From Haloparvum sedimenti (GTDB taxonomy: Archaea > Halobacteriota > Halobacteria > Halobacteriales > Haloferacaceae), in assembly GCF_001462205.1 (NCBI RefSeq), contig NZ_LKIR01000089.1:53902-96635 (forward strand): 42,734 nucleotides of DNA, in the 5' to 3' direction. Numbering within the stretch: position 1 is the first letter of the stretch; every line of letters starts with the position of its first letter. Positions 1 to 42,734 of this stretch are shown piece after piece. Under the pieces are notes generated by a model that made no database searches, was not told where the DNA came from, and saw only the letters and a program-made list of their open reading frames with translations. Both the position numbers and the translations under genes were made by a program.

Positions 1-894
1 CGCGAGGAACGTCCCGAGCGCGCGCCGCGTCGCCTCCAGCACGAGCAGGACGCCGATCGCCGCGACCAGCATCGCGTAGGGGACCTCCCCGAGCGGCACG
101 CCGACCGCGCTCAGGAGCGAGACGGGGACCTCCAGAAACGGATACACCTCCTGGACCGGGCGCGCCCGGCGGAGCCCGAAGCGCCGGATCACGTCGGAGA
201 TCTCCTGGAACTCGCCGAGGACGTACAGCGGCGTCAGAAGCACCAGCCCGATCATCGTGACGTCGGCGGGCGTAACCCTGTCCCCCTCGGCGTCGACCGC
301 GAACCAGCGCGCCGCGCCCCGCAGGCGCTCGACGGCACCCGCCCCCGGCTCGCCGGTTCGATCCGCGACCGTGTCCGCGAGCGAGCCGAGCCGACGAGCG
401 AGCGAGCCGTCACCCCGGCTGGTCGGGAACAGCAGGAACGCGAGGACGAGCGCGAAGGCGACATGGACCGTGTTCGCCTGTAGCGACTGGAGCGCGAACA
501 GCTCCACCTCGCCGACCACGGGCAGCGTGACTCGAGCGGTGAAGCTGAACGCGGCGATCAGCACCTGAAACGCCGAGAAGGCGATTCCGAGCACCGCCAC
601 GACGAGGGTCGCGACCGTCGACAGCGACCGCTTGCGCTCGATCTCCTCCAGCAGCTCGTCGGTCTCCTCCGAGGAAAGCGCGGCCTCGTCGGGATCGACG
701 TCGGGTGTCCCGGGGTTTTCGGGGTCCTTCCCTCCCGGTCCGTCCGCCTCGTTTGACCCGCCCGACCCGTCGCCGGGGGGCGCCCCGCCGTCCGTCCGCG
801 GGCGCCCGGTCGCCCCGCCGTTCTCGTCGCGACAGCCGCCGTCGCGTCGGTCGGTACTGTCCGTCTCGGCGCCGGTGTCGTCGCTCAATCCCAT
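1..894 (-). CDS. TRAP transporter fused permease, TAXI type (N-terminal part)
   Basis: This is the N-terminal 298 codons of a membrane permease that continues past the left edge. An N-terminal leader of about 80 residues is rich in Gly, Asp, Pro and Glu. Hydrophobic segments follow, beginning with one that contains TLVVAVLGIAFSAFQVLIA, then others near residues 120-140, 215-225 and 270-290. The family call rests mainly on the neighbours: a TAXI binding protein and a DUF1850 protein lie just upstream in the same direction, an arrangement typical of TAXI-TRAP systems with fused small and large membrane subunits. Such systems import organic acids with a cation gradient. The ATG at 894 overlaps the end of the DUF1850 gene by 10 nt, which points to coupled translation. 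The substrate cannot be told from sequence. Confidence 0.8.
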   Translation of the reverse strand, partial: MGLSDDTGAETDSTDRRDGGCRDENGGATGRPRTDGGAPPGDGSGGSNEADGPGGKDPENPGTPDVDPDEAALSSEETDELLEEIERKRSLSTVATLVVAVLGIAFSAFQVLIAAFSFTARVTLPVVGEVELFALQSLQANTVHVAFALVLAFLLFPTSRGDGSLARRLGSLADTVADRTGEPGAGAVERLRGAARWFAVDAEGDRVTPADVTMIGLVLLTPLYVLGEFQEISDVIRRFGLRRARPVQEVYPFLEVPVSLLSAVGVPLGEVPYAMLVAAIGVLLVLEATRRALGTFLA

Positions 895-1382
895 TGGAAA
901 ATCTCTGGACGGAAGGTGGTTCGCGTCCCGACGTAAATGCGTACGGTTTCGGCGTTCGAGAGCACCACGAGGTCGTGGGTCTCCCCGTCGATCCGGATCT
1001 CGTGGCCGGCGATCCGGCCCGGCTTCACGTACAGGTCCTCGGTCGAGTCGTTCGGCGCGAAGACGAACGAGCCGTTGTCCGTTCGCTCGACGTCCGCCTG
1101 TGCGGGGAGGCCGGCGCCGTACGAGGAGAACTCCATCCGCGTCATCACGAGCCGACCGTCCCGGCGTTCGTAGGTCTCGATGACCGGCGTCTTCTCGACG
1201 CTGTGGGTGTACGACAGCACGAACCCCTCCGCGTCGCTCTCGATCAGCGTCTCGCCGTCGCTCGACTCGACGACGATCACCCGCTCGGTGAGCGGAGAGT
1301 CCGGGTGCGCGACGGCCGCCGCGGTCCCGCCTGCGAGCACCGCCGCGAGGAAGGCCACGACGGCGACCGTGCGCGCGTTCAC
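885..1382 (-). CDS. DUF1850 domain protein of a TAXI-TRAP operon
   Basis: This 165-residue protein has a hydrophobic N-terminus (residues 4-25, VAVVAFLAAVLAGGTAAAVA) that looks like a signal peptide or membrane anchor, so the rest is probably outside the membrane. The body matches the DUF1850 pattern: a beta-rich domain with a SYTHSVEKTPVIETY segment and a short GIxA-like glycine turn. DUF1850 proteins are found almost only beside TAXI-TRAP transporters and their role is unknown. The start is GTG, 4 nt after the stop of the binding-protein gene, and the end overlaps the permease start. The three genes should therefore form one transcript read toward the left edge. Confidence 0.8.
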   Translation of the reverse strand: MNARTVAVVAFLAAVLAGGTAAAVAHPDSPLTERVIVVESSDGETLIESDAEGFVLSYTHSVEKTPVIETYERRDGRLVMTRMEFSSYGAGLPAQADVERTDNGSFVFAPNDSTEDLYVKPGRIAGHEIRIDGETHDLVVLSNAETVRIYVGTRTTFRPEIFQWD

Positions 1383-1386
1383 GGCG

Positions 1387-2343
1387 TTACTCGAAGTAGC
1401 GGGCCGCGCCCTCGTGCAGGTCGATGGACATGCCGTCCTGCGCGGAGTCGACGCTGATGAAGTCCGTCTTGATCGTTAGCTGGTCGAGGTTGTCGAAGAT
1501 GGCCGCGGTGACCGCCTCCACCACGTCGGCGGAGTACTCCTCGCGCGTGGCGATCATCGCCTGCACGGAGACGGTGTCGATGTCCGACTCGAGCCCCTCG
1601 TAGGTGCCGCCGGGGATGGTGTCGTCCGCGAACCACGAGGCAGCGTCCTTGATCTCGTCGCGCGTGGACTGGTCGAGGCTGAGGATCTCCACGTCCGCGG
1701 TCTGTGCGAGGTCCTCGACGGCGCCGACCGGCCAGCCGCCGACGACGAAGGCCGCCTCCACGTCGCCGTCGCGGAGCTGGTCCGCGGCGGTGCCGAAGCC
1801 GGCGTTCTGCTCGTCGAAGTCGTCCTCCGTGATCCCGACGGTTTCGAGGATCTGAAGCGCGTTCACCTGCGTCCCCGAGCCGAGGTCGCCGGTGTTGACT
1901 GAAGCGCCCTCGAGGTCCGTCAGCGACTCGATGCCCGCGTCCGAGCGGACGACGATGTGGATCGTCTCGGGGTACAGCGTCGCGACACCGCGGAGGTTCT
2001 CGATGGCGTTCCCCTCGAAGGCGTCGATTCCGGTCCCGTTCGCGGCGAAGTACGCGATGTCGTTCTGCAGCAGCGCGAAGTCGGCGTCGCCGGAGCCGAG
2101 GCTGCCGGCGTTCTCGACGGACGCGCCCGTCGACTGGACCGTCAGCGAGTGGGGCGTCTCCGCGTCGACGATCGTCTTGAACTCGTTCGAGAGGGGGTAG
2201 TAGGTCCCCGACTGGCCGCCCGCGTGCCAGGAGATCTGCTCGCCCTCGCTGCCGCCGGTACAGCCCGCGAGACCGACGAGGCCGGCCCCGCCGATTCCCT
2301 TGAGTACGTCTCGGCGGTTCGCGCCGAAGTTCGTGTTCGTCAT
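1387..2343 (-). CDS. TAXI family TRAP transporter substrate-binding lipoprotein
   Basis: This 318-residue extracellular binding protein has a twin-arginine signal (NRRDVLKGIGG, Arg10-Arg11) that ends in a lipobox, GLAGC with Cys28. It should therefore be exported folded by Tat and anchored by lipid, the usual haloarchaeal arrangement. The mature part has TAXI-family features: the opening ISWHAGGQSGTYYPLSNEF, a TGASVENAGSLGSGDADFAL segment near residue 75, and GDLGSGTQ further on. TAXI proteins bind small acids such as glutamate or other dicarboxylates, but the ligand here is unknown. It is first in the operon, and a TATA-like box lies about 30 nt upstream, which suggests a leaderless or nearly leaderless transcript. 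Confidence 0.9.
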   Translation of the reverse strand: MTNTNFGANRRDVLKGIGGAGLVGLAGCTGGSEGEQISWHAGGQSGTYYPLSNEFKTIVDAETPHSLTVQSTGASVENAGSLGSGDADFALLQNDIAYFAANGTGIDAFEGNAIENLRGVATLYPETIHIVVRSDAGIESLTDLEGASVNTGDLGSGTQVNALQILETVGITEDDFDEQNAGFGTAADQLRDGDVEAAFVVGGWPVGAVEDLAQTADVEILSLDQSTRDEIKDAASWFADDTIPGGTYEGLESDIDTVSVQAMIATREEYSADVVEAVTAAIFDNLDQLTIKTDFISVDSAQDGMSIDLHEGAARYFE

Positions 2344-2368
2344 GCAAACGAGGAATATGTCTCGATAT

Positions 2369-2376
2369 GATAAATG
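2369..2376 (-). promoter_or_regulatory. TATA-like box for the TAXI-TRAP operon
   Basis: On the minus strand the sequence reads CATTTATC about 30 nt before the ATG at 2343. That is the spacing expected of a haloarchaeal TATA box on a leaderless mRNA. The surrounding 2350-2440 is more AT-rich than the genes on either side. Confidence 0.55.
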
Positions 2377-2502
2377 GATATCGCATGATTCGGACCGATC
2401 GCTTCGAAATGAATGAGGATAGTTAACACATAACTGTCTCGCGAAGCCGAGCCGGCCGCCGGCTCCGAAGTCCCTAAGGAGAGCGCGACCCTTCTCTCGG
2501 GC

Positions 2503-3372
2503 ATGCAGGCGCTCGTCATCGTGGCTCACGGGTCTCATCTCAATCCGGATTCGAGCACGCCCACCTACCGGCACGCGGACACGATCCGCGCGACCGGCGC
2601 GTTCGACGAGGTGCGCACCGGCTTCTGGAAGGAGGAGCCGCACCTCAGGGAGGTGCTCAGAACGACCGAGGCCGACGAGGTGTACGTCGTCCCGCTGTTC
2701 GTCTCGGAGGGGTACTTCACCGAGCAGGTGATCCCCCGCGAACTCCGCCTCTCCGGGTGGGACGTCGAGCAGTGGGGGTCGGACGGACTCTCCGCGGACC
2801 AGGCCACGCTGACGGCCGCGGACACCGGCCAGACGGTCCACTACTGCGGCCCGGTGGGGACCCACGAGGCGATGACGGACGTGCTGGTCCGGCGCGCGGA
2901 GACGGTGACCGGCGACCCCGACGTGGGTGAGGGGTTCGGCTTCGCGGTCGTGGGCCACGGTACCGAGCGCAACGAGAACTCCGCGAAGGCGATCGAGTAC
3001 CACGCCGACCGCATCCGCGAGCTGGACCGCTTCGACGAGGTCCGCGCGCTCTACATGGACGAGGACCCCGAGGTCGACGACCTCCCGGAGTTCTTCGAGA
3101 GCGACGACGTGGTGCTCGTCCCGCTGTTCATCGCGGACGGCTTCCACACGCAGGAGGACATCCCCGAGGACGTCGGCCTCACCGACGACTACCGCGAGGG
3201 CTACGACGTGCCCGCCACCGTCGACGGCGTCCGGGTCTGGTACGCCGGCGCGGTCGGCACCGAACCGCTGCTGGCCGACGTGGTGCTCGAACGCGCCGCG
3301 GACGCGGGCGCGGACGTCGAGAACGCGCTGGAGTCGGTGCGCGAGACGACCCGCGTCGCCACGGGGGACTGA
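2503..3372 (+). CDS. cbiX: CbiX-like sirohydrochlorin cobaltochelatase, two-domain
   Basis: This 289-residue protein is built of two tandem CbiX/SirB halves, about residues 1-135 and 140-289. The halves start with IVAHGSH (His9) and VVGHGTE (His152) and each carries a VPLF(V/I)...G(Y/F)..(Q)...IP segment. The family inserts cobalt or a similar divalent metal into sirohydrochlorin for cobalamin synthesis. In the second half both expected metal-binding histidines are present, His152 and His215 (DGFHTQ). In the first half the second position reads EGYFTEQ, with no His, so the C-terminal half is probably the catalytic one. The ATG was chosen because the protein begins directly with the first beta strand. 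The next gene starts 3 nt after the stop, so the two are almost certainly one operon. Confidence 0.85.
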   Translation: MQALVIVAHGSHLNPDSSTPTYRHADTIRATGAFDEVRTGFWKEEPHLREVLRTTEADEVYVVPLFVSEGYFTEQVIPRELRLSGWDVEQWGSDGLSADQATLTAADTGQTVHYCGPVGTHEAMTDVLVRRAETVTGDPDVGEGFGFAVVGHGTERNENSAKAIEYHADRIRELDRFDEVRALYMDEDPEVDDLPEFFESDDVVLVPLFIADGFHTQEDIPEDVGLTDDYREGYDVPATVDGVRVWYAGAVGTEPLLADVVLERAADAGADVENALESVRETTRVATGD

Positions 3373-3374
3373 CG

Positions 3375-4550
3375 ATGGCGGACCGCGCCCCGGCGGCCGC
3401 CCCCGCCGACCCACCGGACGTGACCCTCGGCGGCGCCGCCTTCGACGCGCTCGTCCGCGCGCTCGACGCCGGCGAGTCGGTCGACCACGGCGGCTTCACC
3501 GCACGGCCGGCCGACGCTGACGGCGACGGCTACGTCGTCGAGACGGCCGCCGGCGAGCGCCGAGAGGGGCTCTCCGAGAGCGGACTTCACGAACTGGCGA
3601 GCGAACACGCGGCCGCAGTCACCGACTGGCACTTCCTGACCGAGCGGGTCGGCGAGGGCGGCCCGCGCGCGGACTTCGTTCGGTGGCTGGAGGGCGTCGA
3701 CGTACACGGGGTCGACGCAGAGGGCGTGATCGCCCGGTACGCCGCGCTGGCCGACGGCGCCGCTCGGGAGTGGGGCCAGCTGCTCGTCTCGGTCCGGCTC
3801 GGCGACCGAGGCGACCGCGTCTACGAAGTCAGACACGCCGACGAGGCGGGTGCGGACGCCGCGGACCTCGACGGGCACGACGACCCGCTGGAGGCGCGCC
3901 GACTGGTGAAGTTCGACGACGACGACCGATACCGACCGCTCAAGACCGCGCCGACGCTCCCCACCGGCTGGGTCTTCGCGGACCTCGATCACCGGGGCGT
4001 CTACGAGACGGTCGAGACGGTCTACCCCGCAACGGTCGCCAACTGGCACCGCGAACGAGAGGGGGAACTCGACGTGAACCATTGGCGCGAGACGATGGGG
4101 CGGCAGTCGGGCATCTACGGCGTGATCCAAACGTGGGATCGCGGCGAGGGCCACGAGCACGTGAACTGGGTCGCGGAGGCGACCTGCGACGACTCGCAGT
4201 GTCTGAAGCGCCGCGAGTGGGAGTACGACGAGGAGACCGACCTCGACGTGGACGGCGGCGACGGCGTCTTCCCCTGCCGGGAGCCCTGCTCGCTCGTGGT
4301 CTCCGCCGCGCGCAAGTGGACGAAACTGGAGGGCGAGACCGAGCGCACCTACGAGTTCGAGCTGACGCCGAGCGAGAAGGAGCAGGTCGAGACGATCATC
4401 GACGCGGTGGCGGACGACCGCACGGACGAGATCCGCGAGGCTGACGTCTACGAGGGGGCGAACCGCTACCGGACGCGGTTCCTGCGGGCGAAGCGGTTCG
4501 ACGAGGCGGGGAACCTCTGCGGCGTCCCCACGGAGCCGGACGAGGAGTAG
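3375..4550 (+). CDS. DR2241 family 4Fe-4S protein, CbiX partner
   Basis: This 391-residue protein resembles the part of Deinococcus DR2241 that carries a stabilising domain and a 4Fe-4S domain. In that protein the domains are fused to a CbiX chelatase; here they form a separate gene directly after the CbiX-like gene. Four cysteines in the second half, Cys271, Cys276, Cys301 and Cys305 (TCDDSQC and FPCREPC), are well placed to hold a cluster. The N-terminal 110 residues are more variable and may be a separate region. The likely role is redox or assembly support for the chelatase, but this is inferred from gene pairing only. No membrane segments or signal peptide are seen. Confidence 0.75.
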   Translation: MADRAPAAAPADPPDVTLGGAAFDALVRALDAGESVDHGGFTARPADADGDGYVVETAAGERREGLSESGLHELASEHAAAVTDWHFLTERVGEGGPRADFVRWLEGVDVHGVDAEGVIARYAALADGAAREWGQLLVSVRLGDRGDRVYEVRHADEAGADAADLDGHDDPLEARRLVKFDDDDRYRPLKTAPTLPTGWVFADLDHRGVYETVETVYPATVANWHREREGELDVNHWRETMGRQSGIYGVIQTWDRGEGHEHVNWVAEATCDDSQCLKRREWEYDEETDLDVDGGDGVFPCREPCSLVVSAARKWTKLEGETERTYEFELTPSEKEQVETIIDAVADDRTDEIREADVYEGANRYRTRFLRAKRFDEAGNLCGVPTEPDEE

Positions 4551-4574
4551 CGATCCGGTCCCGCACGAGGAATG

Positions 4575-4591
4575 GGTCCGGTCACCGGACC
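4575..4591. terminator. Hairpin between convergent genes
   Basis: A perfect 7-bp stem, GGTCCGG / CCGGACC, with a 3-nt loop lies between two convergent genes. The loop is the stop codon of the minus-strand gene (4582-4584). There is no adjacent T-run, so a role in termination is only a guess. Confidence 0.3.
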
Positions 4592-5160
4592 GCGAGGTAG
4601 CTCGCCGCCGCGGCCGCGAGGACGACGACCGCGGCGCCCGCCTGAACCAGCGGGCTGTCGACGGCGAGCGCGACGGCGACCGCCACGACGATCGCAACCG
4701 CCACCACCGCGACCGCGGTGACGCGCTCGCCGGTCAGGTGCTCGTCGACCGCCGCCGCGAGCGCCTCCGCCGGCGTCGGCTCCGGCTCCCGCTCCGGCGG
4801 CGAGGAGAGCGACTCGTCGACGATCACCGGCTGTTCGTTCCGCGGGCGCGGCTTGACCGCGAGCGTGACGTACTCCGTGGCCGCGCCGTGACCGACGACG
4901 ACCTTGAGCTTGCCCCGCACGGTGTCGTCGGGGTCGGTGGTCGTCACCTGGACGCGGGTGACACCCTCGCTCTCGACGTAGTGGTTCGTGGCGGTCAGCG
5001 TCGCCACCTCGGCGAGCGTGTCGTCGAGGTTGAGGTGGACGTGACTCGCCTGTCCGCGGTTGACGAGCGCGACGCTGAACGACCCCTGGGCGGCGAAGCG
5101 GGCGGGCGCCGCGATGGAGTGGACGCCGTCCCCGTTCAACTCGACCTGCAGCGTCGACAC
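4582..5160 (-). CDS. Conserved haloarchaeal protein with C-terminal membrane anchor
   Basis: This 192-residue protein has three parts. Residues 1-105 form a beta-strand-rich domain with an immunoglobulin- or CARDB-like look (SVALVNRGQASHVHLNLDD, TVRGKLKVVVGHG). Residues 106-145 are an acidic, Pro/Glu-rich linker. Residues 146-192 are two hydrophobic helices of mostly Ala and Val that should lie in the membrane. There is no N-terminal signal, so the soluble domain is probably cytoplasmic unless the helices insert the other way round. I recognise the type as a haloarchaeal protein of unknown function. A T-rich promoter element lies 24-30 nt upstream. It converges with the DR2241-like gene. Confidence 0.75.
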   Translation of the reverse strand: MSTLQVELNGDGVHSIAAPARFAAQGSFSVALVNRGQASHVHLNLDDTLAEVATLTATNHYVESEGVTRVQVTTTDPDDTVRGKLKVVVGHGAATEYVTLAVKPRPRNEQPVIVDESLSSPPEREPEPTPAEALAAAVDEHLTGERVTAVAVVAVAIVVAVAVALAVDSPLVQAGAAVVVLAAAAASYLAVR

Positions 5161-5183
5161 ATCCCGTCGTCGCGCCGACGCAT

Positions 5184-5190
5184 CAAAAAG
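5184..5190 (-). promoter_or_regulatory. TATA-like box for the membrane-anchored protein
   Basis: The minus strand reads CTTTTTG 24-30 nt before the ATG at 5160, a spacing that fits a leaderless haloarchaeal promoter. The rest of 5161-5301 has GC-rich partial inverted repeats and no gene. Confidence 0.4.
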
Positions 5191-5301
5191 GTTCAGTACG
5201 GCGGTTCGGTCCCCGACGCGGCGTCGCCACTCCGGTGTGGCGTCGCGGCGCTGACGCAGAGCACGACCGAGTCGGGTTCGCCGTCCGAGGGTCGGAACTC
5301 C

Positions 5302-5502
5302 CTACGCAGCCGCTTCCTCTTCCTCGCGCATGTCCGGCGGGAGGAGGTTCGGGATGCCGTCCTCGATGGGGTAGACCTCGCCGCACTCCGTGCAGGTCAG
5401 CGTCCCGGCGATGACCTCGCCGTCCTCGCGCTCCGTGGCGTCGAGTTCGAGGTCCTCCTTGTCCAGCGGGCAGCAGACGATGTCCAGCAGCGACTCCTTC
5501 AT
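5302..5502 (-). CDS. Trm112-like zinc-ribbon methyltransferase activator
   Basis: This 66-residue protein starts MKESLLDIVCCPLDK and has a second cysteine pair in TCTECGEVYPIEDGIPNLLP. That is the standard Trm112 / UPF0434 zinc-ribbon layout, and the YPI-x-DGIPNLLP ending is diagnostic. In archaea and eukaryotes Trm112 is a small partner that holds several tRNA, rRNA and release-factor methyltransferases in an active form. The ATG at 5502 gives the normal family length, and longer in-frame starts would add an unrelated Arg-rich tail. It lies 77 nt downstream of purA. A TATA-like GGCTTTTG about 28 nt upstream suggests it also has its own start. The acidic tail (REEEEAAA) is typical of halophiles. 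Confidence 0.88.
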   Translation of the reverse strand: MKESLLDIVCCPLDKEDLELDATEREDGEVIAGTLTCTECGEVYPIEDGIPNLLPPDMREEEEAAA

Positions 5503-5579
5503 GGCTCCCGGTTGACGGGGATTCGGCAAAAGCCTACGGGTTGGTGGTCGTCGGGCGGAGGCGCGAGGCGCCGACCGCG

Positions 5580-6938
5580 CTACTGCCGGTCGAAGGGGTT
5601 GACCAGCTCGACCGTCTCGGAGCGGTCCGGACCGACGCCGACCGCGTACACCTCGGTGTCGAGTTCCTCCGCGAGGTACGCGAGGTACGCCTGCGTCTCG
5701 TCGGGGAGCGCGTCGCCGCCCGTCTCGACGGCGGCGTCCCAGTCGGCGTCCTCGCTCCACGGATCGAACTCGCGGAAGACGGGCTCACAGCGCGCCCATT
5801 CCTCGGTCGTCGCGGGGACCGTCTCGATGCGCTCGCCGTCGAGCTCGTAGGCGTGACAGACCTTCAGCTCGTCGAGACCGGCCAGCACGTCGACGTGGTT
5901 GACCGCGATGCCGGTGAACCCGGAGACGCGCGCGGCGTGGCGGAGCATCGGCACGTCGAGCCAACCGATGCGGCGCGGGCGGCCCGTGACGGTGCCGAAC
6001 TCGCCGCCCTTCTCGCGGATGTAGTCGGCCAGTTCCTCCTCGCGGTCGGTGCCGTCAAGCTCCGTCGGGAGCGGCCCGCTGCCGACCCGCGAGAGGTACG
6101 CCTTCACGATGCCGACGACCTCGCCCTGCCCGACGACGGTCGGACCGACGCCGGAGCCGACCGCGGCGCCGCCCGCGGTCGGGTTCGAGGAGGTGACGAA
6201 CGGGAAGTTCCCGTGGTCGACGTCGATCATCGTCCCCTGGGCACCCTCGTACAGCAGGTCGTCTCCCGCCTGCCGGCGCTCGTGGAGGAAGTCCGAGCAG
6301 TTGACGGTCATGTCCTCCTCGGCCATTCGAGCGCCGTGTTGCCCGTACTCGGCGACGAGGTGGTCGACGTCGAACGCCGAGGCGTGATCGCCGGTCGAGA
6401 CGTCGAGCCCGTACACCTCCTCCGCGAGCGCGCGCTTCTGCGGGACGACGTACGCGAGCCGCTCGCGCAGCGTGTCGGGGTCGAGCAGGTCCGCGACCCG
6501 GACCCCGCGGCGACCGGCCTTGTCCTCGTAGGTGGGGCCGATGCCGCGGCCGGTCGTGCCGACCTCCTGGCCCGACTCGTCGTCCGCCTTCGTCTCCTCC
6601 TCGATACCGTCCAGTACGCGGTGATACGGCATGATGACGTGCGCGCGTCGGGCGACGCGCACGTCCGGGTCGAGCCCCTGCTCGCGGAGGTCGTCGAGCT
6701 CGTCGAACAGCGTGCGCGGGTTGACGACGCAGCCGTTGCCCAGCACCCCGATCTTGTCGCGGACGGCCCCCGAGGGGACCAGCGAGAGCTTGTACTCGGT
6801 GCCGTCCTCGACGACGGTGTGGCCGGCGTTGTCGCCGCCCTGATAACGGACCACGACGTCCGCGTCCCCTCCCCACCGGTCGACGAGGGCGCCCTTGCCC
6901 TCGTCTCCCAGCTGGGAGCCGACGATGGTGACAGTCAT
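5580..6938 (-). CDS. purA: Adenylosuccinate synthetase
   Basis: PurA joins IMP and aspartate with GTP to form adenylosuccinate, the first committed step to AMP. Family marks are the N-terminal P-loop VGSQLGDEGKG with the catalytic Asp, the QGGDNAGHTV loop, GTTGRGIGPTYEDKAGR in the IMP-binding region, LLYEGAQGTMID with TSSNPTAGG after it, and GTVTGRPRRIGW near residue 310. The length of 452 residues is close to other archaeal PurA proteins. I chose the ATG at 6938 because it puts the protein start at MTVTIVGSQ as in relatives. An in-frame ATG at 6950 would add four residues and is also possible. It diverges from the winged-helix gene at 7216. Confidence 0.95.
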   Translation of the reverse strand: MTVTIVGSQLGDEGKGALVDRWGGDADVVVRYQGGDNAGHTVVEDGTEYKLSLVPSGAVRDKIGVLGNGCVVNPRTLFDELDDLREQGLDPDVRVARRAHVIMPYHRVLDGIEEETKADDESGQEVGTTGRGIGPTYEDKAGRRGVRVADLLDPDTLRERLAYVVPQKRALAEEVYGLDVSTGDHASAFDVDHLVAEYGQHGARMAEEDMTVNCSDFLHERRQAGDDLLYEGAQGTMIDVDHGNFPFVTSSNPTAGGAAVGSGVGPTVVGQGEVVGIVKAYLSRVGSGPLPTELDGTDREEELADYIREKGGEFGTVTGRPRRIGWLDVPMLRHAARVSGFTGIAVNHVDVLAGLDELKVCHAYELDGERIETVPATTEEWARCEPVFREFDPWSEDADWDAAVETGGDALPDETQAYLAYLAEELDTEVYAVGVGPDRSETVELVNPFDRQ

Positions 6939-7033
6939 ACGTTCGTTCATCGGCAGGGGGTGTGAAACCGATTACGGTCCTCGGCGACAGATGATCCAAG
7001 AACGTGCCTTCTCGTCGCGTCGTTTCTGTTTTT

Positions 7034-7057
7034 CTACCCTTGTCCGTGCATGGGTAG
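7034..7057. promoter_or_regulatory. CTACCC / GGGTAG inverted repeat between purA and the wHTH gene
   Basis: CTACCC at 7034-7039 and GGGTAG at 7052-7057 form a perfect 6-bp inverted repeat with a 12-nt spacer. The right arm belongs to the longer string ATGGGTAG (7050-7057), whose complement CTACCCAT recurs twice before gltB. It lies about 85-120 nt before purA and 160 nt before the divergent gene. It could be a regulator site, but no regulator is identified. Confidence 0.3.
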
Positions 7058-7181
7058 CCCTTCGGGGGGAAGCCGAGATCCGACGTCTCGCGGCCGGCCG
7101 CACCCGCGAACCGAACCGTTAACTACTCCCACGATGAAGAGGCGGATGTCGAATTTCTCGGGTCGCACCGCGGACAGCAAC

Positions 7182-7188
7182 TTTTAAA
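7182..7188 (+). promoter_or_regulatory. TATA box for the winged-helix gene
   Basis: TTTTAAA lies about 30 nt before the ATG at 7216, with the AT-rich run AAGTTAACATG just before the start. This is one of the clearest promoters in the window and predicts a very short 5' leader. Confidence 0.6.
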
Positions 7189-7215
7189 CCCCCGAAAGAC
7201 AAGTTAACATGTGGC

Positions 7216-7521
7216 ATGATAGACCGACTTGAGAAGGAAGTCGATATGTTGGAACGGCACCTGCAGGTCCTGAAGATGGTCATCGAGAACGAGCCCATCG
7301 GGATCGTGAAGATGTCCAACGAGACGGGCTACCCCCACCACAAGGTGCGCTACTCGCTCCGCGTGCTGGAGGAGGAGAACCTGATCGAGCCCTCGAGCCA
7401 GGGCGCGATCACCACCGAGCGAACCCACGAATTCGTCGACGACCTCGACGACAAGCTCGACGAGATCGTCGACAAGCTCGGCGAGATGCGGATCGACTCG
7501 GGCGCGGAAGTCGAGAACTGA
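7216..7521 (+). CDS. Small winged-helix transcription regulator
   Basis: This 101-residue protein starts with a short helix (MIDRLEKEVDMLERHLQVLK). A helix-turn-helix follows at about residues 25-60 (IGIVKMSNETGYPHHKVRYS then LRVLEEENLIEPSSQGAI), which reads as recognition helix plus wing. The last 30 residues form an acidic amphipathic helix with regular Leu/Ile spacing (DDLDDKLDEIVDKLGEM) that is probably a dimerisation coiled coil. It is a conserved haloarchaeal type of unknown target. It is divergent from purA and shares a 265-nt intergenic region with it, so control of purA or itself is possible but only inferred. Confidence 0.75.
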   Translation: MIDRLEKEVDMLERHLQVLKMVIENEPIGIVKMSNETGYPHHKVRYSLRVLEEENLIEPSSQGAITTERTHEFVDDLDDKLDEIVDKLGEMRIDSGAEVEN

Positions 7522-7615
7522 GCCGTCGGTTCGAACGTCGGTCACGGATCGCTGCGCCGGTTTCGATTTCGTCCCTCCGCCGATCGCAGGAACGGTCTCG
7601 GAGCGACTCCTCCCG

Positions 7616-10099
7616 CTACAGTTCGGGCACCGTGAGGTGGAACCCGCCGTCTCGCGACTCCGCGAGACACAGGTGATAGCCGCGCTTTCTGGCGATCTTC
7701 ACGTAGCTCTTGCGTTTCGAGCGGCTCAGAATGCCGCCGCCGGTGGCATCGTCCGCCGTCTCCAGCGCCCCCGGCTCGAAGAAGCTCGACGTGACCGCGA
7801 ACGCGGCCGCGAACGCGTCGTCGGACTCCGCGAGGTGGCTGCCGTGCTCGACCAGGTCCTCCAGCGTCCGCTCCGGCGTCGGCTCGCGGCTGTCGTTGAG
7901 GTCCGCGACGAAGAGCGGCGTCCCCATCCGGTCGCGCAACACCAGGTCGAAGGTGCGCTGCTCGCGCGTCTCCTCGCCGTTCTCGGTGCGCCGGATGGAC
8001 ACCGATCCGCCGATCTCCGCGCGGTCGATCTCCGGGATCGCGTCGTACAGGTCGGCGAGCGCGCCGACGTTGCCCGTCTCGCGCACCTCGAACGGTAGCT
8101 CCTCGGCGACCCATCGGGTGAAGCCGTACTCCATCGTGCCGCGGAGGAACTCCTCGTAGGGCTCGCCGTCGACGACGACGCCCTCGTCCTCGAAGCTGGT
8201 GTGGTACTCAAGCCGGAGGTTCCCGGCGAGCTCCTCGCGGCTCACCTCGCCGTCGTGGGCCTTCTCGAGCGTGGCGCCCCCCTGCGACTCGTAGCGCACG
8301 AACAGGTTCGTCCCCGCGAGCGCGTCCGCGGGCGACATCGTCCGGTCGCCGTCGGGAAGCTGTGCGCGCGCCTCACGGAGCTCGCCGCGGACGGACTCCA
8401 GTTCCGACTCCAGTTCGGCGACCCGCGACTCCAACCGCTCGGCCTCCTCGCGGTACTCGTCGCGCTCGGCGGCGACCGCGTCACGCTCCTCCGCCGCCTG
8501 CTCGCGCTCGGTCTCCGCGCGATCGAGCTCCTGTTCGAGCCGGTTGACCTGTCGCTGGAGCTGGCTCCGCTGGACCGACGGTCGCTCGCTCACGGCCTGC
8601 TTCCTGTCGGCGGCCGTCTCGGCGTCCGACTCCGCCCCGGTTCCCGTCGGCCGGGGCTCCGTTCGATCGCCGCGGTCCCGGCCGTCGCCGTCGCTCGACC
8701 GGTTGCCGCTCGCTGCCTCGCTCGACCCGCCGCGCCCGCTCCGGGCCGACTGGCCTCCGCGCTCCGCTCGACCGCTCGACCGCTCCGCTCGACCGTCCGA
8801 CCCCTCGCTCGACTGCTGTGGCCGCGTCCGGCCCGGCCCCGCCTCCGTCGGATCGAGCGCCGGGATCGACCGCGCCTCCCGCCACTCCTCCTCCTCGGAA
8901 AAGACGTCGTCGTCCGGGTCGGCCGGGGTCGACTCGCCCGCCGCCTCCGACTGCTGGGCGGCGACGTGACCGGCCTCGCGCGTCTCGGCCGGAGCGTCCC
9001 CCCGCCCCTCCGGAGGTCGTGCCCCCGAAGCGGACTCGTCGGCGGCGGTCTCGTCGTCCGACTCCCGAGACGGTTCGGGCCGGCGGTTCGACGGCGCGGC
9101 GGTCCGGCTCACGCCGGCGTCCGCGTCGACATCGTCGGCCGTCTCGTGGGTCGCGTCGTCGACCGTCTCGTCCGCCCTCCCGCCGGTCGTCTCGCCGGAC
9201 GCCTCGTCGGTCGGCCCGTCGTCCGTCCGAGCGTCCGCGTCGGCCTCGGAGGCCCGCCTCCCGGCCTCGACCGTCTCCGAGTCGGGCTCGGCAGCGGACT
9301 GTGCGGGGTCGGGGTCCCCCGCTCCGGCATCCGTCGGCTCGCTGGCCGCGGTGGACGACCCCGTGGCCGCCGAGGGGTCGGGATCGATCGGCCCGACGGC
9401 CGTGTGGTCACGGTCGTCGTCGTTGTCCGAGGCTGCTCGGTCGGACTCGGCCGTCTCGGTGGCGGTCCGTTCGTCCTCGTCGGTCGCGTCGGTCGCGTCG
9501 GCTGCGTCGGTCGCCTCGGCTGCGTCGGTCGCCTCGGCTGCGTTGGCTGCGCTCGGCTCGGCGTCGGGGACCTCGCGCACGTCGAGGTCCACCTCGACCA
9601 CGCGGTAGATGCCCACCTCGTCGTCGGCCAGGTCGAACGCCTCCTTGCCCGTCTTGAGGGTGCGGGAGTTACCGACGAACGCGCACGCCAGCGACTCGCC
9701 GCCGTAGTAAGCGACGTAGTAGTCGCCCGACAGCACGTTCTCGGTGAGCTCGACGTAGCCGGTGAAGTTGCCGGCCGACAGGGTCGTGTCCGCCTCCGAG
9801 AGCGGGGTGTCGTTCGTGTAGTACTGCGCCCGCGTCTCGCCGCCCAGCTCCTGCATGGCGTACAGAAGCGGGAGGGCGTCGTGCGGGGCCTCGTAGGCGG
9901 TGCCCGACGCGTCCGCAAAGCCGTCGAGATCGCCGTCGATCACTCCGACGACGCGGCCGTTCAGCATGAACAGCCACGCGGCGCCGTCGGTGACGGCCCC
10001 GGAGAAGTCCCGGTCCGCCAGCCGGCGGAGCCCGGCGTAGCCGTCCGCGTACGACGCCTCGTCCCAGCCGGTCACGTTGTCGATACGCTCGGCGTCCAT
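7616..10099 (-). CDS. Long haloarchaeal coiled-coil protein of unknown function
   Basis: This 827-residue protein has four parts. Residues 1-175 form a folded N-terminal domain (MDAERIDNVTGWDEASYADG..., with a GxxGxID-like VGVIDGDLDGF turn). Residues 176-500 are low-complexity and highly charged, with Ala-Thr-Asp repeats near the start (repeated EATDAAEATDAADATDATD-like units) and Ser/Arg/Gly-rich tracts later. Residues 510-582 form a long coiled coil (RLEQELDRAETEREQAAEERD...). Residues 585-827 form a C-terminal domain that mentions no known active site but has a conserved look (LFVRYESQGGATLEKAHDGEVSREEL...). It has no signal peptide or membrane helix, so it should be cytoplasmic. I think it belongs to a family listed as DUF7527 in haloarchaea but am not certain. 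The disordered middle varies most and could serve as a flexible linker. Confidence 0.8.
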   Translation of the reverse strand: MDAERIDNVTGWDEASYADGYAGLRRLADRDFSGAVTDGAAWLFMLNGRVVGVIDGDLDGFADASGTAYEAPHDALPLLYAMQELGGETRAQYYTNDTPLSEADTTLSAGNFTGYVELTENVLSGDYYVAYYGGESLACAFVGNSRTLKTGKEAFDLADDEVGIYRVVEVDLDVREVPDAEPSAANAAEATDAAEATDAADATDATDEDERTATETAESDRAASDNDDDRDHTAVGPIDPDPSAATGSSTAASEPTDAGAGDPDPAQSAAEPDSETVEAGRRASEADADARTDDGPTDEASGETTGGRADETVDDATHETADDVDADAGVSRTAAPSNRRPEPSRESDDETAADESASGARPPEGRGDAPAETREAGHVAAQQSEAAGESTPADPDDDVFSEEEEWREARSIPALDPTEAGPGRTRPQQSSEGSDGRAERSSGRAERGGQSARSGRGGSSEAASGNRSSDGDGRDRGDRTEPRPTGTGAESDAETAADRKQAVSERPSVQRSQLQRQVNRLEQELDRAETEREQAAEERDAVAAERDEYREEAERLESRVAELESELESVRGELREARAQLPDGDRTMSPADALAGTNLFVRYESQGGATLEKAHDGEVSREELAGNLRLEYHTSFEDEGVVVDGEPYEEFLRGTMEYGFTRWVAEELPFEVRETGNVGALADLYDAIPEIDRAEIGGSVSIRRTENGEETREQRTFDLVLRDRMGTPLFVADLNDSREPTPERTLEDLVEHGSHLAESDDAFAAAFAVTSSFFEPGALETADDATGGGILSRSKRKSYVKIARKRGYHLCLAESRDGGFHLTVPEL

Positions 10100-10232
10100 T
10101 TGGGCTATCTCGCCGGAGGCGACGCAAATACTTTCCGGAGCGTGGGACGGGCGTCTGACGCGTCTCGCGTGCGCTGCGTGTTTTTCTCGTGACAGAATAG
10201 GTGCAGCAAGCGGGCGGGGAAACGGACGCCCC

Positions 10233-10706
10233 CTACGCCTCGCCGACCGCCTCGATGGCCTCGATGCCCAACTCGACCACGTCCGCGTCGAGGTCCGCGG
10301 CGCGGAGATCCGCGGGCGCGTACCAGTCCCACGCGTCCGCGCCCCGCTCGTCGTGCCCGTCGGGGTCGATCTCGCGGCCGTCGACCCGCGCGAAGTAGCA
10401 GTGGTCGATGTGCTGGTGGCCGACGCTCCCGTCCTCGTGGACGTTGATGTCGTGCAGCATCAGGTGTGCCGGCTGCGGGAGGCTGTGGCCCTGGGGTCCC
10501 TCGATGCCGGGATCCTCGGCAACCAGCTCCGCGTCCAGTCCCGTCTCCTCGCGGACCTCCCGCAACGCCGCCTCGTGCGGGAGTTCGTCGCGGTCGACGT
10601 GCCCACCCGGTGGCAGCCGAATCCCCAGGCGCTCGTGGGCGTGTAGCGCGGTCGCCCCGTCGTTGACGATGTACGTCGTCGCCGTGAAGTGGCGCGTCGT
10701 CTCCAT
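10233..10706 (-). CDS. Nudix hydrolase
   Basis: This 157-residue protein carries a perfect Nudix box GX5EX7REUXEEXGU, running from Gly35 through Glu41, Arg49, Glu50, Glu53 and Glu54 to Gly56-Leu57. The family cleaves nucleoside diphosphates linked to another group, using Mg2+ held by the box glutamates. The N-terminal ATTYIVNDGATALHAHERLGIRLPPGGHVD is the usual strand-loop leading into the box. The substrate is not evident; the short length and extra Trp/Tyr-rich C-terminal strand (ADAWDWYAPADL) fit a small NUDT-like housecleaning enzyme. It has no close operon partner. The gene lies downstream of the acetyltransferase pseudogene, with a 16-bp repeat between them. Confidence 0.88.
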   Translation of the reverse strand: METTRHFTATTYIVNDGATALHAHERLGIRLPPGGHVDRDELPHEAALREVREETGLDAELVAEDPGIEGPQGHSLPQPAHLMLHDINVHEDGSVGHQHIDHCYFARVDGREIDPDGHDERGADAWDWYAPADLRAADLDADVVELGIEAIEAVGEA

Positions 10707-10741
10707 GGGCCGTCTCTGGAGAGGACGGGATATGGCCGGTT

Positions 10742-10803
10742 CGGTTCGCGGTCGATGCGGTTCGCGGTCGATGCGATTCGCGGTCGATGCGGTTCGCGGT
10801 CGG
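10742..10803. repeat. Tandem 16-bp repeat, about four copies
   Basis: Copies of CGGTTCGCGGTCGATG start at 10742, 10758 and 10774 (one change, CGATTC), and a shortened copy starts at 10790. The array lies between the Nudix gene and the acetyltransferase pseudogene. Because 16 is not a multiple of three it is not a coding repeat. It is probably a slippage-grown minisatellite. Confidence 0.85.
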
Positions 10804-10830
10804 CCGTCCGTATCGGAACCGGGCCCCGGC

Positions 10831-11153
10831 CTACAGCTCCTCCGTCCGGATCCACATCCCCTTGGAGGCGGGGGCGCTCTCTCGGAACCCCCAGCGCTCG
10901 TAGAAGCCGTCCACGTCCGCCATCAGGTTGACGTACGCGCCCGCGGGCGCCTCGGCGCGAAGCCACGCGACGAGCGCGTCCATCATGGCCGTCCCGATGC
11001 CCCGTCCCTGATGCGCCTCCGCGACCGCGGGGCCATGTCCGCGGCCGCCCGAAGGGACAGAAACGCCTCGACCGAAGGGGTCGTCTCGCGGAGCGCGTAG
11101 CCGGCCGGGGGCGTGGGATCGACCTCGCGCCGCGCGCAGTCGTCGTCGCTCAT
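10831..11153 (-). pseudogene. GNAT acetyltransferase remnant with internal deletion
   Basis: Two reading frames each match part of one GNAT N-acetyltransferase. From the ATG at 11153 the frame gives the family's usual start (YALRETTPSVEAFLSLRAAADMAPRS) and then hits a stop just after 11000. A second frame gives the C-terminal half: QGRGIGTAMMDAL, the acetyl-CoA pyrophosphate loop, then DVDGFYERWGF. The piece normally between them, roughly 40-45 residues covering the beta strands before the QGRG loop, is missing, and the join changes frame. This is best explained by one internal deletion. An intact gene starting further upstream at 11208 would need an unrelated Arg-rich N-terminus. Sequencing error could mimic a frameshift but not the missing segment. 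Confidence 0.75.
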
Positions 11154-11226
11154 ACGCCGCGTCGGGTGGCGGCGCGGCTTTGCGATTTCGGAACGCTCCG
11201 GACCGCATAATCAGAGAAATGTGGCC

Positions 11227-11290
11227 ACGTTCGGGGACAGAAAACGGCGCGTTCGGGGACAGAAAACGGCGCGTTCGGGGACAGAAATGC
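11227..11290. repeat. Tandem 22-bp repeat, three copies (CAGAAA family)
   Basis: GTTCGGGGACAGAAAACG-type units have GGGGACAG at 11233, 11255 and 11277, exactly 22 bp apart. The array begins just after the psmA stop codon as read from the minus strand, where each unit gives a short T-run (TTTTCTGTCCCC). It shares the GGGACAGAAAA core with the longer array at 21612. Confidence 0.9.
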
Positions 11291-11304
11291 CGTCGGCGAG
11301 CCGG

Positions 11305-12081
11305 TTATTCGCCGTCGCCGTCGTCGGCCGCGTCGTCAGTCTCGTCATCGTCGTCGGCCAGCAGACCGTGTTCCTCGAGGACCGCCTCCAGCTCCTCGGG
11401 GCTGCGCTCGTGGAACTGCTCGTCGTCGACCTCGACGGTGGCGACGCCGACGCCCTCGGGCGTGAGCCCGTCGTCGTTCACCTGGTCAAGCGCCTCAAGC
11501 GCGAGGCCGACCGCCTCCTCCGTCGAGAGGCCCTCCTCGTAGTGCTCCTCGAGGTAGTCGCGCACGTCGGAGCGGTTCGCGCCGATGGAGAGCGCCTTCC
11601 ACTCGTAGGGGGTCCCCGACGGGTCCGTTTCGAACAGGCGCGGCTCGCCGTTCTCGATGCCGCCGACCACGAGCGCGACGCCGAACGGCCGCGCGCCGCC
11701 GACCTGCGTGTACTGCTGAATGTGGTCGGTGATGTTCTTCGTCAGCGTCTCGATGCCGATGGCCTCGCCGTAGCGGAGCTGGTTCACCTGCGCCTGCCGG
11801 CGGGCGAAGTCGATCAGCTGGCGTGCGTCCGCGACGTGGCCCGCGGAGGCGACGCCGACGTGGTCGTCCGCCTTGTGGATCTTCTCGACGCTCGCCGGCT
11901 CCATCAGCGGGGAGCGGGCGCGCTTGTCCGCCGCGAGGACGACGCCGTCCTCGGCGCGGACGCCGATGCTCGCGGTCCCGCGCTTGACGGCCTCGCGCGC
12001 GTACTCGACCTGGTAGAGGCGACCGTCGGGCGAGAAGATGGTGATCCCGCGGTCGTACGCCTGCTGTTGTTGTCCTTGCAT
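11305..12081 (-). CDS. psmA: Proteasome alpha subunit
   Basis: This 258-residue alpha subunit forms the outer rings of the 20S proteasome and gates entry to the beta-subunit chamber. Recognisable parts are the N-terminal YDRGITIFSPDGRLYQVEYAREAV signature, GVVLAADKR, the HVADARQLIDFARRQAQVNQLRYGE helix region and RPFGVALVVGG. The C-terminus is a strongly acidic tail of about 20 residues (DDDDETDDAADDGDGE), a haloarchaeal feature. The start has the expected MQGQQQQAYDRG. It begins 3 nt after the stop of rnp2, the last part of an operon that pairs RNase P protein genes with the proteasome, as in many archaea. Confidence 0.95.
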   Translation of the reverse strand: MQGQQQQAYDRGITIFSPDGRLYQVEYAREAVKRGTASIGVRAEDGVVLAADKRARSPLMEPASVEKIHKADDHVGVASAGHVADARQLIDFARRQAQVNQLRYGEAIGIETLTKNITDHIQQYTQVGGARPFGVALVVGGIENGEPRLFETDPSGTPYEWKALSIGANRSDVRDYLEEHYEEGLSTEEAVGLALEALDQVNDDGLTPEGVGVATVEVDDEQFHERSPEELEAVLEEHGLLADDDDETDDAADDGDGE

Positions 12082-12084
12082 GGT

Positions 12085-12564
12085 TTACTCGAAATCGAGC
12101 GGCGTCGCGCCCACGCGGCCCGCGTCCGTCTCGACGTCGGCCGCGTCACCGCGGACGACGGCCGGCCGATCGGACCCCGCGAACGCGATGTCTCTCCGTA
12201 CCGAATTTCCGCTGCCCCGACCCATATATCTTTCCTCACAGGCACGTACCGTGCCCGAGATCCCGCGTACAGTCACGCGAACGGGCGCTCCGTCGACGTC
12301 GCTGATGCAGGCGATCGCCGCCCGCGCCGCCTCGACGTGGCCGTGTCTGGCTCGGACCAGCGCCTCGCCCTCGCCCTCCGAGAAGGAGAAGTCGAATAGC
12401 GAGAGGTCGGCGTCCGCGCTGCCGGGGTCGCCGAGCAGGTTGCCGGCGCTGTACCAGAGCGCGCGCTGGAACGTCCGACGCGAGAGGTCGGCGTCCGGCC
12501 ACGCCTCCAGGCCGACCGCGAGGTAGCGCCACCGCGGGCGGAGGTGCTTGGGGAGGTGTTTCAC
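12085..12564 (-). CDS. rnp2: RNase P protein component 2 (Pop5)
   Basis: This 159-residue protein matches archaeal Pop5/Rpp14, one of the protein subunits that, with the RNase P RNA and Rpp30, trims the 5' leader from precursor tRNA. Typical features are the opening VKHLPKHLRPRWRYLAVGLEAW, the SRRTFQRALWYSAGNLLGDPGSA segment and the DVDGAPVRVTVRGISGTVRACEERY strand-helix near the end. The start is GTG at 12564, sharing one base with the stop of the upstream methyltransferase (TAGTG), a sign of coupled translation. It ends 3 nt before psmA. The identity is supported by both sequence and the rnp3-rnp2 order. Confidence 0.9.
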   Translation of the reverse strand: MKHLPKHLRPRWRYLAVGLEAWPDADLSRRTFQRALWYSAGNLLGDPGSADADLSLFDFSFSEGEGEALVRARHGHVEAARAAIACISDVDGAPVRVTVRGISGTVRACEERYMGRGSGNSVRRDIAFAGSDRPAVVRGDAADVETDAGRVGATPLDFE

Positions 12565-13202
12565 TACTCCGCCCCGGGCACCTCGTCGCCCTCGCCGATG
12601 CGCTGCGCGACGATCACGCCGATCATGTCGTGGACGCGCTCGACCGCGGTCACGGCGAAGCCCAGCTCCGTGAACGCCTCCACGAGCGTCCCGACGGTCG
12701 CGGGGTCGTCGACCTCCGGCCCGTAGAACTCCTCGTGCCCCTCGGTTCCCTCGAAGAACATCAGGTCGCCGAGCACGATCCGGTCTGCGCCGGTCGCCGC
12801 CCACGCCGCGAGGGCCTCGCGCTTGCCCGCGTCGTCGAGGTGGTGCAGCGCGAAGTTCGAGGTGACCACGTCCACGCTCGTCCCCGGGTCGAGGTTCGGG
12901 TCGCGGAACTCGCCGTGACCGAACTCGACGTTCTCGACGCCCTGCTCTTCTGCCTTCGCGCGCGCCTGATCGAGCATCCCCTCGCTCACGTCGCGACCGA
13001 TCACGCGCGCCGCTCGGTTGGCGACCCCGAACGCGATAGCCCCGGTTCCGGTCCCCATGTCCAGCACCACGTCGTCGGGTTCGGGCGCGGCGTGTTCGAT
13101 CACCAGCGACGCGCAGGCGTGGTACTCCTCGCTCTTGGACTCGTCGTAGTCGGCCGCCTTCTCGGTGAAGCGGGCGGCGTGCTCCTCAACGCTCTTCTTC
13201 AT
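12564..13202 (-). CDS. SAM-dependent methyltransferase of the RNase P / proteasome operon
   Basis: This 212-residue class I methyltransferase has the SAM-binding motif I VVLDMGTGTGAIAFGVA, an acidic residue at the end of strand 2 (GRDVSEGML), and motif IV-like SNFALHHLDD. It starts at ATG 13202 (MKKSVEEHAARFTEKAADYDES), which matches the usual N-terminus of this group better than a longer in-frame start at 13229. That start overlaps the rnp3 end by 17 nt. It is conserved between rnp3 and rnp2 in haloarchaea, so a role in tRNA, rRNA or ribosome maturation is plausible, but the substrate is unknown. It lacks a recognised RNA-binding domain. Confidence 0.85.
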   Translation of the reverse strand: MKKSVEEHAARFTEKAADYDESKSEEYHACASLVIEHAAPEPDDVVLDMGTGTGAIAFGVANRAARVIGRDVSEGMLDQARAKAEEQGVENVEFGHGEFRDPNLDPGTSVDVVTSNFALHHLDDAGKREALAAWAATGADRIVLGDLMFFEGTEGHEEFYGPEVDDPATVGTLVEAFTELGFAVTAVERVHDMIGVIVAQRIGEGDEVPGAE

Positions 13203-13881
13203 ATCGGCCTCGTTTGACCCCCGGGCCAATGAACTCCTCGGAGAGCCGCCGCCGGTTCGTCCCGACGATCGCGTCCCACTCGGCCAGCCCCGCCGCGACC
13301 GCCTCGGACGAGAAGCCGATAGCCTCGCCGACGGCCCGAAGCTCCCGCGGCGCCCTGAGTTGGAGGTGGCTCCGGGCGTTCGCGCTCACCACGAACGGGG
13401 CGTCGTAGTGGTCGACGATCTCGCGGAGCTTCCGGAGGTCCGAGAGCGCGCGCACGCGGTCGCCGCCGGTCGAGCGCAGCACCGGCCCGAAGTCGAACTC
13501 CACGCGCGTTCCGTGCTCGGCCGCCGCCTTCGCGAGGACGTGGTTGAACTCCCCCCGCCCCGACATCGGCCGCGAGAGCACGTCAACGCGGTCGGACTCG
13601 ACCGCGAACCGGTTGAGCGCATCGTCGCCGCCCCGCAGCGTCACCACGGTGAAGTCGGGCCGGAAGTTCCCGACCGCGCCGCCGGCGCTGCCGGGGCCGT
13701 CCGCCCGAATTTCGACGCCGGCGGCCACGTCGACGCCGTACTCCTCGCGGATCGCGTCCGCGTCGAACTCGGCCTCGCGCGTGCGGACCACGATCCCGTC
13801 GTACCCCTGCTCGGCCGCGGTGCGGGCGAACCGCGCGACCGTCGCCTCCCCTTCGGGGTGTGCGTGGACCGCCTCGTACAT
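13186..13881 (-). CDS. rnp3: RNase P protein component 3 (Rpp30)
   Basis: This 231-residue Rpp30 subunit has the TIM-barrel-like PHP fold used in archaeal and eukaryotic RNase P. It starts MYEAVHAHPEG and contains GYDGIVVRTRE, GVEIRAD, DVLSRP, and the conserved LRKLREIVDHYDAPFVVSANARSH and LRAPRELRAVGEAIG blocks. The ATG at 13881 is chosen because translation further upstream gives an unrelated Arg/Lys-rich tail. It is the first gene of the minus-strand operon ending with psmA. No clear TATA box is seen directly upstream. The 420-nt stretch before it holds repeats. Confidence 0.9.
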   Translation of the reverse strand: MYEAVHAHPEGEATVARFARTAAEQGYDGIVVRTREAEFDADAIREEYGVDVAAGVEIRADGPGSAGGAVGNFRPDFTVVTLRGGDDALNRFAVESDRVDVLSRPMSGRGEFNHVLAKAAAEHGTRVEFDFGPVLRSTGGDRVRALSDLRKLREIVDHYDAPFVVSANARSHLQLRAPRELRAVGEAIGFSSEAVAAGLAEWDAIVGTNRRRLSEEFIGPGVKRGRYEEER

Positions 13882-14302
13882 GGCTCCGCGTTCGGCCCCC
13901 GGTGCTTTGGCGGTTGCGCTTCTCCGAGACCGCCGCGAGCGAGACATTTCTGCGACGGCGGTGGCGCCGCCAGTCCTGAACCGCTCGTCGCCGAAGGCTT
14001 TTCTGAACCGGCTGTTGTCGTGGGGTTTCTGAACCTGCCGTGAGAGAACTGGACCGTCTGGTCCGTGCCCGCACACTCCGCTTTCGCGAGGGTTTATGAG
14101 AAAAAACGGAACGAAGACGCCCCGGGCGTCCGCGGTGTCTCACCCGGGACACCCGTAGTCCGAATAGGCCGGTCCGCCGCTCGCGGCGACCATCGACGCG
14201 CGACGCACCGGGGATCGCGAGAAGAGGACCGGTCGAGCCCTCGACGACCAGCCACAGGTGCGGCGCGGCCTGTACACCGAGAGCCGCAGTCCGACCCGAC
14301 GA
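13882..14302. other. Gene-free stretch between folCP and rnp3
   Basis: No plausible gene is seen here. It holds a degenerate repeat array at 13975-14040, and A6 at 14101-14106 (T6 on the minus strand), about 200 nt after the folCP stop, that could end a minus-strand transcript. On the plus strand a TATA-like GGTTTATGAG sits at 14091. The rnp3 promoter should lie near its left end but no good box is visible. Confidence 0.5.
13975..14040. repeat. Degenerate 26-27 bp repeat, three copies
   Basis: CTGAACC-containing units start at 13975, 14002 and 14028, spaced 27 and 26 bp. Read on the minus strand they give GGTTCAGAAA(A) followed in one unit by a TCGGCG segment. This resembles the array at 21612, which has GGGACAGAAAAACGCTCGGCG at the same spacing. 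It looks like a decayed member of the same repeat family in the opposite orientation. Confidence 0.55.
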
Positions 14303-16861
14303 CTACTCCAACTCGGCGGGATCCGCGGCCGCTTCCACCGCGTCGACCGCGGCGCGGTTCGCGGCCACGTCGTGGACGCGCACGACGTCCGCGCCGCGCT
14401 CGGTCGCGATCGCGGTGCCCGCGACGGTCGCCGCCTCGCGCTCGTCCGGCCCCCGCCCGATGGCGCCGAACAGCGACTTGTGGGAGTGTCCGACCAGCAC
14501 CGGACAGCCGAGCGCCGCAAACTCGTCGACCCGGCCGAGCAGCTCGAAGTCCTCCGCGGGCGACTTCCCGAAGCCGAGCCCCGGATCGACGATCACGCGC
14601 TCGCGGTCGATCCCCGCACGCTCGGCGAGCAGCAGGCGCTCCTGCAGGTCGCCGATCACGTCGGCGACGACGTCCTCGTACTCCACGTCGGTCGCGGGGT
14701 CGACCGGCGCCTCGACGCTGTGCATCACCACGACCGGACAGCCCGCCTCGGCCACCACCTCGCGCATCCGCGGGTCAGCGAGGCCGGTCACGTCGTTGAT
14801 CACGTCGGCACCGGCTTCCAGCGCGGCCTCCGCCACCGCGGGCTTTCGCGTGTCGACGGAGACCCACACGTCGCCGGCCGCGACCTCGGGCACCTCGTTG
14901 ACCGCCTCGACCACGGGCACCACGCGGTCGATCTCCTTTTCGACGGGGACGGGTTCCGCGCCCGGGCGCGTGGACTCGCCGCCCACGTCGAGGATGTCGG
15001 CGCCCGCCGCAACCATGCGCTTCGCGCCGTCGACGGCGTCGCCCAGCGCCGCGTGTCTCCCGCCGTCGTGGAACGAGTCCGGCGTCACGTTGAGGATGCC
15101 CATCACCGCGGTGCCCTCGGCCCACGGGTACGCCGCGTCGTCCCCGGCCCGCGACCCCGCTCCCGGCCCGGACCCACCGCCCCGGCCGCTCACCGCGGTC
15201 GCATCGAGCGGCGGTAACTCGACCGCCGCGCGGAGGTCGCTCGCCACGTCCGCCATCCCGGTGCCCGCCGCCGCGAGCCGGATCGTCGCCTCGTCGTACG
15301 CCTCGGCCGTCCCCGCGCAGACGACCGCGACCAGCTCGCCGCCGTCCGCCGCGTTGGAGACGACGCACTCGCCGTCGGCCGCCCGGATCGCCGTCGTCAG
15401 ACGCTCCGCTCTCGCCGACTGGAGTCGGGTCTCCACGACGCGGTGGTCCAGTGACGGCGCCGTCTCGCCGACCGTCGCGGGGGCGGCGTCGGCGTCCTCC
15501 AGCAACGCGGCCGCCTCGCCGGCGTCGTCGACGCGGACCGGGCGCGGCGCGTGCGTGTACGTCGACCGCGCCTCGGCGACCGCGAACAGCGACCCGGTCA
15601 CGAGCACGCAGTCGTCCGCGTCGGCGCGCTCGCGGGCGGTCCTGAGCGCGTCCGCGACCGCGTCGACCGACTCGACCGTCCCCACGCCACCGTTCCGGAA
15701 TGCGGCGGCGAGGACTTCTGGGTCCTCCGCGCGGTCCAGGTCCGGCCGGCAGGTGGTCACGCTGTCGGGCGTCGGCAGGTTCTCGACGGTTCCGGCGTGG
15801 TCCTTGTCGTGCATCGCGGCGAACGCCAGATGGAGGTCGTCGTAGTCGTAGTCCGCGAGCGTCTCCGCCAGCGTCTCGCAGGCCGCGGGGTTGTGCGCGC
15901 CGTCGAGGACCACCAGCGGCGCCGTCTCCAGCACCTCGAACCGGCCGGGCCACGTCGCGCGAGCGAGCCCGTCGAGGACCGCGGCGTCCGCGAGGTCGAC
16001 ATCCAGCGCCGCGGCCGTCGCCCGCGCGAGCGCGGTCGCGACGCCGGCGTTCGTCGCCTGATGCTCGCCGACAAGGGGGATCCGGGCGTCGTACGCCCAG
16101 CCGTCTCCGTCGACCGCGACCGCTGCGTCGCAGGGACCGACTCGCCCCTCGTAGGCGGCAGTCACGTTCGGGTCCGTCGCGGGCGCCTCGACGCCCGGAC
16201 CGTCGACGGTCACGACCCGGCTTCCCGCTTCGCCCGCCACCTCGCGGACCACGTCGAGCGCTTCCCCGCCGCAGGCGGTGACGAGCGGCGCGTCCGCGGG
16301 CGCGATCTTCGCCTTCGTCCGGGCGATCTCCGCGACGGTGTCGCCAAGCACCGCGGTGTGTTCGAGCGAGACGTTCGTCACCGCGGCGGCGAGGGGGTCG
16401 ACCGCGCTCGTCGCGTCGTACTCGCCGCCCATCCCGACCTCGAGGACGGCCACGTCGACGTCACGTCGTGCGAACTGCCAGATCCCCATGGCCGTGACGA
16501 CCTCGAAAAACGTGAGCGGTTCGCCCGCGGCGGCCCGCTCGACCAGCCACGGCTTCGTCTCGGCGACGAACGCGGCGATGGCGTCGTCGCTCATCGGGCG
16601 TCCGTCGACCCGGACGCGCTCGGAGAGGTCCTCCAGGTGTGGGGAAGTGTAGAGGCCCACGGAGAGGCCGGCCTCTCGGAGAACGGACTCCGTCATCCGC
16701 GCGGTGCTCCCCTTGCCGTTCGATCCGGCGACCTGTACGAACGCCACGTCGTCCTCCGGGTTACCGAGGTGGTCGAGGAGGGACGCGACGGACGCTGTGC
16801 CCGGGCTGACGGAGAAGCGGCGGAGGTCGAACAGGAAGCTCGCCGCCTCGTGGTAGCGCAT
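14303..16861 (-). CDS. folCP: Fused dihydrofolate/folylpolyglutamate synthase - dihydropteroate synthase
   Basis: This 852-residue protein joins two folate-pathway enzymes. Residues 1 to about 440 are FolC: the P-loop VAGSNGKGST at 44-53, the YTSPHLEDLSERVRV loop, VLEVGMGGEYDATSAV, and DGAHNPAA. This half adds glutamate to dihydropteroate or folates using ATP. Residues about 584-852 are FolP: GILNVTPDSFHDGG, DVGGESTRPGAEPV, VSVDTRKPAVAEAAL and GFGKSPAEDFELL, the pterin- and p-aminobenzoate-binding loops. A roughly 110-residue segment lies between them and is Ala-rich, with no motif I recognise. Fusion of FolC and FolP is a known haloarchaeal arrangement. A TATA-like element about 27 nt before the ATG at 16861 supports that start. 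Confidence 0.93.
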   Translation of the reverse strand: MRYHEAASFLFDLRRFSVSPGTASVASLLDHLGNPEDDVAFVQVAGSNGKGSTARMTESVLREAGLSVGLYTSPHLEDLSERVRVDGRPMSDDAIAAFVAETKPWLVERAAAGEPLTFFEVVTAMGIWQFARRDVDVAVLEVGMGGEYDATSAVDPLAAAVTNVSLEHTAVLGDTVAEIARTKAKIAPADAPLVTACGGEALDVVREVAGEAGSRVVTVDGPGVEAPATDPNVTAAYEGRVGPCDAAVAVDGDGWAYDARIPLVGEHQATNAGVATALARATAAALDVDLADAAVLDGLARATWPGRFEVLETAPLVVLDGAHNPAACETLAETLADYDYDDLHLAFAAMHDKDHAGTVENLPTPDSVTTCRPDLDRAEDPEVLAAAFRNGGVGTVESVDAVADALRTARERADADDCVLVTGSLFAVAEARSTYTHAPRPVRVDDAGEAAALLEDADAAPATVGETAPSLDHRVVETRLQSARAERLTTAIRAADGECVVSNAADGGELVAVVCAGTAEAYDEATIRLAAAGTGMADVASDLRAAVELPPLDATAVSGRGGGSGPGAGSRAGDDAAYPWAEGTAVMGILNVTPDSFHDGGRHAALGDAVDGAKRMVAAGADILDVGGESTRPGAEPVPVEKEIDRVVPVVEAVNEVPEVAAGDVWVSVDTRKPAVAEAALEAGADVINDVTGLADPRMREVVAEAGCPVVVMHSVEAPVDPATDVEYEDVVADVIGDLQERLLLAERAGIDRERVIVDPGLGFGKSPAEDFELLGRVDEFAALGCPVLVGHSHKSLFGAIGRGPDEREAATVAGTAIATERGADVVRVHDVAANRAAVDAVEAAADPAELE

Positions 16862-16921
16862 ACGCGGAGGTGGTCGGGGCGTCGCTTTAGCGTAACGGAC
16901 CGGGTGGCCGAAGCGAACCCA

Positions 16922-16926
16922 TTTAG
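16922..16926 (+). promoter_or_regulatory. TATA box of the trk operon
   Basis: TTTAG, preceded by CGAACCC that resembles a BRE element, places the predicted transcription start about 26 nt downstream, at or next to the ATG at 16950 and not at the trkA start at 16975. Confidence 0.5.
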
Positions 16927-16949
16927 TCGCTCCGCGTAAACGCCGGGTT

Positions 16950-16973
16950 ATGACCATCGAGGAGGGCCCGTAG
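16950..16973 (+). CDS. Possible 7-codon leader peptide before trkA
   Basis: ATG starts an open frame of seven codons, MTIEEGP, that stops with TAG at 16971-16973, one base before the GTG of trkA at 16975. Within it the run GAGGAGG (16959-16965) is a strong Shine-Dalgarno sequence set 9 nt before that GTG. The predicted transcript begins at or beside this ATG. The peptide could therefore be translated leaderless and deliver ribosomes to trkA. Alternatively the ATG is chance and only the Shine-Dalgarno element matters. Confidence 0.35.
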   Translation: MTIEEGP

Positions 16974-16974
16974 C

Positions 16975-18315
16975 GTGCGTGTCGTCATCATCGGGGCCGG
17001 GCAGGTCGGCGAGAGCATCGCGGCCGACCTCCAGCACGACCACGACGTGGTCGTCGTCGAGAACCGCGACGAACGCGCCGACGAACTCACCTACGCGCTC
17101 GACGTGCTGACCGTGTCGGGCGACGGGACGGAGCTCTCCACGCTGGAAGACGCCGGGGCCGCGGACGCCGACATGGTGCTCGCGACCACCGACGACGACG
17201 AGACGAACATCGTCGCCTGCTCGACCGCGAAGGCGCTCTCCGGGTCGGCGTTCACCATCGCGCGGATCAAGAACACGAAGTACCTGCGGACGTGGGAGCG
17301 CGACGAGGGCGCGTTCGGCATCGACTTCATGGTGTGTACGAACCTCCTCACCGCGGAGTCCATCGTCCGCGTCGTCGGGCTCCCGGCCGCCCGCGACGCG
17401 GACGTGTTCGCCAACGGCCGCGTCCAGATGGCCGAGTTCGAAGTGAGCGAGGGGTCGCCCATCGCGGACCAGACCGTCCAGGAGGCGGACCGTTTCGACT
17501 CGCTGACGTTCGCGGCGATCCTGCGGAACGGCGACGTGGAGATCCCGAGCGGCGACACCTGCATCAAGACGGGCGACCGCGTGGTCGTCATCGGCTCACC
17601 GCGCAGCGTCCAACAGTTCGCCCGGACGCTCGCACCGGAAGTCTCCCCCGAGAAGTCCGCGGAGGTCGTCGTGATCGGCGGCTCCGAGATCGGCTACCAC
17701 GTCTGCCGGCTGCTGGAGGAGCGCGGCCTCTCGCCGCGGCTCGTCGAACAGGACCCCGATCGCGCCCGCAAACTCGCCGAGGACCTCCCCGAGACGCTCG
17801 TGATGGAGTCCGACGCGACCGACATGGGCTTCCTCGAGCGCGAGCACATCGGCGACGCCGACATCCTCGTCTCGACGCTCGACTCCGACGAGAAGAACCT
17901 GCTCGAGTGTCTGCTCGCGGAGCGGCTGGGCGTGGAACGCACGGTTGCGGTGATCGACCGCACCTCATACGTGGACCTCTTCGAGACGGTCGGCGTGGAC
18001 GTGGGGCTCTCCCCGCGGGAGGTCGTCGCCGAGGAGATAACGCGGTTCACGCAGTCCGGGTCCGCCGAGAACATCGCGTTCATCGAGACCGACAAGGCGG
18101 AGGTCCTGGAGATCGAGCTCGACGACTCCAGCCCGCTCGTGGGGCGGACGATCAGGGACGCGGTCGGCGACCTCCCCGAGGGAGTCGTCATCGGCGCGAT
18201 CACTCGGAACAAGGAGTTCATCGTCCCTCGGGGCGACACGGAACTCCACCCGGGTGACCACGTCGTCGTCTTCGTGGACGCCGCGGTGCTCGACGAGGCG
18301 ATGGAGACACTGTAG
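16975..18315 (+). CDS. trkA: Trk potassium uptake system NAD-binding subunit TrkA
   Basis: TrkA is the cytoplasmic ring that gates the TrkH potassium channel in response to nucleotides. This 446-residue protein has two tandem RCK modules. The first starts with VVIIGAGQVGES (GxGxxG at residues 7-12) and the second with VVVIGGSEIGYHVC near residue 233. Each is followed by a TrkA_C segment; residues 130-220 end in GDRVVVIGSPRSV and the last 85 residues end in GDHVVVFVD. The length is normal. The start is GTG at 16975 with a good Shine-Dalgarno sequence. The next gene, trkH, starts 3 nt after the stop. Confidence 0.93.
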   Translation: MRVVIIGAGQVGESIAADLQHDHDVVVVENRDERADELTYALDVLTVSGDGTELSTLEDAGAADADMVLATTDDDETNIVACSTAKALSGSAFTIARIKNTKYLRTWERDEGAFGIDFMVCTNLLTAESIVRVVGLPAARDADVFANGRVQMAEFEVSEGSPIADQTVQEADRFDSLTFAAILRNGDVEIPSGDTCIKTGDRVVVIGSPRSVQQFARTLAPEVSPEKSAEVVVIGGSEIGYHVCRLLEERGLSPRLVEQDPDRARKLAEDLPETLVMESDATDMGFLEREHIGDADILVSTLDSDEKNLLECLLAERLGVERTVAVIDRTSYVDLFETVGVDVGLSPREVVAEEITRFTQSGSAENIAFIETDKAEVLEIELDDSSPLVGRTIRDAVGDLPEGVVIGAITRNKEFIVPRGDTELHPGDHVVVFVDAAVLDEAMETL

Positions 18316-18318
18316 CCG

Positions 18319-19851
18319 ATGGGTCGCTGGCCCGATCGCTCGTCAAAGGGACGCTCCCGGATTCGGGTGCGCTGGCGGGCGAGTCTCGGGCTCCTCGGCA
18401 GCATCCTGAAGTGGCTCGCGGTGCCGCTGGCGTTCCCCCTGCTGCTGGCCGTTCTCTACCAGGAGCCGGTCCTCCCGTTCGCCGTCACGATGGCGATCAC
18501 GCTCGCGCTGGGCGAGGGGCTCGAGCGACTGCCCGAAGACGAGGAGATCAGGGGGCGAGAGGCGTACCTGCTGGTCGCGCTCGCGTGGCTCGCGGTCGCG
18601 GTGATCGGGGCCATCCCGTTTCTGCTGGCCGGAAACGGCGTGCTCGCGCAGCCGGTCGACGCGCTGTTCGAGTCGATGTCGGGCGTGACGACGACGGGCG
18701 CGACCGTCCTCGACGACTTCAGCGTCCACGGACGCGCGATCCTGATGTGGCGACAGGTGCTCCAGTGGCTCGGGGGGCTCGGGATCCTCGTGCTCGCCAT
18801 CTCGGTGCTCTCGCAGCTCTCCGTCGGGGGGGCCCAGCTGATGGAAACCGAGACGCAGACCCAGGACGTGACGAAGCTCTCCCCGCGGATCACCGAGACC
18901 GCGCGGATGATGTGGGGGCTCTACGGCGGGATCACGGCGCTGTGTGCGGTCTCGCTGTACGCGCTTTCGGTGGTCGGCGTCGCGCCGAACATGGACGCGT
19001 ACAACGCGATCGCCCACGCCATGACCGCGGTCGCGACCGCGGGCTTCTCGCCGAGTCCGGACAGCGTCGGGGCGTTCGCGCCGGTCGCGCAGTGGCTGGT
19101 GGTCCCCTTCATGTTCGTCGGCGCGACCAACTTCGTCCTGATCTACTACTTCGTCCGGGGTGACTGGGGGCGCCCGCTCCGAAACGAGGAGTTCCGATAC
19201 TACGTCGGTATCGTCGCCGGAACGACGGTGCTGATGACGCTGCTTCTGGTCACGGACCCCGGCGTCACGTTCCCGGCCGAGGCGACTGTTCGCCACGCCG
19301 TCTTTCAGGTCGTCTCCATCCTGACGACGACGGGCTTCGCGACCGTCGACTTCAACACGTGGTCGCCGGCCGCGCGCCACCTGCTGTTCGCGCTGATGTT
19401 CCTCGGCGGCATGGCGGGGTCGACGACCTGCTCGATCAAGCTACTGCGCTGGGTCATCGTCGCGAAGTCGCTGCGGCGTGACCTGTTTACCGCCGTCCAC
19501 CCGGAGGCGATTCGGCCGGTGCGGCTCGGGGATCGCGTCGTCGACGAGGAGACGATCCGGGACGTGTACGCGTACACGCTGCTGTCGCTGCTCATCTTCT
19601 TTGCGCTCACGGTGTTCATCGTCGTGGACGGGACTCGGTCCGGCGTGACCGTCTCGGAGTTCGAAGCGATGGCCGCGGCCGCATCGACGTTCCTCAACAT
19701 CGGCCCCGCCTTCGGCTTCGCCGGTCCCTACGGGAGCTACGGCCCCTTCTCGAACGCCACCAAGTCGGCCATGATCCTCCTGATGTGGGTGGGTCGGATC
19801 GAGATAATCCCCGTGCTCGTGGTCGCGACGCCCGCGTACTGGCGGTCGTGA
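18319..19851 (+). CDS. trkH: Trk potassium channel subunit TrkH, copy 1
   Basis: This 510-residue integral membrane protein has the four membrane-pore-membrane repeats of TrkH/KtrB. The four selectivity-filter loops are all present: SGVTTTGATVLDDF, TAVATAGFSPSPDS, SILTTTGFATVDF and STFLNIGPAFGF, each with the conserved filter Gly. Potassium therefore passes through this subunit, with TrkA bound below. The first 25 residues are Arg-rich and cytoplasmic. It follows trkA at 3 nt and is almost certainly co-translated with it. It shares the same layout as the second TrkH gene but differs in many residues, so the two are an old duplication. Confidence 0.93.
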   Translation: MGRWPDRSSKGRSRIRVRWRASLGLLGSILKWLAVPLAFPLLLAVLYQEPVLPFAVTMAITLALGEGLERLPEDEEIRGREAYLLVALAWLAVAVIGAIPFLLAGNGVLAQPVDALFESMSGVTTTGATVLDDFSVHGRAILMWRQVLQWLGGLGILVLAISVLSQLSVGGAQLMETETQTQDVTKLSPRITETARMMWGLYGGITALCAVSLYALSVVGVAPNMDAYNAIAHAMTAVATAGFSPSPDSVGAFAPVAQWLVVPFMFVGATNFVLIYYFVRGDWGRPLRNEEFRYYVGIVAGTTVLMTLLLVTDPGVTFPAEATVRHAVFQVVSILTTTGFATVDFNTWSPAARHLLFALMFLGGMAGSTTCSIKLLRWVIVAKSLRRDLFTAVHPEAIRPVRLGDRVVDEETIRDVYAYTLLSLLIFFALTVFIVVDGTRSGVTVSEFEAMAAAASTFLNIGPAFGFAGPYGSYGPFSNATKSAMILLMWVGRIEIIPVLVVATPAYWRS

Positions 19852-19852
19852 G

Positions 19853-19894
19853 CGTGGGTGGGTGCGGAAGCCCACGCACGGAGCGCCCGCTCCG
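19853..19894 (+). terminator. Two hairpins between the trkH copies
   Basis: CGTGGG / CCCACG (19853-19858 and 19871-19876, 12-nt loop) is followed by a perfect 7-bp stem CGGAGCG / CGCTCCG at 19879-19894 with a 2-nt spacer. A TTCTTG tract starts at 19905. Together they could slow or end transcription from trkA-trkH, giving the second trkH its own unit. Confidence 0.4.
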
Positions 19895-19957
19895 ACCCGG
19901 AGCTTTCTTGATTCCGGTGTCTGAGTGAACCGGTATGGAAACGCGCAAGGGGTGCCG

Positions 19958-21532
19958 ATGCCGTCGGCGCTGAAGGTCGACTGGCGGACCAGCGTCGCGG
20001 TCACCGGCACGGTGCTGAAGCTCATCGCGGCCGCAATGGCCGTCCCGCTAGTGGTCGCGCTCGTCTACGGCGACGACCTGCTGGTGTTCGGCGCGTCGAT
20101 CCTCATCACGCTCGCGCTCGGGTCGGCGCTTGAGCGGTTCGACCCGGACCCGGATCTGGGCCCCCGAGAGGCGCTGCTCCTCGTCGCGGTCGTCTGGATC
20201 GTCGTCGCGGTCGTCGGGACGATCCCCTATCTGTTGGCCGGCTACGGCACTGAGTCGACGGTCGGGCTCGACTTCTCCTCACTGGGTGCGTTCGTCGGGG
20301 GGATCGTCAACGCGCTGTTCGAGTCCACCTCCGGGTTCACGACCACCGGCGCGACGGTGCTCGGCGAGATCTCGACGGACCGCCACTCGCACGCGCTGCT
20401 GATGTGGCGACAGCTCACGCAGTGGCTCGGCGGGATGGGGATCATCGTGCTGATGGTCGCGATCCTCCCGGAACTGGCGGTCAACGGCGCCCAACTCGTG
20501 AGCGCGGAGGCGCCCGGTCCGCAGCTCCAGAAGCTGACGCCCCACATCCAGGAGACCGCTCGCGTGCTCTGGAAGGTGTACTTCGCGTTCACCGTGGCGC
20601 TCGCGGTCCTTCTGGCCCTGTTGGGCGCGTCCGGGCTGGCGCCGAACATGGACCTGTTCAACGCGGTCGCGCACGCCTTCTCCACGATGCCGACGGGCGG
20701 GTTCTCCCCGCAGTCCGAGAGCATCGCCGCCTTCTCCGCGGTCGTCCAGTGGGCGATCATCCCGTTCATGGTCGTCGCCGGCGTCAACTTCGGGCTGTTC
20801 TGGCACCTCCTCGAGGGGGAGACGCGCGAGTTCCTCGAGGACACCGAGTTCCGGACGTACGCCGGGCTCGTCGCGGCCCTGACGGGGGTCCTGTCGGTGC
20901 TGCTGTTCACGGGCGTCGCGCCGCGGCTCGCGATCGGGGGATTGACCGAGGGGGTCGCCGAGAACAGCCTCCGACAGGCGGCGTTCCAGATCGGGTCGCT
21001 GATGAACTCCACGGGCTTCGCGACGAGCGACTTCGCGCAGTGGGACCAGCACGGGCAGGTGTTCCTGCTGGCGGTGATGTTCGTGGGCGGCTCCGCCGGC
21101 TCGACCGGTGGCGGGATCAAGGTGATCCGCTGGCTGATCGTCTTGAAGGTGCTCAAACGGGAGCTGCTTCACACGAGCCATCCCGACGCGGTCCAGCCGA
21201 TCCGGCTCGGCGGCGCGGTGGTCGACGAAGAGGCGCTCCGCGGCATCGTCGCGTTCTCCATGCTCTACCTCCTGCTGTTCGGGCTCGGCTCGGTGGTCAT
21301 CGCGCTCGACGCGGCGCGGGTGGGCATCGAGTTGACCGCACTGGAGGCGGTCGGCGGAAGCCTCGCGACCGTCGGCAACATCGGCCCGGCGTTCGGCCGG
21401 CTCGGCCCCTTCGGATCGTACCTGATGCTCCCCGACACGACCAAGCTGTTCATGATCTTCCTGATGTGGGTCGGGCGGCTCGAGATCCTCCCGGTCTTGG
21501 CGCTTTTCACCGGCGCCTTCTGGCGGCGGTAG
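19958..21532 (+). CDS. trkH: Trk potassium channel subunit TrkH, copy 2
   Basis: This second TrkH has about 524 residues from ATG 19958 (MPSALKVDWRTSV). An in-frame GTG at 19925 would add 11 residues that do not look conserved. The four filter loops are SGFTTTGATVLGEI, STMPTGGFSPQSES, SLMNSTGFATSDF and LATVGNIGPAFG, so the pore is intact. Long hydrophobic helices alternate with these loops. An AGGGG run a few bases upstream can serve as a ribosome-binding site. It has no TrkA of its own nearby, so it probably uses the single trkA product here or another TrkA elsewhere. Two TrkH pores per TrkA is common in halophiles that accumulate molar potassium. Confidence 0.92.
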   Translation: MPSALKVDWRTSVAVTGTVLKLIAAAMAVPLVVALVYGDDLLVFGASILITLALGSALERFDPDPDLGPREALLLVAVVWIVVAVVGTIPYLLAGYGTESTVGLDFSSLGAFVGGIVNALFESTSGFTTTGATVLGEISTDRHSHALLMWRQLTQWLGGMGIIVLMVAILPELAVNGAQLVSAEAPGPQLQKLTPHIQETARVLWKVYFAFTVALAVLLALLGASGLAPNMDLFNAVAHAFSTMPTGGFSPQSESIAAFSAVVQWAIIPFMVVAGVNFGLFWHLLEGETREFLEDTEFRTYAGLVAALTGVLSVLLFTGVAPRLAIGGLTEGVAENSLRQAAFQIGSLMNSTGFATSDFAQWDQHGQVFLLAVMFVGGSAGSTGGGIKVIRWLIVLKVLKRELLHTSHPDAVQPIRLGGAVVDEEALRGIVAFSMLYLLLFGLGSVVIALDAARVGIELTALEAVGGSLATVGNIGPAFGRLGPFGSYLMLPDTTKLFMIFLMWVGRLEILPVLALFTGAFWRR

Positions 21533-21611
21533 CCGGCCGACGCGGCGACTTCCCGCCTCTCGGACAGCGGGACGATCACTACCGAAGAGGGAGAGAACAC
21601 CCGGCGCTCGC

Positions 21612-21813
21612 GGGACAGAAAAACGCTCGACGGTCGCGGGACAGAAAAACGCTCGGCGTCCACGGGACAGAAAAACGCTCGGCGTCCACGGGACAGAAAA
21701 ACGCTCGGCGTCCACGGGACAGAAAAACGCTCGGCGTCCACGGGACAAAAAAACGCTCGACGGTCGCGGGACAGAAAAACGCTCGGCGTTCGCGGGACGG
21801 AAACGCTCCAGCC
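21612..21813. repeat. Tandem 26-bp minisatellite, eight copies
   Basis: GGGACAGAAAAACGCTCG units start at 21612, 21638, 21664, 21690, 21716, 21742, 21768 and 21794, exactly 26 bp apart. Two endings alternate: a GACGGTCGC type (copies 1 and 6) and a GGCGTCCAC type (copies 2-5); copy 7 ends GGCGTTCGC and copy 8 is shortened and changed. It fills most of the 302-nt gap between trkH copy 2 and the minus-strand gene at 21835, with no plausible coding content. On the minus strand each unit has a T-run. Confidence 0.95.
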
Positions 21814-21834
21814 ACCGCCCTCGCTCGCGGCCCG

Positions 21835-22092
21835 TCAGTGGCGCTTGATGTGGTACGCGTAGCCCCACACGAACGCCAGCACCGCGATGGCCGCGACGTA
21901 CAGGGCCGTCGCGGTCAGTCCGGCGTCGAGCGTCACGATCGGATGGGCGCTCACGACGGTCGCGGCCGACTCGATCATCGCTTCCACGTCTCTGGTCGTT
22001 ACGAGCGTTTCGATGAGTCGGGAGAGCACGGGCCCGACCAGCAGCACGACGACCGCCGCCATCGCGTGCGAGAGGCCAGTCTGCGTCGGCAT
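21835..22092 (-). CDS. Small membrane protein, unknown
   Basis: This 85-residue protein has two hydrophobic helices (AMAAVVVLLVGPVLSRLIETLV at residues 10-31 and ATALYVAAIAVLAFVWGYAYHI at 61-82), with a short polar loop between them. It ends in a His/Lys-rich tail (YHIKRH). The ATG at 22092 is preceded by a weak AT-rich patch. I do not recognise the family; it looks like a haloarchaeal small membrane protein. It lies between the Trk and B12 blocks, with the 26-bp repeat array directly after its stop codon. Confidence 0.6.
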   Translation of the reverse strand: MPTQTGLSHAMAAVVVLLVGPVLSRLIETLVTTRDVEAMIESAATVVSAHPIVTLDAGLTATALYVAAIAVLAFVWGYAYHIKRH

Positions 22093-22220
22093 ACGTAGTA
22101 CCTGCGCGGGGGCGGCAAAAATCTTTATTCGGACGACAGGTTTCGCGGTCGGCGGCGAGATGGTCGCCGCCGCGACGGCGATCCCGCCGCGAGAGCGATC
22201 GAGGCACCGCGTCCGAGCCG

Positions 22221-23354
22221 CTACTGCCGGACGCGAGCCGCCGCGAGCGCGCTCCCGAGGACGGCGACGAGCGTGACGACCGCGCCGAATCCGGGCGCGG
22301 AGTCGCCGGACGTGCCGTCACCGGTGGTTTCGGGCGCCTCCGTCGTCGCGGGCACCTCCGTTGTCTCCGTCGGCTCCTCGGTGTCGGAGTCAGCTTCGTC
22401 CTCCGCCTCCACCGAGATCTCGGAGCGCTCCACGTACGTCGAGTTGTCGTAGACGTCGCCGTGGACCTGTCGGGTCATGTCGTGGATCGTGTTCACCACG
22501 CTGGCGGGCGCGGGCTGGTTGAGCCAGTGGACCTCCAGATAGACGGCGTTGCCCTCCTCGCCCGCGGTCGTGCTCGCGTACGGCTCCTCGTCGAGCGCGG
22601 AGTCGCCGCGGCTGTTGACGACGATCCACTCGGGGTCGAGTTCGAGGACGACCTCGTCGGAGATCTGCGGGTAGCCGTCAGCGACCGTCGCGGCGGTGTT
22701 GTTCGTCCCCGCGAGCGTGAACGTCGCGTTGATGAACGTGTCGCCGCCGGCAACGAAGCCGCTGCCGAGCGGGTAGAGCACGCGCGGCCGGTCGGCGTCG
22801 GCGGTGACGTTCGAGACCGCGTCGACGTTCGCGTTCATCCACGCGTTCGTCTCGGCGGCGCCCTCGCAGTTGCCGGTCAGCTTGCCGATGGTCGTCGTCT
22901 TCTGCGCGATGTCGTCGGTGGTCTTCGCCTCCGGGAAGTGGTAGACGGTCAGGCCGGCGTCGCGCAGCGCCTGGACCTGTCCGGCGGAGGCGTTCGGCGC
23001 CAGCACCAGGTCCGGCTCCGTGCCGGCCACCTTCTCGACGTCGACGCCGCGCTCGGCGGAGACGTCGGTCTTCTCGTCGGCGCCGTCGAGGTACATCGCG
23101 TACTGGGTCACGCCGACGACCTGCGACTCGCCGCCGATCTCCCACATCGTCTGAGCCGCCGAGGGGTTCGTCGTCGTCACGCGTTCCGGCGGTTCCTCCA
23201 GGGTTATCTCCTCGCCGGTCGCGTCCGTCATCGTGACCGGGAACTCGCACGTCTCGTAGGTCGCGTCGGGCTGGGCCGCCGCGGGCGCCGCGAAGCCGCC
23301 GAGTGCGGCGGTCGCGACGAGCAGCGCCGTCACCAGCACCAGTCTGTCTCGCAT
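22221..23354 (-). CDS. btuF: Cobalamin ABC transporter binding protein with PGF-CTERM anchor
   Basis: This 377-residue protein has a signal peptide (LVLVTALLVATAALGGFAAPAAA, cleavage near residue 27). A periplasmic-binding-protein fold of the BtuF/FhuD class follows: the EEPPERVTTTNPSAAQTMWEIGG opening, VEKVAGTEPDLVLAPNA and a central helix. A Thr/Glu-rich linker (residues 320-350) leads to a PGF-CTERM tail: the motif PGFG, then a hydrophobic helix and ARVRQ. Such tails are cut by an archaeosortase and the protein is lipid-linked at the cell surface. The neighbouring btuCD genes give the B12 assignment; sequence alone would also allow a siderophore. It is divergent from btuC and shares its promoter region. 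Confidence 0.85.
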   Translation of the reverse strand: MRDRLVLVTALLVATAALGGFAAPAAAQPDATYETCEFPVTMTDATGEEITLEEPPERVTTTNPSAAQTMWEIGGESQVVGVTQYAMYLDGADEKTDVSAERGVDVEKVAGTEPDLVLAPNASAGQVQALRDAGLTVYHFPEAKTTDDIAQKTTTIGKLTGNCEGAAETNAWMNANVDAVSNVTADADRPRVLYPLGSGFVAGGDTFINATFTLAGTNNTAATVADGYPQISDEVVLELDPEWIVVNSRGDSALDEEPYASTTAGEEGNAVYLEVHWLNQPAPASVVNTIHDMTRQVHGDVYDNSTYVERSEISVEAEDEADSDTEEPTETTEVPATTEAPETTGDGTSGDSAPGFGAVVTLVAVLGSALAAARVRQ

Positions 23355-23380
23355 CGTCTATCACACGCGGATAGTCCAAT

Positions 23381-23390
23381 AAGTATTTAT
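23381..23390. promoter_or_regulatory. Shared divergent promoter of btuF and btuC
   Basis: AAGTATTTAT lies between the two genes. Read to the right its TTTAT is about 28 nt before the ATG at 23417; read to the left its TAAATACTT is about 31 nt before the btuF ATG at 23354. Overlapping boxes imply that only one side can be loaded at a time. No B12 riboswitch is evident. Confidence 0.5.
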
Positions 23391-23416
23391 CTAACGCAAG
23401 CCGGGTTGTGAACGAG

Positions 23417-24514
23417 ATGCGCACCCTGACGCGGACCGCGGGCTGGTCGGCCGCGCTCTGCTGTCTGCTGGCGGTCGTCGTCACCGCCAGCGCCGCGCTC
23501 GGGCCCGTTCGCGTGCCGCCGGTCGAGGTGGCGAAGGTGCTGTTGAACGGGCTGGCGGTGCCCGCGAGCGTCGAGTTCGGCGTTCGCGACACGGTCGGGC
23601 CCCTACTGGTTCCGAGCGTCGACGTGGGGTTCGCGCCCGTGTTCGCCTACTCGGTCGAGGACCTCCACCGGCAGATCGTGGTGAACATCCGGCTACCGCG
23701 GATCCTGCTCGGCGCCGTCGTCGGCTTCGGGCTCGCGGCCGCCGGCACCGTGATGCAAGGGTTCTTTCGGAACCCGATGGCGGACCCGTCGATCATCGGC
23801 GTCTCCTCGGGCGCCGCGACGGGCGCGGTCGCGTTCCTCGTGTTCCCGGCGACGATCCCCTTCGGCTTCGGCCTGCAGGGGGCGGCCTTCTGTGGCGCCC
23901 TGCTGGCCGCCTTCGGCGTCTACGCCATCGCCACGCGGAACGGCCACACGCCCGTCGCCACGCTGCTCCTGGCCGGCGTCGCGGTCCAGACGTTCCTCGG
24001 CGCGGTCATCTCCTACCTCCAGTTGCAGGCGGAGAATAACCTCCGCGAGGTCGTCGCGTGGCTGATGGGTCACCTCGGCAACGCGTCGTGGGACGAGGTC
24101 CGGGTGACGGTCGTCGCCGTCCCCCTGCTGTTTCTGGTCCTGTTGGCGTACGCCCGCGACCTGAACGTCCTGCTGCTCGGCGAGGAGGAGGCGCGCGGGC
24201 TCGGCATCGCGGTCGAGCGCACCAAGTTCGTCCTGCTGTCGGTCTCGGCGCTGATCACCGCCGCGGGCGTGGCCGTGACCGGCGTCATCGGCTTCGTGGG
24301 CCTGATCATCCCGCACATGCTCCGGCTCGTGGTGGGTCCGGACCACCGGATCCTGCTCCCCACGGCCGCGCTCGCGGGCTCGTCGTTCCTCGTCGCGGCG
24401 GACACGGTCGCGAGGCTCGGCGCCGCGGAGCTCCCCGTCGGCGTCGTCACTGCCGCAGTCGGCGCGCCCTTCTTCCTGTTCCTGCTGCGTCGCCGGGAGG
24501 TGCACGAGCTGTGA
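23417..24514 (+). CDS. btuC: Cobalamin ABC transporter permease
   Basis: BtuC is the membrane channel of the B12 importer. This protein of 365 residues has about ten hydrophobic helices and the FecCD/BtuC signatures: [42 protein letters not shown] near the first third, and [23 protein letters not shown] near the end. I use the ATG at 23417 because the TATA box position fits leaderless initiation there; the GTG at 23408 would add three residues. The stop TGA overlaps the GTG start of btuD by 4 nt (GTGA). Confidence 0.93.
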
Positions 24515-25785
24515 GCCGGACGGACTCGGAAACGGACGCCGGTCCCAGTGAATCCGGCGCCGAGCGCTCGGTCGAGTCACCCGCACTCGGTGCCGAGAAC
24601 CTGACCGTCTCGCTCGGCGGCGTCGAGGTGCTGTCGGGCGTGGACCTCGCGGTCGAGCCGGGCGAGCTCGTCGGCCTCGTCGGACCGAACGGCGCCGGCA
24701 AGACGACGCTGCTGCGCGCGCTCCGGGGCTCGCTCGACCTCGATGCGGGAACGGCCCGCGTGGGCGGCGATCCGGTCGCGGACCTGCCCGCGAAGGAGGT
24801 CGCGCGGCGGGTCGCCTCGGTGCCGCAGGACGCGACGCCCTCCTTCGAGTTCACCGTCGAGCAGGTGGTCGAGATGGGGCGGACCCCGCACCGCTCCCGG
24901 TTCTCGGGCCCGGACGCGGCCGACGCCGCGGCCGTCGAGGAGGCGCTGGATCGCACCGCAGTCGCGCAGTTCGCTGACCGCCCGGTGACCGCGGTGTCAG
25001 GGGGCGAGCGCCAGCGCGTCCTCCTCGCGCGAGCGCTCGCGCAGTCGACCCCCGCGCTCCTGCTGGACGAGCCGACCGCGGGCCTCGACGTGAACCACGC
25101 GGTTCGCACGCTCGAACTCGTCTCGGAACTGGTCGCGGAGGGGAAGGCGGCGCTGGCGGCGATCCACGACCTCGACCTGGCGGCGCGCTACTGCGACCGG
25201 ATCGTCGTGTTGTCCGACGGGGCGGTGCTCGCGGCCGGGCCTCCCGAGGGGGTGTTGACCCGAGGATCGATCCGCGAGGCGTTCGACGCGCGGGCGGCGA
25301 TCACCGAGGACGCGGCCACGGGCGCGCCGCGCGTGACGCCCCTCCCGGACGTCGCGGAGGACGCCTCGACGGGCCGGATCCACGTCGTGGGAACCGGTGG
25401 GCGGGCCGCCTCGATGGTGGGCCGCCTCGCCGCCGCTGGTCACGCCGTGAGCCTCGGCGTCGCACCGAGCGGCGACGCAGCCGCGGCGACCGCACGCGAG
25501 GTCGGGGCGGAGACGTTCCTCGTCCCGGCGTTCGCGGGCGTGAACGACGACGCGCGCGAGGCGGCCGCGGAGCGGGCCGAGGGGGCGGACGCGGTCGTCG
25601 TCGTCGGTGAACCGGCGGCCGGGAACCGGGCGGTCTCGGAGACGGTTCCCCCTGACCGTCGAGTGCTGGTCGACTGCGGCTCTCTCGACGGTACGATGGT
25701 AGACGATGAGGACGTGGTGGAAACGGTCGGCGAGGTCGTCGCCGACGCGGACGAGAACCGGGTCGGCGGGTTCCGGTTCGGCTAA
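24511..25785 (+). CDS. btuD: Cobalamin ABC transporter ATPase with C-terminal extra domain
   Basis: BtuD energises B12 import. Residues 1-28 are a polar leader; residues 29-260 are a complete ABC domain with Walker [10 protein letters not shown] (58-66), a Q-loop ([11 protein letters not shown]), signature SGGERQRV (near 163), Walker B ALLLDEP and the H-loop AAIHDLDL. After about residue 275 comes a further 150 residues with no ABC function. They begin [32 protein letters not shown], which looks like a glycine-rich nucleotide-binding (Rossmann) segment. This extension is not part of the usual BtuD. The start is GTG at 24511, translationally coupled to btuC. Confidence 0.9.
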
Positions 25786-25856
25786 TCGTTACTCCCGTCC
25801 GTCAGGGTTTACCCTCCCGTCGAGGTCGATCGCCGACGGGCGGCGAAGCGTCACGC

Positions 25857-25862
25857 TTTATC
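25857..25862 (+). promoter_or_regulatory. TATA box for trm5
   Basis: TTTATC lies 24-29 nt before the ATG at 25886, the exact spacing for a leaderless transcript. Confidence 0.6.
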
Positions 25863-25885
25863 CCCGCGGCCGCGGATGCCCGACG

Positions 25886-26881
25886 ATGAGCGTTCCCTGC
25901 CTCGCCGTCGCTCGCGAGCATGGCGAGACCGTCCGGAGCCGCCTCGCCGAGGCGGACGCGCTCGACGGCGATCACGAGATCACCGTCGAGGGCGACACGA
26001 TCTACATCCCGGTCACGGACCCGGCCGCGGTGCCCGGAGACCTGGAGGGAGAGGTCGTCGAGCGCGATCCGGCGGCCCGGGAGTCCCCGGAGTCGCCCGC
26101 GGACATCCTCGGCTACGAGCCCTCCATCGAGCGCCTCGGCGACGTGGTGATCCTCGACGAGGACGACCCCGAGCGCGCCGCGGAGATCGCGGAGGCGGTG
26201 CTGGCCTCGCACGTCCCCTGCGAGACTGTCGTGAACCGTGCGTCGCCCATCGAGGGCGAGCTGCGCGTCCGACGGTGGGAAGTGCTGGCCGGGAACGGCA
26301 CCGAGACCGTCCACCGAGAGTACGGCCACGAGTTCCTGCTCGACATCGCGGAGGTGTACTTCTCGCCGCGGCTCGCCACGGAGCGCCACCGCGTGACCGA
26401 GCAGGTCGACGCCGGCGAGCACGCGTTCGACATGTTCGCTGGCGTCGGCCCCTACGCGGTGCCGATGGCCGCGAAGGGCGCCGAGGTGGTCGCCTGCGAC
26501 CTCAACGAGCGCGCGGTCGCGTACCTGCGGGAGAACGCCGAGCGCAACGGCGTCGCCGACCGGATCACCGCGATTCAGGGGGACGTGCGCGAGGTCGCCG
26601 AGGACTGGACGGGGTGGGCGGACCGACTGGTGATGAACCTCCCCCACTCCGCGGACGAGTTCCTCGACGCCGCGGTCGCGCTCGCGGGCGAGGAGTGCGT
26701 GCTCCACTACTACGACATCCAGCACGAGGACGACCCCTTTGGGCCGGGCGAGCGCGCCATCCGCGAGGCGGTCGCGGACGCGGGCGGCGAGTACGAGGTG
26801 ACCGTCGAGACCGAGCACGTCGTCCGGTCGTACGCGCCACACGAGCTGAACGTCTGTCTGGACGTGCGACTGGAGACGTAG
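25886..26881 (+). CDS. trm5: tRNA (guanine37-N1)-methyltransferase Trm5
   Basis: Trm5 methylates N1 of G37 next to the anticodon, which prevents frameshifting; in archaea it also supplies the first step of wyosine synthesis. This 331-residue protein has an N-terminal D1-like domain (residues 1-60, SVPCLAVAREHGETVRSRL), the DILGYEPSIERLGDVVILDED linker region, a YFSPRLATERHRV segment, motif I FDMFAGVGPYAVPMAA with AKGAEVVACDLNE after it, and the catalytic NLPHSADEFLD block. The last 60 residues (YDIQHEDDP...) are as in archaeal Trm5. ATG 25886 gives the family start; a longer in-frame start would add an Arg-rich tail. Confidence 0.88.
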   Translation: MSVPCLAVAREHGETVRSRLAEADALDGDHEITVEGDTIYIPVTDPAAVPGDLEGEVVERDPAARESPESPADILGYEPSIERLGDVVILDEDDPERAAEIAEAVLASHVPCETVVNRASPIEGELRVRRWEVLAGNGTETVHREYGHEFLLDIAEVYFSPRLATERHRVTEQVDAGEHAFDMFAGVGPYAVPMAAKGAEVVACDLNERAVAYLRENAERNGVADRITAIQGDVREVAEDWTGWADRLVMNLPHSADEFLDAAVALAGEECVLHYYDIQHEDDPFGPGERAIREAVADAGGEYEVTVETEHVVRSYAPHELNVCLDVRLET

Positions 26882-26985
26882 GACGGTGTAGCGGTTGGTG
26901 GGCGTGTGAGTTGAGTCGTTTTCTGTTTCACAAAGCCCCCCTGCTTTGCCATCGCTAACACCGAGAAAGCCCTCGACCGCTCGCG

Positions 26986-27050
26986 GTCGCTGCGCGACAT
27001 ATCCGCGCCTCTCAACACCGCCCGGCGCGGATAGGGGTCGACGCAGCGAC
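26986..27050. repeat. Long imperfect stem-loop
   Basis: The outer arms GTCGCTGCG (26986-26994) and CGCAGCGAC (27042-27050) pair perfectly, continue as CGAC / GTCG with one bulged A, then after a small internal loop TATCCGCGCC (27000-27009) pairs with GGCGCGGATA (27024-27033). The end loop is 14 nt. In all about 23 base pairs are possible in 65 nt. Confidence 0.8.
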
Positions 27051-27185
27051 TCCCCTCCGGCGCGACCGGCCTCGCCCTTTCAGTCCGCCAGGCCGGCGGT
27101 CTTCTGTTTGTGTCGTCGCAGCCGGTTGTTGGTGAGTCGTACGTCGGCTGTCGAGTCGAGCATCGCCTCACGCCTCCCCAGCCTC

Positions 27186-27240
27186 GGGTCTTCCGCGGCC
27201 GCGGAACCGCACAGCACCGCAGCGCGGCCGCGGAAGACCC
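27186..27240. repeat. Perfect 18-bp inverted repeat
   Basis: GGGTCTTCCGCGGCCGCG (27186-27203) and its exact complement at 27223-27240 are separated by 19 nt. The left arm with the next bases also holds a perfect 16-bp palindrome centred on GGCC. Such length without mismatch is well beyond what occurs by chance even at this GC content. Confidence 0.9.
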
Positions 27241-27247
27241 TCCCTCG

Positions 27248-27266
27248 CGCGGTCGCGGCGACCGCG
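27248..27266. repeat. 8-bp hairpin
   Basis: CGCGGTCG (27248-27255) and CGACCGCG (27259-27266) with a 3-nt loop lie 8 nt after the long inverted repeat, adding a third structure to the cluster. Confidence 0.7.
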
Positions 27267-27376
27267 GAGCGCGTCGCCGCGGCGCGCGCCGACGTGGGAC
27301 AGCCGGTGCGTTGTCGCCGGATCGCTCGGACGAATCGGCGTGCGCCACCCTGACGCAGTGGCCCGATTCCGGAACC

Positions 27377-27383
27377 CTTATTT
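27377..27383 (+). promoter_or_regulatory. TATA-like box for tRNA-Thr
   Basis: CTTATTT, preceded by CCGGAACC, lies about 31-37 nt before the mature tRNA end at 27414. This fits a transcript starting a few bases before the tRNA. Confidence 0.55.
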
Positions 27384-27413
27384 CCTTCATCGGGGTACGT
27401 GGAGGTACGTCGC

Positions 27414-27486
27414 GCCGGAGTAGCTCAGCTGGCAGAGCGATTCCTTCGTAAGGAATAGGTCGAGGGTTCAAATCCCTCCTCCGGCT
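27414..27486 (+). tRNA. tRNA-Thr (anticodon CGT)
   Basis: A complete 73-nt cloverleaf without intron. The acceptor stem GCCGGAG (27414-27420) pairs with CTCCGGC (27479-27485), and discriminator T follows at 27486. The D stem is GCTC/GAGC, the anticodon stem ATTCC/GGAAT encloses loop TTCGTAA with anticodon CGT, and the T stem GAGGG/CCCTC encloses TTCAAAT. The CCA end is not encoded. It reads ACG threonine codons, which are common in this GC-rich genome. Confidence 0.97.
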
Positions 27487-27597
27487 TTCTACCTGACGTT
27501 CGAAGCCGAAGCGACGGCGCCGAACCTCGCTTCTCGATTCCTCACCCCCCAACGCCGCAACGCCAGCATCTTTTGCGCTGGCCCGCACCGTTTCCGT

Positions 27598-28671
27598 ATG
27601 GACCTCGACGCGCTGTACGACCGCTTCGACGAGCGCGACTGGGAGACCCCCGCCGAGGGGACGCTCCGGGTCGCCATGGTCGGTCTCGGCGGCTGGACGC
27701 GGAACCACGCGATTCCGGCGGTCGCGGCCGGCGACTACTGCGAGACGACGGTGCTGGTCTCGGGCCACGCCGACAAGGCGGAGTCGGTCGCCGCGGAGCT
27801 CCCGGGCGAGCCGGAGACGCTGGACTACGAGGCGTTCCACGCGGGCGCCGCCAGCGAGGCGTACGACGCGGTCTACGTCGCGACGCCGAACGCGCTCCAC
27901 CTGCCGCACGTCCGCGCGGCCGCGGACCTGGGCAAGCACGTCCTCTGTGAGAAGCCCCTGGAGGCGAGCGCGGAGCGCGCCCGCGCGCTGGTCGACGCCT
28001 GCGAGGAGGCCGGCGTGACGCTGATGACCGCCTACCGGCTCACGGCGGACCCCGCGGTCCGGTTCGCGCGGGAGCTCGTCTGCGAGGGCTACGTCGGCGA
28101 ACCGGGACTCGTCCGCGGCCACATGACGCAGCCGGTGCTGGACCACGGCGACGCCGACCAGTGGCGGCTCGACCCCGACCTCGCGGGCCGCGGCACCTCG
28201 GTCACGGACCTGGGCATCTACCCTCTCAGCACCGCCCGGTTCGTCCTCGACGCCGACCCCGTCCGCGCCTCGGCGGCGATGTCCAGCGAGCACTCGGCGT
28301 TCGCGGACGTGCCCGACGAGCGCGCGAGCTTCCGGCTGGAGTTCCCCGGCGGGCTCCTCGCGGACTGCGCGGCCAGCCAGAACCTCCAGCGGTCCGGGAG
28401 CTTCCGGATCGTCGGCACCGAGGGGGAGATCCGGTTCGACCCCGCGTTCTACGGCAACCCCCGGCGCACCCTCGCGCTGCAGCGCGGGTCGACGAGTGCG
28501 GAGTTCGCCTTCGACGCGGTCGACCAGATGCGCGCGGAGTTCGACTACTTCGGCAACCGCGTGCTGACCGGCCGCGAGCCCGAGGCCGACGGCGCGTTCG
28601 GCGCGGCCGACGTGGCCACCATCGAGGCGGTCTACGACGCGTCGGAACGCGACGCGCCGGTCGAGCTGTAG
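27598..28671 (+). CDS. gfo6: Gfo/Idh/MocA oxidoreductase, D-xylose dehydrogenase-like
   Basis: This 357-residue protein resembles haloarchaeal Gfo6 / XacA, the NADP+-dependent D-xylose 1-dehydrogenase, over its whole length. Shared blocks are VAMVGLGGWTRNHAIPAV (NADP-binding), CETTVLVSGHADKAESVA, YDAVYVATPNALHLPHV, the catalytic-site HVLCEKPLEA (EKP), DPDQWRLDP-like DADQWRLDPDL, VTDLGIYPLSTARFVLDADP, and GTEGEIRFDPAFYG. Whether its substrate is xylose or another sugar is not settled, since no other xylose-pathway genes are near. A TATA-like CTTTTGC about 27 nt before the ATG predicts a leaderless mRNA. It stands alone between tRNA-Thr and proS. Confidence 0.8.
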   Translation: MDLDALYDRFDERDWETPAEGTLRVAMVGLGGWTRNHAIPAVAAGDYCETTVLVSGHADKAESVAAELPGEPETLDYEAFHAGAASEAYDAVYVATPNALHLPHVRAAADLGKHVLCEKPLEASAERARALVDACEEAGVTLMTAYRLTADPAVRFARELVCEGYVGEPGLVRGHMTQPVLDHGDADQWRLDPDLAGRGTSVTDLGIYPLSTARFVLDADPVRASAAMSSEHSAFADVPDERASFRLEFPGGLLADCAASQNLQRSGSFRIVGTEGEIRFDPAFYGNPRRTLALQRGSTSAEFAFDAVDQMRAEFDYFGNRVLTGREPEADGAFGAADVATIEAVYDASERDAPVEL

Positions 28672-28743
28672 GGAGGAACGCCGGGCGTGGACGGCTCACA
28701 CGCCTTCGGAGGGTTTACGTCCCGCACGAGGGATTTTTCGGGT

Positions 28744-30219
28744 ATGACCGACGACGACCAGGAACTCGGGATCACCGAGTCGAAGTCACACAACACCGGC
28801 GAGTGGTACGCGGAGGTCGTCCAGAAGGCTGGCCTCGCGAACTACGGCCCCGAGGGGATGAGCGGGTTCATCGTCACGCGCCCCCGCGGCTACGCGCTGT
28901 GGGAGGCGGTCCAGGGCTTCCTCGACGCGAAATTCAAGGACACCGACGTGCAGAACGCCTACTTCCCCATGTTCATCCCCGAGTCCTACCTCGAGCGCGA
29001 GAAGGACATCGTCGAGGGGTTCGACCCCGAGGTGGCGTGGGTGACCCAGGGCGGCCACGAGGAGCTTGAGGAGCGGCTCGCGGTCCGGCCCACCTCCGAG
29101 TCCATCATCGCGCCCTACATGGCCCAGTGGATCCGGAGCCACCGCGACCTTCCCCTGCGCGTGAACCAGTGGTGCTCGGTCGTGCGCTGGGAGGCCACGG
29201 AGACGAAGCCGTTCTTCCGCACGAAGGAGTTCCTCTGGCAGGAGGGCCACACCGCCCACGAGAGCCACGAGGAGGCGTGGGAGGAGACGATGACGCGGCT
29301 CGACCAGTACGAGTCGGTCTACGAGGACCTGCTCGCCATCCCCGTCCTGCGCGGCCAAAAGCCCGACCACGACAAGTTCCCCGGCGCCCACACCACGACC
29401 ACGGTCGAGGCGCTGATGCCCGACGGGAAGTCCGTGCAGGGCGGCACCTCCCACCACCTCGGCCAGTCGTTCGCGGAGGCGTTCGACATCACCTACGCCG
29501 ACGAGGACGAGGAGGAACGCGTCGCGCACACCACCTCGTGGGGGCTCTCGTGGCGCTGTCTCGGCGCGCTGATCATGACCCACTCCGACGAGCAGGGGCT
29601 GGTGCTCCCGCCCACCGTCGCGCCCACGCAGGTCGTGATCGTCCCCATCTGGCAGGCCGACACGAAGGAGGACGTGCTCGAGTACGCCGAGGGCGTCGCG
29701 GACGACCTCGCGGACGCGGGCGTCAGCGTCGAGCTCGACGACCGCGACGAGCGCAACCCCGGCTTCAAGTTCAACGAGCACGAGCTCAACGGCGTCCCCC
29801 TCCGGATCGAGATCGGTCCCCACGAGGTCGAGGACGGGGAGCTCACGCTGGTCCACCGCCCCGACGGCGAGAGCGCGGTCGAGGACCGCGAGGACGTGGC
29901 CGACACCGTGCGGTCCCACTTCGACGAGATCTACGGGAAGCTGTACGCGGCCGCCGAGGAGAACCTCGACGGCGAGGTGCGCGAGGCCGACGACCGCGCC
30001 TCCATCCTCGGCACGCTCGGCCAGCACGGCGGCTACGTGAAGACGCCGTGGTGCGGCGACGAGGACTGCGAGGAGGAGATCAAAGACCAGATCGCCGCCG
30101 AGATCGTGATGGTCCCCTTTGAGGACGAGGACGACCTCGTCGACGCCGACCACGAGGAGACCTGCGGCGTCTGCGGCGAGGCGGCCGAGCGGACGGCCTA
30201 CTTCGCGAAGTCTTACTGA
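28744..30219 (+). CDS. proS: Prolyl-tRNA synthetase
   Basis: ProS charges tRNA-Pro. This 491-residue protein is of the archaeal/eukaryotic type, with class II motifs: AVRPTSESIIAPYMAQWIRS, VVRWE...FFRTKEFLWQEGHTAH (motif 2), SVQGGTSHHLGQSFAEAFDI, then GLVLPPTVAPTQVVIVPI leading into the anticodon-binding domain. The C-terminus is the zinc-binding domain of this subtype: WCGDEDCEEEIKDQ with CGVCGEAAERTAYFAKSY, ending in the conserved Tyr. ATG 28744 (MTDDDQELGITESKSHNTGEW) is chosen as it matches the family start; the further upstream in-frame codons are not conserved. Confidence 0.95.
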   Translation: MTDDDQELGITESKSHNTGEWYAEVVQKAGLANYGPEGMSGFIVTRPRGYALWEAVQGFLDAKFKDTDVQNAYFPMFIPESYLEREKDIVEGFDPEVAWVTQGGHEELEERLAVRPTSESIIAPYMAQWIRSHRDLPLRVNQWCSVVRWEATETKPFFRTKEFLWQEGHTAHESHEEAWEETMTRLDQYESVYEDLLAIPVLRGQKPDHDKFPGAHTTTTVEALMPDGKSVQGGTSHHLGQSFAEAFDITYADEDEEERVAHTTSWGLSWRCLGALIMTHSDEQGLVLPPTVAPTQVVIVPIWQADTKEDVLEYAEGVADDLADAGVSVELDDRDERNPGFKFNEHELNGVPLRIEIGPHEVEDGELTLVHRPDGESAVEDREDVADTVRSHFDEIYGKLYAAAEENLDGEVREADDRASILGTLGQHGGYVKTPWCGDEDCEEEIKDQIAAEIVMVPFEDEDDLVDADHEETCGVCGEAAERTAYFAKSY

Positions 30220-30444
30220 CTCGCGGAACTGGTCCCCCACGCTGCGACCGAAACCGAACGGTTGATCACACGGATCTCCCAATCTCCTTCCCGATCGGGT
30301 TTACAATATAAACCTAAATAGCAAAATATCTGGAGAGGAAGCTGTTCTTCTCCCCCTGAATGCCTTCGATATTCAAAAATACATGCCATCGATGTCCGAG
30401 TGTCTACCCATGTGCATCAATGCCAGTCCCTGAAGAATAATGAC

Positions 30445-30494
30445 CTAATATTCCCTAATGGGTGGGTAAGGCACCCTACCCATATCAGGGTTAG
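30445..30494. promoter_or_regulatory. Large imperfect palindrome, likely gltB operator
   Basis: CTAA..CCCT.ATGGGT (from 30445) faces ACCCAT..AGGG.TTAG (to 30494). The best pairing has ATGGGTGGGT at 30458-30467 with ACCCTACCCAT at 30473-30483, and CTAA with TTAG at the ends. It ends 4 nt before the TATA box, a position where a bound dimer would govern polymerase loading. CTACCCAT within it (30476-30483) also occurs at 30404-30411. Confidence 0.5.
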
Positions 30495-30497
30495 TCC

Positions 30498-30503
30498 TTT
30501 AAG
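30498..30503 (+). promoter_or_regulatory. TATA box for gltB
   Basis: TTTAAG lies 23-28 nt before the ATG at 30526, supporting that ATG as the start of a leaderless mRNA. Confidence 0.6.
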
Positions 30504-30525
30504 CCGAAACTCGCTTGCTTGGTGT

Positions 30526-33500
30526 ATGACCAAGCCACACAGTAACACCCTCGACCCGGACGCGTCCGGGTCGGCGGGTCGCGACGCGGAGGCGAGCGGA
30601 GACGGGCTCGCGTCGCCGGACGACGACCGATCGAACTGCGGCGTCGGCGGAGTCGTCGACCTCGCGGGAGAACCGAGCCACGACACCGTCGCCGACGCCG
30701 TCTCACTGCTGGAGAACCTCCAGCACCGCGGGACGACGGGCGCGGAGCCGAACACCGGCGACGGCGCCGGGATCATGGTCGAGCGCCCGGACGGCTTCTT
30801 CGAGGCCGTCGTGGACGCCGACCTGCCCGACGAGTACGCGGTCGGCTCGCTGTTCATGCCCGAGGATCCGGCCGCGGAGGCGGCGCTCCACGAGGTCGTC
30901 GCGGAGACGTTCGCCGAGTACGGCCTCGAGGTGCTCGCGTGGCGCGAGGTCCCCACCGACGCCGACGAAGCCGACCTGGGCGCGACCGCGCTGGACTCGG
31001 AACCGAACGTCGTACAGGTGTTCGTCGCTCCCGCCTCCGACGCCGACCTCGATTCGCGCTTCACCGACGACGAGACCGACGACACGGACGAGAATCCCCA
31101 CCTCGGCTTCGACCGCGCGCTCTACGTCGCCCGGAAGGCCGTCGAGTCGGCCGCCGCGGACGTGGAGGGCGGCGAACGCTTCTACGTCTGCTCGCTCGAC
31201 CGCCGCCGCGTCGTCTACAAGGGTCTGCTGAAGGGCGACCAGCTGGCCACCTACTTCCCCGACCTCTCCGACGAGCGGTTCGCGAGCCGGGTCGCGCTGG
31301 TCCACGCCCGCTTCTCGACGAACACGCTCGGCGCGTGGCACCTCGCGCACCCGTACCGCAACATCGTCCACAACGGCGAGTTCAACACGATCCAGGGCAA
31401 CATCAACTGGATGCGCGCGCGGGAGACGGACGTCTCCCACCCCGGCTTCGGCGCGGACCTGGAGACGGTCAAGCCGGTCATCGACGACCCGAACCAGTCC
31501 GACACCGCCAGCGTCGACAACGCCGTCGAGCTCCTGCTCCAGACCGGTCGCGACCTCCCGCACGCGCTCCGGATGCTGATCCCGGAGGCGTTCCGCGGCG
31601 ACGACCTGATGAGCGAGGAGCGCGCCGACTGGTACGACTACCACGCCTCGCTGGTCGAGCCGTGGGACGGCCCGGCGCTGGTGATCGGCTTCGACGGCGA
31701 CCGCGTCGCGGGCGTCCTCGACCGGAACGGGCTGCGCCCGTGTCGCTACGAGGTGACGAGCGACGACCGCCTCATCGTCGGCTCGGAGGTGGGCGCGATC
31801 CCGACCGACCCCGGCGAGGTCGAGTCCCGCGGCCGCCTCCAGCCCGGCGAGATCTTCGTCGCGGACTTAGAAAGCGGTCGGGTCGTCCCCGACGACGAGG
31901 TCTTTGACGACCTCACCGACGAGAAGTACGGCGAGTGGGTCGACGAGGAACAGGCCGCCCTTGAGGAGGTCGCGGCCGAGACGGGCGACGCCGCGGCGGA
32001 CGCGGACGACGCCGATCCGGCCGAGCCCACCGTCGAGGAGGTGCGCGCCCACCAGGCCGCGTTCGGCTACACGACCGACTCGCTGAACCACCTCGTCGAG
32101 CCGATGGCCGAACAGGGGAAGGACCCGGTCGGCTCGATGGGCGACGACACGCCCCTCTCGGTGCTGACGGAGGTCGACCGCCCGCTGTTCACCTACTTCA
32201 AACAGCTGTTCGCGCAGGTGTCGAACCCGCCCATCGACTACATCCGCGAGGAACTCGTCACCTCGCTGGAGTCGCGGCTCGGCTTCCAGCGCAACCTGCT
32301 GGACGAGTCGGCCGACCACGCCCGCCAGATCGTCTGCGACTCCCCGGTCCTCACCGAGGCGGAGACGGCCTCGCTGAAGGCGCTCGGCGACGATCCGGAC
32401 GACGCCTTCGAGAGCGCGGTCGTCGACGCGACGTTCGACCCGGACACCGACCTCGCGGACGCGGTCGCCCGCCTGCGCGACGACGCGGCCGCGGCCATCG
32501 AGGCCGGCGCGGACGTGGTCGTCGTCTCCGACCGCGCGGTCGGCCCGGACCGGCTCGCCATCCCGAGCCTGCTGGCGACCGGGGCGGTCCACCACCACCT
32601 CGTTCGCAACGGGCTCCGCAACCACGCCGGCCTCGTCGTCGAGTCGGGCGAACCCCACGAGGTCCACCACCTCGCCACGCTGGTCGGCTACGGCGCCGGC
32701 GCGGTGACGCCGTACCTCGCGTACGACTCCATCCGCGACACGGTCGCGGGGCCGGACGGCGCGGACGCCGACGAGGCCCTCGCGGCGTACAGAAAGGCGC
32801 TGGAGGACGGCCTGCTGAAGACGATGGCGAAGATGGGCATCTCCACGGTGGAGTCGTACCAGGTCGCCCAGATCTTCGAGGCGGTCGGGCTCGACTCCGA
32901 CTTCGTCGGCGAGTACTTCGAGGGGACGGAGATCAGGACCGAGGGGATCGGCGTCGACGAGATCGAGGGCGACCTCCGCGCCCGCCACGCGATGGCGTTC
33001 GGCGCTGACCCTCAGCTGGAGACCACCGGCGAGTACGAGCACCGCTCCTCGGGCGTGAAACACGGCTGGAACCCGCAGACGGTCGGCACGCTCCAGCAGG
33101 CGGTCCGCGCGGGCGACTACGAGCAGTACGAGGAGTTCGCCGACCTGGTCAACGACCAGTCCGAGAGCCTCCAGACGCTGCGCGGCCTGCTCGAGTTCGA
33201 CTCCGACCGCGACCCGGTTCCGGTCGAGGAGGTGGAGCCGGTCGAGGAGATCGTCGAGCGCTTCTCGACGGCCGCGATGAGCCTCGGGAGCCTCTCGCCG
33301 GAGGCCCACGAGAACAACTCCATCGCGATGAACCGCCTCGGCGCCAAGTCCAACACGGGCGAGGGCGGCGAGCCGCCGGAGCGGTTCGACACCGAGCGCG
33401 AGTGCAACGTCAAGCAGGTCGCCTCCGGCCGATTCGGCGTCACCGCGGAGTACCTCGCGAGCGCCGACGAGCTGCAGATCAAGATGGCGCAGGGCTCCAA

Positions 33501-35187
33501 GCCCGGCGAGGGGGGGCACCTCCCCGGCGAGAAGGTCAACGAGATGATCGCACACGTCCGGTGTTCGACGCCCGGCGTGGGGCTCATCTCGCCGCCGCCC
33601 CAGCACGACATCTACTCCATCGAGGACCTCAAGCAGCTGATCTACGACCTGAAGGCGGCCAACCCCGAGGCGGACGTGAACGTCAAGCTCGTCTCGGAGG
33701 CCGGCATCGGCACCATCGCCGCGGGCGTCGCGAAGGCGAACGCGGACGTGGTCCACGTCTCCGGGCACTCCGGCGGCACCGGCGCGTCGCCGAAGACCTC
33801 GATCAAGAACGCGGGCCTACCGTGGGAGCTCGGGCTCGCGGAGGCGAACCAGATGCTCCGCGCGACCGGCCTGCGCGACCGCATCCGGGTCACCGCGGAC
33901 GGCGGGCTCAAGACCGGCCGCGACGTGGCCGTCGCCGCCCTCCTCGGCGCGGAGGAGTACGTCTTCGGCACCGCCTCGCTGGTCACCTCCGGCTGCGTGA
34001 TGGCCCGGCAGTGTCACGAGAACACCTGTCCGGTCGGCGTCGCCACCCAGCGCGAGGACCTGCGCAAGCGGTTCCCCGGCGAGCCGGAGCACGTCATCAA
34101 CTACATGACGTTCATCGCGCAGGAGCTGCGCGAGATCATGGCCGAGCTCGGCTACACCGACCTCGAGGAGTTCATCGGCCGGCCCGACCTGCTGACCCAG
34201 CGCGAGACCGACCACGAGAAGGCGAGCCACCTCGACCTGTCGGCGGTCATCGCCGACCCGGCGGGCGACGTGCGCACGAAGATCCGCGAGCAGCGCCACG
34301 AGGAGGTCGCGACCGCGCTCGACTGGGACCTCATCGACGCCGCCGAACCCGCCCTCGCGGAGGGCAAGCCGGTGACCGTCTCCGAGGACGTGACGAACGT
34401 CGACCGCGCGGTCGGCGCGACGCTCTCGAACCGCGTCGCCTCCGAGTACGGCGGCGAGGGTCTCCCGGACGACACGATCACCTGCGACCTCGACGGCTAC
34501 GCGGGCCAGAGCTTCGGCGCGTTCCTCGCCCGCGGCGTCACGATGGACCTGACCGGCGCCGCCAACGACTACGTCGGCAAGGGCCTGTCGGGCGGGAAAG
34601 TCGTCCTCCGGACGCCCGCGGACGCGGGTTACGACCCCGCCGACAACGTCGTCGCGGGCAACGTCTGCCTGTACGGCGCGACCGCGGGCGAGACGTACGT
34701 CAACGGCGTCGCGGGCGAGCGCTTCGCGGTGCGCAACTCCGGCGTGAAGGCGGTCGTCGAGGGCGTCGGCGACCACGGCTGCGAGTACATGACCGGCGGC
34801 GTCGTCGCGGTGCTGGGCGAGTTCGGCCGCAACTTCGCGGCCGGGATGTCCGGCGGCGTGGCGTACGTCCACGACCCCGACGGCGAGCTGGCCGAGAAGG
34901 CCAACACCGGGATGGTGACGCTCTCCGAGGACCTCTCCGAGCGCGACGAGGAGATGCTCCGGCGGCTGGTGGAGAACCACGCCGCCTACACCGACAGCGC
35001 ACGCGCGCGGGAACTGCTCGACGACTGGGCGAACGCGGTCGAGGCGTTCACGCGCGTCCTCCCGGACGCCTACGCGGACGTCATCGCGGAGGGAATCGGC
35101 GACGACGTGCGCGAGGAGCTTCCGGACGCGGCCGAGGCGGGCGCCAGCGTCCACGGCGACGCCGGCGCGGTCTCGGGCGACGACTGA
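30526..35187 (+). CDS. gltB: Glutamate synthase, large subunit (ferredoxin-type)
   Basis: GltB makes two glutamates from glutamine and 2-oxoglutarate. This 1553-residue protein has a glutamine amidotransferase domain starting at Cys38 (NCGVGGVVDL), with HARFSTNTLGAWHLAHPYR and HNGEFNTIQGNINWM. A central region follows, then the FMN-binding synthase domain (about 870-1240) with GSLSPEAHENNSIAMNRLG and GEGGHLPGEKV, and a 3Fe-4S cluster motif Cys-x5-Cys-x4-Cys in CVMARQCHENTCPVG near residue 1157. The GXGXG-repeat domain ends the protein. No gltD is adjacent, so ferredoxin is the probable electron donor, as in other haloarchaea. The first 37 residues are a removable leader or lack function. Confidence 0.95.
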   Translation: MTKPHSNTLDPDASGSAGRDAEASGDGLASPDDDRSNCGVGGVVDLAGEPSHDTVADAVSLLENLQHRGTTGAEPNTGDGAGIMVERPDGFFEAVVDADLPDEYAVGSLFMPEDPAAEAALHEVVAETFAEYGLEVLAWREVPTDADEADLGATALDSEPNVVQVFVAPASDADLDSRFTDDETDDTDENPHLGFDRALYVARKAVESAAADVEGGERFYVCSLDRRRVVYKGLLKGDQLATYFPDLSDERFASRVALVHARFSTNTLGAWHLAHPYRNIVHNGEFNTIQGNINWMRARETDVSHPGFGADLETVKPVIDDPNQSDTASVDNAVELLLQTGRDLPHALRMLIPEAFRGDDLMSEERADWYDYHASLVEPWDGPALVIGFDGDRVAGVLDRNGLRPCRYEVTSDDRLIVGSEVGAIPTDPGEVESRGRLQPGEIFVADLESGRVVPDDEVFDDLTDEKYGEWVDEEQAALEEVAAETGDAAADADDADPAEPTVEEVRAHQAAFGYTTDSLNHLVEPMAEQGKDPVGSMGDDTPLSVLTEVDRPLFTYFKQLFAQVSNPPIDYIREELVTSLESRLGFQRNLLDESADHARQIVCDSPVLTEAETASLKALGDDPDDAFESAVVDATFDPDTDLADAVARLRDDAAAAIEAGADVVVVSDRAVGPDRLAIPSLLATGAVHHHLVRNGLRNHAGLVVESGEPHEVHHLATLVGYGAGAVTPYLAYDSIRDTVAGPDGADADEALAAYRKALEDGLLKTMAKMGISTVESYQVAQIFEAVGLDSDFVGEYFEGTEIRTEGIGVDEIEGDLRARHAMAFGADPQLETTGEYEHRSSGVKHGWNPQTVGTLQQAVRAGDYEQYEEFADLVNDQSESLQTLRGLLEFDSDRDPVPVEEVEPVEEIVERFSTAAMSLGSLSPEAHENNSIAMNRLGAKSNTGEGGEPPERFDTERECNVKQVASGRFGVTAEYLASADELQIKMAQGSKPGEGGHLPGEKVNEMIAHVRCSTPGVGLISPPPQHDIYSIEDLKQLIYDLKAANPEADVNVKLVSEAGIGTIAAGVAKANADVVHVSGHSGGTGASPKTSIKNAGLPWELGLAEANQMLRATGLRDRIRVTADGGLKTGRDVAVAALLGAEEYVFGTASLVTSGCVMARQCHENTCPVGVATQREDLRKRFPGEPEHVINYMTFIAQELREIMAELGYTDLEEFIGRPDLLTQRETDHEKASHLDLSAVIADPAGDVRTKIREQRHEEVATALDWDLIDAAEPALAEGKPVTVSEDVTNVDRAVGATLSNRVASEYGGEGLPDDTITCDLDGYAGQSFGAFLARGVTMDLTGAANDYVGKGLSGGKVVLRTPADAGYDPADNVVAGNVCLYGATAGETYVNGVAGERFAVRNSGVKAVVEGVGDHGCEYMTGGVVAVLGEFGRNFAAGMSGGVAYVHDPDGELAEKANTGMVTLSEDLSERDEEMLRRLVENHAAYTDSARARELLDDWANAVEAFTRVLPDAYADVIAEGIGDDVREELPDAAEAGASVHGDAGAVSGDD

Positions 35188-35209
35188 GGGGCGGCTCGGA
35201 CCTGACTGC

Positions 35210-35238
35210 CTTTTTGCTCGTTCCCATCAGCGAAAAAG
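35210..35238. terminator. Bidirectional terminator between gltB and the aldo/keto reductase
   Basis: CTTTTTGC at 35210-35217 and GCGAAAAAG at 35230-35238 form an inverted pair between two convergent genes, giving T5 runs at the 3' end of each transcript: 23 nt after the gltB stop and 11 nt after the other. Confidence 0.65.
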
Positions 35239-35248
35239 GGCGTCCCGC

Positions 35249-36070
35249 TTACCGGTTCCAGGCCGCTTCGTCCGGGTCGATAAGGCGCTCCGCGGCGTCG
35301 ATCCCGTCGATAGCTGCGAGGTCCTCGTCGGGGAGGTCGACCTCGAGCGCGGCGTAGTTCTCGTCGACGTGGTCGCCGGTCCCCTTCGGGATCGGGACGA
35401 CGCCGCGGGCCAGCTCCCACGCGAGCGCCGCCTGTGCGGGCGAGCAGTCGTTTCGCTCGGCGACCGCGGTCAGCGTCGGGTCGTCGAGGACCTCCCCGCG
35501 GCCGAGCGGCGAGTAGCCGACGAGGTAGTGGCCGTCGTCGTGTGCGAGCTGCCGCAGCTCGTCCTGTCGGAACCGCGGGTGACACTCAACCTGATGGGCC
35601 GCGATGGGCGCATCGAGGATCCCCGCCGCCTCCTCCAGCAGGTCGGGGGTGAAGTTGGAGACGCCGACGTGGCGGATCAGCCCGTCGTCGCGGAGGTCGT
35701 CGAACGCCGGCAGCGTCGCCGCCGCGTCGTACGCGCTCGTCGGCCAGTGGACGTACAGCAGGTCGACGTAGTCGAGGCCGAGTCGGTCGAGGCTCTCACG
35801 GGCGGTCTCGCGGACGTCCGCGGGCGCGAGGTTATCGGGGTGGACCTTCGTCGCCACGACCACGTCCTCGCGCGAGACGTCGGCGTCCGGATCGTCGAAC
35901 GCGCGCGCCAGCCCCTCGCCGACGGCCGCCTCGTTGTCGTACATCTGCGCGGTGTCGACGTGTCTGTAGCCGCGCTCGAGCGCGCGGTGAACGGTCGCAG
36001 CGCACTCCTCGGGGTCGTCGTTGCCGGAGGTGCCGAGTCCGAGCGTCAGGTCGAGGTCGGTGTCGCTCAT
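35249..36070 (-). CDS. Aldo/keto reductase
   Basis: This 273-residue NADPH-dependent oxidoreductase has the full catalytic tetrad: Asp39 and Tyr44 (VDTAQMYDNE), Lys75 (VVVATKVH) and His108 (LLYVHWP). Other family marks are GVSNFTPDLLEEA, AHQVECHPRF with YSPLGRGEV and the VPIPKGTGDHVDEN cofactor loop. It is close to AKR5-type reductases that act on small aldehydes or 2,5-diketogluconate-like sugars; the substrate is open. ATG 36070 is used since upstream in-frame codons read as Arg-rich, non-conserved sequence. It converges on gltB and is divergent from the MFS gene. Confidence 0.9.
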   Translation of the reverse strand: MSDTDLDLTLGLGTSGNDDPEECAATVHRALERGYRHVDTAQMYDNEAAVGEGLARAFDDPDADVSREDVVVATKVHPDNLAPADVRETARESLDRLGLDYVDLLYVHWPTSAYDAAATLPAFDDLRDDGLIRHVGVSNFTPDLLEEAAGILDAPIAAHQVECHPRFRQDELRQLAHDDGHYLVGYSPLGRGEVLDDPTLTAVAERNDCSPAQAALAWELARGVVPIPKGTGDHVDENYAALEVDLPDEDLAAIDGIDAAERLIDPDEAAWNR

Positions 36071-36233
36071 GGCCAGCCGTTCGGCCGGGGGGCGCATAAG
36101 CGGCGGTGCTGCGGAAAGCGAGGCGGGCGCCCGCGTCGCGCTCGCGGAGCCGCGACGTTTCCGAGAGGACCCCGCACCTCGCGCGGAACGCCTTTTGTCC
36201 CGGAGCGAGAGGGGTCGACGTGGTGACACCGAC

Positions 36234-37613
36234 GTGAGCGACCGGTGGCTGTACGCGTGGGGGACGGGCTACGCCGCGGTCGGGGCCGCGTCGCTGCTGC
36301 TCCCGCTGTACGCGGTCTCGCTCGGCGCGGGCGCGGCGGTGGTGGGAGCGATGGCCGCCACCGCCGCCTTCGCGGGCGTGCCCGGCGCGCTGCTGTGGGG
36401 ACGCCTCGCGGCCCGAACCGGGCGGCGGCGCCCCTTCATTCTCGTCGCGCTCGGGGCGCTCGCGGGCGTGCTGGCGCTGGTCCCGTTCGCGAGCACGCCG
36501 CTCGGCCTGCTCGTCGGCAACGCGGCGATGTGGTTCGTCGTCTCCGCGGCCGCGCCGGTCCTGAACCTGATCGTCGTGGAGGGCCGGCAGGCCGCCGAGT
36601 GGGACGCGCGGATCGCCCGCCTCAACGCGGTACAGGGCTACGGCTGGGTCGCGGGGCTGGTGCTCGGGACCGTCTGGACCGCGACGGTCCCGCGCGCGCT
36701 CGGCGCGGTGGCCGCACAGGAGCTCCTGTGTTTCCTGCTCGCGGTCGTCTCGACGGGCGCGCTGGCGGCGGCCGCACGGTGGTACCCCGAGCCCGCGACC
36801 ACGAGCGCCGCGCGGTTCCGACGCGTCTTCGCTCGCCTCGACCGGAGCGGCTGGGGCGCCGGGCGGTACATCAGGTCGGTCCCCTACGGGCCGACGCGCC
36901 TCTACTGGGTGCTGACGGGGTATCTCGGCCGCGCCCGCCGAGCGCGTCGGCGTCCCGACCACGAAGGAGGAGCGGCGGACGCGACCGCGGATGACCTCGA
37001 GCGGTCCGCCCGAGACCGCTTTTCCGGCCCCCTGACCGCCTATCTCGCGGCGGCGACGCTGTTCTCGGTCGGCTTCGCAGTGTTCTGGGGACCGATGCCG
37101 GCGTACCTCGCGGAGGCCGGTTACGCCACCGGTGTCGTCTTCGGCCTGTTCCTCGCCGCGAACGTCGGGTCCGCGGTCTGTTACACGCCGGTCGGGCGCC
37201 TCGTGGCCCGGCGTGGCCCCGCCGTGGTCCAGAACGCGGCGCTCGCGGGGCGCGCGGCGCTGTTCCCGGCGGTCGCCGCGCTCGGAACGGTGCTGCCCGC
37301 GGTCTCGCTCCCCGCGACCGCCGCACTCGGCGGGCTGTTCCTGGCCATCGGCGTGACGTGGGCGATGATCGCGGTCACCGCGACCGGGCTCGTGACGCGG
37401 CTCGCGGACGAGGCGATAAGAGGGGACGCGCTCGGCGCTTACTCCGCGCTCGCGGGCGTCGGGACCGGCGTCGGAAGCGCGCTGGGGGGCCTGCTCGCGG
37501 GCGTCGCGGGCTACGCGGTCGCGTTCTGGGCGGCGGGCGCGGTCGTGCTCGTCGCGCTGGCGGTGCTCCTCCGAGCCGAGGGGTCGACGACCGAAGACGT
37601 ATCGACGGCGTAG
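36234..37613 (+). CDS. MFS transporter
   Basis: This membrane protein of 459 residues has 11 to 12 hydrophobic helices and the MFS motif between helices 2 and 3 (GRLAARTGRRRPF). A second copy of the motif lies in the second half (GRLVARRGPAVVQN). A central hydrophilic loop of about 75 residues (residues 180-260) is rich in Arg and Asp. Substrate cannot be predicted; the fold and length fit sugar or drug exporters. The start is GTG at 36234 (VSDRWLYAWGTGY), as the upstream in-frame codons lie in sequence shared with the divergent reductase promoter. It converges on the PfkB kinase gene. Confidence 0.8.
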   Translation: MSDRWLYAWGTGYAAVGAASLLLPLYAVSLGAGAAVVGAMAATAAFAGVPGALLWGRLAARTGRRRPFILVALGALAGVLALVPFASTPLGLLVGNAAMWFVVSAAAPVLNLIVVEGRQAAEWDARIARLNAVQGYGWVAGLVLGTVWTATVPRALGAVAAQELLCFLLAVVSTGALAAAARWYPEPATTSAARFRRVFARLDRSGWGAGRYIRSVPYGPTRLYWVLTGYLGRARRARRRPDHEGGAADATADDLERSARDRFSGPLTAYLAAATLFSVGFAVFWGPMPAYLAEAGYATGVVFGLFLAANVGSAVCYTPVGRLVARRGPAVVQNAALAGRAALFPAVAALGTVLPAVSLPATAALGGLFLAIGVTWAMIAVTATGLVTRLADEAIRGDALGAYSALAGVGTGVGSALGGLLAGVAGYAVAFWAAGAVVLVALAVLLRAEGSTTEDVSTA

Positions 37614-37637
37614 TCCCGCCCGATTTCCGAACGGAGC

Positions 37638-37662
37638 CGGTCCGCCTCCGCATGGTGGACCG
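37638..37662. terminator. Hairpin between convergent MFS and kinase genes
   Basis: CGGTCCGCC (37638-37646) and GGTGGACCG (37654-37662) form a 9-bp stem with one G-T pair and a 7-nt loop in the 64-nt gap between two convergent genes. No T-run is adjacent. Confidence 0.4.
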
Positions 37663-37677
37663 CTCGCCGTTCTCCGG

Positions 37678-38661
37678 CTACTCCCCGCGGAGGGCTGCGA
37701 CCGCGTCCCGGTCCGGGAGCGCGGTCATCGCCCCCTTCTCGGTCGTCGTCCGCGCGGCGACGGCGTTGGCGAACGCCAGCGCCTCCGCGAGCGACTCGCC
37801 CGCCGAGAGCGCCGCGACCGCGCCCGCGGTGAACGCGTCGCCCGCGCCCGTGGTGTCGACCGGCTCCGCGTCGTACCCCCCGTGGTCGACCGCGAGCGGC
37901 TCGTCACCGTCGTTCCACGGGGCGTCGGGGGTCGCGTACGCGAACGCGCCGGCGCCGCCGAGCGTCACCAGCACCGTGTGCGGGCCGTCGGCGGCGACCG
38001 CGGCCGCGACCTCGGTCGCGGAGGCCGGGTCCGACTCGTCGACGGCGGCGCCGTCGTACCCCGCGGCGTCGAGGTCCTCGGGTGAGACCTTCACCACGTC
38101 CGCGAGCGCGAACGCCTCGCGGCAGGAGCCCGGGAAGTCGAAGTCGGTCCACAGTTCGGGGCGCGCGTTGGGGTCGAAGGAGACGGTCGCGTCGGCCTCT
38201 CGGGCCCGCGCGAGCAGGTCCAGCGTCGCGGTCCGGGCCGGCTCGTCGGCCAGCGTCACGCCGCCAGCGTGGACCCAGTCGGTATCCGCGAGCGCCGCCC
38301 CGTCCACCCCGCCCGGCTCCATCCGGGTGTCCGCGCTGCCGTCCCGGTGGAAGGAGAACGCGCGGTCCGCGTCGGGGTCGAGGCTGACGAACGCGAGTCC
38401 GGTCTTTGCGTCCGGGTCCCGCTCGACGTGCTCGGTCGGAACGCCGGCGTCCGCGAGCGCGTCGGCGAGGAAGTCGCCGAAGGGGTCGGTGCCCACGCGT
38501 GTCCAGAATGCCGGGGGTCGGCCGAGCCGCGCGAGTCCGACCGCGACGTTGGCCGGCGCCCCGCCCGCCCGCCGGTGGAAGGTCTCCACCTCGTCGAGCG
38601 GCCCCGGCTCCTCGGGGATGAAGTCGACGAGCGTCTCACCGGCGACGAGGATTTGCTGCAT
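37678..38661 (-). CDS. PfkB family sugar kinase, fructokinase-like
   Basis: This 327-residue kinase phosphorylates a sugar with ATP. It has the two PfkB signatures: RAGGAPANVAVGLARLG near residue 32 and DTTGAGDAFTAGAV near 270, where the Asp is the catalytic base. Between are GETLVDFIPEEPG (sugar binding), FSFHRDGSADTRM and SFDPNARPELW. The layout fits fructokinase best, but 2-keto-3-deoxygluconate kinase is also possible. ATG 38661 (MQQILVAGETLVDF) is used because it puts the first strand at the start. Its promoter element (complement of TTAGTC) lies about 27 nt upstream, back to back with that of the TbsP-like regulator. Confidence 0.88.
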   Translation of the reverse strand: MQQILVAGETLVDFIPEEPGPLDEVETFHRRAGGAPANVAVGLARLGRPPAFWTRVGTDPFGDFLADALADAGVPTEHVERDPDAKTGLAFVSLDPDADRAFSFHRDGSADTRMEPGGVDGAALADTDWVHAGGVTLADEPARTATLDLLARAREADATVSFDPNARPELWTDFDFPGSCREAFALADVVKVSPEDLDAAGYDGAAVDESDPASATEVAAAVAADGPHTVLVTLGGAGAFAYATPDAPWNDGDEPLAVDHGGYDAEPVDTTGAGDAFTAGAVAALSAGESLAEALAFANAVAARTTTEKGAMTALPDRDAVAALRGE

Positions 38662-38711
38662 GCACGACCCTGCGCCCCTCGCCGGCCTTAGTCTTCGGCT
38701 TCGCGCGAACA

Positions 38712-38717
38712 TTTATC
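38712..38717 (+). promoter_or_regulatory. TATA box for the TbsP-like gene
   Basis: TTTATC lies 26-31 nt before the ATG at 38743, predicting a leaderless mRNA from the 81-nt gap shared with the kinase gene. Confidence 0.6.
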
Positions 38718-38742
38718 ACCGCACCCGGCGAGTCACCGACGA

Positions 38743-39693
38743 ATGGCGGACACGACGCCGACGCTCCCGCTCGCGGGTGGAGCGCTGGAGCTGTCCGGGG
38801 CCCGGCCGGTCCTGCTCGTGGACCCCGCCGAGCGGCTCCTCCGAGGCGTCCTCGACGCGCTGGTCGACGCGGCGCCCGCGGTCGCGGCGCCGACGGTCGG
38901 GACGCTCCGGAGCGAGGCCGCCGCGCGCGAGGACCCCTCTACCGGGTCGCTCGACCTCCCGCATCCGGTTCCGGAGTCGTTCCCCCACCTGCGCGTCGCG
39001 GCGCGCGAGCCCGTGCTCGACGCGGTCTTCGACGGCTTCCACGCGGCGAGCCGCGTCGCGGCGTTCCTCGAGGCGGACGCGCTCTCCCTCACGAGCGTCG
39101 AAGAGCACGAGCCGAGCACGCTCCTGATCGCCGACGGCGCGGTCGCGGTGCCGCTCCCGGCCGCGGACGCGGCGGGTTACGCGGCCGTCCGCGAGACGGA
39201 CCCGGAGCGGGTCGACGAGGTCCGGGGCCGGTGGGAAACCCGGCTGACCGGCGCCGAGTCGTACGCCCCGCGGACGCCCTCCCGTCGCGTGCTCTTCGGC
39301 GCGTTCGCCGGGCGGTGCGACGCGAACGTGGCCGCGGAGCTGCTCCGACTGCTCGACGCGCTTCCCGAGGTCGACCGCGGGGACCCCTGCGACCACCTCG
39401 ACTGCGTGTACGCCGCGGGCGCGCGTCACGGCGCGGTCAACTACGGCCTCCGCCGCGCCGCCGAGGACTGCGGGCTGGCCAGCCCCGCGACGCTCTCGTC
39501 GGTGAAAGCCGAGTTCGAGGACGCCGGCCTGATCGACACGGAGCCGGTCCCGCGGCGCGTCGGTCGTCCCCGGCAGCGGGTCGTCCCGGCTGACGACAGG
39601 CTCACCTCTGCGGCGACAGAGGAGGTCCCCGCCGTCGTCGCGGCGGCAACGGCCGGGATGGACTCCGCCGAGAACACGGACGGCGCGGAATGA
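38743..39693 (+). CDS. TbsP-like (DUF5821) transcription regulator
   Basis: This 316-residue protein matches haloarchaeal DUF5821 / TbsP proteins. An N-terminal domain (RPVLLVDPAERLLRGVLDALVD, FLEADALSLTSVEE, TLLIADGAVAVPLP) is followed by a C-terminal winged helix: VNYGLRRAAEDCGLASPATLSSVKAEFEDAGLIDTEPV, then the basic GRPRQR wing and DDRL. TbsP acts with TrmB in sugar-dependent control of gluconeogenesis in Haloferax. Here the gene faces a PfkB kinase across a short shared promoter region, so control of that kinase is a reasonable guess. It is a paralogue or orthologue of TbsP; which is not decidable here. Confidence 0.75.
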   Translation: MADTTPTLPLAGGALELSGARPVLLVDPAERLLRGVLDALVDAAPAVAAPTVGTLRSEAAAREDPSTGSLDLPHPVPESFPHLRVAAREPVLDAVFDGFHAASRVAAFLEADALSLTSVEEHEPSTLLIADGAVAVPLPAADAAGYAAVRETDPERVDEVRGRWETRLTGAESYAPRTPSRRVLFGAFAGRCDANVAAELLRLLDALPEVDRGDPCDHLDCVYAAGARHGAVNYGLRRAAEDCGLASPATLSSVKAEFEDAGLIDTEPVPRRVGRPRQRVVPADDRLTSAATEEVPAVVAAATAGMDSAENTDGAE

Positions 39694-39864
39694 CTACCCA
39701 CGCCGGCACGATCGGCGACTAGAGACGCAATCCGACCGCTGGTGCGACTTTTGTTGATGAGATTTCATAATGGGTCCACACACCCGACCGATCTCAAGAA
39801 ACGTTGGGAATGCGTGAAAGCGAAACAGGGGGTGAATAATTCACAGCCAATAGAATTATCATTA

Positions 39865-39883
39865 ATGGTTCTATCTAAACCAT
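39865..39883. promoter_or_regulatory. Hairpin directly before the zinc-ribbon gene
   Basis: ATGGTT (39865-39870) and AACCAT (39878-39883) form a perfect 6-bp inverted repeat with a 7-nt loop that ends at the base before the ATG at 39884. It could be an operator or hide the start codon. Confidence 0.35.
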
Positions 39884-40357
39884 ATGGAATCTGACGGTAC
39901 GAGCGGAGAAAAAATCTGTGGGAACTGTGAAGAAAAAATAGACAGAAATGCCGTTATTTGTCCGGAATGTGGCGTCTCTCAAGATTCCGCTCGGTCGAAT
40001 GTGAGAGACCCTTCAGAACGGTATACCGCCGCGATCATCGGCTCTGTAGGTTCCTTCTTTCTCGGCTGGGTTCCATTTTTAGGGCCAATGATTGGCGGGA
40101 TGATCGGTGGCTATCTGAGAGGTCCAAACAACAGAGAAAGCGCACTCGTCGGTATACTCGCAAATGTGATCGCGTCTATACCATTCGTTCTATTCGCAGC
40201 ATTTGGCACCTTCGCTCAGGTGGTTGAAGGAACGGTGGATACCTTTGTTGTATGGGTTATTATTTGCGTTTTTGCAATTGCATACTTTTATGGGCTTGGT
40301 GCATTCGGAGGCTGGGTCGGCGCAGAACTCTCAAACCGAAAGGAACCTCAGCTATGA
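39884..40357 (+). CDS. Zinc-ribbon DUF5518-like membrane protein in a low-GC island
   Basis: This 157-residue protein starts with a zinc ribbon (Cys12, Cys15, Cys26 and Cys29 in KICGNCEEKIDRNAVICPECG). Four hydrophobic helices follow (AAIIGSVGSFFLGWVPFLG, MIGGMIGGYL, the block SALVGILANVIASIPFVLF, and VVWVIICVFAIAYFYGLG). The glycine-rich membrane part with GPMIGGMIGGYLRG resembles DUF5518, a haloarchaeal family of unknown role. Codon use is AT-rich, full of AAA, ATT and TTT, unlike every neighbour, as is the flanking DNA from about 39715 to 40386. This suggests recent gain by transfer. It converges on the acyl-CoA dehydrogenase gene. Confidence 0.75.
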   Translation: MESDGTSGEKICGNCEEKIDRNAVICPECGVSQDSARSNVRDPSERYTAAIIGSVGSFFLGWVPFLGPMIGGMIGGYLRGPNNRESALVGILANVIASIPFVLFAAFGTFAQVVEGTVDTFVVWVIICVFAIAYFYGLGAFGGWVGAELSNRKEPQL

Positions 40358-40386
40358 GCAGTCACCAAGACGCGAATTTCTACGTT

Positions 40387-41535
40387 TTATAGCCCGAGCT
40401 GGCGCCCGAGCACGACGTGTTGGATCTCGCTCGTCCCCTCGCCGATCTCCATCAGCTTCGCGCCGCGGTAGAAGCGCTGCGGCGAGAAGTCCTCGGTGTA
40501 GCCGTAGCCGCCGAGCACCTGCACGGCGTCCTCGGCCACCTCGCGGGCGGACTCGGAGGCGTCGAGCTTCGCCAGCGCGGACTCCTCGGTCACGCGGTTC
40601 CCCTCGTCGTACTTGACGGCCGCCTTGTGGGTGAGCAGCCGGGAGCGCTCCGTCTTGCGGTGCATGTCGACGATCTTGTCGCGGATGGCGTCGAACTTGG
40701 AGATGGGCTGGCCGAACTGCTCGCGCTCGCCGGCGTACTCCTTGGCGGCCTCGTAGGCGCCCTGCGCGAGCCCGGTCGACAGCGCCGCGATGGAGATCCG
40801 GCCGCCGTCGAGCGTCTTCATCGTCTGTGTCCACCCCTCGCCCTCCTCGCCGAGCAGGCGGTCCTCCGGGATCCGCACGTCGTCCAGCTGGATCTCGCAG
40901 GTCGGCGAGCAGTTGAGGCCCATCTTGTCCCAGACGGTGGTGACCTCGAAGCCGTCGTCGTTCTCGGGGTCGACGATGAACGTGGAGATGCCGTCGTAGC
41001 CCGCGTCGGGCTCGGTGACCGCCTTCACCAGCACCGAGTTCGCGACGGTCGCGTTGGTGATGAACTGTTTCGTGCCGTTCAGGACGTACTCGCCGGCGTC
41101 GGCGTCGTACTCCGCGGTCGTGTCCATATCGGAGGCGTCCGAGCCGCTGCCGGGCTCCGTGAGCGCCCACGCCCCCATCCCCTCGCCGGTCGCGAGCGGT
41201 CGGAGCCACTCCTCCTTCTGCTCGTCGGTGCCGAACAGCTCGATCGGCTTCGAGCCGAGCGAGACGTGCGCGGCGTAGGAGAGCCCGATGCCGCCGGAGA
41301 CGCGGCCGAGCTCCTCGGTGACTAAGGCGTACATCAGCTGGTCGCCGCCGAGGCCGCCGTACTCCTCCGAGACGGGGACGCCCATCATGTCGAGGGCGGC
41401 GAGCTCGTCGAACACCTCCGCGGGGAAGCGGTGCTCGTCCTCCACCTCCTGGGCGATCGGGGCGATCTCCTCCTCGCAGAACTCCCGGACGGTGTCCCGG
41501 ATCATCCGGTGTTCCGCGGGCAGATCGAAGTCCAT
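40387..41535 (-). CDS. Acyl-CoA dehydrogenase
   Basis: This 382-residue flavoenzyme introduces the first double bond in fatty or branched acyl-CoA oxidation, passing electrons to ETF. Signatures are the [20 protein letters not shown] start, the FAD-binding [22 protein letters not shown] region, [43 protein letters not shown] and the C-terminal [34 protein letters not shown]; the Glu in IGEGTSE is the expected catalytic base. Chain-length preference is not decidable. The ATG at 41535 gives the normal length. No CoA ligase, hydratase or ETF gene lies nearby in the window. Confidence 0.92.
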
Positions 41536-41621
41536 ACCGCATCTGGGTCCACCCGGAGTATAAATGAAGCGAACGACCGTGAGGGACTCGCGGCGCGGTC
41601 GAAACGGGCGGACTTCCGCTC

Positions 41622-42596
41622 TCAGCCGAATATCCTGAACAGCCCGAGGACCCAGCGGGCGACCTCCGAGCAGGCGAACAGCGCGCCCTCGACCCGGGAG
41701 AGCCGGCGCCCGGACCAGAGCGCGGCGACCATCAGCACCGCCACCGCGGTCAGCCAGACTGTCGTCTCGATGGCGGCCCCCGAGACGGAGAGCGGTCGAA
41801 GCGCGGCCGCCAGCCCGAGGATTCCGAGCGCGTTGAACACGTTCGAGCCGACGACGTTGCCGACGGACATACCGACGTGGCCCTGTCGCATCGCGACGAG
41901 CGAGACGGCGAACTCCGGGGTGGAGGTGCCGGCGGCGACGAGGGTCCCGCCGATGACCCAGTCGGAGAGGCCGGCCGAGCGGGCGAGCGCCGACGCCGCC
42001 TCGACCATGAAGTGTCCGCTGACGAGGACGACCGCCAGCCCGCCGACCAGAAGGAGGGCGTCGCGACCGCGGAACGCCGTCCGGTCCGCATCCGACCGGT
42101 GCGACGCCGGGTATTCGGTCTCGATCGAGGTCCCCGATCGCTCGTCGTAGAGCAGGTACGCCGTATAGGCGAGGAACGCGAGGGCGAGGAGCAGTCCCTC
42201 CGGGCGCGTCACCGTCCGGTCGAACAGGACCGCGAAGGCCAGCAGCGTCGAGGCCACCAGCGCCGCGCCGTCCCGGTGGACCAGCGAGCGCTCGACCGGG
42301 ATCACCCGGAGCAGCGACACCGCGCCGAGAATGAAGGCAAGGTTGTAGACGTTCGAGCCGACGACGTTGCCGACCGCGATGTCGCCGAGCCCCGCGAGCG
42401 CGGCGTCGGTCGTCACGACCAGCTCGGGCGTCGAGGTCCCCATCGCGACGACGGTGAGCCCGATGGTCAGCTCCGCCACGCCGAACCGCCGGGCCAGCCG
42501 GACCACGGCGTCGACGAGCGCCCGCGCGCCGACCCAGAGCCCGAGTATCGTCGCCGCGACCACCGCGAGTTGGACGACCGTTCCTCCCTGTACCAT
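41622..42596 (-). CDS. Sodium/calcium exchanger family antiporter
   Basis: This 324-residue membrane protein is made of two inverted halves, as in CaCA exchangers such as YrbG and NCX_Mj. The alpha repeats are GLTVVAMGTSTPELVVT with GNVVGSNVYNLAFILG (first half) and GGTLVAAGTSTPEFAVS with GNVVGSNVFNALGILG (second half), holding the ion-binding Glu and Asn residues. About ten helices are expected. It exports calcium or sodium against a gradient of the other ion. A charged loop of about 40 residues (DERSGTSIETEYP...) joins the halves. Its ATG at 42596 is only 27 nt from the predicted end of the TnpB element, so its original promoter may have been displaced. Confidence 0.9.
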   Translation of the reverse strand: MVQGGTVVQLAVVAATILGLWVGARALVDAVVRLARRFGVAELTIGLTVVAMGTSTPELVVTTDAALAGLGDIAVGNVVGSNVYNLAFILGAVSLLRVIPVERSLVHRDGAALVASTLLAFAVLFDRTVTRPEGLLLALAFLAYTAYLLYDERSGTSIETEYPASHRSDADRTAFRGRDALLLVGGLAVVLVSGHFMVEAASALARSAGLSDWVIGGTLVAAGTSTPEFAVSLVAMRQGHVGMSVGNVVGSNVFNALGILGLAAALRPLSVSGAAIETTVWLTAVAVLMVAALWSGRRLSRVEGALFACSEVARWVLGLFRIFG

Positions 42597-42622
42597 CGTG
42601 GGAGCGGTCGCACGCGCCGAAC

Positions 42623-42734
42623 GTGAATCGCCTCGAGGTCAAGCCCCGAGGCTTCCTGTTTCAACGACGCGCTTTGCAGACACCGTAGTGGTGTCCGTAG
42701 GGAGCGCAGTCTCCACAGGCGTGTCTTCGGGCCA
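42623..42734 (-). mobile_element. Right end of an IS200/IS605-type TnpB element
   Basis: Minus-strand sequence holds the last codons of TnpB, then the hairpin CCTCGGGGCTTGACCTCGAGG (arms CCTCG and CGAGG) and ends in a GATTCAC tail at about 42623. This layout, stop codon within the terminal hairpin, is the usual right end of haloarchaeal TnpB elements. The rest lies beyond the right edge of the window. Confidence 0.65.
42639..42734 (-). CDS. tnpB: TnpB RNA-guided nuclease, C-terminal end
   Basis: Only the last 31 residues are in the window, reading WPEDTPVETALPTDTTTV then SAKRVVETGSLGA and a TGA at 42641-42639. The D-T-P-V/A-E-x-A-L-P segment and SA(K/R)RVVE(T/A)GS are typical of the C-terminal tail that follows the zinc finger in haloarchaeal IS1341-type TnpB proteins. 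The catalytic RuvC and zinc-finger parts lie beyond the edge, so activity cannot be judged. TnpB cuts DNA guided by an RNA made from the 3' end of its own gene. Confidence 0.65.
   Translation of the reverse strand, partial: WPEDTPVETALPTDTTTVSAKRVVETGSLGA

Follow-up and report, generated by a model that had tools for sequence, protein, structure and literature searches.

What is the cluster of strong palindromes that fills the gap upstream of tRNA-Thr in the Haloparvum sedimenti window (i.e., the whole stretch of 42,734 nt analysed here)? The first-pass annotation counted four successive stem-loops in a gene-free region of about 530 nt and offered three readings, namely a structured non-coding RNA, an excision scar, or the remains of a small non-autonomous element inserted near a tRNA gene, a common integration target. 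The region is indeed 532 nt long, from the stop of a Trm5-like gene (26881) to tRNA-Thr(CGT) (27414), and holds no credible gene. The 6-bp hairpin at 26931 and the perfect 18-bp inverted repeat had been placed exactly (arms 27186-27203 and 27223-27240, 19-nt loop). The nested stem reported at 26986-27050 is paired, but is only the inner part of a longer hairpin (HP1), closed by GAAAG/CTTTC. A hairpin is also present around 27248-27266, but the proposed 8-bp register needs correcting: its loop would be 1 nt, so it is better read within a longer hairpin (HP3), the register of which is kept in other copies of the family described below.

The cluster also stands out from its surroundings, as had been claimed: the 18-bp repeat is the sole perfect inverted repeat in the 42.7 kb whose arms reach 12 nt or more, and the longest arm obtained by shuffling was 13 nt (six Markov shuffles of the window) or 12 nt (300 shuffles of the region). 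Folding of 26931-27296 was better than in 100 of 100 dinucleotide shuffles (z of -4.9 as DNA, -5.4 as plus-strand RNA, and -3.6 as minus-strand RNA). Chance palindromes in GC-rich DNA, which the high GC content (by inspection) would favor and the first-pass annotation had thought unlikely, are a negligible prospect, since the observed arm length was never reached in shuffles and parts of the cluster recur in hundreds of genomes. Elsewhere in the window, ARAGORN called a tRNA-Asp at 31471-31549 (minus strand) inside an open frame (30400-35187) with a glutamate synthase-like translation; this call is probably a false positive, as the Rfam tRNA model does not detect it.

A hairpin-rich repeat family and its architecture

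The palindromes beside tRNA-Thr are one of about 125 genomic copies of a non-coding, hairpin-rich DNA repeat. A BLAST search with 26882-27413 matched 85 places in the same genome, and the 13-nt box core CCTCCCCARCCTC, which directly precedes the 18-bp repeat, has 127 occurrences in the 3.24-Mb genome compared to 2 for the reversed control. The copy set used below comprises loci with 109 distinct copies taken from this genome, and the parts of the window copy are listed in Table 1.

Table 1. Parts of the window copy and its flanking genes (positions in the window)
Feature	Position	Strand	Basis and remarks
Trm5-like SAM-dependent methyltransferase, putative	25886..26881	+	Open frame; orthologues in 80 named haloarchaeal loci; named by family resemblance
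Whole element copy, incomplete, without terminal inverted repeats	26918..27306	+	Limits of similarity to same-genome copies
Remnant of ~75-nt 5' unit	26918..26964	+	Tandemly repeated in other copies; holds CAAAGC/GCTTTG hairpin 26931-26948
HP1, long hairpin	26965..27081	+	GAAAG/CTTTC closing, GCCC/GCCC unpaired, variable stem; covariation
Conserved HP1 3' tail CCCTTTCAGTCCGCCAGG (B-type form GCCCCTTTCAGTCCCACC)	27075..27092	+	B-type tail in 281 of 392 haloarchaeal genomes
Conserved box CCTCACGCCTCCCCAGCCTC	27166..27185	+	13-nt core count in genome versus control
HP2, perfect 18-bp inverted repeat, 19-nt loop	27186..27240	+	Compensatory changes, 63 distinct copies
HP3, GC-rich hairpin after CTCCCTCGCGCG	27246..27290	+	Same register in other copies
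tRNA-Thr(CGT), flanking gene	27414..27486	+	tRNA prediction

The copies share a common plan. Their 5' part consists of one to several ~75-nt units, each ending AGAAAGCCC..., followed by HP1, which opens with the same AGAAAGCCC and closes with GCCCTTTCAGTCC. The 3' part consists of a spacer (with CCGCA-like short repeats in many copies), the box, HP2, CTCCCTCGCGCG, and HP3. By eye, the 6-bp hairpin of the 5' unit pairs as CAAGCG/CGCTTG in other copies. Two subfamilies were recognized, A (the window type) and B, and in several cases an A copy has an inverted B copy behind it; the window copy itself is mixed, with an A-type 5' half and B-like HP2 and HP3.

Stem pairing and the question of RNA or DNA

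Between copies, stem sequences are replaced wholesale with pairing kept, and the hairpin bases are conserved in sequence. In HP2, 63 distinct arm pairs stay paired despite wholesale G-C/C-G switches at many positions (e.g., 23 versus 21 copies, 29 versus 17, and 30 versus 17 at three of them). The paired cells of HP1 amounted to 96.0% in the A copies of this genome (at most 91.4% in row-shuffled alignments), 98.6% in its B copies (at most 95.6%), 96.4% in the Halorubrum type (at most 87.2%), and 93.9% in other genera (at most 82.8%), and the cells changed on both sides numbered 41, 44, 72, and 48, respectively, against 25, 22, 40, and 20 in the best shuffle, with pair positions picked from the same alignments as tested, which favors them somewhat. 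Covariance analysis of the stems thus found compensatory change in HP2 and in every subgroup of HP1. The HP1 base is conserved as AAAGCCC/GCCCTTT, and its outermost pair, G-C in copies of this genome, is C-G in the Halorubrum type. At one Halorubrum locus (L284, box at 689, minus strand), HP2 has become a run of C and G (CCCCCCCCCCCCCCCCGGGGGGGGGGGG) and is still palindromic.

Deep structural conservation with free stem sequence, significant compensatory change, and the strong plus-strand RNA fold (z as above) are what a dispersed family of structured non-coding RNA genes would present, with copies transcribed and hairpins acting as RNA. That such elements can yield RNA is known from the Halorubrum virus HRTV-DL1, which carries a transcribed 489-bp PATE (PMC10544981). 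The balance of G.T over A.C mismatches, used to tell an RNA strand from DNA, gave no consistent answer on either strand: there were 34 G.T versus 30 A.C over 109 HP1s, 11/8, 67/7, 8/9, and 4/13 by HP1 subgroup, and 3 versus 10 at core HP2 positions (own tally). In 93 of the 109 HP1s, the more stable fold is that of the minus strand, an excess that loop composition may explain. Rfam models found only the tRNA in the window and nothing above the gathering score in the other tested copies, and even at E up to 5 there were only sub-threshold matches, mostly microRNA-like. The copies also vary in orientation relative to their neighbors. The initial suggestion of a structured RNA is in line with the strong covariation, but finds no backing in strand bias or Rfam, and we regard RNA genes as an unlikely explanation.

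Distribution, ends, and occupied and empty sites

Parts of the family recur across most haloarchaeal genera. With one mismatch allowed, matches to the HP1 tail GCCCCTTTSAGTCCCRCC came from 281 of 392 genomes, which represent 66 of 86 genera, and reached 186 per genome (7 control matches, own count). The 20-nt box, also with one mismatch allowed, is present in 74 of the 392 genomes of the class (5 control matches overall, own count). Box copies number 14-194 per genome in the genus g21, taken as Halorubrum by inference from named loci, and are patchy in other genera (e.g., 115 in G273, 43 in G281, 22 in G382, and 18 in G021), where the 3' module (box, HP2, and HP3) sits behind different 5' modules. 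In the genus g34, HP1 often occurs as two convergent copies ~25 nt apart. Despite this breadth of the tail and abundance of the box, neither matches Rfam. The phage collection gave no match to three query sequences from the family, leaving a virus origin without support.

Within the window's genome, 108 of 109 copies are intergenic. The gene pairs flanking them (n = 105) are convergent in 42 cases, tandem in 49, and divergent in 14, and 6 of 33 gene pairs in the window are convergent. This preference for convergent pairs, together with the strand-symmetric substitutions in HP1 stems, would fit chromosome-architecture or terminator-like repeats, i.e., protein-bound double-stranded palindromes or cruciform sites kept for function rather than mobility, for which the BIMEs of enterobacteria are the model. 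We consider such a role improbable, given the spread from 14 to 194 copies among putative Halorubrum genomes with patchy occurrence elsewhere, and the terminal inverted repeats of full-length copies.

These terminal inverted repeats (CGATACTGRGT/ACTCAGTATCG, reverse complement) are carried by about twelve B copies and by two composites of A and B. Full-length copies span ~400-1000 bp of intergenic DNA, and by eye no direct repeat flanks those with both ends, so that the target-site duplications considered at first were not seen. The window copy has lost its terminal inverted repeats and has no recognisable outer ends. Most of an element is still at the site, and an excision scar is accordingly not supported. 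Judged by eye, the outer ends vary by lineage, being CGATACTG here, TTGTTTATAAA-like in Halorubrum copies (L185 and L279), and AGTGTTTAGTTACG-like in g34. Copies are themselves targets of insertion: a whole IS200/IS605 element (TnpA and TnpB) sits in a B-type copy (L249, 1500-2300), its right end unlike the family and followed directly by element sequence, and ~60-nt double hairpins with CGTGCAGTAGCGCGC are inserted in the loops of HP1 and HP2 and elsewhere (39 in loci taken from this genome, including L005, L006, L014, L019, and L068).

Comparison of orthologous sites showed differences in occupancy. The box and HP1 tail are absent from the orthologous Trm5/tRNA-Thr gap in 44 named loci in which a tRNA-Thr lies downstream (Halorubrum, Halopenitus, Halobellus, and others), and the window copy is therefore particular to the window's lineage among the loci compared. 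At one orthologous intergenic site in g34, the state is occupied, reduced, or empty depending on the species: two convergent HP1s are found in G241 and G222, G234 and G267 retain a terminus only, one or both hairpins are gone in G280, G303, G179, G391, and G204, the HP1s are missing in G207, and the site is empty in G345. Such presence and absence between species could also result from deletion instead of transposition. In several g34 genomes, a hairpin was lost at the identical junction CAGAAAG^TCC, which is present as well at L066 and L131 in the genome of the window. Genome-wide, the junction motif has ~40 matches, not above control, and hairpin loss at this junction is thus a case observation from the orthologous locus and individual copies.

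In Halorubrum, the Trm5/tRNA-Thr gap holds another conserved stretch of ~300 nt (GGGCCCGTYACATGACAAG...CCCGGTACGGGCTC; L162 at ~5050-5500, also L164, L169, L176, L178, L180, and L186), and beyond its far end lies an AT-rich, TATA-like block. The stretch resembles an unannotated RNA gene; that of L162 had no Rfam match, and no counterpart was seen at the window's locus.

The position beside tRNA-Thr is most likely coincidental. A genome of this kind typically has about 47 tRNA genes, for which about three copies would be expected by chance to have a tRNA within 1 kb; a predicted tRNA lies within 1 kb of 5 of the 109 copies, and one of these predictions overlaps the element and is doubtful. The number is thus about that of chance, and tRNA-targeted integration, part of the original proposal, was rejected.

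We find it likely that the window feature is an incomplete copy from a family of non-autonomous, non-coding mobile DNA elements of haloarchaea, built of recurrent hairpin modules and moved in trans. The earlier idea of element remains is upheld by a high-copy dispersed family, site-specific absence in relatives, and terminal inverted repeats in full-length copies. Mechanistically, copies would spread by transposition into intergenic sites, for the most part at a distance from promoters, and an enzyme acting in trans would mobilize them. Common to all lineages are the AAAGCCC...GCCCTTT-CAGTCCC hairpin base and the CCTCACRCCTCCCCARCCTC box, with varying stems and outer ends. Because hairpin bases are kept and outer ends differ between lineages, the recombinase would recognize the hairpins in folded, single-stranded form, in the way that transposases of IS200/IS605 and integrases of integrons recognize their own sites. 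The copies contain no plausible gene, being too short for a transposase, and no mobilizing gene was found: the 14-nt terminal motif has 14 sites in the draft assembly, and all readable ones are within non-coding copies (with one site at a contig end), with no autonomous partner among them.

Relation to known elements and HP1 on plasmids

Haloquadratum has PATEs, MITEs, and SMRs (PMC3119063), and the present family behaves like all three, yet fails a defining feature of each. Like the PATEs of Haloquadratum walsbyi, its members are haloarchaeal, non-coding, a few hundred bp long, heterogeneous in sequence, rich in prominent palindromes, free of target duplication, and targets of other small elements; by contrast, PATEs have near-terminal palindromes in common with IS605-type transposons and no terminal inverted repeats (PMC3119063). 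A degenerate PATE derived from an IS200/IS605 transposon would suit the abundance of such elements in haloarchaea (PMC3119063), as well as the non-coding copies with palindromes near their ends and no target duplication. We judge this origin very improbable, because the full-length copies carry terminal inverted repeats, absent from PATEs by definition. Moreover, among the 13 loci of this genome that matched Y1 transposase or TnpB, the element appeared only where an IS605 had inserted into it, with a different IS right end; no IS605 end matched the element, and an IS605/PATE origin was rejected. A PATE is also known from HRTV-DL1, plasmid pR1SE, and Halorubrum lacusprofundi (PMC10544981), and resembles the family in its association with Halorubrum, its length (~490 bp), its non-coding nature, and its presence in host and mobile DNA; this comparison is by description only, and family queries had no match in the phage collection.

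The SMRs of Haloquadratum are alike in having terminal inverted repeats unrelated to known transposons and no target duplication, but they are 80-110 bp long and insert into palindromes of PATEs and IS605 (PMC3119063), whereas the present family is ~400-1000 bp long and itself the target of ~60-nt hairpin inserts. As to MITEs, terminal inverted repeats are present in roughly a dozen full-length copies from this genome (the window copy has none), and no target-site duplication was seen by eye in copies with both ends; with no target duplication and no known parent, the family is not a typical MITE.

REP/BIME repeats mobilized by RAYT transposases likewise form many dispersed intergenic hairpins, arranged in mosaics and with variable stems, but the modules of the present family are far longer. 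The draft genome showed no sign of a stand-alone RAYT (of three intact Y1_Tnp genes, two lie beside TnpB and the third at a locus ending at a contig end), and a RAYT/REP origin has no support in this Y1 transposase set. The attC sites of integrons, which have an RYYYAAC/GTTRRRY core and an associated IntI, offer a structural analogy in their hairpin, short conserved closing box, unpaired spacer, and variable stem; in contrast, the GAAAG/CTTTC closing box of HP1 is by inspection not the attC consensus, and no cassette genes are present.

A search of 5.39 million open-access papers gave no occurrence of the core sequences, and the haloarchaeal hairpin repeat appears to be a mobile-element-like family with no prior description found there. 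It may account for many unusual intergenic hairpins in haloarchaeal genomes and, if mobile, would imply a mobilizing enzyme at work across the class, the sites of which can now be listed.

HP1 also occurs alone, in the same orientation, ~450-600 nt upstream of an OB-fold DNA-binding protein gene on 11 plasmids, from Halopiger, Halomarina, Halobacterium DL1, Halobiforma, Haloprofundus, Natrinema, Natribaculum, DL31, Haladaptatus, Haloplanus, and Haloarcula marismortui. The majority of these plasmids were typed MPF_T, and on that of Natrinema, a "conjugal transfer protein" is encoded ~11 kb upstream of the OB-fold gene. The four OB-fold proteins tested matched PF01336 weakly (PF16900 in the case of Haloarcula), and a PDB search with one OB-fold protein showed a resemblance to 2kbn/2ken. 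From the gene arrangement, our guess is that HP1 has a role in single-stranded DNA stages of plasmid life. It is conceivable, if somewhat unlikely, that HP1, its base fixed and its stem free, serves throughout the class of haloarchaea as a folded-DNA signal for plasmid single-stranded DNA processes, for instance transfer or a lagging-strand start beside an OB-fold single-stranded DNA-binding gene, and that elements moving by this signal have colonized the chromosomes of numerous genera. Should HP1 be a signal for plasmid transfer or replication, it would provide a defined sequence handle on archaeal conjugation, a process of which, to our knowledge, little is understood.

Two further observations concern plasmids. 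The whole stretch of ~600 nt that separates HP1 from the OB-fold gene seems to be conserved and structured in different plasmid families (CGACCGACCATTCCGGGC... and GCGCGCTCTCGCTCGCGCCC palindromes; L313 at 2500-3160, L314, L315, L316, and L317), with no Rfam match for the L315 interval. On a Halorussus salilacus plasmid (L243, 2760-3130), three 54-nt tandem units, each ending AGAAAGCCCCC, precede HP1, so that tandem half-hairpin units are not peculiar to the window's genome.
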